This document shows positions 1 through 64,000 of a stretch of 64,000 nt of DNA, in pieces. Source of the DNA: Catellatospora bangladeshensis (GTDB lineage Bacteria; Actinomycetota; Actinomycetes; Mycobacteriales; Micromonosporaceae). The notes under the pieces were generated by a model that worked only from the letters and a program-made list of their open reading frames with translations, did no database searches and was not told where the DNA came from. A program made the translations under genes and the position numbers. Each line of letters begins with the position of its first letter. Position 1 is the first letter of the stretch. The stretch lies in contig NZ_BONF01000040.1 in the NCBI RefSeq assembly GCF_016862575.1, positions 1 to 64,000 on the forward strand, read 5' to 3'.

Positions 1-35
1 TGCGCCGCCGACGGGGCGGGCTTGGTGTTGGCCAA

Positions 36-96
36 GATCGGTGGTTCGTGTCAGAACCTGCGGTCAGAGCCCAGGTTGTGACACGAGACAGCGATC
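36..96. repeat. 61-bp dispersed palindrome, copy 1 of 5
   Basis: Imperfect palindrome beginning GATCGG and ending GCGATC. The outer arms TCGTGTCA and TGACACGA are continued by inner arms AACCTG and CAGGTT around a short loop. The same layout recurs at 16039-16100, 29625-29685, 29719-29779 and 47594-47654. It lies downstream of the minus-strand gene that ends at 254, so a terminator-like or REP-like role is likely. Confidence 0.8.
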
Positions 97-220
97 ATCG
101 ACCAGTCCGGCTGCTCCGGCCCGGACAACCCGCCTGCCGCACCGGCCCCACCAGGGTCGGACGCCCGGCCTGCCGCACCGGCTGGACCGGGGCCGGACGC
201 CCGGCCTGCCGCACCGGCGA

Positions 221-275
221 CGTTAAGAAGGTGCCCTTCCTCTACGCATAGCGTTAAGAAGGTGCCCTTCCTTTT
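221..275. repeat. GTTAAGAAGG element, copy 1 of 3
   Basis: Two copies of a GTTAAGAAGGTGCCCTTCCT unit flank the spacer CTACGCATAGC. The same spacer appears in reverse complement at 15941-15992. It sits just past the stop of the FAD oxidoreductase gene that ends at 254. Each unit contains a GAAGG/CCTTC mini-hairpin, so the whole could act as a terminator. Confidence 0.75.
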
Positions 276-1567
276 GTCAGGCGGTCGAGGGTGGCTACGG
301 CGTGGAGGGCGGTGTTGATGCCCAGCCAGCGGAGGGGTTCGGGCTCCCAGCGGGGGGAGCGGTGGTTGACCCAGGGGAGGACGGTCAGCGGGGTCTCGTG
401 GCCGGTGATGAGGTCGGCGAGGGTGCGGCCGGCCAGGTTGCTGGCGGCGACGCCGTCGCCGACGTAGCCGCCGGCCCAGGCCAGGCCGGTGGCGCGGTCG
501 AGGCCGGCGGACGGGTGCCAGTCGCGGGCGATGCCGAGCGGGCCGCCCCAGGCGTGGGTGAGCCGCGCGCCGTCCAGGGCCGGAAACAGGCTGGTCAGGG
601 TGTTCCGCAGGGCCAGGTGCACGGCCGGGACGCTGTCGTAGGACGGGCGGACCGCCGAGCCGAAGTGGTACGGGGCGCCGCGCCCGCCGAAGGCGAGCCG
701 GTCGTCGGCGGTGCGCTGGCCGTAGATCACCAGCCGCCGGTGGTCGGTGAAAGTTTCGCGGCGGTCGAGCCCGGCCTCGTCCCAGAATGCCTTCGGCAGC
801 GGCTCGGTCGCGATCATGAGGGAGTACACCGGCACCACGTCGCGCCGGTGACCGGGCAGGTCGGGCGTGTACCCCTCGGTGGCCCGGACCACGTACGGGG
901 CCCGCACGGTGCCGTACGTGGTGCGCACGCGCCCCGGCGCCAGCTCCAGCGCCCGGGTCCCCTCGTAGATCACCGTGCCCTGCCGCTCGACGGTCGCGGC
1001 CAGCCCGCGGGCCAGGCGCAGCGGGTGCACCGCCGCGCAGTGCTCGGACCAGGTCGCGCCGTACACCGACGTCGCGCCGCAGCGGTCCAGCGCCTCGGCG
1101 CGGCCGAGCAGGTGCAGGTCGAAGCCGTAGGACGCGGCCAGCGCCGCCTCCGCCCGCGCCGCGCGCCACTGCGCCGCGCTGCGGGCCAGGTCCAGCGTGC
1201 CGCCCTTGGCCCAGTCGCAGTCGATGCCCTCGGCGGCCGCGACCGCGCCCACCTCGTCCACCGTGTCGATCATCGCCTGCTGGAACGCGATCGCGGCCGC
1301 CCGGCCGTGCATCCGCTCCAGCTTCGGCAGCGGGGTGGGCAGCAGCCCGGAGCACCAGCCGCCGTTGCGCCCGGACGCGCCGAACCCGGCGTGCGCGGCC
1401 TCGACGATCGCGATCCGCAGGCCCGGGTCGGCCCGGCGCAGGTAGTACGCCGTCCACAGGCCCGTGTAGCCCGCGCCCACGATCGCCACGTCGGCGTCCA
1501 CGTCGCCGGGCAGGGGCGGGCGGGGCGCGCCGGCCCCGCCCGCGGTGTCGGACCAGAGGCTGGTCAC
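254..1567 (-). CDS. FAD-dependent amine oxidoreductase (DAO family, PuuB-like)
   Basis: The 437-residue protein has a Rossmann FAD-binding motif near the N terminus (VAIVGAGYTGLWTAYYL), then FGASGRNGGWCSG, typical of the DAO family that includes gamma-glutamylputrescine oxidase and glycine oxidase. A C-terminal GYVGDGVAASNLAGR segment closes the FAD site. The GTG start at 1567 overlaps the stop of the upstream aminotransferase by four bases (GTGA), so the two are translationally coupled. Beside a polyamine transporter and an aldehyde dehydrogenase, it probably oxidises a (glutamyl)putrescine-type amine to an aldehyde. The exact substrate is inferred from context. Cytoplasmic. Confidence 0.85.
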   Translation of the reverse strand: MTSLWSDTAGGAGAPRPPLPGDVDADVAIVGAGYTGLWTAYYLRRADPGLRIAIVEAAHAGFGASGRNGGWCSGLLPTPLPKLERMHGRAAAIAFQQAMIDTVDEVGAVAAAEGIDCDWAKGGTLDLARSAAQWRAARAEAALAASYGFDLHLLGRAEALDRCGATSVYGATWSEHCAAVHPLRLARGLAATVERQGTVIYEGTRALELAPGRVRTTYGTVRAPYVVRATEGYTPDLPGHRRDVVPVYSLMIATEPLPKAFWDEAGLDRRETFTDHRRLVIYGQRTADDRLAFGGRGAPYHFGSAVRPSYDSVPAVHLALRNTLTSLFPALDGARLTHAWGGPLGIARDWHPSAGLDRATGLAWAGGYVGDGVAASNLAGRTLADLITGHETPLTVLPWVNHRSPRWEPEPLRWLGINTALHAVATLDRLTKGRAPS

Positions 1568-2910
1568 AGCAGCGTCGCGGCCCGGGTGAGCACGTCGCGC
1601 AGGATCTGCTCCATCTCGTCGAACTGCTGCTGGGTGCAGGTCAGCGCGGGGGAGAGCTGGATGACCGGGTCGCCCCGGTCGTCGGCGCGGCAGTAGAGGC
1701 CCGCCTCGAACAGCGCACCGGACAGGAAGCCGCGGATCAGCTTCTCCGACTCCTCGGCGTTGAACGTCTCCCGGGTCGCCTTGTCCTTGACCAGCTCGAT
1801 GCCGTAGAAGAAGCCCTCGCCCCGCACGTCGCCGACGATCGGCAGGTCGTACAGCTTCTCCAGGGTGGCCCGGAACGCGGGCGCGTTGGCGCGTACGTGG
1901 CCGGTCAGGTCCTCGCGTTCGAAGATGTCCAGGTTGGCCAGGCCGACCGCGCAGCTGACCGGGTGGCCGCCGAAGGTGATGCCGTGGGCGAACATCTGCC
2001 CGTCGGCCAGGAACGGCTCGATCAGCCGCTCGCTCGCGATCATCGCGCCGAGCGGCGAGTATCCCGAGGTCATGCCCTTGGCGGTGGTGATGATGTCGGG
2101 CTGGTAGCCGTAGTACTGGGCGCCGAAGTACTCGCCGAGCCGGCCCCAGGAGCAGATGACCTCGTCGGACACCAGCAGCACGCCGTAGCGGTCGCAGATC
2201 TCGCGTACCCGCTGGAAGTAGCCGGGCGGCGCGGGGAAGCAGCCGCCCGCGTTCTGCACCGGCTCCAGGAAGACCGCGGCGACCGTCTCCGGCCCCTCGC
2301 GCTCGATGGCGCGGGCGATCTCGTCGGCCGCCCACACGCCGAACGCCTCGTAGTCGTCGCCGTGCTCGGGGGCGCGGTAGAAGTTCGTGTTCGGCGCTTT
2401 GATGCCGCCGGGCACCAGCGGCTCGAACTCGGCCCGGAACGCGGGCACGCCCGTGATCGACAGGGCGCCCAGCGAGGTGCCGTGGTAGGCCAGGTAGCGG
2501 CTGACCACCTTGTGCCGCAGCGGCTGGCCGATCTTCTTGAAGTAGGAGCGGGCCAGCTTCCAGGCGCTCTCGACCGCCTCGGAGCCGCCGGTGGTGAAGA
2601 AGACCCGGTTGAGGTCGCCGGGGGTCAGGCCCGCGATCCGGTCCGCCAGCTCGACCGCCTTCGGGTGGGCGTACGACCACAGCGGGAAGTACGCCAGCTC
2701 GTGCGCCTGCTTGGCGGCGGCCTCGGCGAGCTCAGAGCGGCCGTGCCCGGCGTTGACGGTGAACAGGCCGGCGAGGCCGTCGAGGTAGCGCCGACCCTTG
2801 CTGTCCCAGACGTACGCGCCCTCACCTCGCACGATCGTCGGCACGTCGCCGTCGCGGTAGGCGGCCATGCGGGTGAAGTGCATCCAGAGGTGGTCGGTTT
2901 CCTTGCCCAT
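1564..2910 (-). CDS. PLP-dependent class III aminotransferase, putative polyamine:pyruvate type
   Basis: The 448-residue length is usual for the SpuC-like omega-aminotransferases. The PLP lysine is K278 in TTAKGMTSG, the pyridine-nitrogen aspartate is D249 in LLVSDEVICSWGR, and GGS at 108-110 fits the phosphate pocket. It is expected to move the terminal amine of putrescine or a related diamine to a keto acid, giving an aminoaldehyde. It is first in a two-gene minus-strand operon with the FAD oxidoreductase. The divergent region at 2911-3165 separates it from a polyamine-binding protein gene. The substrate is inferred from context; beta-alanine or another omega-amine remains possible. Confidence 0.85.
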   Translation of the reverse strand: MGKETDHLWMHFTRMAAYRDGDVPTIVRGEGAYVWDSKGRRYLDGLAGLFTVNAGHGRSELAEAAAKQAHELAYFPLWSYAHPKAVELADRIAGLTPGDLNRVFFTTGGSEAVESAWKLARSYFKKIGQPLRHKVVSRYLAYHGTSLGALSITGVPAFRAEFEPLVPGGIKAPNTNFYRAPEHGDDYEAFGVWAADEIARAIEREGPETVAAVFLEPVQNAGGCFPAPPGYFQRVREICDRYGVLLVSDEVICSWGRLGEYFGAQYYGYQPDIITTAKGMTSGYSPLGAMIASERLIEPFLADGQMFAHGITFGGHPVSCAVGLANLDIFEREDLTGHVRANAPAFRATLEKLYDLPIVGDVRGEGFFYGIELVKDKATRETFNAEESEKLIRGFLSGALFEAGLYCRADDRGDPVIQLSPALTCTQQQFDEMEQILRDVLTRAATLL

Positions 2911-2944
2911 CGTGAGGCCTCACTCATCCGTACGTTGCGGCAGT

Positions 2945-3029
2945 GCCTACGGTTATCGCATACGTCTTCGAGATACGGCAACCCTCTCCGTAGTATTTTC
3001 GCACATGACCTACGGATTTCGTGGTCATG
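2945..3029. promoter_or_regulatory. Divergent control region with CTACGG repeats and CATGACC inverted repeat
   Basis: Between the aminotransferase and binding-protein genes, CCTACGGTTATCG (from 2946) and CCTACGGATTTCG (3009-3021) lie in the same orientation. CCGTAGTATTTTCG, near 2988-3002, starts with the motif inverted. CATGACC at 3004-3010 pairs with GGTCATG at 3023-3029 across 12 bases. This AT-richer stretch is a good candidate for the divergent promoters and the operator of the nearby Lrp/AsnC regulator. Confidence 0.5.
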
Positions 3030-3165
3030 TCGGTGAGGTTCGCGCCCGTCCGCGCCCGGCGGGCGGTTTGTGAGCCGTCCCACCGGACCGGGCACGGCGC
3101 GGGGTGGTTTGGGCACAATTGCGGGTCGCCCACCTGCGGGGCATCGCCGCCCCGCCCGCCGAGAG

Positions 3166-4410
3166 GTGCCTCGATTGCGTGCTCGTTCCCTGTCGACCCC
3201 GGCCCGTGCCCTGCTCGCCGCCGCCCAGGCCACGCCGTCGCGGCGCCGCCTGCTCAAGGGCGCCCTGGCCGGCGGCGCGATCGCCGCGACCGGCGCGGCG
3301 ATGGCCGCCTGCGGCACCCGCGGCGTGCCCGGCACCGTCGCCACCAGCGCCGCCGCCTGCGTCACCCCGGACGTGTCCGCCACCGAGCGCACGGTGGCGT
3401 TCTCCAACTGGACGCAGTACCTCGACGTCGACGAGAACGACTCCTCGCGCCACCCCACGCTGGCCGCGTTCCAGGCGAAGACCGGGCTGAAGGTGTCGTA
3501 TACCGAGGACATCAACGACAACAACGAGTTCTTCGGCAAGATCCGCACGCAGCTCGCCGGCTGCCAGACCATCGACCGCGACATCGTGGTGTTCTCCGAC
3601 TGGATGGTCAACAAGTTCCTGCGGCACGGGTTCGCGCAGCCGCTCGACGCGGCGAAGATGGGCAACTACCACCGCAACCTGCTGCCCTCGCTGAAGGCGC
3701 GGCCGTACGACACCGAGCTGCGCTACGCGGTCCCGTGGCAGTCCGGCCTGACCGGGATCGCGGTCAACACCCGGGTGGCCAAGGAGGTGCGCAGCATGGA
3801 CGAGCTGCTCACCCGCCCGGACCTCAAGGGCCGGGTGACCGTGCCGATGGAGATGCCCGACACCATGGGCCTGCTCATCGCCTCGCTCGGCAAGAACCCG
3901 GCGGACTTCACGCCCGAGGACTTCGACGCGGCGCTGGAGAAGCTGCGCAAGGCCGTCGAGTCCGGCCAGATCCGCCGCTTCACCGGCAACGAGTACGTGC
4001 AGGACCTGGCCAAGGGCGACGTCGCGGCGGCGGTGGCCTGGTCCGGCGACGCGATCCAGCTCGGCTTCAACGACGAGAAGATCAAGTTCGTCACGCCGGA
4101 GGAGGGCCTGCTGATCTGGTCGGACGCGGCGGTGATCCCGGTGACCGCGAAGCACGCCGGCAACGCCATGACGCTGCTGGACCACTACTACGACCCGAAG
4201 GTCGCCGCGGAGCTGGCCGCCTGGGTCAACTACGTGTGCCCGGTGGCCGGCGCCCAGGAGGAGATGGTCAAGATCGACCCGGAGCTGGCCGAGAGCAAGC
4301 TGATCTTCCCGGACGCGGCGATGCTGGCGAACGTGAAGGCATTCGCCCCGCTCAGCGAGTCCGAGGAGCGCGAGTACCAGGCGAAGTTCTCCGCCGTCAT
4401 GGGCGTCTGA
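3166..4410 (+). CDS. Polyamine ABC transporter solute-binding lipoprotein (PotD/PotF-like), first copy
   Basis: The 414-residue protein has a twin-arginine-type leader (SRRRLLKGALAGG), a hydrophobic stretch, then the lipobox AAMAACG; the mature part therefore starts at that Cys and is anchored outside the membrane. The body resembles the spermidine/putrescine-binding family (VAFSNWTQYLDVDEN, SGLTGIAVNTRVAKEVRSMDELL). The GTG at 3166 was chosen because its MPRL... opening lines up with the paralogue at 6786; GTG at 3070 and TTG at 3175 are alternatives. It is transcribed alone, apart from the permease genes, and ends at a strong hairpin. It is closely similar throughout to the second copy. Confidence 0.85.
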   Translation: MPRLRARSLSTPARALLAAAQATPSRRRLLKGALAGGAIAATGAAMAACGTRGVPGTVATSAAACVTPDVSATERTVAFSNWTQYLDVDENDSSRHPTLAAFQAKTGLKVSYTEDINDNNEFFGKIRTQLAGCQTIDRDIVVFSDWMVNKFLRHGFAQPLDAAKMGNYHRNLLPSLKARPYDTELRYAVPWQSGLTGIAVNTRVAKEVRSMDELLTRPDLKGRVTVPMEMPDTMGLLIASLGKNPADFTPEDFDAALEKLRKAVESGQIRRFTGNEYVQDLAKGDVAAAVAWSGDAIQLGFNDEKIKFVTPEEGLLIWSDAAVIPVTAKHAGNAMTLLDHYYDPKVAAELAAWVNYVCPVAGAQEEMVKIDPELAESKLIFPDAAMLANVKAFAPLSESEEREYQAKFSAVMGV

Positions 4411-4421
4411 ACCACCTGATG

Positions 4422-4468
4422 GGCAAAGCTCCCGTCGTGCTGCCGGACAGCATGGCGGGAGCTTCGCC
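4422..4468. terminator. Bidirectional terminator hairpin
   Basis: Arms 4422-4434 and 4456-4468 (AAGCTCCCG/CGGGAGCTT core) enclose a second stem TGCTG/CAGCA. It lies between the convergent binding-protein and Lrp genes. Its sequence is very close to the terminator at 27315-27360. Confidence 0.8.
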
Positions 4469-4477
4469 GTGCGGGGG

Positions 4478-4996
4478 CTAGGCGGTGCCCCAGGAGTACG
4501 TCTGCTTGCGGAGCTTGAGGTAGACGAAGACCTCGGCGGCCACGACGCCGTCCACGGCGCGCACCTCGTGCAGGATCTCCAGCAGGTGGTCGTCGTTGCG
4601 GCAGACCACCTCGCATAGCAGGTCGTACGAGCCCGCGGTGATCACGACGTAGTCGACCTCGCCGATCGCGGTGATCCGGTCGGCGATGCCCTCCAGGTCA
4701 CCCGTGGTCCGGACGCCGATCATGGCCTGCCGGCCGAGGCCGAGCTGGAGCGGGTCGGTGACCGCCACGATCTGCATGACGCCCGCGTCGATGAGCCGCT
4801 GTACGCGCTGGCGTACCGCCGCCTCGCTGAGGCCGACCGCCCGGCCGATGGTCGCGTACGGCCGTCTGCCGTCTTCCTGCAGTTGCTCGATGATCTGCTT
4901 GGCGATGTCGTCGAGCAGCGCGTGGTTGGCATGGTTCAGTTGAGGGTGACGGCGGATGACGGCGCGCGGCACGGCCGGTTCGGCGGGCGTCGGCAA
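4478..4996 (-). CDS. Lrp/AsnC-family transcriptional regulator
   Basis: The 172-residue protein has an N-terminal winged HTH (LLDDIAKQIIEQLQEDGRR then IGRAVGLSEAAVRQRVQRL) and a C-terminal RAM domain (YVVITAGSYDLLCEVVC). RAM domains bind amino acids or similar small molecules and drive oligomerisation. The start at 4996 is a TTG, chosen because a perfect AGGAGG lies five bases upstream; an ATG at 5059 would add 21 residues but has no ribosome site. Placed inside the polyamine cluster and divergent from the aldehyde dehydrogenase, it is the likely local regulator. Its ligand is unknown. Confidence 0.9.
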   Translation of the reverse strand: MPTPAEPAVPRAVIRRHPQLNHANHALLDDIAKQIIEQLQEDGRRPYATIGRAVGLSEAAVRQRVQRLIDAGVMQIVAVTDPLQLGLGRQAMIGVRTTGDLEGIADRITAIGEVDYVVITAGSYDLLCEVVCRNDDHLLEILHEVRAVDGVVAAEVFVYLKLRKQTYSWGTA

Positions 4997-5114
4997 TGAG
5001 GCCTCCTGAGGCGTGTCAGATAGGGGGATCGACCAGGGGTGGGGATCCGACCCGGGCATCGTATCGCTACGTGGCAGACGATTCCGACACTTGGCGGACG
5101 TTCGCGTAACGGAA

Positions 5115-5219
5115 ACGTCATGTGCACGCGACATGGGATGTCGGAATTCGTAGCCGCCCCCCGTATTCGCCACGGAATCCCTTGTCATGTGGCGCAGGTC
5201 ATGTCAGGATCGTCGCGCC
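5115..5219. promoter_or_regulatory. Divergent control region with GTCATGT boxes
   Basis: Between the Lrp-type gene and the aldehyde dehydrogenase, GTCATGT occurs three times (near 5117, 5182 and 5198) and ACATG once inverted, giving CATGT-N7-ACATG close to 5119-5135. The same GGTCATGTC string occurs at 3023-3031 upstream of the first binding protein. This suits a shared operator for the Lrp/AsnC regulator. Confidence 0.5.
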
Positions 5220-5252
5220 GCAGGTTGTCAACCAGCCGACAAAGGGGGCGAT

Positions 5253-6737
5253 ATGGCAGGCTTCTCGCCGAACGTCATCGGTGACCGTCTGGCCGACGGA
5301 AGCTCGGGTGAGCCGTTCGCCGTGGTCAACCCCGCCGACGGTAGCACCGTCGCCGAGTATGTACTCGCTGGTCAGGAAGACGTCGATGCCGCGGTGGCCG
5401 CGGCCCGCGCCGCGTTCGGCGGCTGGTCGGGCGCGACTCCGGGGGAGCGCTCCGGCGCGCTGCACCGCCTCGCCGGGATCCTCGCCGACCGCGCCGCGGA
5501 TTTCGTGGCGGCCGAGGTGTCGCAGACCGGCAAGCCGGTGCGGCTCGCGGCGGAGTTCGACGTGCCCGGCACCGTCGACAACACCGCCTTCTTCGCCGGT
5601 GCGGCACGTGATCTGGCGGGCAAGGCCGCGGGGGAGTACTCGGCCGACCACACCAGCTACGTGCGCCGCGAGGCGATCGGCGTGGTGGGCTCGATCTCGC
5701 CGTGGAACTACCCGCTGCAGATGGCCGCCTGGAAGATCCTGCCCGCGATCGCCGCGGGCAACACCATCGTGCTCAAGCCCGCCGAGCTGACCCCGCTGAC
5801 CAGCGTGATGTTCGCGCAGGCGTGCCTGGACGCGGGCATCCCGCCGGGCGTGGTCAACGTGGTCACCGGCCGCGGCGCCGTGGCGGGCGCGGCCCTGGTC
5901 GGCCATCCCGAGGTGGACATGGTCAGCTTCACCGGCTCGACCGCGGTGGGCCGCCAGGTCGGCGCGACCGCCGCGGGCGCCGTGAAGCGGATCCACCTGG
6001 AGCTGGGCGGCAAGGCCCCGTTCCTGGTCTTCGACGACGCCGACGTGGAGGCCGCCGCGCAGGGCGCGGTCGCCGGATCGCTGATCAACAGCGGGCAGGA
6101 CTGCACCGCGGCCACCCGCGCCTACGTGCAGCGCCCGCTCTACGACCGCTTCGTCGCGCGGGTCGCCGAGCTGTTCGAGGGGGTACGCCCCGGCGACCCG
6201 CTCGACCCGGCGACCGACATCGGCCCGCTGATCAGCGTCGCCCAGCGCGACCGGGTGGCGGGGTTCGTGGACCGGGCCCGCGCCGCGGGTGCCAAGATCG
6301 TGACCGGCGGGCGGGTGCCCGAGGGCCTCGGGCACGGTGCGTTCTACGCGCCGACCCTGGTCGTGGACGCCGCCCAGGACAGCGAGATCGTGCGGCAGGA
6401 GGTATTCGGCCCGGTGCTGGTCGTGCTGCCGTTCGACGCCGACGACGAGGGTGTGGCCCTGGCCAACGACACGCCGTACGGCCTGGCGGCGAGCGTGTGG
6501 ACGCGCGACGTGCACCGCTCCCTGCGGGGCACGCGCGAGCTGCGCGCCGGGTGCGTGTGGGTCAACGACCACATCCCGATCATCAGCGAGATGCCGCACG
6601 GGGGTTACCGTCGCTCCGGCTTCGGCAAGGACATGTCCACGTACTCCTTCGAGGAGTACACCCAGCTCAAACACGTCATGTACGACCGTACGGCGGTGGC
6701 CGCCAAACCGTGGCACCGCACCGTCTTCAGCCAGTGA
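5253..6737 (+). CDS. NAD(P)-dependent aldehyde dehydrogenase (gamma-aminobutyraldehyde dehydrogenase-like)
   Basis: The 494-residue protein shows the full ALDH fold. It has the cofactor-site SPWNYPLQMAAWKILPA, the general-base Glu in HLELGGKAPF, the catalytic Cys in NSGQDCTAATRAY, and EVFGPVL near the C terminus. The family oxidises aminoaldehydes released from putrescine to GABA-type acids. The ATG at 5253 follows AAAGGGGG. Forty-eight bases separate it from the second binding protein, so it may lead the ald-SBP-potABC operon. Closely similar to the protein at 17402-18841, so the two may differ in substrate or induction. Confidence 0.88.
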   Translation: MAGFSPNVIGDRLADGSSGEPFAVVNPADGSTVAEYVLAGQEDVDAAVAAARAAFGGWSGATPGERSGALHRLAGILADRAADFVAAEVSQTGKPVRLAAEFDVPGTVDNTAFFAGAARDLAGKAAGEYSADHTSYVRREAIGVVGSISPWNYPLQMAAWKILPAIAAGNTIVLKPAELTPLTSVMFAQACLDAGIPPGVVNVVTGRGAVAGAALVGHPEVDMVSFTGSTAVGRQVGATAAGAVKRIHLELGGKAPFLVFDDADVEAAAQGAVAGSLINSGQDCTAATRAYVQRPLYDRFVARVAELFEGVRPGDPLDPATDIGPLISVAQRDRVAGFVDRARAAGAKIVTGGRVPEGLGHGAFYAPTLVVDAAQDSEIVRQEVFGPVLVVLPFDADDEGVALANDTPYGLAASVWTRDVHRSLRGTRELRAGCVWVNDHIPIISEMPHGGYRRSGFGKDMSTYSFEEYTQLKHVMYDRTAVAAKPWHRTVFSQ

Positions 6738-6785
6738 GCAAGTGATACCGCGCCTGTAACCCCTCCAGCAGTGAAGGAACTTCCG

Positions 6786-8024
6786 ATGCCTCGTCGCATA
6801 CCACTCTCCCCGCAGGCCCAGGCCGTGCTGTCGGCGATGCCGTCCCGCCGCAACGTGCTGCGCGGATCCCTCGCCGCCGGCGCCTTCGCGGTGGCGGGCG
6901 GGGCGCTGGCCGCCTGCGGCACCAAGGGCACCAACGGCAACGCCACCGGTGCGCAGTCCGAGGGCCCGCGATGCACCACCCAGGACCTGTCGGCGACCGA
7001 GCGCAAGGTGCTCTTCTCCAACTGGCCGGAATACATCGACGAGGACGAGAAGAACGCGGAGATCCGGCCCACGCTGGTCGCGTTCAAGGCGAAGACCGGC
7101 ATCGACGTCGAGTACACGGCCGACATCAACGACAACAACGACTTCTACGGCAAGATCCGCCAGCAGCTCGCGGCCTGTCAGACGATCAACCGCGACATCG
7201 TGGTGTTCACCGACTGGATGGCGGCGACGTTCATCCGCAACGGCTTCGCCCAGAAGTTCAGCCCCGACAAGGTGGCCACGTTCGCCAAGAACCTGGCCCC
7301 GTCGCTGCGCGGCCGCCAGTTCGACCCCAACACCGAGTACGCCGCGCCGTGGCAGTCCGGCCTGACGGGCATCGGCGTGAACACCGGCGTGACCAAGGAG
7401 GTGCGTACGGTCGACGAGCTGCTGACCCGCCCGGACCTCAAGGGCAAGGTCACCTTCCTGACCGAGATGCACGACACCATGGGCTTCATGCTGCTGTCGA
7501 TCGGCAAGGACCCGGGCAACTTCACCGCCGCCGACTTCGACGCGGCGCTGGAGAAGCTGAAGGGCGGCGTCAGCTCCGGCCAGATCCGCCGCTTCACCGG
7601 CAACGACTACGTGCAGGACCTGGCCAAGGGCGACATCGCGGCGTGCATCGCGTGGTCCGGCGACGTGATCCAGCTCGGCTTCGACAACCCGAAGATCAAG
7701 CTGATCACGCCGGACGAGGGCATGATGCTCTGGTCCGACAACATGCTGATCCCGGTCACCGCGACGCACGCGAGCAACGCCCAGGCGCTGATCGACTACT
7801 ACTACGACCCGAAGGTCGCCGCCGAGCTGGCCGCGTACGTCAACTACGTGTGCCCGGTGGCCGGCGCGCAGGAGGCGATGAAGGACATCGACCCCGAGCT
7901 CGCCGAGAACCCGCTCATCTTCCCCGACGCCGCGATGCAGGCGAAGACCAAGATCTTCATGCCGCTGACCGAGGCGCAGGAGAAGGAGTACCAGGGCAAG
8001 TTCCAGGCAGCGATCGGGGCGTGA
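6786..8024 (+). CDS. Polyamine ABC transporter solute-binding lipoprotein (PotD/PotF-like), second copy
   Basis: The 412-residue protein has a twin-arginine-type leader (SRRNVLRGSLAAG) and lipobox GALAACG. Much of the body matches the 3166-4410 protein, including RRFTGN(D/E)YVQDLAKGD and VAAELAA-VNYVCPVAGAQE. GAAGGAAC lies before the ATG at 6786. It immediately precedes potA (three bases apart) and is therefore the binding protein dedicated to this permease. Binding of spermidine, putrescine or an acetylated form is inferred from the family. Confidence 0.88.
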   Translation: MPRRIPLSPQAQAVLSAMPSRRNVLRGSLAAGAFAVAGGALAACGTKGTNGNATGAQSEGPRCTTQDLSATERKVLFSNWPEYIDEDEKNAEIRPTLVAFKAKTGIDVEYTADINDNNDFYGKIRQQLAACQTINRDIVVFTDWMAATFIRNGFAQKFSPDKVATFAKNLAPSLRGRQFDPNTEYAAPWQSGLTGIGVNTGVTKEVRTVDELLTRPDLKGKVTFLTEMHDTMGFMLLSIGKDPGNFTAADFDAALEKLKGGVSSGQIRRFTGNDYVQDLAKGDIAACIAWSGDVIQLGFDNPKIKLITPDEGMMLWSDNMLIPVTATHASNAQALIDYYYDPKVAAELAAYVNYVCPVAGAQEAMKDIDPELAENPLIFPDAAMQAKTKIFMPLTEAQEKEYQGKFQAAIGA

Positions 8025-8027
8025 CAG

Positions 8028-9113
8028 GTGTCGGACCAGGATCTCCGCATTGAGAACGTCACCAAGACGTTCGGCGGCTTCACGGCCGTCGACGACCTCA
8101 CCCTGACCATTCCGGACGGCTCGTTCTTCGCGCTGCTGGGCGCCTCCGGGTGCGGCAAGACCACCACGCTGCGCATGGTGGCGGGTCTGGAGGAGCCGAC
8201 CGCCGGGCGGATCACGCTCGGCGGGACGGACATCACCCGGACGCGCCCCTACAAGCGGCCGGTCAACACCGTGTTCCAGAGCTACGCGCTGTTCCCGCAC
8301 CTGAGCGTCGCGGACAACGTGGCGTTCGGGCTGCGGCGCAAGGGGGTGGGCAGGAAGGACGCCGACCGCAAGGTCGCGGAGATGCTCGACCTGGTCCAGC
8401 TCGGCGGCTACGGGCCGCGCCGCCCGGCGCAGCTGTCCGGTGGGCAGCAGCAGCGGGTGGCGCTGGCCCGCGCCCTGGTCAACAGCCCCGAGGTGCTGCT
8501 GCTGGACGAGCCGCTGGGCGCGCTCGACCTGAAGCTGCGCCGGCAGATGCAGATCGAGCTCAAGCGCATCCAGACCGAGGTCGGCATCACCTTCGTGCAC
8601 GTCACGCACGACCAGGAGGAGGCCATGACCATGGCCGACACGGTCGCGGTGATGCAGGCCGGGCGCATCGAGCAGCTGGGCGCGCCCGCCGAGATGTACG
8701 AGTTCCCCGCCTCGGCGTTCGTGGCCAACTTCCTCGGCCAGTCCAACCTGATCCCGGCCGAGGTGACCGGGCACGCCGACGGCGACGTCACGGTCGACGC
8801 GCACGGCAACCGCCTGGCGCTGCCCGCGGCCCGCTGCCGGGTCACCTCCGGCAGCGCGCTGCTCGGCGTACGCCCGGAGAAGCTGCACCTGTGCGACGGG
8901 CTGGACGCGGTGCCCTCGGGCCATGCCGCGGTGCGGGGCGTCATCACCGACACGTCGTTCACCGGCGTCTCGACGCAGTACCTGGTGCGGGCGCCGTGGG
9001 GCAGCGAGCTGACCGTGTTCGTGCCGAACTCGGGCCTGGCCTCCCCGGCCGCGCCGGGCGCCGAGGTGGCGGTGCACTGGCTGCCCGCGCACTCCTTCCT
9101 CGTGGGGAGCTGA
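8028..9113 (+). CDS. potA: Polyamine ABC transporter ATP-binding protein
   Basis: The 361-residue cytoplasmic ATPase has Walker A GASGCGKTT at 38-46, a Q-loop in NTVFQSYALFPHL, signature LSGGQQQR, Walker B VLLLDEPLGALD and the switch His in VTHDQEEAM. A C-terminal TOBE/regulatory domain follows (about 240-361). It energises import through PotB and PotC. It starts with GTG three bases after the binding-protein stop, and the permease gene begins one base after its own stop, so the operon is tight. Confidence 0.95.
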   Translation: MSDQDLRIENVTKTFGGFTAVDDLTLTIPDGSFFALLGASGCGKTTTLRMVAGLEEPTAGRITLGGTDITRTRPYKRPVNTVFQSYALFPHLSVADNVAFGLRRKGVGRKDADRKVAEMLDLVQLGGYGPRRPAQLSGGQQQRVALARALVNSPEVLLLDEPLGALDLKLRRQMQIELKRIQTEVGITFVHVTHDQEEAMTMADTVAVMQAGRIEQLGAPAEMYEFPASAFVANFLGQSNLIPAEVTGHADGDVTVDAHGNRLALPAARCRVTSGSALLGVRPEKLHLCDGLDAVPSGHAAVRGVITDTSFTGVSTQYLVRAPWGSELTVFVPNSGLASPAAPGAEVAVHWLPAHSFLVGS

Positions 9114-9114
9114 C

Positions 9115-10038
9115 GTGGCGGCCCTCCTCCCCACCGCGTCGGCCGGCGGCGCCGTGTCCGCCGAGGTCCCGGTCGAGCCGCCGGCCGGGATGCGGCGGCG
9201 GCGCTGGATCCCGTACGCGCTGCTCGCCCCGGGCATGCTGTGGCTCGCGGTGTTCTTCGTCTACCCCGTGGTCCAGCTGTTCATGGCGAGCCTGTGGAAC
9301 CCTGCCGGGTCGATCGAGACCGGCTACGTGTTCGACTGGTCGTGGAGCAACTACGCCGACGCGTGGGAGATGTTCCACGTCCAGTTCCTGCGCTCGCTCT
9401 GGTATGCGCTGATCACCACGGTGATCTGCCTGGCCCTGGGCTACCCGCTCGCGTACGCCATCGCGATCAAGGGCGGGCGCTGGAAGAACCTCATGCTGGT
9501 CGGCGTGATCGCGCCGTTCTTCACCAGCTACCTGGTGCGCACCTACTCGTGGAAGGCGATCCTGTCCGACAGCGGGCCGGTGGTCGACTTCCTCAAGTGG
9601 GCCCACCTGCTCGGGCCGGACGGACGGCTGCTGGCGACCGAGTTCGCGGTGATCGCGGGCCTGGTCTACAACTTCCTGCCGTTCATGGTGCTGCCGCTCT
9701 ACGCCAGCCTGGACAAGCTGGACGTACGGCTGCTGGAGGCGGCGCGCGACCTCTACCACGGGCCGGTGCGCAGCTTCCTGCGCGTGACGCTGCCGCTGTC
9801 GCTGCCGGGCGTGGTGGCGGGCACGCTGCTGACGTTCATCCCGTCGGCCGGCGACTACGTCAACGCCAACCTGCTGGGCGGGCCGAACACGCAGATGATC
9901 GGCAGCGTGATCCAGTCGCGGTTCCTGGTGGTCAACGACTACCCGATCGCGTCGGCGCTGTCGGTGATGCTGATGGTGACGATCCTGGTGCTGGTGACGG
10001 TCTACGTCAGCACCGCCGGCACGGACGAGGTGGTCTGA
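9115..10038 (+). CDS. potB: Polyamine ABC transporter permease, first subunit
   Basis: The 307-residue integral membrane protein has about six hydrophobic segments and the cytoplasmic EAA-type loop LLEAARDLYHGPVRSFLRVTLPLSLPG that contacts the ATPase. A proline- and arginine-rich cytoplasmic N terminus (about 30 residues) precedes the first membrane helix (PYALLAPGMLWLAVFFVYPV). GTG start one base after potA. Its TGA shares an A with the ATG of potC. Confidence 0.93.
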   Translation: MAALLPTASAGGAVSAEVPVEPPAGMRRRRWIPYALLAPGMLWLAVFFVYPVVQLFMASLWNPAGSIETGYVFDWSWSNYADAWEMFHVQFLRSLWYALITTVICLALGYPLAYAIAIKGGRWKNLMLVGVIAPFFTSYLVRTYSWKAILSDSGPVVDFLKWAHLLGPDGRLLATEFAVIAGLVYNFLPFMVLPLYASLDKLDVRLLEAARDLYHGPVRSFLRVTLPLSLPGVVAGTLLTFIPSAGDYVNANLLGGPNTQMIGSVIQSRFLVVNDYPIASALSVMLMVTILVLVTVYVSTAGTDEVV

Positions 10039-10871
10039 TGCACGCGCTGTGGCGCTGGCTCGCCGACAAGTGGGTGCTCCTGGTCGGCCTGCTGATCCTG
10101 CTGTACCTGTTCGTCCCCATCGCGGTGATCTTCCTGCTGTCGTTCAACCAGCCCGGCAGCCGCAACACGACCTACGTGCTCGACCTCCAGACGTTCGACT
10201 TCACCTGGAACAACTGGACCGACATGTGCGGCGCGGCCGGGATCTGCGACGCGCTGCTGCGCAGCATCTACATCGGGTTCGGGGCGACGCTGATCTCCAC
10301 GATCCTGGGCACGCTCATCTCATTCGCGCTGGTCAGGTATCGCTTCTTCGGGCGTTCGGGCACGAACACCCTGATCTTCCTGCCGATGGCCACGCCGGAA
10401 ATCGTGATGGGCACCTCGTTGTTGACCCTGTTCATAGGGTGGCAGGTGCCGCTGGGCTTCTTGACGATCCTCATCGCGCATGTCATGTTCTGCATATCGT
10501 TTGTGGTGGTCACCGTGAAGGCACGGCTGGCCGGGCTCGATCCGAGGCTGCAGGAGGCGGCGATGGACCTGTACGCGACGCCGTGGCAGGCGTTCCGTCT
10601 GGTCATCCTGCCGCTCGTGCTGCCCGGCATCGTGGCCGCCTCGCTGCTGGCGTTCTCGCTCAGCTTCGACGACTTCATCATCACGAACTTCGTGACCGGC
10701 ACCAGCGGCTACGAGACCTTCCCGATGTTCATCTGGGGGTCCAACCTGCGCGGCATCCCGCCGCAGGTCAACGCCATCGCCAGTGCCATGTTCCTGATCT
10801 CGTTCGCGTTCGTCATCGCGGGCCAGCTGCGCAACCGCCGCCGCTCCGCCCGCCGCGCGGCGACTTCCTAA
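10038..10871 (+). CDS. potC: Polyamine ABC transporter permease, second subunit
   Basis: The 277-residue integral membrane protein has six probable transmembrane helices and an EAA loop (LQEAAMDLYATPWQAFRLVILPLVLPG). The SFDDFIITNFVTG segment is typical of PotC. The start is the ATG in TGATG at the potB stop, giving a one-base overlap. A strong terminator follows the stop, so the transporter operon probably ends here. Confidence 0.93.
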   Translation: MHALWRWLADKWVLLVGLLILLYLFVPIAVIFLLSFNQPGSRNTTYVLDLQTFDFTWNNWTDMCGAAGICDALLRSIYIGFGATLISTILGTLISFALVRYRFFGRSGTNTLIFLPMATPEIVMGTSLLTLFIGWQVPLGFLTILIAHVMFCISFVVVTVKARLAGLDPRLQEAAMDLYATPWQAFRLVILPLVLPGIVAASLLAFSLSFDDFIITNFVTGTSGYETFPMFIWGSNLRGIPPQVNAIASAMFLISFAFVIAGQLRNRRRSARRAATS

Positions 10872-10878
10872 GTCTCTG

Positions 10879-10938
10879 AACGGCCGCCGACCCGGCCTCC
10901 ACGCCTGATTCGTGGAGGTGCCGGCTCGGCGGCCGTTT
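10879..10938 (+). terminator. Intrinsic terminator after potC
   Basis: A long interrupted hairpin. The left arm 10879-10903 contains CGGCCGCCGA and CCTCCACG; the right arm 10911-10938 contains CGTGGAGG and TCGGCGGCCG. The loop is CCTGATT. It closes the potABC transcription unit. Confidence 0.75.
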
Positions 10939-11027
10939 GGCATCCCCGGACATTCCGTTTATCAGGGGATTAATCAGGAAAAAGGAGCGTCACCCGCTCC
11001 CGGGTAATAGAAGGAGGAGATCGGCTC

Positions 11028-12440
11028 ATGCGGGCCAAAGGATCAAAACTGTGGGCGTCGGCGCTTGCGGATGCGTCGCCGACGCCGTACTGGACGGACC
11101 GGCCCGAGCGGCCGGCACCCGTGCCCCCGCTGACCAGCGCGACCACCGCGCAGCTGGCGGTGATCGGGGGCGGCTACAGCGGCCTGTGGACGGCCCTGCT
11201 GGCCAAGGAGCGCGACCCGTCGGCCGACGTGGTCCTGCTCGAATCGGGGGTGTGCGGCCACGCCGCCTCCGGCCGCAACGGCGGCTTCTGCTCCGCGAGC
11301 CTGACCCACGGGCTCGCCAACGGGGTGGACCGCTTCCCGGACGAGATCACCGAGCTGGAACGGCTCGGCCGGGAGAACCTCGACCAGATCGAGGACACGC
11401 TGGGCCGGTACGCCATCGACTGCGACTTCGAGCGCACCGGTGAGCTGGAGGTGGCCACCTCCGCGTACCAGCTGGACTGGCTGCACGAGTCGGCGGAGCT
11501 GACCCGGTCGATGGGTTACCGGGCCGAGGTGTTCGACCGCGACCAGGTGCGGGCGCAGGTCGACTCGCCCACCTACCTGGGCGGCTGGTGGGATCGCGAC
11601 CGGGTGGCCATGGTCGACCCGGCGAAGCTGGCCTGGGGCCTGCGCCAGGCGTGCCTGTCGCTGGGCGTGCGCATCTACGAGGGCACCCCCGTCCTCGGGC
11701 TGAGCAGCGGGCGCGACGGGCTCACCCTGCGCACGCCGCACGGCGAGGTGCGCGCGGCGAAGGTCGCGCTGGCGACCAGCGCCTTCGGGCCGCTGCTGCG
11801 CAAGCTCAAGCGCTACCTGATCCCGGTGTACGACTACGCCCTGATGACCGAGCCGCTGTCCCCGGCGCAACTCGGTGACCTGGGCTGGGCCAACCGGCAG
11901 GGGCTGGGCGACTCCGCCAACCAGTTCCACTACTACCGGCTCACCGCGGACAACCGGATCCTGTTCGGCGGCTACGACGCGATCTACCACTTCGGCAACC
12001 GCATCGCGCCCACCCTCGAACAGCGAGAAGCCACCTTCGACCGGCTGGCCGAGCACTTCTTCACCACGTTCCCACAGCTGGAGGGGCTTCGCTTCACCCA
12101 CAGCTGGGGCGGGGTGATCGACACCTGCACCCGGTTCTGCGCCTTCTTCGGCACGGCCTTCGGCGGGCGGCTGGCCTACGCGGCCGGCTACACCGGGCTG
12201 GGCGTCGGGGCGACCCGCTTCGGCGCGCAGGTGATGCTCGACCACCTCAGCGGTGCGGCCACGGCGCGGACGGAGCTGGACTTCGTCCGGTCCAAACCCT
12301 GGCCGCTGCCCCCGGAGCCGCTGCGCTCGCTCGGCATCCAGCTCACCCGCTGGTCGCTGGCGCGCGCCGACGAGCACCAGGGACGGCGCAACCTCTGGCT
12401 GCGCACGCTGGACCACGCCGGGCTCGGCTTCGACTCCTGA
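11028..12440 (+). CDS. FAD-dependent oxidoreductase (DAO family), second copy
   Basis: The 470-residue protein has an N-terminal extension of about 40 residues, then LAVIGGGYSGLWTALLAKER (FAD-binding Rossmann motif), HAASGRNGGFCSASL, and a C-terminal AAGYTGLGVGATRFGAQ segment. It is the same broad family as the 254-1567 protein but clearly diverged. AGAAGGAGGAG lies upstream of the ATG. It probably oxidises another amine of the polyamine route or an N-methylated amino acid; the substrate cannot be read from sequence. It has its own terminator at 12449-12474. Confidence 0.85.
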   Translation: MRAKGSKLWASALADASPTPYWTDRPERPAPVPPLTSATTAQLAVIGGGYSGLWTALLAKERDPSADVVLLESGVCGHAASGRNGGFCSASLTHGLANGVDRFPDEITELERLGRENLDQIEDTLGRYAIDCDFERTGELEVATSAYQLDWLHESAELTRSMGYRAEVFDRDQVRAQVDSPTYLGGWWDRDRVAMVDPAKLAWGLRQACLSLGVRIYEGTPVLGLSSGRDGLTLRTPHGEVRAAKVALATSAFGPLLRKLKRYLIPVYDYALMTEPLSPAQLGDLGWANRQGLGDSANQFHYYRLTADNRILFGGYDAIYHFGNRIAPTLEQREATFDRLAEHFFTTFPQLEGLRFTHSWGGVIDTCTRFCAFFGTAFGGRLAYAAGYTGLGVGATRFGAQVMLDHLSGAATARTELDFVRSKPWPLPPEPLRSLGIQLTRWSLARADEHQGRRNLWLRTLDHAGLGFDS

Positions 12441-12448
12441 CCCCCCGT

Positions 12449-12474
12449 CCCGCGTCCCTCCGTGGGGACGCGGG
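12449..12474 (+). terminator. Hairpin between the FAD oxidoreductase and the dehydrogenase-like gene
   Basis: Perfect 10-bp stem CCCGCGTCCC/GGGACGCGGG with a six-base loop. It lies right after the stop at 12440 and may limit read-through into the next gene. Confidence 0.65.
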
Positions 12475-12538
12475 AGAAACACAACTGAATGACGCACCTT
12501 TCGTGGCAAATGTCCGCCACGACGTTGAAGGGACTTTT

Positions 12539-13801
12539 ATGCGTATCCTGCTGGTCGGCGCTGGTGGCGTCGGCAGTGCAGCAGCCGCCATCGCCGCTCG
12601 CCGTGACTTCTTCCAGCTCATGGTCGTGGCGGACTACTCCCTGGAGCGGGCCCAGCGCGCCGTCTCCGGGCTCGACGACCGCTTCGTGGCGGCCCGGATC
12701 GACGCGTCGCAGGCCGGCGACGTGGCCGAGCTGTGCCGCACCCACGGCATCACGCACGTGCTGAACGCGGTCGACCCTCGGTTCGTGATGCCGATCTTCG
12801 ACGGCGCCTTCGAGGCCGGCGCGGACTACCTCGACATGGCCATGTCGCTGTCCCGCCCGCACCCCGTCGAGCCGTACGCCAAGACCGGCGTGATGCTCGG
12901 CGACGAGCAGTTCGGCAAGGCCGTCGCGTGGGAGGCGGCCGAGCGGCTCGCCCTGGTCGGCATCGGTGTGGAACCCGGCCTGTCCGACGTCTTCGCCCGC
13001 TACGCCGCCGACCACCTGTTCTCCGAGATCGACGAGATCGGGGTGCGGGACGGTTCCAACATCACCGTGGACGGGTTCGACTTCGCGCCGTCGTTCTCCA
13101 TCTGGACCACCATCGAGGAGTGCCTCAACCCCCCGATCGTCTGGGAGCGCGAGCGCGGCTGGTTCACCACCGCCCCGTTCAGCGAGCCCGAGGTGTTCGA
13201 CTTCCCGGAGGGCATCGGGCCGGTCGAGTGCGTCAACGTGGAGCACGAGGAGGTGCTGCTCATCCCGCGCTGGGTCGACGCGCGGCGGGTCACCTTCAAG
13301 TACGGCCTCGGCACCGAGTTCATCGAGATCCTGAAGACGGTGCACAAGCTCGGCCTCGACTCCACCCGGCCGATCGCCATCGGCGGCGGCAAGACGCAGG
13401 TCATGGTGTCGCCGCGGGACGTGCTGGCCGCGCAGCTGCCCGACCCGGCCACGCTGGGCTCCCGCATGAAGGGCAAGACCTGCGCCGGGACCTGGGTCAA
13501 GGGCAAGGGCCTGGACGGCAAGGCCCGGGAGCTGTACCTCTACCACGTCGTCGACAACGAGTGGTCCATGCGCGAGTACGGCCACCAGGCCGTGGTGTGG
13601 CAGACCGCGGTCAACCCCGTGGTGGCGCTGGAGCTGCTGGCCGGCGGCGCGTGGCAGGGCACCGGCGTGCTCGGCCCCGAGGCGCTGGACCCCGTGCCGT
13701 TCCTGGACCTGCTGACGGCGTACGGCTCGCCCTGGGGCATGCGCGACCAGCAGCCGTTCCGGGCGCTGCCCCAGCCCGCCCGGGAGCAGATCGCGGCCTG
13801 A
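12539..13801 (+). CDS. Saccharopine dehydrogenase-family oxidoreductase
   Basis: The 420-residue protein opens with a dinucleotide-binding motif (MRILLVGAGGVGSAAAAIAA) and continues with a saccharopine-dehydrogenase-type catalytic domain (GIGVEPGLSDVFARYAADHL, then a large C-terminal half). The family includes saccharopine reductase, lysine 6-dehydrogenase and carboxy(nor)spermidine dehydrogenase. With oxidases and a transporter for polyamines around it, a role in making or breaking an N-(aminoalkyl) bond is plausible but inferred. The ATG at 12539 was chosen; an in-frame ATG at 12503 lacks support. Confidence 0.75.
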   Translation: MRILLVGAGGVGSAAAAIAARRDFFQLMVVADYSLERAQRAVSGLDDRFVAARIDASQAGDVAELCRTHGITHVLNAVDPRFVMPIFDGAFEAGADYLDMAMSLSRPHPVEPYAKTGVMLGDEQFGKAVAWEAAERLALVGIGVEPGLSDVFARYAADHLFSEIDEIGVRDGSNITVDGFDFAPSFSIWTTIEECLNPPIVWERERGWFTTAPFSEPEVFDFPEGIGPVECVNVEHEEVLLIPRWVDARRVTFKYGLGTEFIEILKTVHKLGLDSTRPIAIGGGKTQVMVSPRDVLAAQLPDPATLGSRMKGKTCAGTWVKGKGLDGKARELYLYHVVDNEWSMREYGHQAVVWQTAVNPVVALELLAGGAWQGTGVLGPEALDPVPFLDLLTAYGSPWGMRDQQPFRALPQPAREQIAA

Positions 13802-13813
13802 CCGGCCGAGTGA

Positions 13814-13865
13814 CTTTGCTCTGCACACAAATACGCATCAGTGCGTATTTGTGTGCAGAGCAAAG
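13814..13865. terminator. Perfect 24-bp hairpin, family member 1
   Basis: Left arm 13814-13837 and right arm 13842-13865 are perfect reverse complements with loop TCAG. The arms begin CTTTGCTCTGC and end AATACGCA. A second element with the same outer and inner blocks but a different, still paired, middle lies at 27367-27419. Here it separates the dehydrogenase-like gene from the Y-RNA promoter. Confidence 0.85.
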
Positions 13866-13890
13866 CGGGTCGGGCCGGTTGACAATTCCG

Positions 13891-13919
13891 TTGCCGGACA
13901 GCGGGCGGCGACCTAGCCT
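13891..13919 (+). promoter_or_regulatory. Promoter of the first Y-like RNA
   Basis: A -35 box TTGCCG (13891-13896), a 17-base spacer and a -10 box TAGCCT (13914-13919) put the start of transcription near 13926, at the base of the Y1 stem. The promoter at 14217-14245 uses the same -35 and spacing. Confidence 0.65.
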
Positions 13920-13926
13920 GATTGTC

Positions 13927-14069
13927 GCGTCTTCCGGTGCGCAGGCAGCGGATACTTCTTCCTGATCAGCGGGTCGCGGGTTCGAATCCCGCTCGGGCCC
14001 TTCGGGTCCGGTAGCTCAGCTGGCAGAGCAGCCGACTGTGCCGCAGCCGACTTCGATCTCGGAAGACGC
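13927..14069 (+). ncRNA. Y-like RNA 1 with circularly permuted tRNA-like module
   Basis: The terminal stem GCGTCTTCCG (13927-13936) pairs with CGGAAGACGC (14060-14069). An internal loop GTGCGCA opposite GACTTCGATCT follows, then an 8-bp stem GGCAGCGG (13944-13951)/CCGCAGCC (14041-14048) with one A-A mismatch. The distal part mimics tRNA in permuted order. It has a T arm GCGGG-TTCGAAT-CCCGC (13976-13992), an acceptor-like 7-bp stem (13993-13999 with 14005-14011) closed by CTTCG, then T8-A9 and a D arm GCTC-AGCTGGCA-GAGC (14014-14029). This is the architecture known for bacterial YrlA RNAs, which bind Ro60. It lies upstream of the Ro60 gene. Confidence 0.88.
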
Positions 14070-14070
14070 T

Positions 14071-14185
14071 CACACGGCCGACGCGGTGCGCCGGTGACGG
14101 TTACACCATGGAGGCCGCCTGTGCGGCCTGTGAAGTGACCCGGTGACGGGCACCGTCGCCACCTCGATCTCGCGTCGGCCGTGTC
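14071..14185 (+). ncRNA. Y-like RNA 2
   Basis: The terminal stem ACACGGCCGACGCG (14072-14085) pairs perfectly with 14171-14184. The internal loop GTGCGCC opposite ACCTCGATCT is nearly the same as in Y1. The second stem GGTGACGG (14093-14100) pairs fully with CCGTCGCC (14153-14160). Instead of a tRNA mimic, the distal part has a 7-bp hairpin AGGCCGC-CTGT-GCGGCCT (14112-14129) and a small CCCG-GTGA-CGGG hairpin. It starts two bases after Y1 with no visible promoter of its own, so it may be processed from a shared precursor. Confidence 0.75.
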
Positions 14186-14216
14186 ACGTCTCCGCAGCGC
14201 CGCCGGGCTAAATGCG

Positions 14217-14245
14217 TTGCCGCGCAACGGGGCCGGACCTAGATT
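14217..14245 (+). promoter_or_regulatory. Promoter of the third Y-like RNA
   Basis: A -35 box TTGCCG (14217-14222), a 17-base spacer and a -10 box TAGATT (14240-14245) would start transcription close to 14252, one base before the Y3 stem. Confidence 0.65.
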
Positions 14246-14252
14246 CATCTCC

Positions 14253-14343
14253 GCACCTCCCGGTGCGCTGGCAGCGGTTACTTCTTTGGGTGAAGCCGGT
14301 TCGATCCCGGCAAGACCGCCGCCGACCTGATCTCGGGAGGCGC
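14253..14343 (+). ncRNA. Y-like RNA 3, short form with a T arm only
   Basis: The terminal stem GCACCTCCCG (14253-14262) pairs with CGGGAGGCGC (14334-14343). The internal loop GTGCGCT opposite GACCTGATCT and the second stem GGCAGCGG (14270-14277)/CCGCCGCC (14316-14323, one mismatch) match Y1. The distal part keeps only a T-arm-like hairpin GCCGG-TTCGATC-CCGGC (14295-14311); no D arm or acceptor stem is visible. It ends 64 bases before the Ro60 start codon, so it could also lie in the mRNA leader. Confidence 0.78.
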
Positions 14344-14407
14344 GTCTCCCTTCCCGTACCCCATGGGTGGGTTTCGCGCGCCCGCCGAACCCCTTGGGGG
14401 AGGGGAC

Positions 14408-15937
14408 ATGGCAAAGTTCAACCTCGCGACGCTGGTGAAGCGCCCGGCCGGCAAGACCGCCGAAGGCGCGCCCGGCTACGACCGCGAGCCGAGGCTGGAG
14501 CTGTTCCTGCTGGCGGTCTCGAACATGGTCGGCGAGCAGACGTTCTACGAGCACGCCGGTGACCGCGACACCCGCTTCCGCGAGCTGATCGCGAAGGTGG
14601 CTGTGGCCGACCCGGCCTGGTTCGCGCGCTTCGTGCCTTGGCTGCGGCTGGGCGCCAACCTGCGCAGCGCCTCCGTGGTGGCCGCGCTGGAGGGTGCGAA
14701 GGCACAGGTCGCGGCCGGCATCCCCGGTTCGCGGGCGATGGTCGACGCCGCACTGCAGCGGGCCGACGAGCCCGGCGAGGCGCTGGCGTACTGGCTGTCC
14801 ACGTACGGCCGGGCGCTGCCCAAGCCGGTGAAGCGCGGTGTAGCCGACGCGGCCGTGCGCCTGTACCACGAGCGCAGCCTGCTCAAGTACGACTCCGACA
14901 GCCACGCGCTGCGCTTCGGTGACGTGCTGGAGCTGACCCACCCCACGGCGCGCGACGCGGCGCAGGGTGAGCTGTTCCGGCACGCGCTGGACCGGCGCCA
15001 CCAGCGGGACAACCCGATCCCGGAGGCGCTGGGCGTGCTGCGGGCCCGGGCCGAGCTGATGGCGCTGCCGGTGGCGGAGCGCGCGGCCGTGCTCGACCCG
15101 CGGGTGCTGGCGGCTGCCGGGATGACCTGGGAGGCGCTGGCCGGCTGGCGGCAGGGGCCGCTGGACGCGGCGGCGTGGTCGGCGATGATCCCGTCCATGG
15201 GCTATCTGGCGCTGCTGCGCAACCTGCGCAACTTCGACCAGGCCGGGGTGGGTGACGAGGTCGCGGAGGCCGTGGCGGCGAAGCTGTCCGATCCGGACGA
15301 GGTGGACCGGTCGCGGGTGCTGCCGATGCGCTTCCTGTCGGCGTACAACGCGGCGCCGAGCCTGCGCTGGGCGTACCCGCTGGAGAAGGCGCTGCAGTTC
15401 GCGCTGGGCAACGTGCCTCGGCTGGACGGCCGCACGCTGATCCTCATCGACACCTCGGGGTCGATGAACAGCACCTTCAGCCGTGACGGCTCGCTGCGCT
15501 GCTGGGACGCGGCCACCATGTTCGGGCTGGCGCTCGCGGCACGGGCGAAGGACGCGACGGTGGTGTCGTTCTCCAACGACACGAAGGTCTTCGACCTGCG
15601 TGCGGGGGAGTCGGTGCTGTCGGCGGTGAAGCGGTTCAAGGACGGCGGCTGGTTCTTCGGCGGCGGCACGTCGACCGAGCACGCGGTGCGCAAGCACTAC
15701 GCGCGCCACGACCGCGTCGTGATCCTCACCGACGAGCAGGCCCACTGGGGCGGCGCCGCCGACGTGGCCGCCTCGGTGCCCGCGACGGTCCCGGTCTACA
15801 CCTGGAACCTCGCCGGCTACCGCCTCGGCCACACCCCCGTCGCGGGCCGCCGCTACACCTTCGGCGGCCTCACCGACGCCGCCTTCACCATGATCGGCCT
15901 GATCGAGTCCGGCGAGTCGGCCACCTGGCCCTTCTGA
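14408..15937 (+). CDS. rsr: Ro60-type TROVE/vWA RNA-binding protein
   Basis: The 509-residue length is close to bacterial Ro60 (Rsr) proteins. Residues from about 20 to 330 form the HEAT-like TROVE ring that binds Y RNA on its outside and misfolded RNA ends through its hole. The C-terminal von Willebrand A domain has the metal site DTSGS at 348-352 (LILIDTSGSM) and the conserved VVILTDEQAHWGG. The start ATG follows GGGGGAGGGG. In characterised bacteria Ro60 with Y RNA acts in RNA decay, rRNA maturation and stress survival, often with PNPase; no rtcB or PNPase gene lies nearby here. Three Y-like RNAs directly upstream make the assignment firm. Confidence 0.93.
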   Translation: MAKFNLATLVKRPAGKTAEGAPGYDREPRLELFLLAVSNMVGEQTFYEHAGDRDTRFRELIAKVAVADPAWFARFVPWLRLGANLRSASVVAALEGAKAQVAAGIPGSRAMVDAALQRADEPGEALAYWLSTYGRALPKPVKRGVADAAVRLYHERSLLKYDSDSHALRFGDVLELTHPTARDAAQGELFRHALDRRHQRDNPIPEALGVLRARAELMALPVAERAAVLDPRVLAAAGMTWEALAGWRQGPLDAAAWSAMIPSMGYLALLRNLRNFDQAGVGDEVAEAVAAKLSDPDEVDRSRVLPMRFLSAYNAAPSLRWAYPLEKALQFALGNVPRLDGRTLILIDTSGSMNSTFSRDGSLRCWDAATMFGLALAARAKDATVVSFSNDTKVFDLRAGESVLSAVKRFKDGGWFFGGGTSTEHAVRKHYARHDRVVILTDEQAHWGGAADVAASVPATVPVYTWNLAGYRLGHTPVAGRRYTFGGLTDAAFTMIGLIESGESATWPF

Positions 15938-15940
15938 GGA

Positions 15941-15992
15941 AAGGAAGGGCACCTTCTTAACGCTATGCGTAGTAGAAGGTGCCCTTCTTAAC
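15941..15992. repeat. GTTAAGAAGG element, copy 2 of 3
   Basis: Reverse-complement orientation of the element at 221-275, sharing the spacer CTACGCATAGC. The two GAAGG(T/G)GC units are inverted to each other and give a strong hairpin directly after the Ro60 stop, so it is a likely terminator. Confidence 0.75.
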
Positions 15993-16038
15993 CTCCGCAT
16001 CCGCCGTGGCGCTTCCGGAGGGCTGCCGCAGAGCGCAT

Positions 16039-16100
16039 GATCGCTGGTTCGTGTCCAAATACGTGGCTTGACTTGCGCTTTCTGACACGAGACGGCGATC
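16039..16100. repeat. 61-62 bp dispersed palindrome, copy 2 of 5
   Basis: Begins GATCGC, ends GCGATC, with TCGTGTC and GACACGA outer arms. The inner stem is weaker than in the other copies. It is paired with a GTTAAGAAGG element 46 bases away, as copy 1 is at the left end of the window. Confidence 0.75.
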
Positions 16101-16121
16101 TTGACCCGGCGGCTCTTCCTT

Positions 16122-17405
16122 TTAGGCGGTGGTGGCGAGGGCCTGGTCGAGGATGGTGAGGCCGCGGTCGAGTTCGTCGTCGGAGATGACGAGCGGCGGG
16201 AGGAAGCGGAAGACGTTCCCCCAGGTGCCGCAGGTCAGGGTGAGCAGGCCGGCGGCGTGGCAGACCTTGTTGACCGCGCCGGTCAGGATCGGGTCGGGGT
16301 CGAGCGTGCCGGGCTTGGTCAGCTCGATGGCGATCATCGCGCCGCGGCCGCGTACCTGCGCGATCTGCGGGTACTTGTCGGCCAGCGTGGTCAGGCGCTC
16401 GGTGAGCACCCCGCCGATGCGGCGGGCCGCGGCGGCCAGGTCCAGCTCGCGCATGGTCTCGATGGAGGCCAGGGCGGCGGCGCAGGCGATGGGGTTGCCG
16501 CCGTACGTGCCACCGAGCCCGCCGACGTGCACCGCGTCCATCACCTCCGCGCGGCCGGTCACCGCCGCGAGCGGCAGGCCGCCCGCGATGCCCTTCGCCG
16601 TGGTGATCAGATCGGGCACCACCTGCTCGTGCTCGCTGGCGAACCAGTCGCCCGTACGGCAGAACCCGGTCTGGATCTCGTCGGCGACGAACAGCGCACC
16701 GTTGGCCGAGGCCCAGGATGCGAGCGCGGGCAGGAAGCCGGGCGCGGGGACGACGAAACCGCCCTCGCCCTGGATCGGCTCGATCACGATCGCGGCCACG
16801 TTCTGCGCCCCGACCTGCGTCGTGATCACGTCGATGGCGCGGGCGGCGGCCTGCTCGCCGGTGAGGCCGTCACGCAGCGGGTACGACATCGGCGCGCGGT
16901 ACACCTCCGGCGCGAACGGGCCGAACCCGTGCTTGTACGGCATGTTCTTCGCGGTCAGCGCCATGGTCAGGTTCGTCCGGCCGTGGTAGCCGTGCTCGAA
17001 CACGATCACCGCCTGCCGCCCGGTGGCGTACCGGGCGATCTTCACGGCGTTCTCGACGGCCTCCGCACCGGAGTTGAACAGCGCGGAGCGCTTCTCGAAG
17101 CCGCCCGGCGTGAGCGAGTTGAGCTGCTCGCACACCGCCACGTACGACTCGTACGGCGTCACCATGAAGCAGGTGTGCGTGAAGCGCTCGACCTGCTCGC
17201 GTACCGCCGCGACGACCGCCGGGGCGCTGTTGCCCACGTTGGTGACGGCGATCCCGGCCGCGAAGTCGATCCACTCGCGCCCGTCGACGTCGGTCAGCGT
17301 CCCGCCGGAGGCGCGGTCCACGTAGGAGGACAGCACGGAGCCGACGCCGCGGGCGACGGCTCCGGTGCGCCGGGCGTGGATCTCGGAGGATGTGCTCACG
17401 ATCAT
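16122..17405 (-). CDS. gabT: 4-aminobutyrate aminotransferase
   Basis: The 427-residue class III PLP enzyme has Schiff-base lysine K271 (ITTAKGIAGG), pyridine-nitrogen D242 (LFVADEIQTGFCR), and the GabT-like SGAEAVENAVKIARYATGR and GYHGRTNLTMALTAK segments. It converts GABA and 2-oxoglutarate to succinate semialdehyde and glutamate. The ATG at 17405 overlaps the stop of the upstream aldehyde dehydrogenase by four bases (ATGA), so they form a coupled pair. Together they take gamma-aminobutyraldehyde to succinate semialdehyde. A GTG at 17399 is an alternative start. Confidence 0.9.
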   Translation of the reverse strand: MIVSTSSEIHARRTGAVARGVGSVLSSYVDRASGGTLTDVDGREWIDFAAGIAVTNVGNSAPAVVAAVREQVERFTHTCFMVTPYESYVAVCEQLNSLTPGGFEKRSALFNSGAEAVENAVKIARYATGRQAVIVFEHGYHGRTNLTMALTAKNMPYKHGFGPFAPEVYRAPMSYPLRDGLTGEQAAARAIDVITTQVGAQNVAAIVIEPIQGEGGFVVPAPGFLPALASWASANGALFVADEIQTGFCRTGDWFASEHEQVVPDLITTAKGIAGGLPLAAVTGRAEVMDAVHVGGLGGTYGGNPIACAAALASIETMRELDLAAAARRIGGVLTERLTTLADKYPQIAQVRGRGAMIAIELTKPGTLDPDPILTGAVNKVCHAAGLLTLTCGTWGNVFRFLPPLVISDDELDRGLTILDQALATTA

Positions 17406-18841
17406 TCCCCGATGCTGTGCATGACGTGCTTGATCCGGGTGTAGTCCTCCAGCCCGTAGGCCGACAGGTCCTTGCCGTACCCGGACTGCTTGAAGCCGCC
17501 GTGCGGCATCTCTGCCACCAGCGGGATGTGCGTGTTCACCCAGACACAGCCGAAGTCCAGCCGCCTGCTCAGGCGCATCGCGCGGCCGTGGTCGGCCGTC
17601 CACACGCTGGAGGCCAGGCCGTAGCGGCAGTCGTTGGCGTAGCGCAGCGCCTCGGCCTCGTCGGCGACCTTCTGCACGGTGATGACCGGGCCGAACACCT
17701 CGTCGGTGACGATCTCGTCGCCCTGGAGCAGGTCTGCCACGACGGTCGGGGCGAAGTAGAAGCCCCGGTCGCCGACCCGCTCGCCGCCGGTGGTGACCCG
17801 GGCGTGCGCGGGCAGCCGCTCGATGAAGCCGGTGACCCGGGCGAGCTGGTTGACGTTGTTCAGCGGGCCGTAGAGCACGTCCTCGTCGTCGGGCGCGCCG
17901 GTCTTGAGGTTGCGGGCCTGCTCGGTGAGCGCGTCGACGAAGGCGTCGTACGCCCCCTCGGTGACCAGCACCCGGGTGGCGGCGGTGCAGTCCTGGCCCG
18001 CGTTGAAGAACCCGGCGATGGCGATGCCCTCGGCCGCGGCGGCCACGTCGGCGTCGTCGAACACCAGGACCGGGGCCTTGCCGCCCAGCTCCAGGTGGGT
18101 GCGCTTGAGCGCGGGCGCGGCCGAGGCGGCGACCTCGGAGCCGGCGCGGGTGGAGCCGGTGATGGAGACCAGCGCCGGGGTCGGGTGCGCGACCAGGGCG
18201 CGGCCGGTGTCCCGGTCGCCGCAGACGACGTTGAGTACGCCCGGCGGCAGGAACTCGGCGGCGATCTCGGCCAGCAGCAGTGTCGACATCGGCGTCGTGT
18301 CGGACGGCTTGAGCACCACCGTGTTGCCCGCCGCGATCGCCGGGGCGAACTTCCACACGGCCATCATCAGCGGGTAGTTCCACGGCGTGACCTGCGCGAC
18401 CACGCCGATCGGCTCGCGGCGCACGTAGCTGGTCAGGCCGGCCATGTACTCCCCGGCGGAGCGGCCCTCCAGCAGCCGGGCGGCCCCGGCGAAGAAGCGC
18501 AGCTGGTCGATCGCGGGCGGCAGCTCCTCGCTCGCGGTCAGGTGCAGCGGCTTGCCGGTGTTGCGGCTCTCCAGCGCGACCAGCTCGTCCGCCCGCGCCT
18601 CGACGGCGTCGGCGATCTTCAGCAGGGCCTTCTGGCGCTCGCTCGGCGTGGTGTCCCGCCAGCTCTCAAAGGCGGCGGCCGCGGCGGCCATGGCGTCCTC
18701 GACGTCCTGCTTGCCGGAGACGGGCGCGCTCGCGAGCACCTCGCCGGTGCACGGGTCGACCAGGTCGGCGTAGCCGCCATCCACGGGGGCCACGTACTTT
18801 CCGTTGATGAAGTTGGCCAGTTTCTCTGTCATCGGTGGCAT
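17402..18841 (-). CDS. Gamma-aminobutyraldehyde dehydrogenase-like NAD(P) aldehyde dehydrogenase
   Basis: The 479-residue ALDH has the cofactor motif TPWNYPLMMAVWKFAPA, the general-base Glu in HLELGGKAPV and the catalytic Cys in FNAGQDCTAATRV. The C-terminal EMPHGGFKQSGYGKDLS matches the aminobutyraldehyde/betaine-aldehyde group. Coupled to gabT downstream, it most likely makes GABA from the aldehyde produced by putrescine oxidation or transamination. The ATG at 18841 has GAGG eight bases upstream; a second ATG at 18832 would be three codons in. Divergent from the next aldehyde dehydrogenase gene across 74 bases. Confidence 0.88.
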   Translation of the reverse strand: MPPMTEKLANFINGKYVAPVDGGYADLVDPCTGEVLASAPVSGKQDVEDAMAAAAAAFESWRDTTPSERQKALLKIADAVEARADELVALESRNTGKPLHLTASEELPPAIDQLRFFAGAARLLEGRSAGEYMAGLTSYVRREPIGVVAQVTPWNYPLMMAVWKFAPAIAAGNTVVLKPSDTTPMSTLLLAEIAAEFLPPGVLNVVCGDRDTGRALVAHPTPALVSITGSTRAGSEVAASAAPALKRTHLELGGKAPVLVFDDADVAAAAEGIAIAGFFNAGQDCTAATRVLVTEGAYDAFVDALTEQARNLKTGAPDDEDVLYGPLNNVNQLARVTGFIERLPAHARVTTGGERVGDRGFYFAPTVVADLLQGDEIVTDEVFGPVITVQKVADEAEALRYANDCRYGLASSVWTADHGRAMRLSRRLDFGCVWVNTHIPLVAEMPHGGFKQSGYGKDLSAYGLEDYTRIKHVMHSIGE

Positions 18842-18915
18842 AGCGCTATCCTCGCGACGAAATCCGCAACCAGCAAGGGTCTTGAGCAACTGTTTTCGTG
18901 CAGTAGGGTGGGCAT

Positions 18916-20349
18916 ATGGCCGATCAGACCCCGTACTGGATCGCGGGCTCCCCGGAGTCGAGCGACGACACCGTCGTCATCCGTAACCCCTACGACGGGC
19001 GGGTGGTCGGTCAGACCGCCAACGCTACGCCTGCGCAGGTCGAAACCGCGGTCGCCGCAGCGGCCAAGGCCGCGCCGGAAGGCGCCCGGCTGCCCGCCGC
19101 CGCCCGCGCCGCCGCCCTCGACCACGTGAGCCGCCGCCTGACCGAGCGGGGCGACGAGATCGCCGCGCTGATCTCCGGCGAGAACGGCAAGCCGCTGATG
19201 TGGGCCAAGGCCGAGCTGGGCCGGGCCGCGTCCACCTTCCGCTGGGCCGCCGAGGAGGCGCGCCGCTTCTCCGGCGAGCTGATGCGGCTGGACACCGACC
19301 CGGCGGCCGCCGGGCGGATGGCGGTGGTGCGCCGCTTCCCGAAGGGCCCGGTGCTGGGCATCAGCCCGTTCAACTTCCCGCTGAACCTGGTCGCGCACAA
19401 GGTCGCCCCGGCGATCGCGGTCGGCGCCCCGATCGTGGTCAAGCCCGCCCCGGCCACCCCGCTGTCCGCGCTGCTGCTCGGCGAGCTGCTGGCCGAGACG
19501 GACCTGCCCCCGGGCATGTTCTCCTTCATCCCGCTGCCCAACGACCGGGCGGCGGCGCTGGCCGCCGACCCGCGGCTGCCGGTGGTCTCCTTCACCGGGT
19601 CGGGGCCGGTCGGCGCGGCGATCCAGGCGGCCGTCCCGCACAAGCACGTCACGCTGGAGCTGGGCGGCAACGCCGCGGCCGTGGTCTGCGGCGACTACCG
19701 CGACCTGTCCTGGGCAGCGCAGCGCATCGCGCTGTTCAGCAACTACCAGGCGGGGCAGAGCTGCATCGCGGTGCAGCGCGTCATCGTGCACCGCGACCAG
19801 GCGGAGGCGTTCGTGCCGAAGCTGGTCGAGGCGGTGCGCGGGCTGAAGACCGGCGACCCCGCCGCGGCCGACACCCAGGTCGGGCCGCTGATCAACGAGG
19901 CGGCGGCGGAGCGGGTCGAGAGCTGGGTCGGCGAGGCGGTGGCCGCCGGGGCACGGGTGCTCGTGGGCGGCACCCGCGACGGCGCGAACTACGCCCCGAC
20001 GGTGCTGGCCGACGTGCCCGCCGACGCGAAGGTCGCCTGCGACGAGGTGTTCGGGCCGGTGCTGGTGGTGTCCGTCGTCGACTCCGACGAGGCCGCGTTC
20101 GCGGCCGTCAACGACTCCGCCTACGGATTGCAGGCGGGCGTGTTCACGTCCGACCTGCAGACGGCGTTCGCGGCGCACGCGACGTTGCAGGTGGGCGGGG
20201 TGATCGTGGGTGACGTGCCGTCGTTCCGTGCCGACCAGATGCCGTACGGCGGGGTGAAGGGCTCCGGCACCGGCCGCGAGGGCCTGCGCAGCGCCATGGA
20301 CGACTACACCGACCCCCGAGTGATGGTGCTCACGGGCCTCCAGCTCTGA
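18916..20349 (+). CDS. Aldehyde dehydrogenase family protein, possibly succinate-semialdehyde type
   Basis: The 477-residue ALDH has SPFNFPLNLVAHKVAPAIAVG, general-base Glu in VTLELGGNAAAVV and catalytic Cys in YQAGQSCIAVQRV. These motifs differ from the two aminoaldehyde dehydrogenases and resemble the non-phosphorylating glyceraldehyde-3-phosphate or short-chain semialdehyde branch. Facing gabT across a shared promoter region, it is the best local candidate for succinate-semialdehyde oxidation, but this is inferred. The ATG follows TAGGGTGGG. A terminator follows at 20380-20418. Confidence 0.8.
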   Translation: MADQTPYWIAGSPESSDDTVVIRNPYDGRVVGQTANATPAQVETAVAAAAKAAPEGARLPAAARAAALDHVSRRLTERGDEIAALISGENGKPLMWAKAELGRAASTFRWAAEEARRFSGELMRLDTDPAAAGRMAVVRRFPKGPVLGISPFNFPLNLVAHKVAPAIAVGAPIVVKPAPATPLSALLLGELLAETDLPPGMFSFIPLPNDRAAALAADPRLPVVSFTGSGPVGAAIQAAVPHKHVTLELGGNAAAVVCGDYRDLSWAAQRIALFSNYQAGQSCIAVQRVIVHRDQAEAFVPKLVEAVRGLKTGDPAAADTQVGPLINEAAAERVESWVGEAVAAGARVLVGGTRDGANYAPTVLADVPADAKVACDEVFGPVLVVSVVDSDEAAFAAVNDSAYGLQAGVFTSDLQTAFAAHATLQVGGVIVGDVPSFRADQMPYGGVKGSGTGREGLRSAMDDYTDPRVMVLTGLQL

Positions 20350-20379
20350 CCGCCCACATCGCGACAGTTCTCCCAGGCT

Positions 20380-20418
20380 GCCGCCCCCGTGCTGCGACGA
20401 CGGCGCGGGGGCGGCGTT
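20380..20418 (+). terminator. Intrinsic terminator
   Basis: Perfect 10-bp arms GCCGCCCCCG (20380-20389) and CGGGGGCGGC (20406-20415) followed by GTTT. It separates the aldehyde dehydrogenase from the mannose operon. Confidence 0.7.
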
Positions 20419-20506
20419 TCGCGTGTCGGGTGGCGCGCGCGCCGATCCTGGGTACGTAACGTGCGGTGGTTAGGGTGAGGCGTTTGGTCGAGATTGAGGA
20501 GAAGCC

Positions 20507-21886
20507 GTGTCTGACCTGTCCCAGATCGTCAAGGCGTACGACGTCCGCGGCACCGTGCCGGACCAGCTGAACGAGCCGGTGGCCGGCGCGCTGGGCCGGG
20601 CGTTCGCGCAGACGCTCAAGGACCTGGGCGAGGACCGCGGCACCGTCGTCGTCGCGCACGACATGCGCGAGTCCGGCCCCGCGCTGGTGAAGGCCTTCAC
20701 CGACGGGGTACGCGCCGAAGGCGTCAACGTGGTCAACGCCGGTCTCGGCTCGACTGACCTGCTGTACTACGCCTCGGGCATCCTCGACCTGCCCGGCGCC
20801 ATGTTCACCGCGAGCCACAACCCGGCCCAGTACAACGGCATCAAGCTGTGCTTCGCCGGAGCCAAGCCGGTGGGCCAGGCCAGCGGCCTGTCCGCGATCC
20901 GCGAGCGGGCGCAGCGGCTGCTCGACTCGGGCGAGGCGCTGCCCGCGCCGAGCGGCACGATCGAGTCGCGCGAGATGCTGGCCGACTACGCGGCGCACCT
21001 GCGCACGCTGGTGGACCTGAGCGGGATCCGGCCGCTGAAGGTGGTCGTCGACGCCGGCAACGGCATGGGCGGGTACACCGTCCCCGCGGTGCTGGGCGAC
21101 GCGGTGCTGCCCGCGCTGCCGCTGGACATCGTGCCGCTGTACTTCGAGCTGGACGGCTCGTTCCCCAACCACGAGGCCAACCCGCTGGAGCCGGCGAACC
21201 TGGTCGACCTGCAGGCGGCGGTGCGTGAGCACGGCGCCGACCTGGGACTGGCCTTCGACGGCGACGCCGACCGCTGCTTCGTGGTGGACGCCGAGGGCGC
21301 GCCGGTGTCCCCGTCCGCGGTGACCGCGCTGGTCGCGACCCGCGAGCTGGCCAAGTACCCGGGTGCCACGATCATCCACAACCTGATCACCTCGGCGGCG
21401 GTGCCGGAGATCGTGCGCGAGCAGGGCGGCGTCCCGGTGCGTACGCGGGTGGGCCACTCCTTCATCAAGGCGGAGATGGCGAGCACCGGCGCGGTGTTCG
21501 GCGGCGAGCACTCGGCGCACTACTACTTCCGCGACTTCTGGGGCGCCGACACCGGCATGCTGGCCGCGATGCACGTGCTGGCGGCGCTGGGCGAGCAGGA
21601 CGGCCCGCTGTCGGAGCTGGGGCGGCGCTACGAGCGCTACCTCTCCTCCGGCGAGATCAACTCGGTGGTGGCCGACCAGGGCGCGAAGCTGGCCCAGGTG
21701 CGCTCGCACTTCGCCGGGGAGCAGCAGGACGAGCTGGACGGGCTGACGGTCTCCTTCGCCGACGGCGCCTGGGTGAACCTGCGCGCGTCGAACACCGAGC
21801 CCCTGCTGCGGCTGAACGTCGAGGCCCCGACGCAGGAGCGGATGTCGCAGCTGCGCGACGAGGTGCTGAAGCTGGTCCGTGGGTAG
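20507..21886 (+). CDS. manB: Phosphomannomutase/phosphoglucomutase
   Basis: The 459-residue alpha-D-phosphohexomutase has the phosphoserine loop TASHNPAQYNG near residue 105, the Mg-binding DGDADR near 255, and the sugar-ring loop GGEHSAHYYF before the C-terminal TBP-like domain (RASNTEPLLRLNVEA). It interconverts mannose-6-phosphate and mannose-1-phosphate, feeding GDP-mannose. GTG start behind GAGGAGAAG. It leads a compact operon with Trm112, the SIS isomerase, the CDF transporter and manA. Confidence 0.93.
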   Translation: MSDLSQIVKAYDVRGTVPDQLNEPVAGALGRAFAQTLKDLGEDRGTVVVAHDMRESGPALVKAFTDGVRAEGVNVVNAGLGSTDLLYYASGILDLPGAMFTASHNPAQYNGIKLCFAGAKPVGQASGLSAIRERAQRLLDSGEALPAPSGTIESREMLADYAAHLRTLVDLSGIRPLKVVVDAGNGMGGYTVPAVLGDAVLPALPLDIVPLYFELDGSFPNHEANPLEPANLVDLQAAVREHGADLGLAFDGDADRCFVVDAEGAPVSPSAVTALVATRELAKYPGATIIHNLITSAAVPEIVREQGGVPVRTRVGHSFIKAEMASTGAVFGGEHSAHYYFRDFWGADTGMLAAMHVLAALGEQDGPLSELGRRYERYLSSGEINSVVADQGAKLAQVRSHFAGEQQDELDGLTVSFADGAWVNLRASNTEPLLRLNVEAPTQERMSQLRDEVLKLVRG

Positions 21887-21925
21887 GCTGTTCCTCGCTC
21901 AGCCGGCGATCTGAAGGAGCCTGAC

Positions 21926-22111
21926 GTGTCGCTCGCCCCGCAACTGCTCGAAGTGCTCGCCTGCCCGGCGGAGGACCACGCCCCGCTGCGGCACGACCCC
22001 GACGCGCAGACGCTGACCTGCACCTCCTGCGGCCGGGTGTACCCGGTCCGGGACGGCCTGCCGGTGCTGCTGCTCGACGAGGTGCTCGACGCCCCGGCGG
22101 CGGGTGAGTGA
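21926..22111 (+). CDS. Trm112 family protein
   Basis: The 61-residue protein starts LLEVLACPAEDHAPL, has CTSCGRVYPVRDGLPVLL, and carries one Cys in the first half and two in the CTSC pair, so its zinc site looks incomplete. In eukaryotes and archaea Trm112 activates methyltransferases; the bacterial role is unclear. GTG start preceded by GAAGGAG. The stop overlaps the next start by one base (TGATG), coupling it to the isomerase. Confidence 0.88.
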   Translation: MSLAPQLLEVLACPAEDHAPLRHDPDAQTLTCTSCGRVYPVRDGLPVLLLDEVLDAPAAGE

Positions 22112-23313
22112 TGGGCGCTCCGATCGACGGCGCCGCGGGCGTACGCGGCAACCGCTTCTTCGACGAGGCGCTGCTGGACAACGCACCGGCCCTGGCCGCG
22201 CGCGACCCCGGGGGGATGCTCCGGGCGATCGCGTCTGCCGGGGCGCAGGTGCGCGAGGCGACCTCGCTGACCGCCGAGGTGGACCTGACGCACCTGGCCG
22301 ACGAGGGCAGGCCGCGGGCCGTGGTCGTGGTCGGCGCGGGCACCGCTGCGCGTACCGGCGACATCCTGACCACCATCGCGGGACCGCGCTGCCTGGTCCC
22401 GGTGCTGACCCACCGCAGCGTGGACGTGCCGGGCTGGATCGGCGCGGCCGACGTGGTGCTGGCCGTGTCGGCGTCGGGCCGCTCGCCGGAGGCGCTGGCC
22501 GTGGCCGAGGCGGCGGGCCGCCGTGGGGCCCGGCTGATCGGCATCGGCGCGCCCGGCTCGCCGCTGCAGTCGGTGGCCGAGCGCTACCGCGCGCCGTTCA
22601 TCCCCGTGCCGCGGCGCGGCGCGGCGCGGGCGAACCTGTGGGGACTGACGGTCCCGGTGCTGCTCACCGCGCGTGCCCTGGGCCTGGTCAAGGTCAACGA
22701 GGCGGACCTGGCGGAGAGCGCGACCCGGCTGGACCAGGAGGCCGACCGCTGCCGCCCGACCGCCGAGACGTTCGTCAACCGGGCCAAGACGCTGGCCCTG
22801 AACCTGGCCGGCTCGGTGCCGGTGATCTGGGGCGACTCGCCGCTGGCGGCGGTGGCGGCGGTGCGCTTCGGCGACATGCTGTCCGCCAACGCCCGTTATC
22901 CCATCGTGACCGACGCGCTCGGCGAGGCCGGGCGCGGCCGGGTGGGCCTGCTCGACGGCGTGTTCGGCGCGCTGGCGGCGGCCGAGCGGGACATCTTCGC
23001 TGATCCTGACCTTGACGGCGTGACCGAGGACCCCTCGCGTCTGCGCGTGGTGCTGCTGTGCGACGGTGGTCTCGCCGACGAGAACAGTGCGGCGCAGACG
23101 ACGGACCGGCGAGCCGAGGTGGTGCAGGACATCGCGGCGAGGCGCGGGATCGAGGTGGACGTGCTCACCGCCGAGGGCGGATCGGCGCTGGAGCGGTTCG
23201 CCTCACTGGTCGCGGCGACTGACTTCGCCTCGGTCTACCTCGGCCTCGGGCATGGCCTGGATCCGATGGCGGTGCCGGCCGTCACGGAGCTGAAGGAGCA
23301 GTTGCGCAAGTGA
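22111..23313 (+). CDS. SIS-domain phosphosugar isomerase (phosphoglucose/phosphomannose isomerase family)
   Basis: The 400-residue protein has two sugar-isomerase (SIS) halves, with VLAVSASGRSPEALAVAEAAG in the first and VIWGDSPLAAVAAVRFGDMLSANAR in the second. This is the layout of the bifunctional glucose/mannose-6-phosphate isomerase family. It sits between manB and manA, so conversion of fructose-6-phosphate to mannose-6-phosphate is likely; whether it is active cannot be judged because the family is poorly studied in Actinomycetota. ATG at 22111 was chosen; GTG at 22108 is one codon upstream. Confidence 0.82.
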   Translation: MGAPIDGAAGVRGNRFFDEALLDNAPALAARDPGGMLRAIASAGAQVREATSLTAEVDLTHLADEGRPRAVVVVGAGTAARTGDILTTIAGPRCLVPVLTHRSVDVPGWIGAADVVLAVSASGRSPEALAVAEAAGRRGARLIGIGAPGSPLQSVAERYRAPFIPVPRRGAARANLWGLTVPVLLTARALGLVKVNEADLAESATRLDQEADRCRPTAETFVNRAKTLALNLAGSVPVIWGDSPLAAVAAVRFGDMLSANARYPIVTDALGEAGRGRVGLLDGVFGALAAAERDIFADPDLDGVTEDPSRLRVVLLCDGGLADENSAAQTTDRRAEVVQDIAARRGIEVDVLTAEGGSALERFASLVAATDFASVYLGLGHGLDPMAVPAVTELKEQLRK

Positions 23314-23356
23314 GCAGGCGAGGCGAGCTCAACAACTACATGTACGGAGCGCGGGC

Positions 23357-24295
23357 GTGAGCGCGGGCGGCGGGACCAAGGCGATCGTCGCGGCGCTGCT
23401 GGCCAACCTGGGCATCGCGATCACGAAGTTCATCGCGTGGGCCCTGTCCGGCTCGTCGTCGATGCTGGCGGAGGCGATCCACTCGGTCGCCGACTCGGGC
23501 AACCAGGTGCTGCTGCTGTTCGGCGGCCGCCGGGCCCAGCGGGCGGCGACGCCGCTGCACCCGTTCGGCTACGGCCGGGAGCGTTACATCTACGCCTTCA
23601 TCGTTTCGATCGTCCTGTTCAGCGTGGGCGGTCTGTTCGCGATCTACGAGGCGGTGCACAAGTACGAGGAGGCGATCCACTCGCCGACCAAGGGCGCGAT
23701 CACCAGCTGGCAGTGGCTGCCGGTGACCGTGCTCGTCGTCGCGATCATCCTGGAGTCGTTCTCCTTCCGGACCGCGATCGTCGAGTCGAACGCCATCCGC
23801 GGCAAGGCGTCGTGGAAGGAGTTCGTCCGCCGGGCCAAGGCACCGGAGCTGCCGGTGATCCTCCTGGAGGACCTCGGCGCGCTGGTGGGCCTGATCTTCG
23901 CCCTGATCGGCGTGTCGATGACCCTCATCACCGGCAACGGTCTCTGGGACGCCGCGGGCACTATGATGATCGGCCTGCTCCTGGTGGTCATCGCGATCAT
24001 CCTGGCGATCGAGACGAAGAGCCTGCTGCTCGGCGAGTCGGCGACCGACGAGGACGTCAAGGCGATCGCCGCGGCGATCGTGGACGGCCCGGAGGTGGAG
24101 CGCGTGATCCACATGCGCACCCTGCACCTCGGCCCGGAGGAGCTGCTGGTCGCTGCCAAGATCGCGGTCCGGCACGACGAGACCGCGGACGAGGTGGCCA
24201 AGGGCATCGACGCGGCGGAGGCCCGGATCCGGGCGGCCGTGCCGATCGCCCGGGTGATCTACCTAGAGCCGGACATCTACTACCAGAAGGGCTGA
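23357..24295 (+). CDS. Cation diffusion facilitator family transporter
   Basis: The 312-residue membrane protein has about six hydrophobic segments and the CDF metal motifs: MLAEAIHSVADSGNQ in helix 2 (HxxxD) and an LEDLGALVG segment in helix 5. A cytoplasmic C-terminal domain (about 205-312) follows. It exports zinc, manganese or a similar divalent metal in exchange for protons. GTG start at 23357. It is embedded between the SIS isomerase and manA with two bases before manA; the metal link to the zinc enzyme ManA is speculative. Confidence 0.9.
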   Translation: MSAGGGTKAIVAALLANLGIAITKFIAWALSGSSSMLAEAIHSVADSGNQVLLLFGGRRAQRAATPLHPFGYGRERYIYAFIVSIVLFSVGGLFAIYEAVHKYEEAIHSPTKGAITSWQWLPVTVLVVAIILESFSFRTAIVESNAIRGKASWKEFVRRAKAPELPVILLEDLGALVGLIFALIGVSMTLITGNGLWDAAGTMMIGLLLVVIAIILAIETKSLLLGESATDEDVKAIAAAIVDGPEVERVIHMRTLHLGPEELLVAAKIAVRHDETADEVAKGIDAAEARIRAAVPIARVIYLEPDIYYQKG

Positions 24296-24297
24296 GT

Positions 24298-25467
<1,170 letters not shown>

Positions 25468-25490
25468 GCGGCCCTGTTCCACAACGGACG

Positions 25491-25543
25491 ACGGTCCGCC
25501 TGGTTGAAAACGAATCCCGTTTCTCAACCGGCGGGCCGTTTTC
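25491..25543 (+). terminator. Intrinsic terminator after manA
   Basis: Outer arms ACGGTCCGCC/GGCGGGCCGT enclose an inner stem GGTTGA-AAACG/CGTTT-TCAACC with loop AATCC, then TTTTCCC. It is a very strong bipartite hairpin at the end of the manB-manA operon. Confidence 0.8.
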
Positions 25544-25597
25544 CCGTGCCCCCGGACGTGTCGCGCCGCGGCGCGCCGTACGACTCGACGGTTCTGC

Positions 25598-25625
25598 TTG
25601 ACACCGGAAACGCGGAGTGTAGCCT
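25598..25625 (+). promoter_or_regulatory. Promoter of sahH
   Basis: A consensus -35 TTGACA (25598-25603), a 16-base spacer and TAGCCT (25620-25625) predict a start near 25632. That leaves an untranslated leader of about 210 bases before sahH. Confidence 0.65.
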
Positions 25626-25631
25626 TTTAAC

Positions 25632-25845
25632 CACGCAGCGTTATCGGGATCAACACAGCCGAGCGCGCGCGGAGGAACCAAACCGGGGGGAGTGTGGCCC
25701 GGTTCCCGCTGCGGAGGGTCCGCCCGGGAACCGGGCCACACGTATGAGACGGCCGACCCACCGGGACAGGCGGTGGCCATCCCCGCGGACCCCCCGGCGT
25801 AGGCTGTAGCTCGCACTGGTCAGCCGACCGATTGGGAGTTCATCT
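25632..25845 (+). promoter_or_regulatory. Long structured 5' leader of sahH
   Basis: The leader holds a perfect 17-bp hairpin (25692-25708 with 25725-25741) whose loop contains GCGGA/TCCGC. A GCGGAGGAACCAAACC segment lies just before it. Such a leader suggests riboswitch or attenuator control. I could not match it to the SAH riboswitch consensus; the GGAGGAACCA stretch weakly recalls the c-di-AMP (ydaO) motif, but not enough to name it. The rest up to the start codon shows no gene. Confidence 0.45.
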
Positions 25846-27297
<1,452 letters not shown>

Positions 27298-27314
27298 TCC
27301 TGAAAGCTGCCGTA

Positions 27315-27360
27315 CCGAAGCTCCCGTCACGCTGTTCTGACAGCTGGGCGGGAGCTTCGG
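27315..27360 (+). terminator. Terminator after sahH
   Basis: Perfect 12-bp arms CCGAAGCTCCCG (27315-27326) and CGGGAGCTTCGG (27349-27360) enclose a GCTGT/ACAGC stem. Nearly the same sequence as the terminator at 4422-4468. Confidence 0.8.
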
Positions 27361-27366
27361 CTTTGC

Positions 27367-27419
27367 CTTTGCTCTGCTTACCAATACGCAACCGCTGCGT
27401 ATTGGTAAGCAGAGCAAAG
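27367..27419. terminator. Perfect 24-bp hairpin, family member 2
   Basis: Arms 27367-27390 and 27396-27419 are perfect reverse complements with loop ACCGC. They share CTTTGCTCTGC and AATACGCA with the 13814-13865 hairpin, while the middle six bases differ and remain paired. It lies between the convergent sahH and RDD genes. Confidence 0.85.
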
Positions 27420-27474
27420 CGGGCGGGCTCGGTGGACGCCGCTCGGCCAGGTACGGCCAGGCGCGGAACCGTGC

Positions 27475-28464
27475 TCAGCGAGGAGCGGCCGAACGCAGCG
27501 GCGCCGCGTCGGCAGCTGCCGATGGCGCGCCGGGCGCGGCCACCGGCGGTGAGCCGAGCTGCGCGGGGATGCCGGGCAGGGCGGCAGGCTGCCCGGCCTG
27601 CGGGACCGTCTGCGCGGGGGTGAACAGCTCCGGCCACAGCAGCGCGTGGCTCGCTCGGTCCCGGGTCAGGCGGGCCGCCGCGCGGCGGTGCCGCTCACCG
27701 ACGACCGCGGCCAGGTATGCCCAGCCCGGCGTGTCCTGCGGCGGGGCGGGCGTGGTGCAGGCGGCGATCTCGGTGGCCAGGGCGTGGCCCAGCCGGGTGC
27801 GGTGCGGGTCGCGCAGGCCGCGGCTGCGGGCCAGGAAGTGGCGGGCGGCCAGCGCCAGCTCGTCGTCGAGCCCGGTCAGGTCCAGCGTCGTCGCCCACTG
27901 CGCCAGCGGCGGAGGGATGCTCGGCACCCAGCCCCAGCTCTCCGGCGTACGGTCGTGCACCACGAGGGTGCCCGCCGCCATGTCGGCCAGCCGCTTGCCG
28001 CGCGGCGAGCCCGTCAGCACGGCCAGGCTCGCCACCCAGCCCACCGCCAGCAGCAGGCCCGGCCACTCCAGCGTCGCGCCGACCAGCGCCCGGGTGAACG
28101 ACTGGCGCAGCGTGATCGGGCCGCCGTCGTCGCGCACCACCCGCAGGCCCATCGCCAGCTTGCCCAGCGTGCGCCCGCGCGTCAGCGCCAGCAGCAGCGT
28201 CGGGTAACCCACCGCGACCAGCACGATCGTCAGGATGTACGCGGACGTCACGTTGGCCGTGTCCGGGCCCAGCACCAGCATCAAGCCGACGGTCAGTAAC
28301 GGGAGCAGCAGCATCGCCACCATGACCTGGGCGAGGACGTCGAGCATCAGGGCCAGCGTGCGCGACCCGGCGCGGGCCAGGCGCACCTCCAGGTGCACGG
28401 CCTCGCCGCTGACCAGCCCCGTGGCGGTGCCCTCCGCCGCCTCACGCCCCTGCCGCATCGGCAC
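27475..28464 (-). CDS. RDD family membrane protein
   Basis: The 329-residue protein has an N-terminal RDD domain. The R and D pair lies in AGSRTLALMLDVL, two hydrophobic segments follow, and TRGRTLGKLAMGLRVVRDDGG is the family hallmark. A third membrane segment near 145-165 precedes a long cytoplasmic alanine- and proline-rich tail (about 180-329). Function is unknown; the family is thought to be transport related. Divergent from the SpoIIM-family gene, a pairing typical of Actinomycetota. The GTG at 28464 is used; ATG at 28458 is equally possible, and neither has a clear ribosome site. Confidence 0.85.
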   Translation of the reverse strand: MPMRQGREAAEGTATGLVSGEAVHLEVRLARAGSRTLALMLDVLAQVMVAMLLLPLLTVGLMLVLGPDTANVTSAYILTIVLVAVGYPTLLLALTRGRTLGKLAMGLRVVRDDGGPITLRQSFTRALVGATLEWPGLLLAVGWVASLAVLTGSPRGKRLADMAAGTLVVHDRTPESWGWVPSIPPPLAQWATTLDLTGLDDELALAARHFLARSRGLRDPHRTRLGHALATEIAACTTPAPPQDTPGWAYLAAVVGERHRRAAARLTRDRASHALLWPELFTPAQTVPQAGQPAALPGIPAQLGSPPVAAPGAPSAAADAAPLRSAAPR

Positions 28465-28537
28465 AGTGAATCACAGGCCCGCACCGCGTGACGGGTCCCG
28501 CTAGGCTGCTGCCGGACAACCCGGGGAGGAACGAGCG

Positions 28538-29518
28538 GTGGACCTGGACGCGTACGTCGCCGAGCACCGGGGCGAGTGGCGGCGGCTGGAGATGCTCAGC
28601 CGGCGCCGCAAGCCCACCGCGGCCGAGGCGGACGAGCTGGTGCTGCTCTACCAGCGGGTGGCCACCCACCTGTCCGTGGTGCGCAGCCGCACGCCCGACC
28701 CGGCGCTGGTCGCCGAGCTGTCCCGGCTCGTGCTGACCGCCCGCGCGACGATCACCGGGGCCGCGCCCGTGGACTGGCGGCGGGTGCCGCGCTTCCTCGC
28801 GTACGACCTGCCGCTGTCGCTCTACCGGGCGCGCCGCTGGTGGTACGGGACCACGATCTGCTTCGTGCTCGCCGCGGTCGCCGTGGGGCTGTGGGTCGAC
28901 AGCGACCCGGGGGTCGCGGAGTCGTTCGGCATGAGCGCGGCCGACATCGAGCGGCTGGTCGAGTTCGAGTTCGAGGCGTACTACAGCGAGCACACCGCGC
29001 CCAGCTTCGGGCTCATGGTGTGGACGAACAACGCCTGGATCGCGGCCCAGTGCCTGGCCTCCGGGGTGCTGCTGGTGCCGGTGGCCTGGTTCCTGTGGCA
29101 GAACGCGCTCAACGTGGGACTGGTCGGCGGGCTGATGGTGGGGCACGGCCGGGCGGACGTCTTCTTCGGGCTCATCGCTCCGCACGGGCTGCTGGAGCTG
29201 ACGGGGATCTTCGTGGCAGCCGGGGTGGGCCTGCGGATCGGCTGGGCCTGGGTGGTGCCGGGGCCGGTGCTGACCAGGGGTCAGTCGCTGGCCGCCGCCA
29301 TGCGCCAGGGTATGCACGCCGCGCTCGGCCTGGTGGGGGTGTTCGCGGTCGCGGGCGTCCTGGAGGCGTTCGTGACGCCGTCGTTCCTGCCGCTGCTGGT
29401 GAAGGACGCGATCGGGGTGCTCGTGTGGGGCGCGTTCCTCGCGTACGTGCTGGTGCTCGGCCGTCGCGCCGAGCGCAGCGACCTGGTCCTGGACACCGCC
29501 CTCCCGACCCGGCCCTGA
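28538..29518 (+). CDS. SpoIIM-family (stage II sporulation protein M) membrane protein
   Basis: The 326-residue protein has a soluble helical N-terminal region of about 100 residues, then about six membrane segments with the SpoIIM-like NNAWIAAQCLASGVLL and LIAPHGLLELTGIFVAAGVGLRIGWA signatures. In Bacillus SpoIIM works in septal peptidoglycan breakdown during engulfment; in actinomycetes the role is unproven. The GTG start follows GGGGAGGAACG, and TAGGCT at 28501-28506 may be its -10 box. Located opposite the RDD gene and before the DUF58/MoxR operon. Confidence 0.85.
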   Translation: MDLDAYVAEHRGEWRRLEMLSRRRKPTAAEADELVLLYQRVATHLSVVRSRTPDPALVAELSRLVLTARATITGAAPVDWRRVPRFLAYDLPLSLYRARRWWYGTTICFVLAAVAVGLWVDSDPGVAESFGMSAADIERLVEFEFEAYYSEHTAPSFGLMVWTNNAWIAAQCLASGVLLVPVAWFLWQNALNVGLVGGLMVGHGRADVFFGLIAPHGLLELTGIFVAAGVGLRIGWAWVVPGPVLTRGQSLAAAMRQGMHAALGLVGVFAVAGVLEAFVTPSFLPLLVKDAIGVLVWGAFLAYVLVLGRRAERSDLVLDTALPTRP

Positions 29519-29525
29519 CCCGGCG

Positions 29526-29615
29526 GCCGCGCCGCGCTGGGCCGCGCCGCGCTGGGCCGCGCCGCGCTGGGCCGCGCCGCGCTGGGCCGCGCCGCGCTTG
29601 GCCGCGCCGCGCCAC
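29526..29615. repeat. 15-bp tandem repeat, six units
   Basis: Five units of GCCGCGCCGCGCTGG (the fifth ends TTG) and a degenerate sixth run head to tail from 29526. It starts eight bases after the SpoIIM-family stop and leads into palindrome copies 3 and 4. It is not translated in any gene. Confidence 0.85.
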
Positions 29616-29624
29616 GCCGGGCAA

Positions 29625-29685
29625 GATCGGCGTTTCGTGTCAGAAAGTGCGCTAGAACCGCACTTTCTGACACAAGGTAGCGATC
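29625..29685. repeat. 61-bp dispersed palindrome, copy 3 of 5
   Basis: Best-paired copy: TCGTGTCAGAAAGTGCG and its complement CGCACTTTCTGACACAA enclose CTAGAAC, with GATCGG and GCGATC ends. It lies between the convergent SpoIIM-family and DUF58 genes. Confidence 0.85.
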
Positions 29686-29718
29686 TTCCTACTGGTGCCG
29701 GGCGGCCCGGCTGGCGAT

Positions 29719-29779
29719 GATCGCGAGTTCGTGTCGAAAAGTGCGGTCTGAGCGCACTTTTTGACACGAGACGCCGATC
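29719..29779. repeat. 61-bp dispersed palindrome, copy 4 of 5
   Basis: Arms TCGTGTCGAAAAGTGCG and CGCACTTTTTGACACGA with loop GTCTGAG, between GATCGC and CCGATC. It is a tandem neighbour of copy 3, 33 bases away, in the same convergent gap. Confidence 0.85.
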
Positions 29780-29821
29780 TTGGTGGTCGCCCCTTGGCGG
29801 TCGCCGCCTGCGACGGACGGG

Positions 29822-31135
29822 TCAGAGCTTTCCGGCGGCTTTCAAGGCCAGGTAGGCGTCGGTGATGCGGCTGGCGAAGATGTCGGCGGGGAAGTCGAGG
29901 ACCTCCACGCCGTGCCTGGTCAGGGCGGTGCTGAGGCGTTCCCGGTCGGCGAGGGCACGGGTGCCCGCGGCGGCGGCGTACACCTCGTTCGGGCCGTGCA
30001 GCGGGGTCGCGGCCAGCTCGACCAGCGCGGGGTCGTGCACGGTGGCGATCAGCACCCGGTGCCGGGCGGCCAGCCGCGGCAGCACCGGCAGCAGGCCCTC
30101 GCCCAGCGCGCCGGGCTCCAGCGCGGTGAACACCACCACCAGCGAGCGCTTGCGCTCCCGCCGCAGCACCTCGCTGGTGATCAGCTCGAAGTCGGTCTCG
30201 ACCATGGCCGGGTGCAGCGGGGCCACGGCGTTGATCAGGCGGGGCAGGGTGCCCCGGCCGTGCGCCCCGGCGACCACGGCCCGCACCCGGTGGTCGGCCG
30301 CGATGAGGTCGACCTGGTCCCCGGCCTCCTGCGCGACGGCGGCGAGCAGCAGCGCCGCGTCCATGGCGGCGTCGAGGCGGGGCTCGTCGCCGACGCGTAC
30401 CGCGCTGGTGCGGCCCGTGTCGAGCACGCACACCACCCGGCGGGAGCGCTCCGGCCGCCAGGTGCGCACCATGACGTCCCGCCGCCGGGCGGTGGCCCGC
30501 CAGTCGATGGAGCGCACGTCGTCGCCGGGCACGTACTCGCGCAGCACGTCGAACTCGGTGCCCTGGCCCCGGCCCCGGATCGCGGTGGCGCCCTCGACGG
30601 TGCGCAGCCGGGCCAGCTTCTCGGGCAGGTGGCGGCGCGAGGTGAACGGCGGCAGCACCCGCAGGTTCCACCGCGGCCGGTGGTCGGCCTGCCGGAAGGC
30701 CAGCCCGAGCGGGCCGAGGCTGCGTACGGTGACCCGCTCGGCGGGCCGGTCGCCGCGCCGGGTCGGGGTCAGCGTGGTGGTCAGCGTGGCCGCGGTGCCG
30801 GTGGGCAGGGCGACCCGGTGGGCGTACGGCGCCGCGCCCGCCGACGGCGCCCAGGCGTCGCGCACCAGCAGCCGCGCGTCGGCGCCGGTGCGGTTGGTGA
30901 CGGTGAGCGTGGTGCTCGCCTGCTCGCCGAGCCGCACCACGGCCCCCGTGCCATCGCGGCGCACGGTGAGCCGGCGCGGGTCGGCGGTGACCGCCCAGTC
31001 GGCCAGCACCGCGGCCGCGACCAGGCCGAGCAGGCCCGCGGCAAGTGCCCACGGCGGGATCGCGAACAGCGCCGAGAGCACGCCGACGACCGGCGCGCAC
31101 AGCGCGACCAGGATCGCGGCGCGGACGGTGGGCAC
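29822..31135 (-). CDS. DUF58 domain-containing membrane protein
   Basis: The 437-residue protein has two closely spaced N-terminal membrane segments (about 5-45) and a DUF58 block starting REYVPGDDVRSIDWRATARRRDVMVRTW, in a vWA-like domain (VVCVLDTGRTSAVRVGDEPRLD). DUF58 proteins pair with MoxR ATPases in putative chaperone or metal-insertion complexes. GTG at 31135 was chosen because the MoxR stop lies just upstream; earlier in-frame codons would run deep into the MoxR gene. Last gene of a five-gene minus-strand operon. Confidence 0.85.
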   Translation of the reverse strand: MPTVRAAILVALCAPVVGVLSALFAIPPWALAAGLLGLVAAAVLADWAVTADPRRLTVRRDGTGAVVRLGEQASTTLTVTNRTGADARLLVRDAWAPSAGAAPYAHRVALPTGTAATLTTTLTPTRRGDRPAERVTVRSLGPLGLAFRQADHRPRWNLRVLPPFTSRRHLPEKLARLRTVEGATAIRGRGQGTEFDVLREYVPGDDVRSIDWRATARRRDVMVRTWRPERSRRVVCVLDTGRTSAVRVGDEPRLDAAMDAALLLAAVAQEAGDQVDLIAADHRVRAVVAGAHGRGTLPRLINAVAPLHPAMVETDFELITSEVLRRERKRSLVVVFTALEPGALGEGLLPVLPRLAARHRVLIATVHDPALVELAATPLHGPNEVYAAAAGTRALADRERLSTALTRHGVEVLDFPADIFASRITDAYLALKAAGKL

Positions 31136-31140
31136 GGCGG

Positions 31141-32136
31141 CTACCGCGGGGTGGGCACGGAGGCGAGCACCGCGTCCAGCACCGATTCGGCGGTCACGTT
31201 CTCCAGCTCGGCCTCCGGGGTGAGGCGCAGCCGGTGCCGCAGCGTGGGCCGGGCCATCACCTTCACGTCGTCGGGGGTGACGTGGTCCCGGCCGCTCAGC
31301 CAGGCCCACGCCTTGGCCGTGGCCAGCAGCGACGTCGCGCCGCGGGGCGAGGCGCCCAGCTCGACCGAGGGTGTGGCGCGGGTGGCCCGGCAGAGGTCCA
31401 CGATGTAGCCGAGCACCGGCTCGGTGACCGTGATCCGGCCGACGGCGGCACGGGCGGCGGCCAGGTCGGCCGCCCCGGCGACCGCCTTGATGCCGACCGC
31501 GCCGAGGTCGCGCGGGTCGAAGCCGCCGTGGTGGGCGCGCAGCACCCCCAGCTCCTCGTCCCGGCCGGGCAGCGGCACGGTGAGCTTCAGCAGGAACCGG
31601 TCCACCTGCGCCTCGGGCAGCGGGTAGGTGCCCTCGTGCTCGATCGGGTTCTGCGTCGCGGCGACCAGGAACGGCTCGGGCAGCGCCCGGGTCACCCCGT
31701 CGGCCGACACCTGCCGCTCCTCCATGACCTCCAGCAGCGCGGACTGCGTCTTCGGCGGCGTCCGGTTGATCTCGTCGGCGAGCAGCAGGTTGGTGAAGAC
31801 CGGTCCGGGGCGGAACTGGAAGTCGGCGCTGCGCGGGTCGTAGATCACCGAGCCGGTCACGTCGCCGGGCATCAGGTCGGGGGTGAACTGGATGCGCTTC
31901 ATCTCCAGCTCCAGCGCCGCGCCGAGGCTGCGTACGAGCAGCGTCTTGGCCACCCCGGGCGGGCCCTCCAGCAGCACGTGGCCGCGGCAGAGCAGCGCGA
32001 TGAGCAGCCCGGCGACCACGCCGTCCTGGCCCACGACCGCCTTGGCCACCTCGGCGCGCAGCCGGCCGAGGGCCTCGCGCGCGGGCTCGGCGGCGGGTGC
32101 GGTCGTCGGCGGCTCGGTTGTCAACGGCTCGGTCAC
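31141..32136 (-). CDS. MoxR family AAA+ ATPase
   Basis: The 331-residue protein has Walker A EGPPGVAKT near 60, Walker B LLADEINRTPPKTQ, sensor-1 VAATQNPIEHEGTYPLPEAQVDRF and a C-terminal lid domain. MoxR ATPases act as chaperone-like motors with DUF58/vWA partners, here encoded next door. The GTG at 32136 overlaps the DUF4350 stop by four bases (GTGA). Confidence 0.93.
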   Translation of the reverse strand: MTEPLTTEPPTTAPAAEPAREALGRLRAEVAKAVVGQDGVVAGLLIALLCRGHVLLEGPPGVAKTLLVRSLGAALELEMKRIQFTPDLMPGDVTGSVIYDPRSADFQFRPGPVFTNLLLADEINRTPPKTQSALLEVMEERQVSADGVTRALPEPFLVAATQNPIEHEGTYPLPEAQVDRFLLKLTVPLPGRDEELGVLRAHHGGFDPRDLGAVGIKAVAGAADLAAARAAVGRITVTEPVLGYIVDLCRATRATPSVELGASPRGATSLLATAKAWAWLSGRDHVTPDDVKVMARPTLRHRLRLTPEAELENVTAESVLDAVLASVPTPR

Positions 32137-33353
32137 CGGTGCTCTCCTTCGTTCACGGTTCCTGCGGTCACCCGCTCGACCAGCAGCCGGAGCTGCCCGG
32201 CCCACTGGTGAAGTTCCTCGTCGGTCTGCGGCTCGGGGCCGAACAGCAGGCCGCCCGCCAGCGCCGGGTCGAGGCCGGTCCGGGCGTGCAGCGCCGGCAG
32301 CAGCTCGTCGGGACCCGTGGCGGGCGGCAGGCCGACGGCGGCCGCGACCCGTCGGCGGGCGTCGGCGCGCAGCGTCTCCAGCGCGGGCCCGCGCGCCTTC
32401 GCCCGGCGGTAGAGCCGCCCGCGCCCGAGCGCGGTCTCCGCACCCGGCACCTCGACCGGCAGGGCCTCCACGGCGGGCGGGCCCAGCCGCCGGCCCTTGG
32501 CCAGCGCCACCGTCAGCGTCGCCGCCAGCAGCGTCAGCACCACCCAGAACAGCCAGTCCGGGTACGGGCTGGGGCCGGGCTCGCGGTCGGGTTCGGACTG
32601 CCGAGGCCGCTCGCCGCTGGGGGTGCGCGGCCGGGGCGGCGGCGGCTCCGCCTGGTGCAGGTCCAGCCAGATCAGGGTGCGATGGGTGCTGAGCAGGTCG
32701 ACGGCGAGCCGCGCGTTGCCGTGCTCGTCGATGCGCGCCGCGCGGAACGGGTCGGCGCTGCCCACCAGCACGAACTCGGGCCCGCCGGATTCGCGCACTC
32801 GGGCCAGGCCGCCATCGAAGCAGAGCTGCACGGGCGCGGGCGCGCCGTACACCTCGGCGTACACGTTGCGCAGCGCGGCGGCCCGGTCGGCCGTGGTGAG
32901 GGCGCAGTCGGCGCCGCGCTGCCGGACCGCCGCCGCCCAGCGCCGCCGTACCAGCCCGACCGAGTCGAGCGCGGCGGAGACCTCGGTGCCGCCCGGCTCC
33001 ACCAGCACCACCCGGGTGCCCTCGGGCAGCTCCGCCAGCGTGCTCAGCCGGGTGCGGTGCAGGAACTGCGGGGCGGGCACGAACAGGGTGACCGGGTGAG
33101 CCGTGTCGCCGACCGCCCGCACCGCGTCCGCGCTGGCGGTGACCGTGCGGATGGTGACGCCCTCGGCCGCGAGCAGCTCGGCGAGGCGCCGCGCCCCGTC
33201 CGGGCCGTCGCCGGTGGGGGACAGGTACGCGGGCTCGTCCGGCTCGGGCTCCTCGACGGCGTGCGCGGTCAGGGTGACCGCCAGCAGCGCGAGCACCGGC
33301 AGGAACGGCACCAGCAGGCGCCACCGGCGGCGCCGGTCGGCCCGGGAACTCAT
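32133..33353 (-). CDS. DUF4350 domain-containing membrane protein
   Basis: The 406-residue protein has an N-terminal membrane anchor (RWRLLVPFLPVLALLAVTLTA), an extracellular domain of about 200 residues with GARRLAELLAAEGVTI, a Pro/Arg-rich linker, a second membrane helix (WLFWVVLTLLAATLTVALA, about 275) and a cytoplasmic C-terminal domain. Usually found between MoxR and DUF4129 genes, as here. Biochemical role unknown. Overlaps both neighbours by four bases, so expression is coupled. Confidence 0.85.
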   Translation of the reverse strand: MSSRADRRRRWRLLVPFLPVLALLAVTLTAHAVEEPEPDEPAYLSPTGDGPDGARRLAELLAAEGVTIRTVTASADAVRAVGDTAHPVTLFVPAPQFLHRTRLSTLAELPEGTRVVLVEPGGTEVSAALDSVGLVRRRWAAAVRQRGADCALTTADRAAALRNVYAEVYGAPAPVQLCFDGGLARVRESGGPEFVLVGSADPFRAARIDEHGNARLAVDLLSTHRTLIWLDLHQAEPPPPRPRTPSGERPRQSEPDREPGPSPYPDWLFWVVLTLLAATLTVALAKGRRLGPPAVEALPVEVPGAETALGRGRLYRRAKARGPALETLRADARRRVAAAVGLPPATGPDELLPALHARTGLDPALAGGLLFGPEPQTDEELHQWAGQLRLLVERVTAGTVNEGEHR

Positions 33354-33910
33354 CGGCCACCTCGCACCAGTTCGCGCACGGTGGCCAGGTGGCCCCGCAT
33401 CCGTTCGTCGTCCCCGGCGGACGCCGGGCGCTGGGCGTACCAGATGCCGGAGAACACCGCGGCGGCGTCGCCCAGCGCGGGGCCCAGCGCCGGGCGGGCG
33501 GTGACGGCGGCGCGGGCCAGCTCGGTCACCGTCCAGCCGGGCACGTGCTCGATCACGCCGCGCTCGGCCAGCTCGCGCACGATGGCGCGCAGGCGCTCGC
33601 GCACCGCCTCGGCCCAGCGGCCCTCGGCGGCGTACCGGTCGGCCAGCTCGTGGAAGACCTCGGCGGGCTGCTCGAGCAGCTCCTCGGCGTCCTCCTCGCC
33701 GTCGGCCGGCTCACCGGTCACCTCATCGACGTCCTGGCCGCGCTTGGCGCGGCGGGCGGCCCGGCGCAGCTTCCAGCGGGACGGCAGCCAGGCCGGGTAC
33801 GTGTACCAGAGCACCGCGACCACGACCGCCAGCAACAGCAGCACGAGCGTGCTGAAACCGATGCCGAACACGTCGTCCCAGGCCGCGGCCGCCTCGTTCC
33901 ACCACCTCAT
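33350..33910 (-). CDS. DUF4129 domain-containing membrane protein
   Basis: The 186-residue protein has one membrane helix (FSTLVLLLLAVVVAVLWYTYPAW) near the N terminus followed by a cytoplasmic DUF4129 domain (GRWAEAVRERLRAIVRELAERG, then TVTELARAA). This domain is linked with transglutaminase or MoxR systems. The ATG lies in the TGATG at the stop of the upstream membrane-protein gene. Confidence 0.85.
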   Translation of the reverse strand: MRWWNEAAAAWDDVFGIGFSTLVLLLLAVVVAVLWYTYPAWLPSRWKLRRAARRAKRGQDVDEVTGEPADGEEDAEELLEQPAEVFHELADRYAAEGRWAEAVRERLRAIVRELAERGVIEHVPGWTVTELARAAVTARPALGPALGDAAAVFSGIWYAQRPASAGDDERMRGHLATVRELVRGGR

Positions 33911-34758
33911 CAGCGGACCGCCAGCATCTCGGGGGTCGGCTCGCGGCGCCGCGACGCACGGTCGAGCCACAGGTCCAGGCCCTCCAGCCGGATCCGGGAC
34001 TCGATCAGCAGCGCGGCGTCGAGCGCGGCCAGCGTCGCGTACGCCAGCGTGTTGGCGACCACGAACACCGGCACCAGCAGCCACTCCGCCAGCTCCGGGC
34101 CGACCGGCAGGAACTCCAGCCCCGCCAGCGCGCCCAGGTAGAACGCGAACCGCAGCAGCAGCCACGACGCGTAACCCAGCACCCGGATCGCGGCCACCCG
34201 CATGCCGCCCCGGAAGGCGACCGACGCGGCCCGGCCCAGCGCGCCGAAAGCGCCCCGGCGCTCCACCGCGACCACGACCCCGACCAGCCCGAACAGGGGG
34301 TATCCGAGCAGCCACAGCGGCCCGAGGAAGGCGCCCAGCGCGGCGGGGACGGCGGCGATCAGGCCGCCGACGGCGACCGCCTCGGCGCCGCGCAGCCGCT
34401 CCCGCAGCCCCTTGCGGGGCACCTGGCTGGTGAGCGCCGTGGCCACACCACGCCCGGTGAGCAGGCCCAGCCACACGATGATCAGTGCTTCGAACCCCGC
34501 GCCCAGCGCGAGCAGCTGCCAGTAACCGCTGCTCAGCTCGGGCAGCCCGGCGCTGAGGACGACACCCACGGTGTCGCGGCCGGGCACCAGCACGGCCTGC
34601 TCGGCCAGGGCGAGCACCGCGGCGGCGGCCGGCAGCACCCCGGCCCGGCGGCGGACCAGTTCGGCGGCGGCGTCGAGCAGCTCGCCGAGGGTTAGCGGGC
34701 GCAGCGGCAGCGCCTGGTCGCGCGGCCGGCGGGCGGCCGAGGGCGCGGCGCGGTCCAA
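33910..34758 (-). CDS. Polytopic membrane protein, first gene of the MoxR operon
   Basis: The 282-residue protein carries an LRPLTLGELLDAAAELVRRR opening followed by about six hydrophobic segments; similar openings are common in actinobacterial membrane proteins beside MoxR/DUF4129 genes. TTG start at 34758 with GGAG upstream. No catalytic motif is visible. Its position at the head of the operon suggests a membrane partner of the complex. Confidence 0.75.
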   Translation of the reverse strand: MDRAAPSAARRPRDQALPLRPLTLGELLDAAAELVRRRAGVLPAAAAVLALAEQAVLVPGRDTVGVVLSAGLPELSSGYWQLLALGAGFEALIIVWLGLLTGRGVATALTSQVPRKGLRERLRGAEAVAVGGLIAAVPAALGAFLGPLWLLGYPLFGLVGVVVAVERRGAFGALGRAASVAFRGGMRVAAIRVLGYASWLLLRFAFYLGALAGLEFLPVGPELAEWLLVPVFVVANTLAYATLAALDAALLIESRIRLEGLDLWLDRASRRREPTPEMLAVR

Positions 34759-34987
34759 TCGTCGCTCCGAGGGGGGTGTGCGGGCGGGACGTGGGGGAGT
34801 CTAGGGGCGGCCCGCCACGCGTCACGGCGCGCCGGGGACGGGTCGCCGCCATAGTGGCACGGCGTGGCCCGATGCGCGGTCCCTACCCTGGCCGATCGGA
34901 CGAGATCAGCGAAGCCGGTTCGTGTCTCGGCGTATGGGATGGGATATTGGACGGCATGAGCGCTCCGATGATGCCGAGGCATGCCGC

Positions 34988-35677
34988 ATGAGGGCCCGCG
35001 TCCTGGTGGTGGACGACGATCCCGCGCTCGCCGAGATGCTGGGCATCGTGCTGCGCAGCGAGGGGTTCGTGCCGGCCTTCGTCGCCGACGGCGAGCGGGC
35101 GCTCGCCGCGTTCCGTGAGGCGCGCCCGGACGTGGTCCTGCTGGACCTGATGCTGCCCGGGATGAGCGGGCTGGACGTGTGCCGGGCCATCCGGGCCGAG
35201 TCCGGCGTGCCCATCGTGATGCTCACGGCGAAGAGCGACACCGTGGACGTGGTGCTGGGCCTGGAGTCCGGCGCCGACGACTACGTGGTGAAGCCGTTCA
35301 AGCCGAAGGAGCTGGTGGCCCGGGTGCGGGCACGGCTGCGCCGGGGCGAGGACGTCACCCCCGAGCTGCTGACCATCGGCCCGCCGGACAACCAGATCAT
35401 CATCGACGTGCCGGCGCACACGGTGACCCGCAACGGCGCCGAGGTGAAGCTGACCCCGCTGGAGTTCGACCTGCTGGTCGCGCTGGCCCGCAAGCCGCGC
35501 CAGGTCTTCACCCGCGAGGTGCTGCTGGAGCAGGTCTGGGGCTACCGGCACTCGGCGGACACCCGCCTGGTGAACGTGCACGTGCAGCGGCTGCGCGCCA
35601 AGATCGAGCCGGACCCGGAGCGTCCGGAGATCATCTTGACCGTGCGCGGAGTGGGCTACAAGGCCGGCACCAGCTAA
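34988..35677 (+). CDS. mtrA: Two-component response regulator MtrA
   Basis: The 229-residue OmpR-family regulator has acidic cluster DDD near 9-11, phosphoacceptor Asp in VVLLDLMLPGMSG, the conserved Lys in VVKPFKPKEL, and a C-terminal winged helix (TPLEFDLLVALARKPRQVFTREVLLEQVW). In actinobacteria MtrA controls cell-wall, replication and developmental genes. ATG at 34988 gives the usual length (about 228); upstream in-frame starts would add unconserved residues. Followed by mtrB after 12 bases. Confidence 0.95.
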   Translation: MRARVLVVDDDPALAEMLGIVLRSEGFVPAFVADGERALAAFREARPDVVLLDLMLPGMSGLDVCRAIRAESGVPIVMLTAKSDTVDVVLGLESGADDYVVKPFKPKELVARVRARLRRGEDVTPELLTIGPPDNQIIIDVPAHTVTRNGAEVKLTPLEFDLLVALARKPRQVFTREVLLEQVWGYRHSADTRLVNVHVQRLRAKIEPDPERPEIILTVRGVGYKAGTS

Positions 35678-35689
35678 CCTTGCCCTGCC

Positions 35690-37456
35690 GTGACCACCCC
35701 CACCCCTACCCCCACTGAGCTGCCCAGACCCCGCCCGGCGGAGTCGTCCGGGCAGCCTGCGGCCGTGCCCGGCGCCGCCGAGCGGGCCACCGTCGCCGTC
35801 AAGCGCTTCGTGAAGCGAGCGGCCAAGGTGCCCGCGCTGCGCCCGGCGGCCCGGAAGCTGGCCCCGCCCGTGCGGCAGGCGCAGCGGATCTGGCGGCGCT
35901 CGCTCCAGCTGCGGATGGTCACCATCACCCTGCTCTGCTCCAGCGCGCTGGTCGGCGGCTTCGGCTACCTGATCGCCGACAGCAGCACGGAGCGGCTGCT
36001 GGCAGGGGCTCAAGAGGACGCCGAGCGCCGCTTCGACAACGGTGTGAAGACCGCGATCCAGCAGCTCAGCGCCATCCCCAGCGCGGAGAGCCCGGACATG
36101 AACGGCCAGGTCATCCGGCTGCTCAGCTCGCTGACCAGCGGCCAGGACGGCCTCGTGGCGACGATGCGCTTCTCCCGGGAGACCGTGCCCTCGCTGAGCT
36201 CGCAGGGCCTGGCCTGGCCGCAGGGTCTCACCCTGGCGCCGGTGATCACCGATGGCCTGGAGCAGGAGATCCTCGCCAACCGGAAGGCGCACGAGTACAT
36301 CGAGGCCGACATCGGCGACGGCAAGCACACGTACCTGGTCTACGGCTCGCCGGTGCCCGTCCCGAAATGGCGGGGCGGCTCGGTGGAGCTCTACTACATC
36401 CTCCCCGTGGACACCGAGCTGAACGTCGCCCGCGACGTCCAGTCGACGATCAGCTTCGTCGGCGTCGCGCTGATCCTGCTGCTCGGCATGGTCACCGCGC
36501 TGGTCACCCGGGCCACCGTGAGCCCGGTGCGGGTCGCCGCGCGGACTGCTCAGCGCCTCTCGGCCGGCCTGCTCGACCAGCGCATGGTGGTCAAGGGCGA
36601 GGACGAGATGGCGCTGCTCGCCGACGCGTTCAACCAGATGGCCGCCAACCTGCAGCGGCAGATCGTGCGGCTGGAGGAGATGTCCCGGCTGCAGCGGCGC
36701 TTCACCTCGGACGTCTCCCACGAGCTGCGCACCCCGCTGACCACCGTACGGATGGCCGCCGACCTGCTCTACTCCGAGCGGGACAGCTTCGACCCGGCCT
36801 CGGCGCGCAGCGCCGAGCTGCTGCAGGCCGAGCTGGACCGGTTCGAGGAGCTGCTCACCGACCTGCTGGAGATCAGCCGTTTCGACGCGGGCTTCGCGAT
36901 GCTGGACGCCGAGCCGACCGACCTGGTCACCGTCGTGCAGCGGGTGACCGAGCGGCTCGCGCCGGTCGCCGAGCGGGTGGGCGTCGAGCTGGAGCTGGTC
37001 GCGCCGGACCCGCCGGTCATCGCCGAGATCGATCCGCGCAGGGTGGAGCGCATCCTGCGCAACCTGGTCGGCAACGCCGTGGACCACGGCGAGGGGCGGC
37101 CGGTGGTGGTCACCCTGGGCCTGGACAAGCGCGCGGTGGCGATCACCGTACGCGACCACGGGGTGGGTCTGAAGCCCGGCGAGGAGAAGCTCGTGTTCAA
37201 CCGGTTCTGGCGGGCCGACCCGTCCCGGGCGCGGCAGACCGGCGGGACGGGCCTGGGCCTGTCCATCAGCCTTGAGGACGCCCGCCTGCACGGCGGCTGG
37301 CTGGAGGCGTGGGGCGCTCCGGGGCACGGCGCGCAGTTCCGGCTGACGCTGCCGGTCCGCGCGGGCGGGCGGCTGTCCGGCTCCCCGCTGCCGCTGGTGC
37401 CCGAGGACCACGCGACCGCCCGGCCGAAGCCCGGCCCGACGGTGGTGACGGCATGA
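35690..37456 (+). CDS. mtrB: Two-component sensor histidine kinase MtrB
   Basis: The 588-residue protein has a proline-rich cytoplasmic N terminus, a first membrane helix near 80-100, an extracellular sensor of about 150 residues, a second helix near 245-265, and a HAMP domain. The phosphoacceptor His lies in FTSDVSHELRTPLTTVRMAAD, followed by ATPase boxes N (NLVGNAVDHGEG), G1 (DHGVGL) and G2 (GGTGLGLSI). It phosphorylates MtrA. GTG start. The stop overlaps lpqB by four bases. Confidence 0.95.
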   Translation: MTTPTPTPTELPRPRPAESSGQPAAVPGAAERATVAVKRFVKRAAKVPALRPAARKLAPPVRQAQRIWRRSLQLRMVTITLLCSSALVGGFGYLIADSSTERLLAGAQEDAERRFDNGVKTAIQQLSAIPSAESPDMNGQVIRLLSSLTSGQDGLVATMRFSRETVPSLSSQGLAWPQGLTLAPVITDGLEQEILANRKAHEYIEADIGDGKHTYLVYGSPVPVPKWRGGSVELYYILPVDTELNVARDVQSTISFVGVALILLLGMVTALVTRATVSPVRVAARTAQRLSAGLLDQRMVVKGEDEMALLADAFNQMAANLQRQIVRLEEMSRLQRRFTSDVSHELRTPLTTVRMAADLLYSERDSFDPASARSAELLQAELDRFEELLTDLLEISRFDAGFAMLDAEPTDLVTVVQRVTERLAPVAERVGVELELVAPDPPVIAEIDPRRVERILRNLVGNAVDHGEGRPVVVTLGLDKRAVAITVRDHGVGLKPGEEKLVFNRFWRADPSRARQTGGTGLGLSISLEDARLHGGWLEAWGAPGHGAQFRLTLPVRAGGRLSGSPLPLVPEDHATARPKPGPTVVTA

Positions 37457-39267
37457 GGCGCGCGATGAGCCTGCTGCTCGCCGGGGTCACCGTGGTCGCG
37501 CTGGCGGGATGCGGCATCGGCGTGCCCGAGGGCGTCGTGCACGACGGACCCGGCCCGTCGGCGGGCCCTGGGCTGGCCTCCCCGGAGAACGAGACGCCGC
37601 CGAAGTGGTCGCCGAACAACCTGGACCCCCGTCAGCTGGTGATGGACTTCCTGCAGGCCCCGGCCGGTGACCACGTGAACGGGCACACGGCGATCATGAA
37701 CGAGGTGCGGAAGTTCCTCGCCGATGGCGAGGGCTGGGAGCCTGGCGGCAACCTGACCCTGGTCCGGGTGGTCGACGAGCCGAGCCCCCGGGGCAACACG
37801 GCGGACGTGACCTTGCGCCACCTCGGCACGCTGACCGTCGACGGTGAGGTCATTCCCAGCCAGAACCCCACCGAGAAGCGATACCGCTTCAAGTTCGTGC
37901 AGAAGCCCGGCGGGCCGGGCCTGGTGCTGGCGGAACGGCCCGACGAGCAGCTCATGCTCGACGTGGACAGCCTGACCAAGTACTACGCGAAGCTGCCCAT
38001 CTACTTCTGGAACAGCGACGACACCGCGCTGGTGCCGGACGTGCGTTACATGCCGACCGCCGTGGCGGAGGAGCAGCGCAACAACCGCCTGTTCGACTGG
38101 CTGAACAATGGCAGCTCGGCGTGGCTCGAGGGCGCGGTGAAGCCGGTGCCCAAGGACACCCAGCGCGTAGGCAGCATCGTCGAGGACGCTCACCAGCTGA
38201 CGGTCAACCTGGGCGCGCTGGTCGACCAGACGCCGCGGGACACGCTCGCCGCGCAGCTGTACTGGACGCTCTGGCCCGAGGGCGAGCAACGGCTGCAGTT
38301 GCAGATGGATGGCCGCGACGTCGCCACCGACTACCGCTTCCCGGAGAAGAACCTCGCCGTGGCGGCACGCGGGACCGACCCCGGCCGGTACGCCGTGGTC
38401 GACGGGGTGCTCCGCCGGCTGCGGTGGGGCAACGATCACCGCGGCGTGCTGCAGCTCGACGATGCCGTGAACCGCAACGTGGTGAGCGCCGCCGTGGCCC
38501 GGGATGAGGCCGCGTTCGCGCTGGTCCGCAACGTCGGGGGAGGCCAGCGGCTCTTCATCGGCTCGGCCCGCGACCAGATCGCCGAGGTGCCGGGACTGCG
38601 CGCCGCGAGCATCTCCCGCCCGATCTGGCTCGACCGGGCAGCCAGCACCGTGCTCGTGCTCGCCGACGGCAGGCCGTGGGTGGTGAGCGCGCGGGACCGT
38701 AAGGCCGAGGAGGTGCGCGGCGCCGCCGTCGGCAAGACGTTCACCGGGCTGACCGTGGCGCCGGACGGCCGCCGGATGGCGCTGGTGCGGGAAGGGAATC
38801 TCTACGTCGCCGCGCTGAAGCGGCAGGGCACGAAGCTGAGCTCATTCGCCATGGGCGACCTGCGCAGGGTGCCGACCAGCCTCGACGGGCAGCTGCAGGA
38901 GGTGGCCTTCATGCAGGAGGACACGCTCGTGGTGTCCAGCTCGGGCGACAAGGTGTCGCTGGCACAGGTCACCATCGACGGCGCGATCGAGCAGGTGTTC
39001 CCGACCAACCAGCGCGGCGTCGTCACCAATCTCACCGCGTACGTGGCCAACGCGGGCCGGTCGGTGACCACCGGCTCCGTGCTGCTAGACCTCGACGGTG
39101 AGGCGCACCTGGCGTTCGAGGGCTCGCTGCAGCGGGTCGGCGGACAGACCATGCCGGTGGTGCCGCCGAAGTCGCCCGAGCCGTCGCCGTCGACGTCGCC
39201 GTCCGCCTCCGCGAGCCCGGCCCCGCCGATCGAGCCGGTGCTGTCGGCCGCCTGCTTCGAGGGCTGA
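37453..39267 (+). CDS. lpqB: Lipoprotein LpqB
   Basis: The 604-residue lipoprotein has signal peptide and lipobox VVALAGCG, a GerMN-like domain after about residue 60 and a C-terminal beta-propeller-like domain. LpqB modulates MtrB activity in mycobacteria and its gene always follows mtrB. The ATG overlaps the mtrB TGA (ATGA). The tail is a Pro/Ser-rich linker (SPEPSPSTSPSASASPAPP) ending in a lone Cys (AACFEG), which looks unusual. Confidence 0.93.
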   Translation: MRRAMSLLLAGVTVVALAGCGIGVPEGVVHDGPGPSAGPGLASPENETPPKWSPNNLDPRQLVMDFLQAPAGDHVNGHTAIMNEVRKFLADGEGWEPGGNLTLVRVVDEPSPRGNTADVTLRHLGTLTVDGEVIPSQNPTEKRYRFKFVQKPGGPGLVLAERPDEQLMLDVDSLTKYYAKLPIYFWNSDDTALVPDVRYMPTAVAEEQRNNRLFDWLNNGSSAWLEGAVKPVPKDTQRVGSIVEDAHQLTVNLGALVDQTPRDTLAAQLYWTLWPEGEQRLQLQMDGRDVATDYRFPEKNLAVAARGTDPGRYAVVDGVLRRLRWGNDHRGVLQLDDAVNRNVVSAAVARDEAAFALVRNVGGGQRLFIGSARDQIAEVPGLRAASISRPIWLDRAASTVLVLADGRPWVVSARDRKAEEVRGAAVGKTFTGLTVAPDGRRMALVREGNLYVAALKRQGTKLSSFAMGDLRRVPTSLDGQLQEVAFMQEDTLVVSSSGDKVSLAQVTIDGAIEQVFPTNQRGVVTNLTAYVANAGRSVTTGSVLLDLDGEAHLAFEGSLQRVGGQTMPVVPPKSPEPSPSTSPSASASPAPPIEPVLSAACFEG

Positions 39268-39270
39268 GCC

Positions 39271-39999
39271 GTGCCGGCCGCGACGCTCTGGCAGGCGCTG
39301 GCCGATCTGGTGCTGCCCGCGTCCTGCGCTGGCTGCAGCCGTGAGGGGCAGCCGCTGCGGCTGGAGGTGTGCGGCGACTGCGCCGCCGCGGTCCAGGCGC
39401 TGCGAGCCGCCCCCACCCGGCCCGATCCGCCGCCGCCCGGCCTGCCGCCCTGTGTGGCGCTCGGCGACTACGCCGCTGAGCTGCGCGAGCTGATCCTGTC
39501 GTTCAAGGAGCGCGGCCGGCACCGGCTGGCCCGCCCGCTGGGCGCGCTGCTGGCCGAGGCGGTCGCCGCGACCGTGCCGCCGAGCGCGCCGGTGCTGCTG
39601 CTGTACGTCCCGGACACCACCGCCGCGGCCCGCGCCCGGCACGGCGACCACCTGCGGGCGCTGACCCGCGCGGCGGCGGACCGGCTGCGCGAGGCCGGCC
39701 GTGTGGTGGCGGTGGCCGCGCCGCTGCGCGCGCTGCCCAAGGCCGACTCCGCGCACCTTTCCTCGGCGCAGCGGGCGGCGGCCGCGGCCGCGGGTTTCGC
39801 CATGCGATCAAGGGGTATGGCCGACGTACGGCGCGCCGCGCCCGGATCCGTGACGCTGTTGCTGGACGACATCGTGACCACCGGATCCACCCTCGCGGCC
39901 GCGTCGGAGCTGCTGGCGGGCGCGGGCGTCCGCGTTCACGGCTGCGTCGTCCTCGCGGCGACACGCCGTATTCCGCCACAGCGCGCAATATGGTCGTAA
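39271..39999 (+). CDS. ComF family phosphoribosyltransferase-like protein
   Basis: The 242-residue protein has an N-terminal zinc ribbon (CAGCSREGQPLRLEVCGDC) and a phosphoribosyltransferase fold with the PRPP loop VTLLLDDIVTTGSTLAAASELL. ComF supports DNA uptake in naturally competent bacteria; in actinobacteria its role is unproven. GTG start three bases after lpqB. Conserved as the gene between lpqB and hpf. Confidence 0.9.
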   Translation: MPAATLWQALADLVLPASCAGCSREGQPLRLEVCGDCAAAVQALRAAPTRPDPPPPGLPPCVALGDYAAELRELILSFKERGRHRLARPLGALLAEAVAATVPPSAPVLLLYVPDTTAAARARHGDHLRALTRAAADRLREAGRVVAVAAPLRALPKADSAHLSSAQRAAAAAAGFAMRSRGMADVRRAAPGSVTLLLDDIVTTGSTLAAASELLAGAGVRVHGCVVLAATRRIPPQRAIWS

Positions 40000-40252
40000 T
40001 CTTCGGATAATGACGTGATCGGTGCTCCGTGACGGCTCCATGACGCGTGGTACCGAAAGGGCGAATCTCGTCAAAACAGTCTTGGTACAAGGGATGACGA
40101 GGGGCTGACGAGCGGCTAGCGTCAGAAGCCAACCACCTGATGGAGTCACCGCCTCGGCAGTGACAGGAGCGTCGGAAGGGGCTTACACAAGTGCGCCCCG
40201 GACACAGTCGCCGGGGTGTTTCCGCACTCGGACAGACCGTGGGAGGTCAGGC

Positions 40253-40885
40253 GTGGACATCGAGGTCAAGGGTCGTAATGTCGAGGTCCCGGATCACTTC
40301 CGGGTACACGTGGCAGACAAGCTGGCGAAGGTTGAGCGTTACGACCAGAAGATCATTGAAATCGACGTCGAGCTAATCCACGAGCGCAACCCGCGTCAGG
40401 CTGATTCCTGCCAGCACATCGAGATCACCTGCGTCACCCGCGGCCCCGTCATCCGCGCCACCGGTGCCGCCGGCGACTTCTACACCGCCCTCGACGAGGC
40501 CGTGGACCGCCTCGACCGCCGCCTGCGCAAGGCCGCCGACCGCCGCCGCGTCCACCGCGGACGCCGCGCTCCGGTCTCCGTCGCCGAAGCGACCGCGGGC
40601 CTGGCCGCGTTCCAACCCCCGGCCGCGGGATCGACCGCCACCATGATCCGCTCGGCCAACGGCGCCGGCGGCGCGGTGGACGCGCTGGAGGACGCGGACC
40701 AGCCGTGGCACATCGTGCGCGAGAAGGAGTTCTCCGGCGAGCCGATGACGGTGGACGACGCGCTGTACCAGATGGAGCTGGTCGGGCACGACTTCTACCT
40801 GTTCCACGACAAGGACAGCGGACGGCCGTGCGTGGTCTACCGCCGCAAGGCGTACGACTACGGCCTGCTGACGCTCGCCTGGTGA
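40253..40885 (+). CDS. hpf: Long-form ribosome hibernation promoting factor
   Basis: The 210-residue protein has an N-terminal S30AE/YfiA domain (MDIEVKGRNVEVPDHFRVHVADKLAKVER, which occludes the decoding site), a linker, and a C-terminal dimerisation domain (about 150-210: EKEFSGEPMTVDDALYQMELVGHDFYLFHDKD). The long form joins two 70S ribosomes into 100S particles. GTG at 40253 was chosen because GGGAGG precedes it by six bases. The 253 bases upstream contain no gene and no clear regulatory signal beyond an A-rich stretch. A strong terminator follows. Confidence 0.95.
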   Translation: MDIEVKGRNVEVPDHFRVHVADKLAKVERYDQKIIEIDVELIHERNPRQADSCQHIEITCVTRGPVIRATGAAGDFYTALDEAVDRLDRRLRKAADRRRVHRGRRAPVSVAEATAGLAAFQPPAAGSTATMIRSANGAGGAVDALEDADQPWHIVREKEFSGEPMTVDDALYQMELVGHDFYLFHDKDSGRPCVVYRRKAYDYGLLTLAW

Positions 40886-40895
40886 GCTGACCATT

Positions 40896-40930
40896 TCGGC
40901 CTGTCCCGTCACGACGGCGGGACAGGCCGA
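40896..40930 (+). terminator. Terminator after hpf
   Basis: Perfect 13-bp arms TCGGCCTGTCCCG (40896-40908) and CGGGACAGGCCGA (40918-40930), then TTCTCATT. It is also the end point for the convergent GNAT gene that stops at 40934. Confidence 0.8.
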
Positions 40931-40933
40931 TTC

Positions 40934-42058
40934 TCATTGGTCCGGGGATTTGCGGTGCGGGGCGATGCGCACGTACTGGATGTCGTCGACGCGGGTGCCG
41001 TCCGGTCCGGGCAGCCGGGCGGCGAGGTAGCCCTCCCGCTCGAAGCCGGCCCGCTCCAGCACCCGGCGCGACGCGTCGTTGTACGGGAAGGTGCCGGCCA
41101 CCACCCGGATCACGCCCGCGTCCGCCATGGCCCAGTCGCTGAACAGCCGGGCCGCCCGGGAGGCCAGGCCCCGGCCGCGGAACTCCGGGCGCAGGCTGTA
41201 GCCCAGGATCGCCTGCCGCAGGAACGGCTCCTGGTAGAACAGGCCGATGTCACCCGCGAACTCGCCGGTGGCCGCGTCCACGATGGCGCAGACGGCGCGG
41301 GTCCCGGCGAGCCACTCCGATTCGGCCAGCGCGCAGCGCTCGCGTACGCCGTCCAGCGTGCTCGGCCCGCCGATGTTGCTGCGCCGCACCTCGGGCAGCT
41401 GCGACAGCGCGAACAGCGCCTCCGCGTCACCGGGGCCGAGCCGGCGCAGCCGAACCGCGCCGTCGGTCAGCTTGCCGCCGGGGAAGTCGGGCAGGCCGGG
41501 GGCGACCGGGCCGGGCGGGTCCGTCGCCAGCCTGGTGAACACGATGTAGTCCGCACGGGATCCGTCACGCAGGGTGGCGCCGCCGCGGCGTACCCCCTCG
41601 CGGGTGAAGCCCGCGGCCAGGGCCACCCGCTGGCTGGCCGCGTTGCCCGGCGCGGTGACCAGCTCCATCCGCGCGACGCCGCGCTCGGCGAACGCCCAGT
41701 CCGTGATCGCCCGGGTGGCCGCGGTGGCCACCCCCCGCCGGCGTGCCCACGGGGCCACCCAGTAGCCGACCTCGGCCTGCGCCCGCTCGGGCAGGACCTG
41801 GCCCATGCCCGCGCCGCCGAGCAGGTCGCCGGTGTCCGGATCGACCACCGCCCAGGCGGCACCGCCCTTGCGCCAGGCCGCCGGGGCGCCCTCGCCGATC
41901 CACCAGTCGGCGTCGGCCTCGGTGTACGGGCTCGGCATCTGCGCCATGAAGTGCGTGATCAGCGGATCGTTGCACGCCTCGCGCACGCGCGGCGCGTCCT
42001 GGGCCGCGAACGGCCGCAGCCGCACCCCGGCACCCTCCAGGATCACCGGCTCGGTCAC
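40934..42058 (-). CDS. Double-domain GNAT acetyltransferase
   Basis: The 374-residue protein holds two complete GNAT domains of the RimJ/RimL type. The first (about 5-170) has VGYWVAPWARRRGVATAATRA as acetyl-CoA loop; the second (about 200-365) has GYSLRPEFRGRGLASRAARL. A single GNAT domain is about 170 residues, so this is a tandem fusion. Substrates could be protein N termini or small amines; unknown. GTG start overlaps the upstream GNAT gene's stop by four bases. Confidence 0.85.
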   Translation of the reverse strand: MTEPVILEGAGVRLRPFAAQDAPRVREACNDPLITHFMAQMPSPYTEADADWWIGEGAPAAWRKGGAAWAVVDPDTGDLLGGAGMGQVLPERAQAEVGYWVAPWARRRGVATAATRAITDWAFAERGVARMELVTAPGNAASQRVALAAGFTREGVRRGGATLRDGSRADYIVFTRLATDPPGPVAPGLPDFPGGKLTDGAVRLRRLGPGDAEALFALSQLPEVRRSNIGGPSTLDGVRERCALAESEWLAGTRAVCAIVDAATGEFAGDIGLFYQEPFLRQAILGYSLRPEFRGRGLASRAARLFSDWAMADAGVIRVVAGTFPYNDASRRVLERAGFEREGYLAARLPGPDGTRVDDIQYVRIAPHRKSPDQ

Positions 42059-42621
42059 GGCAGGTCCTCGCGGACCAGCGCGGCGGTCCAGGCGTCCCGA
42101 CGCTCGCCGCGGTGCGCGCAGCCGTTGCGCTGCACGCCCTCGTACGTGAAACCGGCCTGCTCGGCCACCCTGCGGGAGCCGTCGTTGCCCACGTGGGCCT
42201 TCCACTCCACCCTGGCCAGGCCCAGCTCTCGGATGCCCCACTCGGCCACCGTGCGCAGCGCGGCGCTCATGTAGCCGCGGCCGCGCGCCCGGGGCGCGGT
42301 CAGGAAGCCCACGTCGGCGACCTCGGGGTCCTTGCCGACCCGCAGGTCGATCTGGCCGGCGTAGCCCTCGGCGTCGGCGAGCACGAACGCCGCGCCCTCG
42401 CGCCGCTGCCACCAGCCCGGCGCGTAGTCGTGCACGAAGCCCAGCGCCCGCTCGTGGTCGTAGTCCAGCGGCACCGTGGTCCAGCGCAGGGTTTCCGGGT
42501 CGGTGCAGGCGGCCAGGATGCCCGGGGCGTCGCCGGGCTCCGGCAGGCGCAGGGTCAGCGCCTCCCCGCGCGCGGTGACGGTGCGCAGCACGGGCTGGGG
42601 GTGGTCGTACGGGTTGCTCAT
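42055..42621 (-). CDS. GNAT family N-acetyltransferase
   Basis: The 188-residue RimJ/RimL-like acetyltransferase has AcCoA loop VGFLTAPRARGRGYMSAALR and VGNDGSRRVAEQAGFTYEGVQR, typical of ribosomal-protein or aminoglycoside-like acetyltransferases. The ATG at 42621 follows GGGTGGGG. Coupled to the double GNAT gene downstream, so three GNAT domains are made together. Confidence 0.85.
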   Translation of the reverse strand: MSNPYDHPQPVLRTVTARGEALTLRLPEPGDAPGILAACTDPETLRWTTVPLDYDHERALGFVHDYAPGWWQRREGAAFVLADAEGYAGQIDLRVGKDPEVADVGFLTAPRARGRGYMSAALRTVAEWGIRELGLARVEWKAHVGNDGSRRVAEQAGFTYEGVQRNGCAHRGERRDAWTAALVREDLP

Positions 42622-42669
42622 GGCCCCACCCTGGCACATCGCGCCGCCGGGGGCGTACCCGTTATCGGC

Positions 42670-44304
42670 TCAGGCCAGCGCCACCAGCACGTCGCGGTGG
42701 TCGTCGACGACCTGCGCGGGCAGCAGCCGGTGATGGGCCAGGTGGTCGACGGTCAGCAGCGGGCCGTGCTCGGCGCGGTGCGCGACGATGTGCCGCGCCT
42801 GCTCCGCGCTGATGCCGGGCACCGCGGCCAGCACCTCCGCCGGGGCGCTGTTGACGTCGACCAGGCCGCCGTCGTCGAAGGCCGGGGCCAGGTCGGGCCG
42901 GCCGATGTGCAGCCGCTTGGCGATGTCCGGGTGCCGGGCCAGCAGGTGGCGCGCCTGCTCCCGGCGTACCCGCAGCTCGATGGCCCGCACCACGGCGGCC
43001 GACGGGGTGCGGGAGGGCTTGTCCAGGCCCAGGAACAGGCCCTGTGCGATGCCGCCGACCCAGGTGACCAGGATCGACATCATCGCCAGGTTGTCGCGCA
43101 GGGTCACCTCCTCGGTCTCGCCGTTGGTCATGATCGTCCAGGCGAAGACGTTCAGGGCCAGGTAGCCGACCGCCGACACGGCAACCCACCAGCTGCGGCG
43201 GTACGCGGCGAAGAAGCCCATGGTGGCGAAGCTGGCGAAGCCGCACGACAGCAGCGGCACCGCCCCGCCCACGGCGGCCAGGATGATGCGCTGGGTGCGT
43301 GCGGTGTCCTCGGGCGAGACCGGCGGCGGGGGCGGCGGCGCGGGATACCCCGGCCACCCGGGCACCACCGGGTACGGCGCCCAGCCGGGCGGCACCCCCG
43401 CCCCGCCCGGCAGCGGGGCGTGCGGCGCGGGCACCGGGTACGGGCCGGCGAGCACCGTCGCCACGGCCGTGGCCACCGGCTGGTGCATCGGCGCGGGCGA
43501 GGACTGGCTCGGCACCGGCGGCGGGGGAGCCTGCAGCGCCGGGTCGCCCTGCAGGATGGCGCGGTGCAGCTGCTGCAGCCGCTCGCCCGGCTCCACGCCG
43601 AACTCCTCCGCCAGCAGGGCCCGCGCGTCCCGGTACGCCGCCAGCGCCTCGGCCTGCCGGCCGCACCGGTACAGCGCCAGGATCAGCAGGTAGCGCAGGC
43701 CCTCCCGGAGCGGGAACTCGGCCACCAGCTCCACCAGGCGGGGCGCGGCGTCCACGTGCCGCCCCAGCTCCAGCTCCAGCTCGACCATCGCCTCCAGGGC
43801 GGCGGCCCGGCCCTCCACCAGGCGCTCCCGGGCCGCCTCGAACACCGGGCCGGTAAGCCCGGCCAGCGGCTCGGCCCGCCAGCCGCCCGCCGCCTCGCGC
43901 AGCACCGAGGCCGCCTCCAGCAGCCGCCGCTCGGTGCGCAGGCCGTGGGCGCGGGCGACCTCGCGGGCGAAGCGCTCGGTGTCGAGGCTGCCCTCCGGCA
44001 CGGTGAGCACGTAGCCGGCCGGGGTCAGCGTGATCAGCTGCCCCGGCGTACGCGGCGAGTGCTCCGGGTCGAGCGCGCGGCGCAGCCCGGCCACGTACTT
44101 CTGCACCACGTTCGGGCCGTTCTCAGGCGGCTCCTGCTGCCATACCGCGTCGATGATGGCGGCGGGGGACACCGGCCGGTTGGCGTTGAGCACCAGCATC
44201 GCCAGCACCGCCCGCTGTTTGCCGGGGCCGAGGTCGAGCTCCCGGCCGCCGTGCCACGCCCGCAGCGGGCCCAGCAGCTCGAAGCGCAGCGGCCTGTCGG
44301 TCAC
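42670..44304 (-). CDS. SARP/BTAD-type regulator fused to membrane and helix-hairpin-helix parts
   Basis: The 544-residue protein starts with a winged-helix OmpR-like DNA-binding domain (about 1-95) and a bacterial transcriptional activator (BTAD) domain (about 100-250), as in AfsR/SARP regulators. Instead of an ATPase it continues with a Pro-rich linker (about 260-330), about three hydrophobic segments (335-430) and a C-terminal HhH segment (VDVNSAPAEVLAAVPGISAE, ComEA/PsbU-like). This suggests a membrane-tethered regulator. GTG start with AGGAGG upstream. Three 11-bp-spaced heptamers lie just upstream. Confidence 0.82.
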   Translation of the reverse strand: MTDRPLRFELLGPLRAWHGGRELDLGPGKQRAVLAMLVLNANRPVSPAAIIDAVWQQEPPENGPNVVQKYVAGLRRALDPEHSPRTPGQLITLTPAGYVLTVPEGSLDTERFAREVARAHGLRTERRLLEAASVLREAAGGWRAEPLAGLTGPVFEAARERLVEGRAAALEAMVELELELGRHVDAAPRLVELVAEFPLREGLRYLLILALYRCGRQAEALAAYRDARALLAEEFGVEPGERLQQLHRAILQGDPALQAPPPPVPSQSSPAPMHQPVATAVATVLAGPYPVPAPHAPLPGGAGVPPGWAPYPVVPGWPGYPAPPPPPPVSPEDTARTQRIILAAVGGAVPLLSCGFASFATMGFFAAYRRSWWVAVSAVGYLALNVFAWTIMTNGETEEVTLRDNLAMMSILVTWVGGIAQGLFLGLDKPSRTPSAAVVRAIELRVRREQARHLLARHPDIAKRLHIGRPDLAPAFDDGGLVDVNSAPAEVLAAVPGISAEQARHIVAHRAEHGPLLTVDHLAHHRLLPAQVVDDHRDVLVALA

Positions 44305-44381
44305 GGGGGTCCTCCTGGTCGGGGTGGCTGCTCGCGCGGCTGAGCGGCGTGGACGCGCAGGGTCAGCCGGAGCGCAGCAGT

Positions 44382-44410
44382 CGGCAGCATATCGGCAGCG
44401 GGGCGGCAGC
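44382..44410. promoter_or_regulatory. Three direct heptamer repeats at 11-bp spacing (SARP-like operator)
   Basis: CGGCAGC occurs at 44382, 44393 and 44404, exactly 11 bp apart. SARP/AfsR proteins are known to bind direct heptamers spaced by one helical turn. The site is 78 bases upstream of the SARP-type gene's start and may allow autoregulation. The remaining 44411-44640 gap holds no gene. Confidence 0.5.
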
Positions 44411-44666
44411 AGGGGTGCTGACCATGGTCACCGGGTGAGCGGCCCGGCCCGTTGTCAGGGGGTACGGGGGCGGCCGGCGCGCTGCGGCGCGGCGGCCGTC
44501 TCCCCTGCGGCGGGCGGCCGTGTCATCGACGCTCGACGACCCGGGAATGGTTGGAGGTATGTGACTTGTTGACCGATTCTGCTGGGTCACTTCCCCGGGG
44601 GTGACGATTCGCCGTCCGATGCGCCTACGATGGGTCGGCAGACTGTCTAGGGAGCGATGAACACCC

Positions 44667-47507
44667 GTGTCGATTTTCGAGAAGATCCTCCGTGCCGGTG
44701 AGGGGCGGATGCTCCGTCGGCTCAAGGCCATCGCCGACGCCGTCAACTCCATCGAGGAGAACTACGTCGATCTCAGCGATGCCGAGCTGCGGGCGCTGAC
44801 TGACCAGTACCGTGAGCGTCTCGCCGACGGGGAGACCCTGGACGACCTGCTTCCGGAGGCGTTCGCCACGGTGCGCGAGGCCGCCAAGCGGGTGCTGCAC
44901 AAGCGGCACTACGACGTGCAGATCATGGGCGGCGCGGCGCTGCACTTCGGCAACATCGCCGAGATGAAGACCGGTGAGGGCAAGACCCTCGTGTCTACCC
45001 TGCCGGCCTACCTCAACGCGCTGTCGGGCAACGGCGTGCACGTGATCACCGTGAACGACTACCTGGCCCAGCGTGACGCCGAGTGGATGGGGCGGGTGCA
45101 CCGCTTCCTCGGCCTGACCGTCGGCGTGGTGCTGCCCAACCGGCCCTCCGACGAGCACCGCGCGGCCTACGCCTGCGACATCACGTACGGCACGAACAAC
45201 GAGTTCGGCTTCGACTATCTGCGCGACAACATGGCCTGGTCCGCCGGCGACATGGTGCAGCGCGGGCACAACTTCGCGATCGTCGACGAGGTGGACTCGA
45301 TCCTCATCGACGAGGCGCGGACCCCGCTGATCATCTCCGGCCCGGCCGAGCAGTCGCAGCGCTGGTACGGCGAGTTCGCGGCGGTCGTGGCCCGCCTGGA
45401 GCGCGGCAAGGACGGCTCCGGCGACTACGAGGTCGACGAGTCGAAGCGGACCATCGCCGTCACCGAGCGCGGCGTCTCCCGGGTCGAGGACCGGCTGGGC
45501 ATCGACAACCTGTACGAGTCGGTCAACACCCCGCTGGTCGGCTACCTGAACAACGCCATCAAGGCCAAGGAGCTGTTCAAGCGCGACAAGGACTACATCG
45601 TCTCCGACGGCGAGGTCCTGATCGTCGACGAGTTCACCGGCCGCATCCTGCACGGCCGCCGGTACAACGAGGGTATGCACCAGGCGATCGAGGCCAAGGA
45701 AGGCGTCGAGATCAAGCAGGAGAACCAGACCCTCGCCACGGTCACCCTGCAGAACTACTTCCGCATGTACGAGAAGCTGTCCGGCATGACCGGCACGGCG
45801 CAGACCGAGGCGGGCGAGTTCAACAAGGTCTACAACGTCGGCGTGGTGAGCATCCCGACGCACCGGCCGATGGTCCGCCAGGACAAGTCGGACGTGATCT
45901 ACAAGACCGAGAAGGCCAAGTTCCAGGCGGTCGTCGAGGACATCGCCGAGCGGCACGCCACCGGCCAGCCGGTGCTCGTCGGCACGGTCTCCGTGGAGAA
46001 CTCCGAGATCCTGTCCCAGCTGCTGCGCCGCAAGGGCATCCCGCACTCGGTCCTCAACGCGAAGTACCACGCGCGCGAGGCCGAGATCGTGGCCCAGGCC
46101 GGCCGCAAGGGCGGCGTCACCGTCGCCACCAACATGGCGGGTCGAGGCACCGACATCCTGCTCGGCGGCAACCCCGAGTTCCTCGCCGCGGCCGAGCTGC
46201 GCCAGCGCGGGCTCACCGAGGAGGAGCACGGCGACGACTACTACAAGGCGCTCGACGAGATCCTCCCCGGCTGGGAGGAGGCCTGCAAGGCCGAGGCCGA
46301 GGAGGTGCAGGCCGCGGGCGGCCTGTACGTGCTGGGCACCGAGCGCCACGAGTCCCGCCGCATCGACAACCAGCTGCGCGGCCGCTCCGGCCGTCAGGGC
46401 GACCCGGGCGAGTCCCGGTTCTACCTGTCGCTGCAGGACGACCTGATGCGCCGCTTCCGCTCGGGCGCCGTCGAGGCGGTCATGGACCGCTTCAACATCC
46501 CCGAGGACGTGCCGATCGAGTCGAAGATGGTGACCCGGCAGATCCGCGGCGCGCAGACGCAGATCGAGGCCCAGAACGCCGAGATCCGCAAGAACGTGCT
46601 CAAGTACGACGAGGTCATGAACAAGCAGCGCCAGGTCGTGTACGCGGAGCGCAAGCGCGTGCTCGACGGCGAGGACCTGAACGAGCAGATCGAGGGCATG
46701 ATCGACGACGTCGTCGCGGCGTACGTCACCGGCGGCACCACCGGCACCGGCAAGGAGTACGCCGAGGACTGGGACCTCGACCAGCTGTGGACCAACCTCA
46801 AGCAGCTCTACCCGGTCGGCATCTCGATCGAGGAGCTGGAGAAGGAGACCGGCGCCGAGCGCACCACCTTCGACCACGACTTCCTCGTCGAGCGGATGAA
46901 GCAGGACGCGCACGACGCGTACGACCGCCGCGAGCAGCAGCTCGGGTCCGAGGCCATGCGTGAGCTGGAGCGCCAGGTGCTGCTCGCGGTCATCGACCGC
47001 AAGTGGCGCGAGCACCTCTACGAGATGGACTACCTCCAGGAGGGCGTCGGCCTGCGCGCGTACGCCCAGCGCGACCCGCTGGTCGAGTACCAGCGCGAGG
47101 GCTTCGACATGTTCGCCCAGATGATGGAGGGCATCAAGGAGGAGGCCGTCGGCTTCCTGTTCAACCTGGAGGTCCAGGTCGAGCAGGCCGCGCCGGCCGA
47201 GCCCACCCCCGGCGTGCCGCTGCCCGACGGTGAGTCGCACGTCGAGGTCCGTGCCAAGGGCCTCGGCCAGCGCCAGCAGCCGCAGCGGGTGCAGTACACC
47301 TCGCCGACCATCGACGGCGCCGCAGGCGCCGGGTCGCCGCAGGTGCAGCAGGCCCCCGCGCTGGGCATCGGCGGCGGTGGCGGTGGCGACCGCAAGCCGT
47401 CCCCGCGCGGCGGTGCCCGCGGCGCGGTGGCCGCTCCGGCGTCCCGCAACTCGCCCTGCCCCTGCGGCTCGGGCAAGAAGTACAAGCGCTGCCACGGCGC
47501 CGCCTGA
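44667..47507 (+). CDS. secA: Preprotein translocase ATPase SecA
   Basis: The 946-residue motor has Walker A MKTGEGKT near 100, DEVDS near 208, the preprotein cross-linking region, and ATPase motifs ([33 protein letters not shown]). A low-complexity linker (about 850-925) leads to the C-terminal zinc-binding tail [14 protein letters not shown]. It drives Sec-dependent export at the membrane. GTG start; a TACGAT at 44626-44631 may be its -10 box. The SecB/lipid-binding zinc tail is intact. Confidence 0.97.
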
Positions 47508-47525
47508 CCCGCGCCCACCAGCACC

Positions 47526-47561
47526 AGAAGGGGCCGGCCCGTCCACGGGCCGGCCCCTTCT
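47526..47561 (+). terminator. Terminator after secA
   Basis: Perfect 15-bp stem AGAAGGGGCCGGCCC/GGGCCGGCCCCTTCT with loop GTCCAC, 18 bases after the secA stop. Confidence 0.8.
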
Positions 47562-47593
47562 CCGTCTCCGCCCCACCCCGGTCCGGCGGCCAT

Positions 47594-47654
47594 GATCGCC
47601 GTCTCGTGTCCAAAAGTCGGGCCCAGCCATAGGTTCCGACACGAGACCGCGATC
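47594..47654. repeat. 61-bp dispersed palindrome, copy 5 of 5
   Basis: GATCGC and GCGATC ends with CTCGTGTC and GACACGAG arms. The inner stem is the most degenerate of the five. It sits between secA and the convergent Rv3235-like gene, beside the secA terminator. Confidence 0.75.
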
Positions 47655-47770
47655 TTCACTGCCGCCGGCTTTCCGGGGACGGGACGGGTCCGGATGGGTG
47701 ATGGGGCCCGGGACGGGCGTTGCGGTGGTGTGGCTCGCGGGCGCCCGCCCCGGGAGTGGGATGGGGCCGG

Positions 47771-48271
47771 TCAGAGGAGGACGGTGAGGGCGGTGCAGCG
47801 CCAGCCGGTGCCGTCGCGCTCCAGGCGATACGCCACGGACCACGTCGTGCGGCCGTCGCTGAGCACCGCGGCGACCTCGGCGACGCCGGGTCTCGGCTCG
47901 CAGGTGCGCAGCTGGCGGCGGCGGACGGGGCGGCGCTGGGTGCCGGCGGGGGCGGTCCGGTGCAGCACGGCCAGCCGGCGCAGCGCGCGGGACAGCTCTT
48001 CGAGCAGGTCGTGTGCCTCGGTGACGCGCAGCAGCGGCCGCAGCTGGCTGGGCGCGCGGAAGCCGTTGAACAGCTCCAGGCAGAGGTTGAGGAAGCGGTG
48101 CGCGGCGGTGTGGCACTCGGGCGAGGCTCCGGCCACGGCCTGCGGCGGCACGGCCTCGGCGGGTTCGGCTCGGGCGGGCCGATAGGTGGTGGGGTGCAGC
48201 TCGTCGTCGAACGGCGGGTCGAGCCGCGGCGCGCGATGGATGCGGACGGACCCGGCCGGTGCGACCGTCAT
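47771..48271 (-). CDS. Rv3235-family protein
   Basis: The 166-residue protein carries an LNLCLELFNGFRAPSQLRPLL core and a C-terminal WRCTALTVLL strand, typical of the actinobacterial Rv3235 family found downstream of secA. Function unknown. The ATG at 48271 was chosen; GTG at 48280 is possible. The 48292-48321 direct repeats lie just upstream. Confidence 0.75.
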   Translation of the reverse strand: MTVAPAGSVRIHRAPRLDPPFDDELHPTTYRPARAEPAEAVPPQAVAGASPECHTAAHRFLNLCLELFNGFRAPSQLRPLLRVTEAHDLLEELSRALRRLAVLHRTAPAGTQRRPVRRRQLRTCEPRPGVAEVAAVLSDGRTTWSVAYRLERDGTGWRCTALTVLL

Positions 48272-48291
48272 CGGGATCACCACCCTTTGAT

Positions 48292-48321
48292 CTTGAGTTT
48301 GCTTGAGTTTGCCTCCGTTTG
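48292..48321. repeat. 10-bp tandem direct repeats upstream of the Rv3235-like gene
   Basis: CTTGAGTTTG is repeated exactly at 48292-48301 and 48302-48311, with a degenerate third copy at 48312-48321. The stretch is AT-rich against the local background. BldC is known to bind head-to-tail on direct repeats of about this period, and a bldC-like gene lies 50 bases away. Confidence 0.6.
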
Positions 48322-48370
48322 ATTCTTTGTAGCGCGTGGACATCGATCGGTCAATGCCAATCCCAAGATC

Positions 48371-48604
48371 TCAGTCGTCCCCGCCGGTCAGCGGGTTGTC
48401 CTTGATGTACTGCTCGGTCTCGCCGTACAGCTGCTGGATGTACTCCTCCAGCCGGGTCCGCTCGATGCGCCACTGGCCGCGGCCGCCGAGCTTGATGGCG
48501 GGCAGCTCGCCCCGGCGCACCAGGGCGTAGATCTGCGCCGTGGTGGTGCTCAGTTCTTCGGCAACCTGGTCCAGGGTCAGGAAGCGGGGCTGGGCCTGGG
48601 TCAT
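48371..48604 (-). CDS. bldC: BldC-like MerR-type DNA-binding protein
   Basis: The 77-residue single-domain protein [45 protein letters not shown] has the MerR-like HTH/wing of BldC and excisionase-type proteins. In Streptomyces BldC delays sporulation and binds DNA as cooperative head-to-tail multimers. AGGAG lies upstream of the ATG at 48604. A distant homologue of the excisionase type is possible but the position next to Rv3235/secA fits BldC. Confidence 0.8.
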
Positions 48605-48748
48605 GTCGGCGGTTCTCCTGTGACAAGAGGAATGCTTGCGGTTGGTTCAGTTTGCCACCGGATGGTGCGTCACGGGAGCCCGGTGGGCACATGCGAGACT
48701 GAGCTGACGACAAGGCGGCCGGAGCCGGCGCCGGGAGAGGACGGGGAC

Positions 48749-49255
48749 GTGGCGAGCGATCTCGTGAGGGTGTACCTGCCCGCGACGGTGCCGCTGGTGG
48801 CGGCGTTGCGCGACGGCGGCGAGCTGGCGGGCGCCACGGCCCACGCGGTGACCCCGGCGCTGCGGGAGTGGTACGCCGAGGGCGACGAGGAGGAGCTGGA
48901 GTACGTCGCCTTCATGCGGGCCGCGCAGGACGCGCTGCGCCTGCTGCGGGACGACCCGGCGGCGCCGCGGCGGCGCGTCGTCGTCTCGGCGGACGTGCCC
49001 GCGTCGCAGGTGAGCGTGCAGGACCGGGACCTCGGCACGAGCACGGTGCGGCTGGCCGGCGCGGTGCCACGGCGGGCGATCGCCGCGTTCCATGTCGACG
49101 AGGCCGACGGCGAGCCCGTGGTGGCGGCCGCCGCCGAGGTGGTCGAGCAGGCCTCCGCCGGCGACCCGGACGCGCAGTTCACCGTCGACTCGGCCGAGGA
49201 CCTGGACCTGCTCTGGTACGCGCCCGAAGAGCTGGACGACCTCCTGCGACAGTGA
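48749..49255 (+). CDS. DUF6912-like conserved actinobacterial protein
   Basis: The 168-residue acidic protein has [19 protein letters not shown] near its start, the opening I associate with the DUF6912 family, and a C-terminal [15 protein letters not shown]. No catalytic motif or membrane segment is seen. GTG at 48749 has GGGAGAGG upstream; GTG at 48764 (MRVYLPA) is the start suggested by family habit. Function unknown. Confidence 0.75.
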
Positions 49256-49256
49256 C

Positions 49257-49312
49257 GGTTAAGAAGGGCACCTTCTACATCGCAAAGCGATAAGAAGGTG
49301 CCCTTCCTTTTT
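49257..49312. repeat. GTTAAGAAGG element, copy 3 of 3
   Basis: GGTTAAGAAGGGCACCTTC, spacer ATCGCAAAGCGA, then TAAGAAGGTGCCCTTCCTTTTT. The two units form a strong hairpin between the convergent DUF6912-like and membrane-protein genes, ending in a T run, consistent with a bidirectional terminator. Confidence 0.78.
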
Positions 49313-49315
49313 GGG

Positions 49316-50260
49316 TCAGTCGCGCGTGGGCTTGGGCAGGGTGCGGCCGTACGCGACGATCGCGGTGATCGCACCGACGAACAGCACCACCAGGCCGGTG
49401 TTGCGGCGCGAGGCGGCGATGAAGTCGAGGATCTCCGCGTCGGCGGTGATGTCGGCGCTGGCCAGGGCGAGCAGCTGGGCGACGCCGAGACGCACGGCGA
49501 GCTCCGCCACGCTCAGCATGATCCCGGCGGCGGCGCCGGCGGCCAGGTAGACCGGCCAGGACGGGCTGTCCCCGGCACGCTTGGCGGCGCGGCGGAGCCG
49601 GGTGTACGCGAGGAACCCGGCGATCAGCCCGGCGATGACGGCGAGCGACCCGGCGAGCAGGCCGTTGGCCTCGTACCGGTCGGCCGCGGTGTCGCCGCCG
49701 CCGAAGGCGTCCAGCAGCGGCGTGGAGAACAGCGCCATCACGTTGAGGAAGACCAGCACGGCCAGCGCCGCGGTCAGCCCGGCGGCGAGGATGCGGGCGG
49801 GGCGGACCGCGCCGAGCGCCCCGCCGAGCGCGCCGGAGGCGCCCATGGCGATGGCGACGACGCCCACCGCCCGCGCCGACATGCCGTATGCCAGCAGCAC
49901 CGCGCCGCTGGCCAGGGTGCCGGTGAGCAGACCCGCGCCGATGCCGACCGCCCAGCGCCCGGCGCCATGGTCGGCCCAGGCCTTGCGGCGGCCCAGCGCC
50001 AGCGTCGACCACAGCCCGACGGCCGCCCCGGCGACCAGGCTGGCCTGCACCACCAGGGGCAGCAGCAGCGACGCCAGCACCAGGTTGTAGTCGCCCTCGG
50101 CGCCGGTGAACGCGGTCCGGTAGAAGAGCAGGGCGACCAGCAGCCAGGCGAGCGCCGAGAAGGCGAGCCAGCCGGTCGGGGAGGGGTGGTGCGCTCCGTC
50201 GGGCGCACCGTGCTCGGCGGCGCGCTGCTGGGCGGAGGTGGCGGTCGCTGGCTCGGTCAT
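49316..50260 (-). CDS. Polytopic membrane protein of unknown function
   Basis: The 314-residue protein is dominated by about eight hydrophobic segments with many Ala, Gly and Leu residues, from LAFSALAWLLVALLFYRTAF to the C-terminal VVLFVGAITAIVAYGRTLP. No recognisable transporter or enzyme motif is visible. CAGGAGACC precedes the ATG at 50260. It is divergent from pruA. Confidence 0.7.
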   Translation of the reverse strand: MTEPATATSAQQRAAEHGAPDGAHHPSPTGWLAFSALAWLLVALLFYRTAFTGAEGDYNLVLASLLLPLVVQASLVAGAAVGLWSTLALGRRKAWADHGAGRWAVGIGAGLLTGTLASGAVLLAYGMSARAVGVVAIAMGASGALGGALGAVRPARILAAGLTAALAVLVFLNVMALFSTPLLDAFGGGDTAADRYEANGLLAGSLAVIAGLIAGFLAYTRLRRAAKRAGDSPSWPVYLAAGAAAGIMLSVAELAVRLGVAQLLALASADITADAEILDFIAASRRNTGLVVLFVGAITAIVAYGRTLPKPTRD

Positions 50261-50494
50261 CGTGGTCTCCTGTGGGGCGACAGTGGGCCTGCCTGCGGTG
50301 CGGTGCGCACCGCGGGGACGGCCCCGTGTCGTGAGGGCCTGAGCGGCTCGCGAGGTGCGGTCGGGGTGCTCGGTCGACCTAGCCTAGCCATGCCGGAAGG
50401 GTGGGTAGTCTGGACCGGTGGGACTGGCCCGCCGGTGCCGCGCCGAGGGTTGAACGGATCACATGTCCGGACCCGGGGGAACTCCTGGCGGTAC

Positions 50495-50514
50495 TTTGCG
50501 TACTTGTATACAAA
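50495..50514 (+). promoter_or_regulatory. Candidate operator upstream of pruA
   Basis: The 20-mer TTTGCGTACTTGTATACAAA is an imperfect palindrome centred between 50504 and 50505, 37 bases before the pruA start codon. Such half-sites suit a dimeric regulator; it also covers a TATACA that could be a -10 box. Confidence 0.45.
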
Positions 50515-50550
50515 GAACGTTGCCGTACCTTCCGATCGGAGGAGCCGTCG

Positions 50551-52197
50551 ATGGACGCCGTATCCCAGGTGCCCGAACCCCGCAACGAGCCGGTGCACAC
50601 CTACGCGCCGGGCACACCCGAACGCGCCAGGCTGCAGAAGCGGCTCGGCGAGCTGGCGTCCGACCGCCTCGACCTGACGATGACCATCGACGGGCAGCAA
50701 CGTATGGGGGGCGGCGACGCGATCGACGTCGTCCAGCCGCACAAGCACTCGCATGTGCTGGGAGTCACCCACAATGCCACCAACGCCGATGCGGTGGCGG
50801 CGGTGACGGCCGCGAAGAAAGCGGCCCCACTTTGGCGTGATATGTCGTTCGACGACCGGGCCGCGATCTTCCTGAAGGCCGCCGATCTGCTCGCCGGGCC
50901 GTGGCGGGACACCCTCAACGGCGCCACCATGCTGGGCCAGTCCAAGACGGTGCAGCAGGCGGAGATCGACTCGGCCTGCGAGCTGATCGACTTCCTGCGC
51001 TTCAACGTGCAGTTCGGCCGCAGGCTGCTGGCCGAGCAGCCGGTCTCGTCGCCCGGCGTGTGGAACCGCTTCGACCACCGCCCGCTGGAGGGCTTCGTCT
51101 ACGCGATCACGCCGTTCAACTTCACCGCGATCGCGGGCAACCTGCCGGCCACCCCGGCGCTCATGGGCAACACCGTGGTCTGGAAGCCGGCCCACACGCA
51201 GCAGTTCTCGGCGCACTTCGTGATGCGGCTGTTCGAGGAGGCGGGCCTGCCGCCGGGTGTGATCAACATGGTCACCGGCGACGGCCTGGCCGTCTCGGAG
51301 GTCGCCCTGGCCGACCCGGATCTGGCCGGCATCCACTTCACCGGCTCGACCAAGGTCTTCCAGCACCTGTGGAAGCAGGTCGGCGACAACATCGCCGGTT
51401 ACCGGTCCTACCCGCGCATCGTGGGCGAGACCGGCGGCAAGGACTTCATCGTGGCGCACATGTCGGCCGACCCGGCCGCGCTGGTCACCGCGATGGTCCG
51501 GGGCGCCTTCGAGTACCAGGGGCAGAAGTGCTCCGCCGCGTCGCGGGCGTACGTGCCGCGCTCGCTGTGGGAGTCGGGCGTGCGCGACCAGCTCGTCGCC
51601 GACACCGAGTCGCTGACCTACGGCGACGTCACCGACTTCCGCAACTTCGGCGGCGCGGTGATCGACGGCCGCTCGTTCGCCCGGCTGTCGGCCGCGATCG
51701 AGAAGGCGAAGGCGTCCGAGTCCTGCGAGATCGTCGCGGGCGGCACCGTCGACGACAGCGAGGGCTTCTTCGTCTCGCCGACCGTGATCGTCTGCTCGGA
51801 CCCGGCCAACGAGGTCTTCACCACCGAGTACTTCGGGCCGGTGCTGGCCGTGCACGTGTTCGACGACGCCGACTTCGAGGCCGTGGTCGAGCAGGCCGAG
51901 GGCGTCGCGCCGTACGCGCTGACCGGTGCGGTCTTCGCGCAGGACCGGCGGGCGCTGGAGTGGATGAGCCACCGGCTGCGCTTCGCGGCGGGCAACTTCT
52001 ACCTCAACGACAAGCCGACCGGCGCCGTCGTCGGCCAGCAGCCCTTCGGCGGCGGCCGGGCCTCCGGCACCAACGACAAGGCCGGGTCGTGGCACAACCT
52101 CGTCCGCTGGATGTCGCCGCGCACCATCAAGGAGACGTTCGTCCCGCCGACGGACCACCGCTACCCGCACATGGACACCGACCACCCGCGTCCGTAG
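50551..52197 (+). CDS. pruA: L-glutamate gamma-semialdehyde (1-pyrroline-5-carboxylate) dehydrogenase
   Basis: The 548-residue ALDH of the RocA/PruA type has ITPFNFTAIAGNLPATPALMGNTV as cofactor motif, general-base Glu in IVGETGGKDFIVAH, catalytic Cys in YQGQKCSAASRAY and the C-terminal GRASGTNDKAGSWHNLVRW. It oxidises glutamate semialdehyde to glutamate in proline and arginine catabolism. GGAGGAG precedes the ATG. No proline dehydrogenase gene is adjacent. Ends at the 52213-52260 hairpin. Confidence 0.95.
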   Translation: MDAVSQVPEPRNEPVHTYAPGTPERARLQKRLGELASDRLDLTMTIDGQQRMGGGDAIDVVQPHKHSHVLGVTHNATNADAVAAVTAAKKAAPLWRDMSFDDRAAIFLKAADLLAGPWRDTLNGATMLGQSKTVQQAEIDSACELIDFLRFNVQFGRRLLAEQPVSSPGVWNRFDHRPLEGFVYAITPFNFTAIAGNLPATPALMGNTVVWKPAHTQQFSAHFVMRLFEEAGLPPGVINMVTGDGLAVSEVALADPDLAGIHFTGSTKVFQHLWKQVGDNIAGYRSYPRIVGETGGKDFIVAHMSADPAALVTAMVRGAFEYQGQKCSAASRAYVPRSLWESGVRDQLVADTESLTYGDVTDFRNFGGAVIDGRSFARLSAAIEKAKASESCEIVAGGTVDDSEGFFVSPTVIVCSDPANEVFTTEYFGPVLAVHVFDDADFEAVVEQAEGVAPYALTGAVFAQDRRALEWMSHRLRFAAGNFYLNDKPTGAVVGQQPFGGGRASGTNDKAGSWHNLVRWMSPRTIKETFVPPTDHRYPHMDTDHPRP

Positions 52198-52212
52198 CCC
52201 CTCCTGCCTCGG

Positions 52213-52260
52213 TCTAGGAGTGACGGCCCCGTTTCCGGGCCGCCACTCCTAGATCATTTT
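52213..52260 (+). terminator. Terminator after pruA
   Basis: Arms TCTAGGAGTG-CGGCCC and GGGCCG-CACTCCTAGA (with one bulge per side) enclose CGTTTC, followed by ATTTT. It separates pruA from the tryptophan dioxygenase gene. Confidence 0.8.
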
Positions 52261-52273
52261 GCGGGGGGTACGG

Positions 52274-53056
52274 GTGGGGCGCAGTTTCGGTGAGGAAGGC
52301 GGGCGGCTGACGTACGGCAGCTACCTGCGGGTGCCGCAGCTGCTCGCGCAGCAGGTCCGGATGGCCGGGCCGGAGGCGCACGACGAGCTGCTGTTCATCA
52401 CCATCCATCAGGCGTACGAGCTGTGGTTCAAGCTGCTGCTGCACGAGCTGGAGGACGCCCGGGACCGGATGCTGGCGGGGGAGGGCTACCTGCCCCGGGT
52501 CCGGCTGGAGCGGTGCCACGTGGTGGAGCAGCTGCTGGTGCAGCAGGTGGACGTGATCGACACGATGACGCCGCAGGACTTCCTCGCCTTCCGCACCGTG
52601 CTGGCGCCGGCCTCGGGTTTCCAGTCGGCCCAGTTCCGGGAGATCGAGTTCATCTCGGGGCTCAAGGATCCGGCCTTCCTGGACCGGCTACGCGGGCTGG
52701 AGCGGGGCGAGGAGCAGCGGCTGCGGCGCCGGCTGGCCGAGCCGACGCTGTGGGACGGATATCTGGCGCTGCTCCGGGCGCACGGCTTCGCGACGGAGCC
52801 GGAAGACGCGCTGACCGCCTCCCTGGTCACCGTCGCGCACGACCGGGAGCGGCACGGCGCGCTGTGGGACCTGGCCGAGGCGCTACTCGCCCACGACCAG
52901 GCGTGCGCACTGTGGCGGGCCCGGCACGTGCTGATGGCCGAGCGCCAGATCGGCACCAAGACCGGCACCGGCGGCTCCGCGGGCAGCCCGTACCTGCGGT
53001 CGCGGCTGGAGGCGCGGTTCTACCCGGCGCTGTGGCATCTCCGGGCGGTGCTGTGA
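52274..53056 (+). CDS. kynA: Tryptophan 2,3-dioxygenase
   Basis: The 260-residue haem enzyme has the family signatures LTYGSYLRVPQLLAQQ, FITIHQAYELWFKLLLHEL and the haem-ligand region HVLMAERQIGTKTGTGGSAGSPYLR. It opens tryptophan to N-formylkynurenine, the first step of the kynurenine route. No other kynurenine gene is nearby. The GTG at 52274 was chosen because GGGGGG lies upstream; TTG at 52259 would add five residues. Slightly shorter than usual (about 280). Confidence 0.93.
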   Translation: MGRSFGEEGGRLTYGSYLRVPQLLAQQVRMAGPEAHDELLFITIHQAYELWFKLLLHELEDARDRMLAGEGYLPRVRLERCHVVEQLLVQQVDVIDTMTPQDFLAFRTVLAPASGFQSAQFREIEFISGLKDPAFLDRLRGLERGEEQRLRRRLAEPTLWDGYLALLRAHGFATEPEDALTASLVTVAHDRERHGALWDLAEALLAHDQACALWRARHVLMAERQIGTKTGTGGSAGSPYLRSRLEARFYPALWHLRAVL

Positions 53057-53288
53057 TCGCGATCTCAATGTCGATAGGCGTGGTTGGACGCGACGGTCGG
53101 ACAGGAACACCGATGACGTACGCGCGTCAGCGACGTTTGTCCGGTTTGCGGCCGCCAGGGGTGTTGAGCGGCGCAAGATCGTGTCGCGCGGGAAGGGAGA
53201 AATGGGGCGACACGCCGGGGAGGGGGATATCGGGCGGTTTGTGTTATCCCGTCACCCGGGCCTTACCAGGCATGAAACGGACATATTC

Positions 53289-53323
53289 CTGTCTGATCAG
53301 ACAGTCGGGACCGGACTGTCCGG
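53289..53323. promoter_or_regulatory. Two palindromes upstream of the PadR-type gene
   Basis: The perfect 16-mer CTGTCTGATCAGACAG (53289-53304) is followed by CCGGACTGTCCGG (53311-53323), about 70 bases before the start codon. The 335-base gap 53057-53391 holds no gene. PadR regulators often bind such palindromes and repress themselves. Confidence 0.55.
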
Positions 53324-53391
53324 CGCGGAATGTGCACTGTGGATGGGCCGATATCCTGGACAGAAGGCTGTTGAAGTGGCAGCGTTGAGTC

Positions 53392-53907
53392 ATGGCAGAG
53401 GTAGGAATCAACGCTACCGCGGCAGCCGTGCTCGGTCTGCTGCACGATGGGCCCATGACGGGCGGTCAGCTGATGGCCGCGGCCGAGCGCCGGCTCAGCC
53501 CGTACTGGTCGATGACCCGGTCCCAGGTCTACCGCGAACTGCCGGTCCTCGCCGAGCTCGGCTACGTCAAGCTCGGCAAGCCCGGCCCGCGGGCGAGCCA
53601 GCCCTACGCGATCACCGCGTCGGGCAAGCGCGCCTTCGCCCGCTGGCTGAACGAGGAACCCGGCCGCGAGCTGGTGCGCAACCCGTACGCGCTGCGCGTC
53701 GCGTTCGGATCCACGCACGCGACCAACCAGTTCGACACCTTGCTCAACAGCGCCAACTCGCACCACTCGGAGGCGCTCGCGGAGGCCCGTGAGCAGGCCA
53801 AGGAGGCCAAGAAGGAGGGCGACGACTTCACCGCCGCCGGGCTGGAGTTCGCCGTCGCCTACCACAAGGCCGCGCTGAACTGGCTGAAGACGGCCATCGC
53901 CAAGTGA
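53392..53907 (+). CDS. PadR-family transcriptional regulator
   Basis: The 171-residue protein has an N-terminal winged helix (AAVLGLLHDGPMTGGQLMAAAERRL then MTRSQVYRELPVLAELGYVKLG) and a C-terminal helical dimerisation region (about 100-171, with AEAREQAKEAKKEGDD). It is convergent with the kinase gene, ten bases apart. It probably regulates itself through the palindromes upstream; other targets and ligand are unknown. Confidence 0.88.
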   Translation: MAEVGINATAAAVLGLLHDGPMTGGQLMAAAERRLSPYWSMTRSQVYRELPVLAELGYVKLGKPGPRASQPYAITASGKRAFARWLNEEPGRELVRNPYALRVAFGSTHATNQFDTLLNSANSHHSEALAEAREQAKEAKKEGDDFTAAGLEFAVAYHKAALNWLKTAIAK

Positions 53908-53917
53908 GCGCTCGGCG

Positions 53918-54916
53918 CTAGGCGAGGTGCGGTCGCACCTCCTCCAGCGCGGAACGCAGCGCGGCCGCGGCGGCAGCCGTCGCGCCCAGCGCGTCCAGTG
54001 CGAACAGGCCCGCTCCCACCACCGGCGGCTGTGCGAGCACGGTCAGCCGGGCCCTCGACGAGTGGGCCTTCACCCCCGCGTACACGGCATCTTCCAGCAG
54101 CGGATGCCGGGCGCGCAGCACACCACCGCCGAGGACCACGGCATAGGGCGTTCCGCTCAGCCCTAGCCGGTCCGCGGCGACCGTCACCAAGGCCGTGATC
54201 TCGGTCGCCTGTCGCGCCACCACGCGCCGGGCGACCTCGTCCTGCTGCCCGGCGACGGCGAACAGCACCTCGCTCAGCTCGATCATCCGGTCCTGGCTCA
54301 GGCTGCCCAGGTGCAGCCCGGTGATCACGTCGGCGACCCGGGCCTGCCCGAAGTGCGCGGCGACCGCCGGGGCGAGCGCCGTGGCCGGGCCGCGGCCGTC
54401 CTCGGCCCGCGCGGCGTGCCACATCGCCATCGAGGCCAGGTGCAGCCCGCCGCCCCAGTCCCCGGAGATGGGACCCAGCGCCGGGAAGCGGGCGGTGCGC
54501 CCGTCGGCGGCGCGGCCCACGCAGTTGATACCCGCTCCGCACACCACGGCTACCGCGTCGGGGCTGTCCGTGCCCGCCCGCAGCAGCGCGAAGGTGTCGT
54601 TGTCGAGCCGGTACGACTCGGCCCAGCCGGTCCCGGCGACGGCCTCGGCCGCCGCGTCGACCTCCTCGGGCAGGTCGAGACCGGACAGGTAGACCTCGGC
54701 GCGCGCGATCGGCACGGACCGGGGCATCTCGGCCGCCCGCAGCGCCGCGCCGACCAGCCGGTCCAGCAGCGCGACGGCGGTGTCCAGGCCGATCACCTGC
54801 GGGCAGGAGCCGGGCCCGCGCACGTACCCGTGCACCCGGCCCGCCGAGTCGGCGAGCACCACGTCGGTTTTGGAGTTGCCGCCGTCGATCGCCAGGAACA
54901 GTTCAGCCGGGCTCAT
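53918..54916 (-). CDS. BadF/BadG-family ATPase, putative N-acetylglucosamine kinase
   Basis: The 332-residue ASKHA-fold protein has phosphate-1 motif FLAIDGGNSKTDVVLAD, GAGINCVGR, and the adenosine motif VVLGGGVLRARHPLLEDAV. This matches the N-acetylglucosamine kinase branch of the family (GGLHLASMAMWHAARAEDGRGP). It is the last gene of a set with the GH4 enzyme and the ROK regulator, so phosphorylation of a sugar freed by the glycosidase is likely. GAGGAGAAGGC precedes the ATG. Confidence 0.82.
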   Translation of the reverse strand: MSPAELFLAIDGGNSKTDVVLADSAGRVHGYVRGPGSCPQVIGLDTAVALLDRLVGAALRAAEMPRSVPIARAEVYLSGLDLPEEVDAAAEAVAGTGWAESYRLDNDTFALLRAGTDSPDAVAVVCGAGINCVGRAADGRTARFPALGPISGDWGGGLHLASMAMWHAARAEDGRGPATALAPAVAAHFGQARVADVITGLHLGSLSQDRMIELSEVLFAVAGQQDEVARRVVARQATEITALVTVAADRLGLSGTPYAVVLGGGVLRARHPLLEDAVYAGVKAHSSRARLTVLAQPPVVGAGLFALDALGATAAAAAALRSALEEVRPHLA

Positions 54917-54959
54917 GCCTTCTCCTCGCCGCGGGATCCCGTCACGTCACGCACGCCGC

Positions 54960-56219
54960 TCACCGGGCCCAGGGCAGGTGCGCGGCGTTCGCGGCCAGCA
55001 GGCCGTCCGTGAGCGAGGCAGCGTGTTCGTGCTGGCCGACCAGCGGGTGCGCCAGCAGCGCGGCGTAGACGCGGTCGCGCCCGCCGTGCACCGCGGCCCG
55101 CACCGCCAGCTCCTCGTACGCGGCGACGCCGGCGATCAGGCCGGACAGCTCCGGGCCGACCGGCGCGGCCGCGACCGGCGCCGCGCCGTCGCGGTCCACC
55201 CGGGCGCTGACCTCGATCACCGCCTCGTCGGGCAGGAACGGCAGGTGGCCGTCGTTGCGCAGGTTCACCGCGTGCACCGCGCCGTCCCCGGCGACCAGGG
55301 AGGTGATCAGCCCGACCGCCGCCTCGGAGTAGAACGCGCCGCCGCGCTGGCCGAGCAGCTCCGGCTTGGTGGTCAGGGCCGGGTCGGCGTACATCGCCAG
55401 CAGCTTCTCCTCGATCTCGGCCACCTTCTGGCCGCGGGTGGGCGCGTCGCGCTCCTCGCGCACCACCAGGTCGTGGGAGTAGAAGTAGCGCAGGTAGTAG
55501 GACGGGACCGCGCCGAGCAGGGTCAGCACCTCGCGGGGCAGCTGCACCTGGCCGGCCAGCGCGTCCAGGTGCCCGGCGAGCAGCTCGGGCAGCCGGTCGA
55601 CGCCGTCGACGTACGCGGCGCGCTCCCAGGTGAGGTGGTTCAGCCCGACGTGGTCGAGGGTGACCGCGCCGGGGTCCACGCCGAGCAGCGCGGCGAACCG
55701 GCGCTGGAAGCCGATGGCCACATTGCACAGGCCGACCGCGCGGTGGCCCGCGTCGAGCAGCGCCCGGGTGACGATGCCGACCGGGTTGGTGAAGTCGACG
55801 ATCCAGGCGCCGGGCGCGGCCAGCCGGGCCGCCCGCTCGGCCACGTCCAGCACCACCGGCACCGTGCGCAGCGCCTTGGCCAGGCCGCCCGCGCCGGTGG
55901 TCTCCTGCCCCACGCAGCCGCACTCCAGCGGGAACGTCTCGTCGCTGATCCGGGCCGCCTGGCCGCCGACGCGCAGCTGCACCACCACCACGGACGCGCC
56001 GGCCAGCCCCGCGTCGAGGTCGGTGGTCCAGGTCAGCGTGCCGGGGTGGCCGTGATGCGCCATCAGCCGCCGGGCGTACGGCCCGATCACGTCCAGCCGC
56101 GGCCCGGCCGGGTCGATCAGGCACAGCTCGGTGACGTCGAGGCTGCCGGCGAGCCGGGCGAACCCGTCCACCAGCTCGGGGGTGTAGGTGGAACCGCCAC
56201 CCACGACTGCGATCTTCAT
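54960..56219 (-). CDS. Glycoside hydrolase family 4 (6-phospho-beta-glucosidase-like)
   Basis: The 419-residue NAD- and Mn-dependent enzyme has the NAD site MKIAVVGGGSTYTPELVDGF, the family motif WIVDFTNPVGIVT, and metal ligands in VGLCNVAIG (Cys) and DHVGLNHLTW (His). GH4 enzymes open glycosidic bonds by a redox mechanism, usually on phosphorylated disaccharides. It sits between the sugar kinase and the ROK regulator, all on the minus strand. The natural sugar is unknown. Confidence 0.9.
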   Translation of the reverse strand: MKIAVVGGGSTYTPELVDGFARLAGSLDVTELCLIDPAGPRLDVIGPYARRLMAHHGHPGTLTWTTDLDAGLAGASVVVVQLRVGGQAARISDETFPLECGCVGQETTGAGGLAKALRTVPVVLDVAERAARLAAPGAWIVDFTNPVGIVTRALLDAGHRAVGLCNVAIGFQRRFAALLGVDPGAVTLDHVGLNHLTWERAAYVDGVDRLPELLAGHLDALAGQVQLPREVLTLLGAVPSYYLRYFYSHDLVVREERDAPTRGQKVAEIEEKLLAMYADPALTTKPELLGQRGGAFYSEAAVGLITSLVAGDGAVHAVNLRNDGHLPFLPDEAVIEVSARVDRDGAAPVAAAPVGPELSGLIAGVAAYEELAVRAAVHGGRDRVYAALLAHPLVGQHEHAASLTDGLLAANAAHLPWAR

Positions 56220-56306
56220 CGGTGCTCTTTCTGTCGGTGCTCTCTGTACGCGGAACCCGCCCGGCGGCGCGGCTGCTCCGGCGGGCTCCTCGGGATCACG
56301 CGGTGG

Positions 56307-57500
56307 TCAGGCGGGGGTCAGCGCGTAGCGCAGCGAGTCGATCAGGGACTCGCGCACCGAGCGCAGGCCCGCGTCCATGGCTCCGAGCAGCACCGCGTCG
56401 TCGGTGAGTGAGGTCACCTCGACCGGGGTGCGCAGCGGCGTGTTGCGGTGGAAGGCCTCGGTGACCAGGTCCCGCAGCACCTGCCCGCCGGCCTGGGCCA
56501 GCTCTCCGGCGAGCACCACCAGCGGCGGGTCGACCAGCGCGGCCACCACGGCCAGCACCACGGCGATGCGGTCGGCCAGCGCGCTCAGGAAGGCGTCCGC
56601 CTCCCGATCGCCCGCTCGGGCCACCGCCTCGGTGATCATCTCCTCGGCGGTGGCCCCGCGGAAGCCGTACGTCGCCGCGAGCGCGGCCACGGCCGGGCCG
56701 CCCGCCAGGCCCTGCAGGTCCCGGGGCTGGCCGGGGGCGGCCAGCCCGACCGGCACGTAGCCGATCTCACCGGCCCCGCCGGTGGCGCCGCGCAGCAGCG
56801 AGCTGCCGAGGTCGATGGCGCAGCCCAGGCCCGCGCCGAGCCAGAGCAGGGCGAAGCTGCCGGAGCCCGCGGCGACCCCGCGGTGGCGCTCGGCGATGGC
56901 GGCCAGGTTCACGTCGTTGTCCGCGTCGACCGTGACGTCCAGCGCCGCGGCCAGCTCGGGGACCAGGCCCGGCCGGCTCCAGCCCGCGACGTCGATGTGC
57001 CGGATGGTGCCGGTGCCGGGGTCGTACGAGCCGGGCACGCCGAGCTGCAGGTGGGTGAGCCGCTCGGCCTGGATGCCGGCGCGCTCGCGCAGGTCGGCGA
57101 TGATCGCGCGCACGGTGGCCACCGGGTCGCCCGCGGCGGGGTCGGCCGGATACTCGGCGCGGGCCAGCACGGCGCCGGTCAGATCGCACAGGGCGGCGTC
57201 GAAGGGGGCGTGTAATGTCTCGGACACGTCCCGTACCGACACGGCCACCACGAGTGCCGCCGCCGGGTTGACCGCGTACACCTCCGCGTTGGGACCGGGC
57301 CCGCCGCTGGTGTGGCCGACGACCGTGGCCAGCCCCGCCTCCGTCAGCGTGCGCAGCACGTCGGACGTCGTGGGCTTGGACAGCCCGGTCAGCTCCCGCA
57401 GTTCCCCGCGGGTGAGCGTGCCCCGGTCGATGAGCAGCGCCATGGTCGCGCTCTCGTTCATGGCCCGGAGCAGCTTGGACGATCCGGCGAGCCGTGCCAC
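56307..57500 (-). CDS. ROK-family transcriptional regulator
   Basis: The 397-residue protein has an N-terminal winged helix (MALLIDRGTLTRGELRELTGLSKPTTSDVLRTL) and a ROK sugar-binding domain (LGVPGSYDPGTG and LLWLGAGLGCAIDLG). The usual zinc-binding GH...CGC cluster is replaced by GEIGYVPVGLAAPGQPRD without cysteines. GTG start at 57500 with AGGAG. It probably represses the GH4/kinase genes in response to the sugar; a matching palindrome lies just upstream. Confidence 0.87.
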   Translation of the reverse strand: MARLAGSSKLLRAMNESATMALLIDRGTLTRGELRELTGLSKPTTSDVLRTLTEAGLATVVGHTSGGPGPNAEVYAVNPAAALVVAVSVRDVSETLHAPFDAALCDLTGAVLARAEYPADPAAGDPVATVRAIIADLRERAGIQAERLTHLQLGVPGSYDPGTGTIRHIDVAGWSRPGLVPELAAALDVTVDADNDVNLAAIAERHRGVAAGSGSFALLWLGAGLGCAIDLGSSLLRGATGGAGEIGYVPVGLAAPGQPRDLQGLAGGPAVAALAATYGFRGATAEEMITEAVARAGDREADAFLSALADRIAVVLAVVAALVDPPLVVLAGELAQAGGQVLRDLVTEAFHRNTPLRTPVEVTSLTDDAVLLGAMDAGLRSVRESLIDSLRYALTPA

Positions 57501-57511
57501 GCGTTCTCCTC

Positions 57512-57540
57512 CACAATAGGAAAGTAGATTAACTATTGTG
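57512..57540. promoter_or_regulatory. Candidate operator of the ROK regulator
   Basis: CACAATAG (57512-57519) and CTATTGTG (57533-57540) are perfect inverted half-sites separated by 13 bases, directly before the ROK start codon and in an AT-rich spot. The spacing and place suit autorepression. Confidence 0.6.
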
Positions 57541-57601
57541 GCGGACCGGCCCGGCTGTCAAGTCAGGGTGCCGCCCGCGGTAAGTCGGTCGCCGTAACCA
57601 C

Positions 57602-57607
57602 TAGTCT
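57602..57607 (+). promoter_or_regulatory. -10 box for a leaderless prfB transcript
   Basis: TAGTCT lies seven bases before the GTG of prfB, so transcription would begin at or next to the start codon. No good -35 box is seen and no ribosome-binding site is present. Confidence 0.5.
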
Positions 57608-57614
57608 TGTTGCT

Positions 57615-58730
57615 GTGACTGCCGACTACGCCGATCAGCTCAAGTCCCTCGACGCGACCATGCGCAACATCGAGACCGTGCTCGACCTGTCCCGGCTGCG
57701 CCGCGACAAGGAGCAGCTGGAGCAGGCCGCGTCCGCGCCCGACCTGTGGGACGACCAGGCCAAGGCGCAGGAGGTCACCTCCAAGCTGTCACACGTCAGC
57801 AGCGAGATCAACAAGCTGACGAAGCTGCGCGGGCGGATCGACGACGCCGGGGTGCTGCTGGAGCTGGCCGAGGCCGAGGGCGACGCCTCCTCGCTGGCCG
57901 AGGTGTCGGCCGAGCTGGCCGATCTCGCCAAGGCCATCGACGAGCTCGAGGTGCGCACCCTGCTGTCGGGTGAGTACGACTCCCGCGAGGCGCTGGTCGC
58001 CATCCGGGCGGGCGCGGGCGGCGTGGACGCGGCCGACTTCGCCGAGATGCTGCTGCGCATGTACCTGCGCTGGGCCGAGCGGCACGGCTACAGCACCGAG
58101 GTCTACGACACCTCGTACGCCGAGGAGGCGGGCCTGAAGTCGGCGACCTTCGCGGTGAAGGCGCCGTACGCCTACGGCACGCTGTCGGTCGAGTCCGGCA
58201 CCCACCGCCTGGTCCGTATCAGCCCGTTCGACAACCAGGGCCGCCGCCAGACCAGCTTCGCGGGCGTCGAGGTGCTGCCGGTGGTGGAGCAGACCGACCA
58301 CATCGACATCCCGGAGAACGAGATGCGGGTCGACGTCTTCCGCTCCAGCGGTCCCGGCGGCCAGAGCGTCAACACCACCGACTCGGCGGTGCGCATCACC
58401 CACATCCCGACCGGCATCGTGGTCTCCTGCCAGAACGAGAAGTCGCAGCTGCAGAACAAGGCGTCCGCGCTGCGCGTGCTCCAGGCCCGCCTGCTGGAGC
58501 GCAAGCGCCAGGAGGAGAAGGCGAAGATGGAGGGCCTGAAGACGGACGCGGCCGGCTCCTGGGGCGACCAGATGCGCTCGTACGTGCTGCACCCGTACCA
58601 GATGGTCAAGGACCTGCGCACCGAGTTCGAGACGGGCAACCCGAACGCGGTCTTCGACGGCGAGATCGACAGCTTCGTCGAGGCCGGCATCCGCTGGCGC
58701 AAGCAGCAGCAGCTCGAGGCCGCCGCGTAG
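57615..58730 (+). CDS. prfB: Peptide chain release factor 2
   Basis: The 371-residue class I release factor has the stop-codon tripeptide SPF ([15 protein letters not shown], about 202-204) and the peptidyl-hydrolysis loop [16 protein letters not shown] near 246. It frees proteins at UGA and UAA. No in-frame stop or frameshift slippery site lies in the N-terminal coding region, so the autoregulatory frameshift of enterobacteria is absent. GTG start, apparently leaderless. It leads the conserved prfB-ftsE-ftsX-smpB order. Confidence 0.96.
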
Positions 58731-58749
58731 CCGTTCGGCCCCCGGTCGT

Positions 58750-58781
58750 GACGCCCTCGCCCCATCCGTGGCGGGGGCGTC
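58750..58781 (+). terminator. Terminator after prfB
   Basis: 12-bp arms GACGCCCTCGCC (58750-58761) and GGCGGGGGCGTC (58770-58781) with a single G-T pair, followed by GTCCTGTC. Confidence 0.7.
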
Positions 58782-58908
58782 GTCCTGTCGGTGGATGGCA
58801 TCGCCCTGGCGGGTGAGACGACTACTGTCCGTGAAAGTTGATCACGACACGGTCACGGAATTTTCTAGGAACATTCGCGGCAATACCGTCATCTCAACCC
58901 CTGCGGGC

Positions 58909-58936
58909 TTGGCGAATCCGCGACACCGCGTAGACT
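58909..58936 (+). promoter_or_regulatory. Promoter of ftsE, leaderless
   Basis: TTGGCG (58909-58914), a 16-base spacer and TAGACT (58931-58936), seven bases before the GTG of ftsE. No ribosome-binding site intervenes, so the mRNA is probably leaderless. Confidence 0.6.
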
Positions 58937-58943
58937 CTCCGCC

Positions 58944-59624
58944 GTGATTCGACTCGAGCACGTGACCAAGACCTACCCGAAGGCGTCCCGGCCCTCACTG
59001 GACGACGTGTCGGTCTCGATCGAGAAGGGCGACTTCGTCTTCTTCATCGGTCCGTCCGGCTCCGGCAAGTCCAGCATCGTCAAGCTGATGCTGCACGAGA
59101 TCAAGCCCAGCAAGGGCAAGGTCTTCGTGAACAACAAGGAGATCAGCTCGCTGCGGTCGTGGAAGATTCCCAGCTTCCGCCGCTCCATCGGCTGCGTCTT
59201 CCAGGACTTCCGCCTGCTGCCGAACAAGACGGCATACGAGAACGTCGCGTTCGCGCTCGAGGTCATCGGCAAGTCCAAGGCCGTCGCCCGCCGGGTCGTG
59301 CCCGAGGTGCTGGAGCTCGTCGGCCTGGGTGGCAAGGAGCACCGCTACCCGCACGAGCTGTCCGGTGGCGAGCAGCAGCGTGTCGCGGTGGCGCGCGCGT
59401 TCGTGAACCGGCCGCTGATCCTGCTGGCGGACGAGCCCACGGGTAACCTCGACCCCGACACCTCCATCGAGATCATGCGCCTGCTGGACCGGATCAACCG
59501 GACCGGCACGACCGTCGTCATGGTCACCCACGACTCGAACATCGTGAACCAGATGCGCCGCCGCGTCATCGAGATCGAGGGCGGCCGGATCGTCCGCGAC
59601 CAGGCCCGTGGCGTCTACGGCTGA
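58944..59624 (+). CDS. ftsE: Cell division ATP-binding protein FtsE
   Basis: The 226-residue ABC ATPase has Walker [10 protein letters not shown] (about 36-44), Q-loop [21 protein letters not shown], signature [15 protein letters not shown], Walker [18 protein letters not shown] and the switch His in MVTHD. With FtsX it activates peptidoglycan hydrolases at the septum. GTG start, with a leaderless-type promoter. Confidence 0.95.
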
Positions 59625-59690
59625 GCCGTAACCGACCCCTGAGCCCCCAAGTCCTGACGACCTGACCGTCTCCCCGGAGGATTCCCCCCG

Positions 59691-60566
59691 ATGCGTGCGA
59701 AGTATGTCCTGGCCGAAGTGCTGGTCGGGCTGTGGCGCAACGTCACGATGACCGTAGCCATGATCATCACCATGATCGTGTCACTCTCCATGCTCGGTGC
59801 GAGCCTGCTGATGTACCTGCAGGTCAACGAGATGAAGGGGCACTACTACGAGCAGGTCGAGGTCTCGATCTACCTGGACAAGTCGATCACCGAGGACCAG
59901 CGGGCCGCGATCAAGTCGCAGCTCGACGGCGACTCCAAGGTGAAGAGCGTCATCTACGAGACCCAGGAGATGGCGTACGAGAACTTCAAGAACCAGTTCC
60001 GGGACGCCCCCGACCTGGTCAGCGCCATCGGCCCGACCGAGCTGCCCGAGTCGTTCCGGGTCGCGCTGAAGGACCCGCAGCAGTTCGAGCAGATCCGCGG
60101 CGCGTACGCCGACCTCGAGGGTGTCGACACCGTCGTGGACCAGCAGAAGCTGCTGCAGAAGATCTTCGACATCCTCGGCTCGGTGCAGAACCTGTCGCTG
60201 GTCGTCGCCGGCGCCATGGGCATCGCCGCGCTGCTGCTGGTCGCCAACACCATCCAGGTCGCGGCGTACAGCAAGCGCCGCGAGGTCGCGGTCATGAAGC
60301 TCGTCGGCGCGTCGAACTGGTTCATCCAGGCGCCGTTCGTGCTGGAGGCCGTCTTCGCCGCGCTGCTCGGCTCGATCCTGGCCTGGGTGATGCTCGTCGT
60401 CGGCAAGGTCGTGCTGATCGACCAGAAGCTGGCCGCGCTGACCGACCTGCTCCTGCCGGTGAGCTGGGGCAACGTCAACCTGATGCTGCCGGTGCTGGCG
60501 GGCATCGGCTCGCTGGTGGCGGCGGTCACCGGCTGGATCACGCTGCGCTTCTACATCCGCGTCTAG
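59691..60566 (+). CDS. ftsX: Cell division membrane protein FtsX
   Basis: The 291-residue permease-like protein has a membrane helix after the N terminus (VTMTVAMIITMIVSLSMLGASLLMYL), an extracellular domain of about 120 residues that contacts a hydrolase, then three C-terminal membrane segments with an IQVAAYSKRREVAVMKLVGASNWFI loop. GGAGG precedes the ATG. The M23 peptidase encoded next is the probable FtsEX-controlled hydrolase. Confidence 0.95.
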   Translation: MRAKYVLAEVLVGLWRNVTMTVAMIITMIVSLSMLGASLLMYLQVNEMKGHYYEQVEVSIYLDKSITEDQRAAIKSQLDGDSKVKSVIYETQEMAYENFKNQFRDAPDLVSAIGPTELPESFRVALKDPQQFEQIRGAYADLEGVDTVVDQQKLLQKIFDILGSVQNLSLVVAGAMGIAALLLVANTIQVAAYSKRREVAVMKLVGASNWFIQAPFVLEAVFAALLGSILAWVMLVVGKVVLIDQKLAALTDLLLPVSWGNVNLMLPVLAGIGSLVAAVTGWITLRFYIRV

Positions 60567-60714
60567 TCGCGGCGCCTCGTGCGCGACGGCCCGTCCCTGC
60601 TCAGGGGCGGGTCGTCACTTTTTTGCGCCGATCACGGTTGATGTCGGGTTTGGGTAGAATAGGGGCGTATGTCGGCAGTAGGGTGATCGGGACAGGCGAG
60701 CCGCAGGAGGTCCC

Positions 60715-61956
60715 GTGCGCCGGCAACTCGTACACCTGGTGGTGGTCCTGCTGACCGTGCTCGCGGCCGGCCTGCCCGCACACGCCGCGCCCGACGACAT
60801 CAAGCAGGACAAGAAGCGCATCGACGCGGAGCTGGCCAAGACCGGCGCGCTGCTTGAAGCCGTCTCTGCCAAGGCCCGCACGGCCGCCGCCGAGCTGTCC
60901 CAGGCCGAGCAGGCCATGCCCGCCGCGCGGCAGCGCATCGTCACGACCCGGGCCGCCGTCACCGTCGCCGAGACTAAGGCCGCCACCGCCCAGCGCCGCG
61001 CCGACCAGGCCACGGCCGCCTGGGCCGTCACCGACCAGCGCTACCAGGCCGCCGTACGCCAGGTCGCCGAGGGACGCGAGCGGATGGCCCGCTTCGCCGT
61101 CGCCACCGTGCACGGGGCCGGGCTGGCCGAGCTCAACACGCTGCTGGCCGCGACCCGGCCCAAGGAGCTGCTCGACCGCAGCAGCTACCTCAGCCAGCTC
61201 GGCCAGATCCGCCGCCAGGCCATCGACGGCTACGTCGCCGCCCGGCGCGAGGCCAAGGAGGTCACCAGCGCGGCCGAGCTGATCCGGCGCGAGGCCGACG
61301 ACGCCGCCCGCGCCGCCCGCGCCGCGCTGCTCGCCGCCGAGCAGGCCCGCAAGGACGCCGAGCAGGCGCAGCGGGACCTCGCCGCGCTCACCGAGCGCCG
61401 GGAGAAGGCGCTGGCCGCGGCGCGGGAGGAAAAGGAGGACGTCAAGCGCCGCTACGAGGAGGTCAAGGAGCAGAGCGAGCACATCGCCCAGGAGCTGCGG
61501 GTCTGGGAGGAGCAGTACGGCAAGTGGGTGCCGGTGCTGCGGGCCGGAGCCAAGTTCCTGATGCCGACCAAGGGCTGGAAGTCCAGCGACTTCGGCAACC
61601 GCTTCGACCCGTACTACGGGGTGTGGCAGCTGCATGCGGGTGTCGACATCGCCGCGGGCGGCGGCCAGCCCATCTACGCGGCGGCCGGCGGCACGGTCAG
61701 CAGCGCCGGCTGGCTCGGCGGCTACGGCAACTACACGTGCGTCACGCACGGCCGGTCCGGCGGCAAGGTGATCTCCACCTGCTACGCCCACCAGTCCAAG
61801 ATCCTGGTGAAGAACGGCGACAAGGTCCGCGGCGGCCAGCTCATCGGCCGCGTCGGCACCACCGGCGCCTCCACCGGCTACCACCTGCACTTCGAGGTCC
61901 GCCGCAACGGCACCCCCATCCAGCCCCTGGACTGGCTCCCCGGCTGCCTGTGTTAG
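60715..61956 (+). CDS. M23 family peptidoglycan endopeptidase with coiled coil (EnvC/RipC-like)
   Basis: The 413-residue secreted protein has a signal peptide ([21 protein letters not shown]), a long Ala/Glu/Arg-rich coiled coil (about 30-260) and a LytM domain with zinc motifs HAGVD and HLHFE. Coiled-coil LytM proteins are recruited and activated by FtsX. It lies right after ftsX and before smpB, supporting that link. GTG start with AGGAGG upstream. It ends in a Cys residue (GCLC). Confidence 0.9.
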
Positions 61957-62041
61957 ACCCGCGAGGTCTATCTCGATCGCGATGCGGGACCCGGGGTCGG
62001 TAGCATTGGCGGGTTCGGTGATCGAGGAGAGGAGGGCCGTC

Positions 62042-62518
62042 ATGCCGCGGGAGAAGGGGCGCAAGGTCATCGCGTCCAACCGCAAGGCGTACCACGACTA
62101 CACCATCCTCGAGACGTTCGAGGCCGGCATCGCCCTGATGGGCACCGAGGTGAAGTCGCTGCGCGCGGGGCGCGCGTCGCTGGTCGACGCGTTCGGCCAG
62201 GAACGCGACGGCGAGATCTACCTGCACCAGCTGCACATCCCGGAGTACGCCATGGGCACGTGGACCAACCACGCCCCGCGGCGCACCCGCAAGCTGCTGC
62301 TCAAGCACAAGGAGATCGTGCAGCTGCTCACCAAGACCCGCGAGGGCGGCCTGACCATGGTGCCGCTGTCCATGTACTTCAAGGACGGCTGGGCCAAGGT
62401 CGAGCTGGGGCTGGCCAAGGGCAAGAAGACCTACGACAAGCGGCAGGACATCGCCAAGCGCGACTCGGACCGCGAGATCCAGCGTGAGCTGGGCCGCCGT
62501 GCCAAGGGGATCCGCTGA
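62042..62518 (+). CDS. smpB: SsrA-binding protein SmpB
   Basis: The 158-residue OB-fold protein carries [22 protein letters not shown] and [19 protein letters not shown], then a basic C-terminal tail ([24 protein letters not shown]) that enters the ribosomal mRNA channel. It delivers tmRNA to stalled ribosomes. GAGGAGAGGAGGG lies before the ATG at 62042; GTG- or ATG-type starts further upstream have no support. No tmRNA gene was found in the window. Confidence 0.97.
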
Positions 62519-62579
62519 CGGGCGTCCGCCCGGCCGGTTGCAGTCGGATGGCCGATCGCGCACGGGTGACCCGTGCCGG

Positions 62580-62585
62580 TAGCCT
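62580..62585 (+). promoter_or_regulatory. -10 box for a leaderless CBM2-like gene
   Basis: TAGCCT lies eight bases before the GTG at 62594. No ribosome-binding site is visible and no convincing -35 box is seen. Confidence 0.4.
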
Positions 62586-62593
62586 CGCCGAAC

Positions 62594-63340
62594 GTGAGCA
62601 AGCATCGGCTTCGTGAGGACGACGAGACCACCCTGCTGCCCCGTGCGGTCGAGGAACCGGCGGCCGCGGAGCCGGTGGCGGAGGACCACCCGGAGCGGCC
62701 CTCGCGGCGCGCGCCGGTCGTGATCGCGGTCGTGACCACCGGGCTGCTGCTGTCCGGCGCGGCGGCGTGGGCGCTGGCCAAGCCCGCCCCGAACGCGCCC
62801 ACGGTGGCCCTGCCCGAGATCCTGGCGTCCACGCCGGGCGCCGGGTTCGTGGACGGCTTCGGGGTGGTCACGCCGAGCCCGACCCACCTGGCCTCGCTCG
62901 CGCCGGCCCAGCCGCCGGCGAGTCCCACGGCCACGTCCGGCGCGTCTGCCTCGGCCGGCCCCAGCCCGGCCGTGCCGAGCCCGTCGCGCACCACCGTCGG
63001 CGCACCCCCCGGAGCGCCCCCACCGGGTGGAGCGCCGGTCGCCGGGGTGTACGACGCCGACACCTGGCCGGGCGGGTACGTGGTCAGCGTGCAGGTGCGC
63101 AACACGGGCAGTGAGCCGCTGCAGTGGACGGTGCGGATCCAGCTGCCCGCGGGCGCCACCGTGACCGGCGACTGGGAGGCCGATCGCGCCACGCAGGACG
63201 GCTGGTGGGTGTTCACCCCGGACCGGGGACCGCTCGCGCCGGGCGCGACGTACGTCTTCGGGTTCATCGGCCAGCGCGGCTCAGGCGCTGACTTCAAGGT
63301 GACCTGCACCGTGAACGGGACGGTCTGCCAAGCCGCCTGA
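62594..63340 (+). CDS. Membrane-anchored protein with a C-terminal CBM2-like domain
   Basis: The 248-residue protein has a charged cytoplasmic N terminus (about 45 residues), one membrane helix (VVIAVVTTGLLLSGAAAWALA) and a Pro/Ser/Thr-rich linker. Its C-terminal beta-sandwich of about 100 residues, GGYVVSVQVRNTGSEPLQWTVRIQLP, resembles cellulose-binding modules of family 2. It would display the module outside the membrane. No catalytic domain is present. GTG at 62594 was chosen from the leaderless promoter pattern; GTG at 62573 would add seven residues. Confidence 0.72.
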   Translation: MSKHRLREDDETTLLPRAVEEPAAAEPVAEDHPERPSRRAPVVIAVVTTGLLLSGAAAWALAKPAPNAPTVALPEILASTPGAGFVDGFGVVTPSPTHLASLAPAQPPASPTATSGASASAGPSPAVPSPSRTTVGAPPGAPPPGGAPVAGVYDADTWPGGYVVSVQVRNTGSEPLQWTVRIQLPAGATVTGDWEADRATQDGWWVFTPDRGPLAPGATYVFGFIGQRGSGADFKVTCTVNGTVCQAA

Positions 63341-63392
63341 CAGGAGCCTTAAACCGGCCCTAAAGCTGGCGGCGCATCGGCCGTACCCGCTC

Positions 63393-63398
63393 TATATT
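63393..63398 (+). promoter_or_regulatory. -10 box before the SRPBCC gene
   Basis: TATATT lies six bases before the GTG at 63405, which would make this another leaderless transcript. It is the most AT-rich hexamer in the gap 63341-63404. Confidence 0.4.
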
Positions 63399-63404
63399 CG
63401 GGCC

Positions 63405-64000
63405 GTGACCGTGCTGCGGCTCGAGGTGACGCTCCCGTTCCCGGTGGAGCTGGTCTGGCAGGCGCTGACGGACCAGCAGCTGCTCAGCGAGTGGTTCCTG
63501 CGGACCGATCTGCGGCCCGAGCCGGGGGGCGTCTTCCGCGCGTTCCCCACGCCCGGCATCTCCGGGTTCACGGCGCCGTTCGAGATGGACGTGGTCGAGG
63601 CGGTCCGGCCGGCCCGGCTCGTCCTGCGCTGGCGCGGTGAGGAGCTGCACTCCGATGTGGTCTGGGAGCTGTCGGCCGAGGGCGCGGGCTGCCTCCTGCG
63701 GGTGAGCCAGGCGGGTTTCCTCGGCATCGCGGGTGAGGCGCGCCGGGCCGAGCTGCGGCAGGCGTACGAGCTGATGTTCGAGCAGCGGCTGCCCGCGCTG
63801 CTGGAGTGGCTGGACGAGGTACAGCCGGCTCCGCCGGTGTCGGTGCCGGTCGGGCCGCCCGTCTACGTGGCGGACGCCGAGCCGGAGCCGTTCGAGGACC
63901 GGCCCCCGAGGCACGGCCTGCTGCGCCGCCTCGGCGGCATGCCGGGGGACCGCCGCCTGCGCCTGCTCTCCGTCGGGGGTGCGATGGTGCTCACCGTGCT
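63405..64000 (+). CDS. SRPBCC (AHSA1-like) domain protein, partial, with C-terminal membrane segment
   Basis: The open frame starts at GTG 63405 and runs off the window end after 198 codons. Residues 1-135 (VTLPFPVELVWQALTDQQLLSEWFL, then a run of beta strands) form a Bet v 1/SRPBCC-type fold of the AHSA1 group, which binds hydrophobic ligands. A Pro-rich linker leads to what looks like the start of a membrane helix (LLSVGGAMVLTVL) at the edge. The protein is clearly incomplete here; its ligand is unknown. Confidence 0.75.
   Translation, partial: MTVLRLEVTLPFPVELVWQALTDQQLLSEWFLRTDLRPEPGGVFRAFPTPGISGFTAPFEMDVVEAVRPARLVLRWRGEELHSDVVWELSAEGAGCLLRVSQAGFLGIAGEARRAELRQAYELMFEQRLPALLEWLDEVQPAPPVSVPVGPPVYVADAEPEPFEDRPPRHGLLRRLGGMPGDRRLRLLSVGGAMVLTV

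Follow-up and report, generated by a model that had tools for sequence, protein, structure and literature searches.

The window, a 64,000-nucleotide stretch of Catellatospora bangladeshensis DNA, contains what is, judged by its sequence, a Ro60 ribonucleoprotein locus, with one Ro60 ring protein encoded behind three Y RNAs (Table 1). The unusual feature of this locus, unnoticed in an earlier note on the same DNA, is that the distal ends of the Y RNAs imitate pieces of a tRNA to differing degrees: RNA1 carries three tRNA-like arms, RNA3 an anticodon-arm-like hairpin and a T arm, and RNA2 a hairpin of its own.

Table 1. Features of the Ro60 locus (positions in the window).
Feature	Position	Strand	Basis
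Promoter-like element TTGCCG-17-TAGCCT, before RNA1	13891..13919	+	pattern scan
Y RNA 1 (RNA1): Ro60-type stem and three-arm permuted tRNA-like module (open type, YrlA-like)	13927..14069	+	R1 (match 13926-14070, 111.7 bits, E 2.8e-21), Rfam YrlA, covariation
T arm of RNA1, GCGGG-TTCGAAT-CCCGC	13976..13992	+	aligned to Rfam YrlA T hairpin
Acceptor-like hairpin of RNA1, small closing loop, no CCA end	13994..14010	+	YrlA alignment, covariation
D arm of RNA1, GGTAGCTCAGCTGGCAGAGC	14010..14029	+	YrlA alignment, covariation
Y RNA 2 (RNA2): common core and non-tRNA hairpin module	14071..14185	+	R1 (match 14075-14181, 47.3 bits, E 9e-7), fold z -5.0
Promoter-like element TTGCCG-17-TAGATT, before RNA3	14217..14245	+	pattern scan
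Y RNA 3 (RNA3): common core, anticodon-arm-like hairpin and T arm	14253..14343	+	R1 (match 14252-14344, 59.7 bits, E 1.4e-9); R2 73.8 bits, not independent, as R2 was built with RNA3 included
RNA3 hairpin CTTC-TTTGGGT-GAAG, 4 bp and 7-nt loop	14281..14295	+	best hairpin at fixed anchor
T-arm-like hairpin of RNA3, GCCGG-TTCGATC-CCGGC	14295..14311	+	fold
Ro60 leader; UCCCUUCCC beside RNA3 can pair with a Shine-Dalgarno-like stretch	14345..14405	+	MFE folds
Ro60 orthologue, TROVE and vWA-like, 509 aa	14408..15937	+	PF05731 51.4 bits

The earlier note had placed three RNAs at the intervals listed for RNA1, RNA2 and RNA3, and all three are found there. The covariance model R1, built from 23 relatives without the window, recovers each of them in the 8.8-Mb genome. 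A common core, an outer stem followed by GGUGCG opposite (C/U)GAUCU and then an inner stem, is present in all three; the inner stem, described in the note as 8 bp long, is unbroken in RNA2 and interrupted by an A-A or A-C mismatch in RNA1 and RNA3. Covariation among the three RNAs, which had been offered in support, is a weak argument because three paralogues are few, but real covariation is supplied by the relatives. In RNAalifold consensus structures, the stems are preserved by double changes, counted where both bases of a pair differ in one sequence or more: 20 of 41 pairs in RNA1 (with 12 relatives), 8 of 26 in RNA2 (with 10 relatives) and 7 of 13 in RNA3 (with 25 relatives). The thermodynamic fold is strong in RNA2, which none of 200 shuffles equalled, and weak in RNA1 (z -2.0, 7/200 shuffles at least as good) and RNA3 (z -1.8, 9/200). 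As expected of bacterial Y RNAs, all lie next to Ro60 and possess a terminal stem with a bulge and an internal loop, and it is probable from these common elements that they dock on Ro60. At gathering scores, Rfam has no match anywhere in the window. Within the genus, all seven genomes with a Ro60 at least 85% identical to that of the window (the window genome counted) contain R1 matches above 90 bits, and the four remaining genomes have none above 40 bits.

The TROVE protein predicted next to the RNAs lies directly downstream, where PF05731 matches above its cut-off of 23 bits, the best stretch covering residues 253-316 only. The vWA region is matched by PF25045 (21.5 bits) and PF13519 (22.7 bits), both under their cut-offs; DTSGS is readable in the translation, and seven relatives all keep its D, S and S. 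The TROVE domain-containing proteins 9l5y and 9kop are relatives in the PDB (E 9e-33). An alternative ATG at 14363 would give a protein of 524 aa.

RNA1 aligns with the Rfam YrlA model (RF02553) over model positions 1-114 of 114, with 40.3 bits and an E-value of 2.5e-7, which is under the gathering score of 69. As in YrlA, the T arm of RNA1 is followed by a closed acceptor hairpin and then by a D arm, an arrangement supported by covariation; an anticodon arm is absent. RNA3 has one T arm and lacks the full YrlA module. Its 7-nt-loop hairpin departs from the commonest loop (U32, U38) and shares one G with the T stem. No T arm was found in RNA2, and a YrlA search of RNA2 and RNA3 up to E 10 gave no match. 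Relatives of RNA2 occur in Catellatospora and Micromonospora, and its module has no recognised partner.

The tRNA parts become more complete among the Y RNAs of related loci (a pool of 219 members, 214 of them distinct in sequence). At a fixed anchor, the best hairpin has a 7-nt loop in 86 of 218 Y RNAs, compared with a mean of 6.4 and a maximum of 16 in shuffles. These hairpins were picked blind to the loop letters, and their loops show C32 in 67, U33 in 74, A or G37 in 77 and A38 in 60 cases. Among Y RNAs shorter than 110 nt, such a loop is the best hairpin in only 21 of 64. Of 157 Y RNAs with a T arm, 62 have a complete anticodon arm ahead of it (61/154 after removal of identical sequences), while the reversed-segment control gave 0/157; U33 and A38 were demanded by this search, the blind frequencies being those of the 86 hairpins. 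The full set of arms amounts to a four-arm cloverleaf, which is supported by covariation: both partners differ in 28 of 42 pairs, with a score of 0.482 versus 0.167 shuffled and 0.05-0.125 slid. YrlA has no match at gathering in 15 related loci or in 5 phage loci.

Could these intervals be decayed tRNA genes or chance folds? ARAGORN makes 32 tRNA calls overlapping Y RNAs, spread over 28 of 80 named loci, and the Rfam tRNA model exceeds its gathering score once, with 36.1 bits, spanning two adjacent Y RNAs of locus L116. Within the window there is neither an ARAGORN call nor an Rfam tRNA match at gathering, and the permuted tRNA parts sit inside covarying stems with R1 E-values down to 3e-21, which leaves this explanation highly improbable. 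Caution is nevertheless advisable with tRNA annotations, since some of the genes so labelled are Y RNAs, among them two phage genes annotated as tRNA-Arg.

Tentatively, actinobacterial Ro60 loci might be regarded as a kit of tRNA-mimicking parts that share one docking scaffold and expose the surfaces of tRNAs, anticodon loops among them, to enzymes that attack or repair tRNA; the modules were perhaps captured from tRNA arrays. The kit would comprise a full four-arm cloverleaf whose anticodon triplet is free to vary, a three-arm form, anticodon plus T arm, and the anticodon hairpin only. The permuted order equals the junction of tandem tRNA genes, where the second half of one is followed by the first half of the next, so that capture from arrays is possible. 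Twelve of 60 family loci have an array of tRNA genes no more than a few kb away. Six phage Ro60 genes were examined: four lie among tRNA genes and a fifth adjoins an RNA ligase; upstream of Ro60 in these six loci the motif scan found nothing where covariance models matched.

The same observations bear on a rather unlikely alternative, in which the tRNA-like ends, chiefly those with an anticodon arm, act as decoys that bait or inhibit anticodon nucleases and tRNA-attacking toxins, so that real tRNAs are protected while Ro60 stabilises or presents the bait. The loops favour conserved letters at 32, 33, 37 and 38, and positions 34-36 vary, with 23 triplets among the 62 full anticodon arms; bait for several nucleases therefore fits better than decoding. 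The location of loci beside tRNA arrays, in bacteria and phages alike, is consistent with this, and the authors of PMC7790460 propose, in the passages concerned, that the tRNA-like domain of YrlA could inhibit an anticodon nuclease. However, according to the same passages YrlA does not serve that nuclease as a substrate, RNA1 of the window carries no anticodon arm, and acceptor and T arms are not obviously needed for bait.

The earlier note considered three Y RNAs unusual, which does not hold: by motif scan, at least three are present in 26 of 80 named actinobacterial Ro60 loci, and three Catellatospora relatives have five. A single Y RNA was counted in 16 of the 80, so a set is not obligatory. 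A first, looser motif scan gave 105 matches upstream and, counted across entire loci, 18 on the opposite strand. Of the 105, 99 were retained; five of the six discarded lacked GGTGCG, and one lay within a gene of the window (13038-13208). A match in locus L169 without the conserved UACUUC was excluded from the promoter, module-mix and locus counts. The strand of loci L003-L032 and L093-L111 was assigned by tblastn. A single species contributes two contigs, L116 and L117, which have the same Y RNA layout, so the loci are not fully independent. Of 12 named loci without a motif match, 11 had R1 or R2 matches; L177 is the only named locus without a Y RNA by motif scan, R1 or R2. A second Ro60 (C19) that seemed to lack Y RNAs in motif scans was ruled out as such a case, since R1 and R2 find one 275 nt upstream.

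What does stand is the claim that the distal parts of Y RNAs beside one Ro60 diverge. Long tRNA-like modules and other modules are mixed in 44 of 52 loci with several Y RNAs, compared with a shuffled mean of 33.8, a count reached by 1 in 2000 shuffles that ignore common descent. It is plausible that the Y RNAs form a set of adaptors, for which this mixing provides indirect support. An array could also be a by-product of tandem duplication, its RNAs doing the same job while their ends drift; relatives contain between one and five copies, and many neighbouring copies abut. Against such redundancy, which appears improbable, speak the mixed loci, the TTCRA loops retained in distal T arms, and five of six phage loci in which three consecutive covariance-model matches of long and short kinds, some of them weak, precede Ro60.

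The layout of promoter-like elements suggests how the RNAs are made. The pattern class found before RNA1 and RNA3 occurs ahead of 13 of 68 first Y RNAs and of 15 of 31 Y RNAs with a preceding gap of at least 35 nt, and ahead of none of the 59 that start at most 20 nt after the previous one; in shuffles its value is 0.12 or less. RNA2 begins 1 nt after RNA1, and the promoter scan found no element belonging to it. From motifs and spacing, the likeliest arrangement is a joint transcript for RNA1 and RNA2, with RNA3 made separately from a second promoter that lies within the Ro60 leader.

RNA3 lies within this leader, its 3' end 64 nt upstream of the Ro60 start. Of the 68 named loci that have a Y RNA, 29 show a gap of 20-60 nt between the end of the last such RNA and the point where the Ro60 match begins. 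Both facts, together with the possible pairing of the Shine-Dalgarno-like stretch, would suit a mainly cis-acting RNA3, to which Ro60 binds as a Y element in its own mRNA, thereby controlling translation or cleavage. A similar leader fold is seen by MFE in loci L113, L114, L115 and L118. However, the hairpin is lost in L116, the pairing is weak because the fold of the leader as a whole does not surpass that of shuffles (z -0.57), and RNA1 and RNA2 are left unexplained, which makes a mainly cis-acting role doubtful. It is compatible with the handover to enzymes proposed below.

We lean, by a little over even chances, towards a reading in which Ro60 carrying different Y RNAs is handed to different, mostly tRNA-handling enzymes, one ring thereby taking on several jobs in RNA quality control, with damaged tRNAs perhaps as the substrates. 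The ends on show would be the T, acceptor and D arms of RNA1, the 7-nt-loop hairpin and T arm of RNA3, and the hairpin of RNA2. Each enzyme would recognise the tRNA parts that it normally binds; candidates are nucleases such as PNPase, tRNA-modifying enzymes and tRNA-repair enzymes. Speaking for this reading are the identity of the locus, the co-occurrence of close Ro60 orthologues and R1 matches in the genus, the tRNA-like modules, the mixed loci, the tRNA genes near loci of bacteria and phages, and the precedents in which a Y RNA tethers Rsr to PNPase and YrlA is a substrate of TruB and DusA. Against it stand the RNA2 module with no recognised partner, the deviating hairpin of RNA3, the small share of 7-nt loops in short Y RNAs, the loci with a single Y RNA, the lack of an anticodon arm in RNA1, the position of RtcB on another contig, and the absence of a tRNA gene near Ro60 in the window. 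With tRNA pieces side by side on one Ro60, the partners of the effector ends could be tested by removal of single modules. Anticodon arms on RNAs that are probably non-decoding would furthermore connect Ro60 with damage to tRNAs and with the conflict between phages and their hosts.

Among known systems, YrlA resembles RNA1 in that a T arm, a closed acceptor hairpin and a D arm follow one another on a Y stem. It differs in that RNA1 remains below gathering, RNA2 and RNA3 are unmatched, and the anticodon arms of the relatives are missing from its consensus. Vertebrate Y RNAs are not known to contain tRNA parts. They share with the window RNAs a lower stem with a bulge and an internal loop as the Ro60 site and a modular upper part, and bacterial Y RNAs are described as non-homologous to the vertebrate clades (PMC4726728, in the sections concerned). 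According to the relevant parts of PMC8394870 and PMC4726728, a Y RNA tethers Rsr to PNPase in Deinococcus radiodurans (RYPER), and YrlA is a substrate of TruB and DusA; RYPER likewise combines a Ro60 orthologue with a Y RNA, whereas the window has three RNAs with different ends. The Salmonella rsr-yrlBA-rtcBA locus, as outlined in PMC7790460, also has more than one Y RNA beside Ro60 and a link to tRNA damage, but there the Y RNAs lie downstream of rsr and are linked to rtcBA, while those of the window precede Ro60 and RtcB is present in the genome on a different contig. In Listeria phage CKA15, three highly transcribed regions lie at most 2 kb upstream of an Rsr-like gene, and the authors suggest that at least one of them is a Y RNA; unlike the window set, these putative Y RNAs are described in the passages concerned of PMC12282133 without structures or tRNA parts. 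Finally, the tRNA array units of mycobacteria and phages are of the kind found near Ro60 and Y RNAs in the 12 family loci above. The terms Ro60, TROVE and Y RNA are absent from the main text of PMC5966550, yet the link to phages is implicit in print, since group G4 of these units corresponds to cluster C mycobacteriophages (PMC5966550, as excerpted) and cluster C phages encode a Ro60-like protein (PMC12363180, as excerpted).

The genome harbouring the window is Catellatospora-like and 8.8 Mb in size. Each of the three Y RNAs that precede its Ro60 gene (RNA1, RNA2 and RNA3) has GGUGCG opposite (C/U)GAUCU between an outer and an inner stem. This internal loop is predicted to be partly paired, with a G-C pair, a UG/AU step, CG/CG and a bulged U, and as modelled it resembles in outline the bulged site at which Y RNAs bind Ro60. 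Folding energy alone is modest for RNA1 and RNA3, and relatives were therefore gathered for a comparative test. A Ro60 match is present in 62 of 200 genomes of the window's family and in 16 of 396 genomes drawn from the phylum, the window genome being counted in both. A set of 80 named loci was taken from one scan (the best 80 of 377 confirmed loci); within it, the Ro60 of C. sichuanensis is the closest match to the window Ro60 (91%).

A covariance model built from 23 Y RNAs of relatives, with the window excluded (R1), was searched against the whole genome and recovered the three window RNAs at E-values of 2.8e-21, 1.4e-9 and 9e-7. The remaining matches at E ≤0.001 fall on two tRNA-gene junctions and on the Y RNA belonging to a second Ro60. 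All seven Catellatospora genomes with a Ro60 at least 85% identical, the window genome included, have R1 matches above 90 bits, and none above 40 bits occurs in the other four genomes of the genus. Compensatory changes in relatives support all three folds, with both sides changed in 20 of 41 predicted pairs for RNA1, 8 of 26 for RNA2 and 7 of 13 for RNA3. The second Ro60, a paralogue with 71% identity, is preceded at a distance of 275 nt by a short Y RNA (39.1 bits with R1, 52 bits with R2, a second model that includes RNA3); inspection by eye suggests a further, degenerate one.

Reading frames around the Ro60 unit (window 8028-20349), judged by eye, are ABC transporter-, oxidoreductase-, aminotransferase- and aldehyde dehydrogenase-like, with no evident RNA link among them; a saccharopine dehydrogenase-like gene lies immediately 5' of the unit. 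The perfect inverted repeats that flank it are possibly terminators.

Features of the Ro60 loci and related elements
Feature	Location	Remarks
RNA1, RNA2, RNA3	window 13927-14069, 14071-14185, 14253-14343 (+)	Y RNAs
Ro60	window 14408-15937	TROVE and vWA-like protein; same strand as the Y RNAs
Inverted repeat	window 13814-13865	24-nt arms
Inverted repeat	window 15944-15987	14-nt arms
Second Ro60	C19:51819-53656 (L036, L232)	other contig of the same genome
C11 element	C11:206154-206502 = L231:1655-2003	two tandem hairpins with tRNA-like caps, terminator-like hairpin
4'-Phosphopantetheinyl transferase gene (PF01648)	L113:3199-3819 (minus)	C. sichuanensis; antisense
Phage tRNA-Arg annotations read as Y RNAs	L241:3639-3784 (NC_073474); L239:3762-3912 (PP725410)	covariance model
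tRNA-array loci near Y RNAs and Ro60	L042, L051, L052, L066, L067, L068, L071, L074, L083, L084, L085, L090

Three Y RNAs at one locus had been considered unusual, which does not hold. A motif scan of the named loci (best 80 of 377) found zero, one, two, three, four and five Y RNAs in 12, 16, 26, 14, 9 and 3 loci, respectively, and thus at least three in 26 of 80. These counts are minimum values, because R1 and R2 detect Y RNAs in 11 of the 12 loci left empty by the scan. Four or five are present in the Catellatospora relatives whose Ro60 is close, which places the window at the low end for its genus. In C. sichuanensis, the transferase gene listed in the table lies between the fourth and fifth Y RNA; three relatives have a gap of 651-667 nt at this site.

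The distal end of RNA1 contains a T arm, an acceptor hairpin and a D arm, in this order, and the Rfam YrlA model aligns to it from end to end with a score under the cut-off. Many Y RNAs of relatives additionally carry a complete anticodon arm 5' of the T arm. When the best hairpin beginning at the conserved UACUUC was taken without preselection of loops, its loop was exactly 7 nt long in 86 of 218 Y RNAs (mean 6.4 and maximum 16 in 100 shuffles). These 86 loops have C32 in 67 cases, U33 in 74, A or G37 in 77 and A38 in 60, and positions 34-36 are variable. A full arm, defined as an anticodon-like loop followed 3-8 nt downstream by a T arm, was found in 62 of 157 Y RNAs with a T arm (61 of 154 after removal of identical sequences) and in 0 of 157 with the segment reversed; 23 different anticodon triplets occur. 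Alignment of 23 anticodon-arm Y RNAs with an unguided fold returned the Ro60 stem and four tRNA arms. Both partners differ in 28 of its 42 pairs, and the alignment reaches a covariation score of 0.482, compared with 0.167 when shuffled and at most 0.125 when slid. Among 64 Y RNAs shorter than 110 nt, the best hairpin has a 7-nt loop in 21 and another loop length in 23, and the rest have none. RNA3 is one of these 21, with CUUC-UUUGGGU-GAAG followed by a T arm, and RNA2 shares a different hairpin module with its Micromonospora relatives. At the Rfam gathering threshold, 15 related loci gave no YrlA match and one tRNA match, which in L116 runs from the end of one Y RNA into the beginning of its neighbour. 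Three Y RNAs of another family, probably Streptomyces (L097, L098, L102), seem by eye to bear a long variable arm like that of type II tRNAs such as tRNA-Leu.

tRNA genes also accompany Ro60 at some loci. Within a few kb, 6 to 36 tRNA calls occur in 12 of 60 family loci (L033-L092), whose Ro60s are 49-61% identical to that of the window. One strand of L238 carries thirty tRNA genes, then three Y RNAs and finally Ro60. The window contains no tRNA gene, and none of the 80 named loci (best 80 of 377) has more than three tRNA calls; 32 calls in 28 of these loci are the Y RNAs themselves.

A Ro60 match was found in 86 of 50,697 phage records, and six of these were examined at this gene. tRNA genes surround Ro60 in GiJojo, Atuin, BRock and Neville (about 7 to 22 per stretch). 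In Kela an annotated RNA ligase adjoins it, with one tRNA gene at greater distance, and the sole annotated tRNA of the VanLee stretch is a Y RNA. The tRNA-Arg annotated directly 5' of Ro60 in VanLee and GiJojo coincides with R1 matches (110.1 and 47.7 bits) and is not matched by the Rfam tRNA model at gathering; both annotations are therefore read as Y RNAs. Three consecutive R1 or R2 matches precede Ro60 in GiJojo, BRock, Neville, VanLee and Kela, and some are weak, with E-values of 0.086 (BRock), 0.042 (VanLee) and 0.018 (Kela) for the weakest. Atuin shows two matches, both 3' of Ro60.

Positions 32-108 of R1, its tRNA part, also hit junctions of consecutive real tRNA genes. Of nine such matches in L238, eight were checked: all start at position 27-30 of a tRNA, and in seven the match runs to position 24-29 of the tRNA that follows, the gene after the eighth not being among those listed. 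The Y module therefore has its arms in the same permuted order as a tRNA-gene junction, which suggests that the module arose by capture from one.

R1 also matched another contig of the window's own genome, C11 (E 0.0012 and 0.025). The element found there lies behind a DUF7873 gene and has a pair of long hairpins in tandem, both ending in a permuted tRNA-like module in which a T arm comes first, then a closed acceptor hairpin and a D arm; a terminator-like hairpin follows 3' of them. All 11 of the 11 Catellatospora genomes have the element, including three that lack a Ro60 match, as do 35 of 101 family genomes at E <1e-12. Rfam YrlA matches it weakly (27.5 and 23.4 bits). Its fold is less well tested, as only 7 of 100 predicted pairs change on both sides among five sequences. 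The element may be a Y-like RNA with a different protein partner, a side finding of possible weight.

Neighbouring Y RNAs are separated by at most 20 nt in 59 of 93 intervals and by at most 3 nt in 14; among the 59 close neighbours, the outer stem of the second is longer in 42 and shorter in 11. A promoter-like element (TTG-16/18-TANNNT, 2-12 nt 5' of the Y RNA) precedes 13 of 68 first Y RNAs, 15 of 31 that lie at least 35 nt behind their neighbour and none of the 59 that follow a neighbour within 20 nt; shuffles give at most 0.12. The other 55 first Y RNAs lack it in the form searched. In the window it precedes RNA1 and RNA3, the latter within the Ro60 leader, and is absent at RNA2, which trails RNA1 by 1 nt. 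RNA1 and RNA2 are therefore probably a single transcript, afterwards cut or retained as a double Y RNA. What the analysis shows is the RNAs with their common core, their tRNA-like ends and the genes around them; Ro60 binding, separate transcripts and separate partners are inferred. Module types are mixed in 44 of 52 loci with several Y RNAs (mean 33.8 after shuffling, with 1 in 2000 shuffles reaching the observed value), which argues for a division of labour, in a shuffle that takes no account of the copies' common descent.

In the open-licence papers searched, no mention was found of bacterial Ro60 beside tRNA arrays or of Y RNAs with anticodon arms. tRNA-like ends on bacterial Y RNAs are already known (Chen et al. 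2014, as cited by others), and three highly transcribed regions 5' of an Rsr-like gene in a Listeria phage are a published candidate (PMC12282133). TROVE proteins of jumbo phages have been discussed together with RNA repair (PMC7824862), and the tRNA arrays and Ro60-like protein of cluster C mycobacteriophages have been reported separately (PMC5966550, PMC12363180). There are precedents for how such RNAs could work: a Y RNA tethers Rsr to PNPase, and YrlA is modified by TruB and DusA (both PMC8394870, PMC4726728); it has also been proposed that YrlA might inhibit an anticodon nuclease (PMC7790460). Unlike the anticodon-arm Y RNAs of relatives, the Rfam YrlA consensus (RF02553) has no anticodon arm. 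In the solved YrlA structure, the Y stem is attached where the anticodon stem would be, which is the arrangement of the open type found here in RNA1, with its three-arm module.
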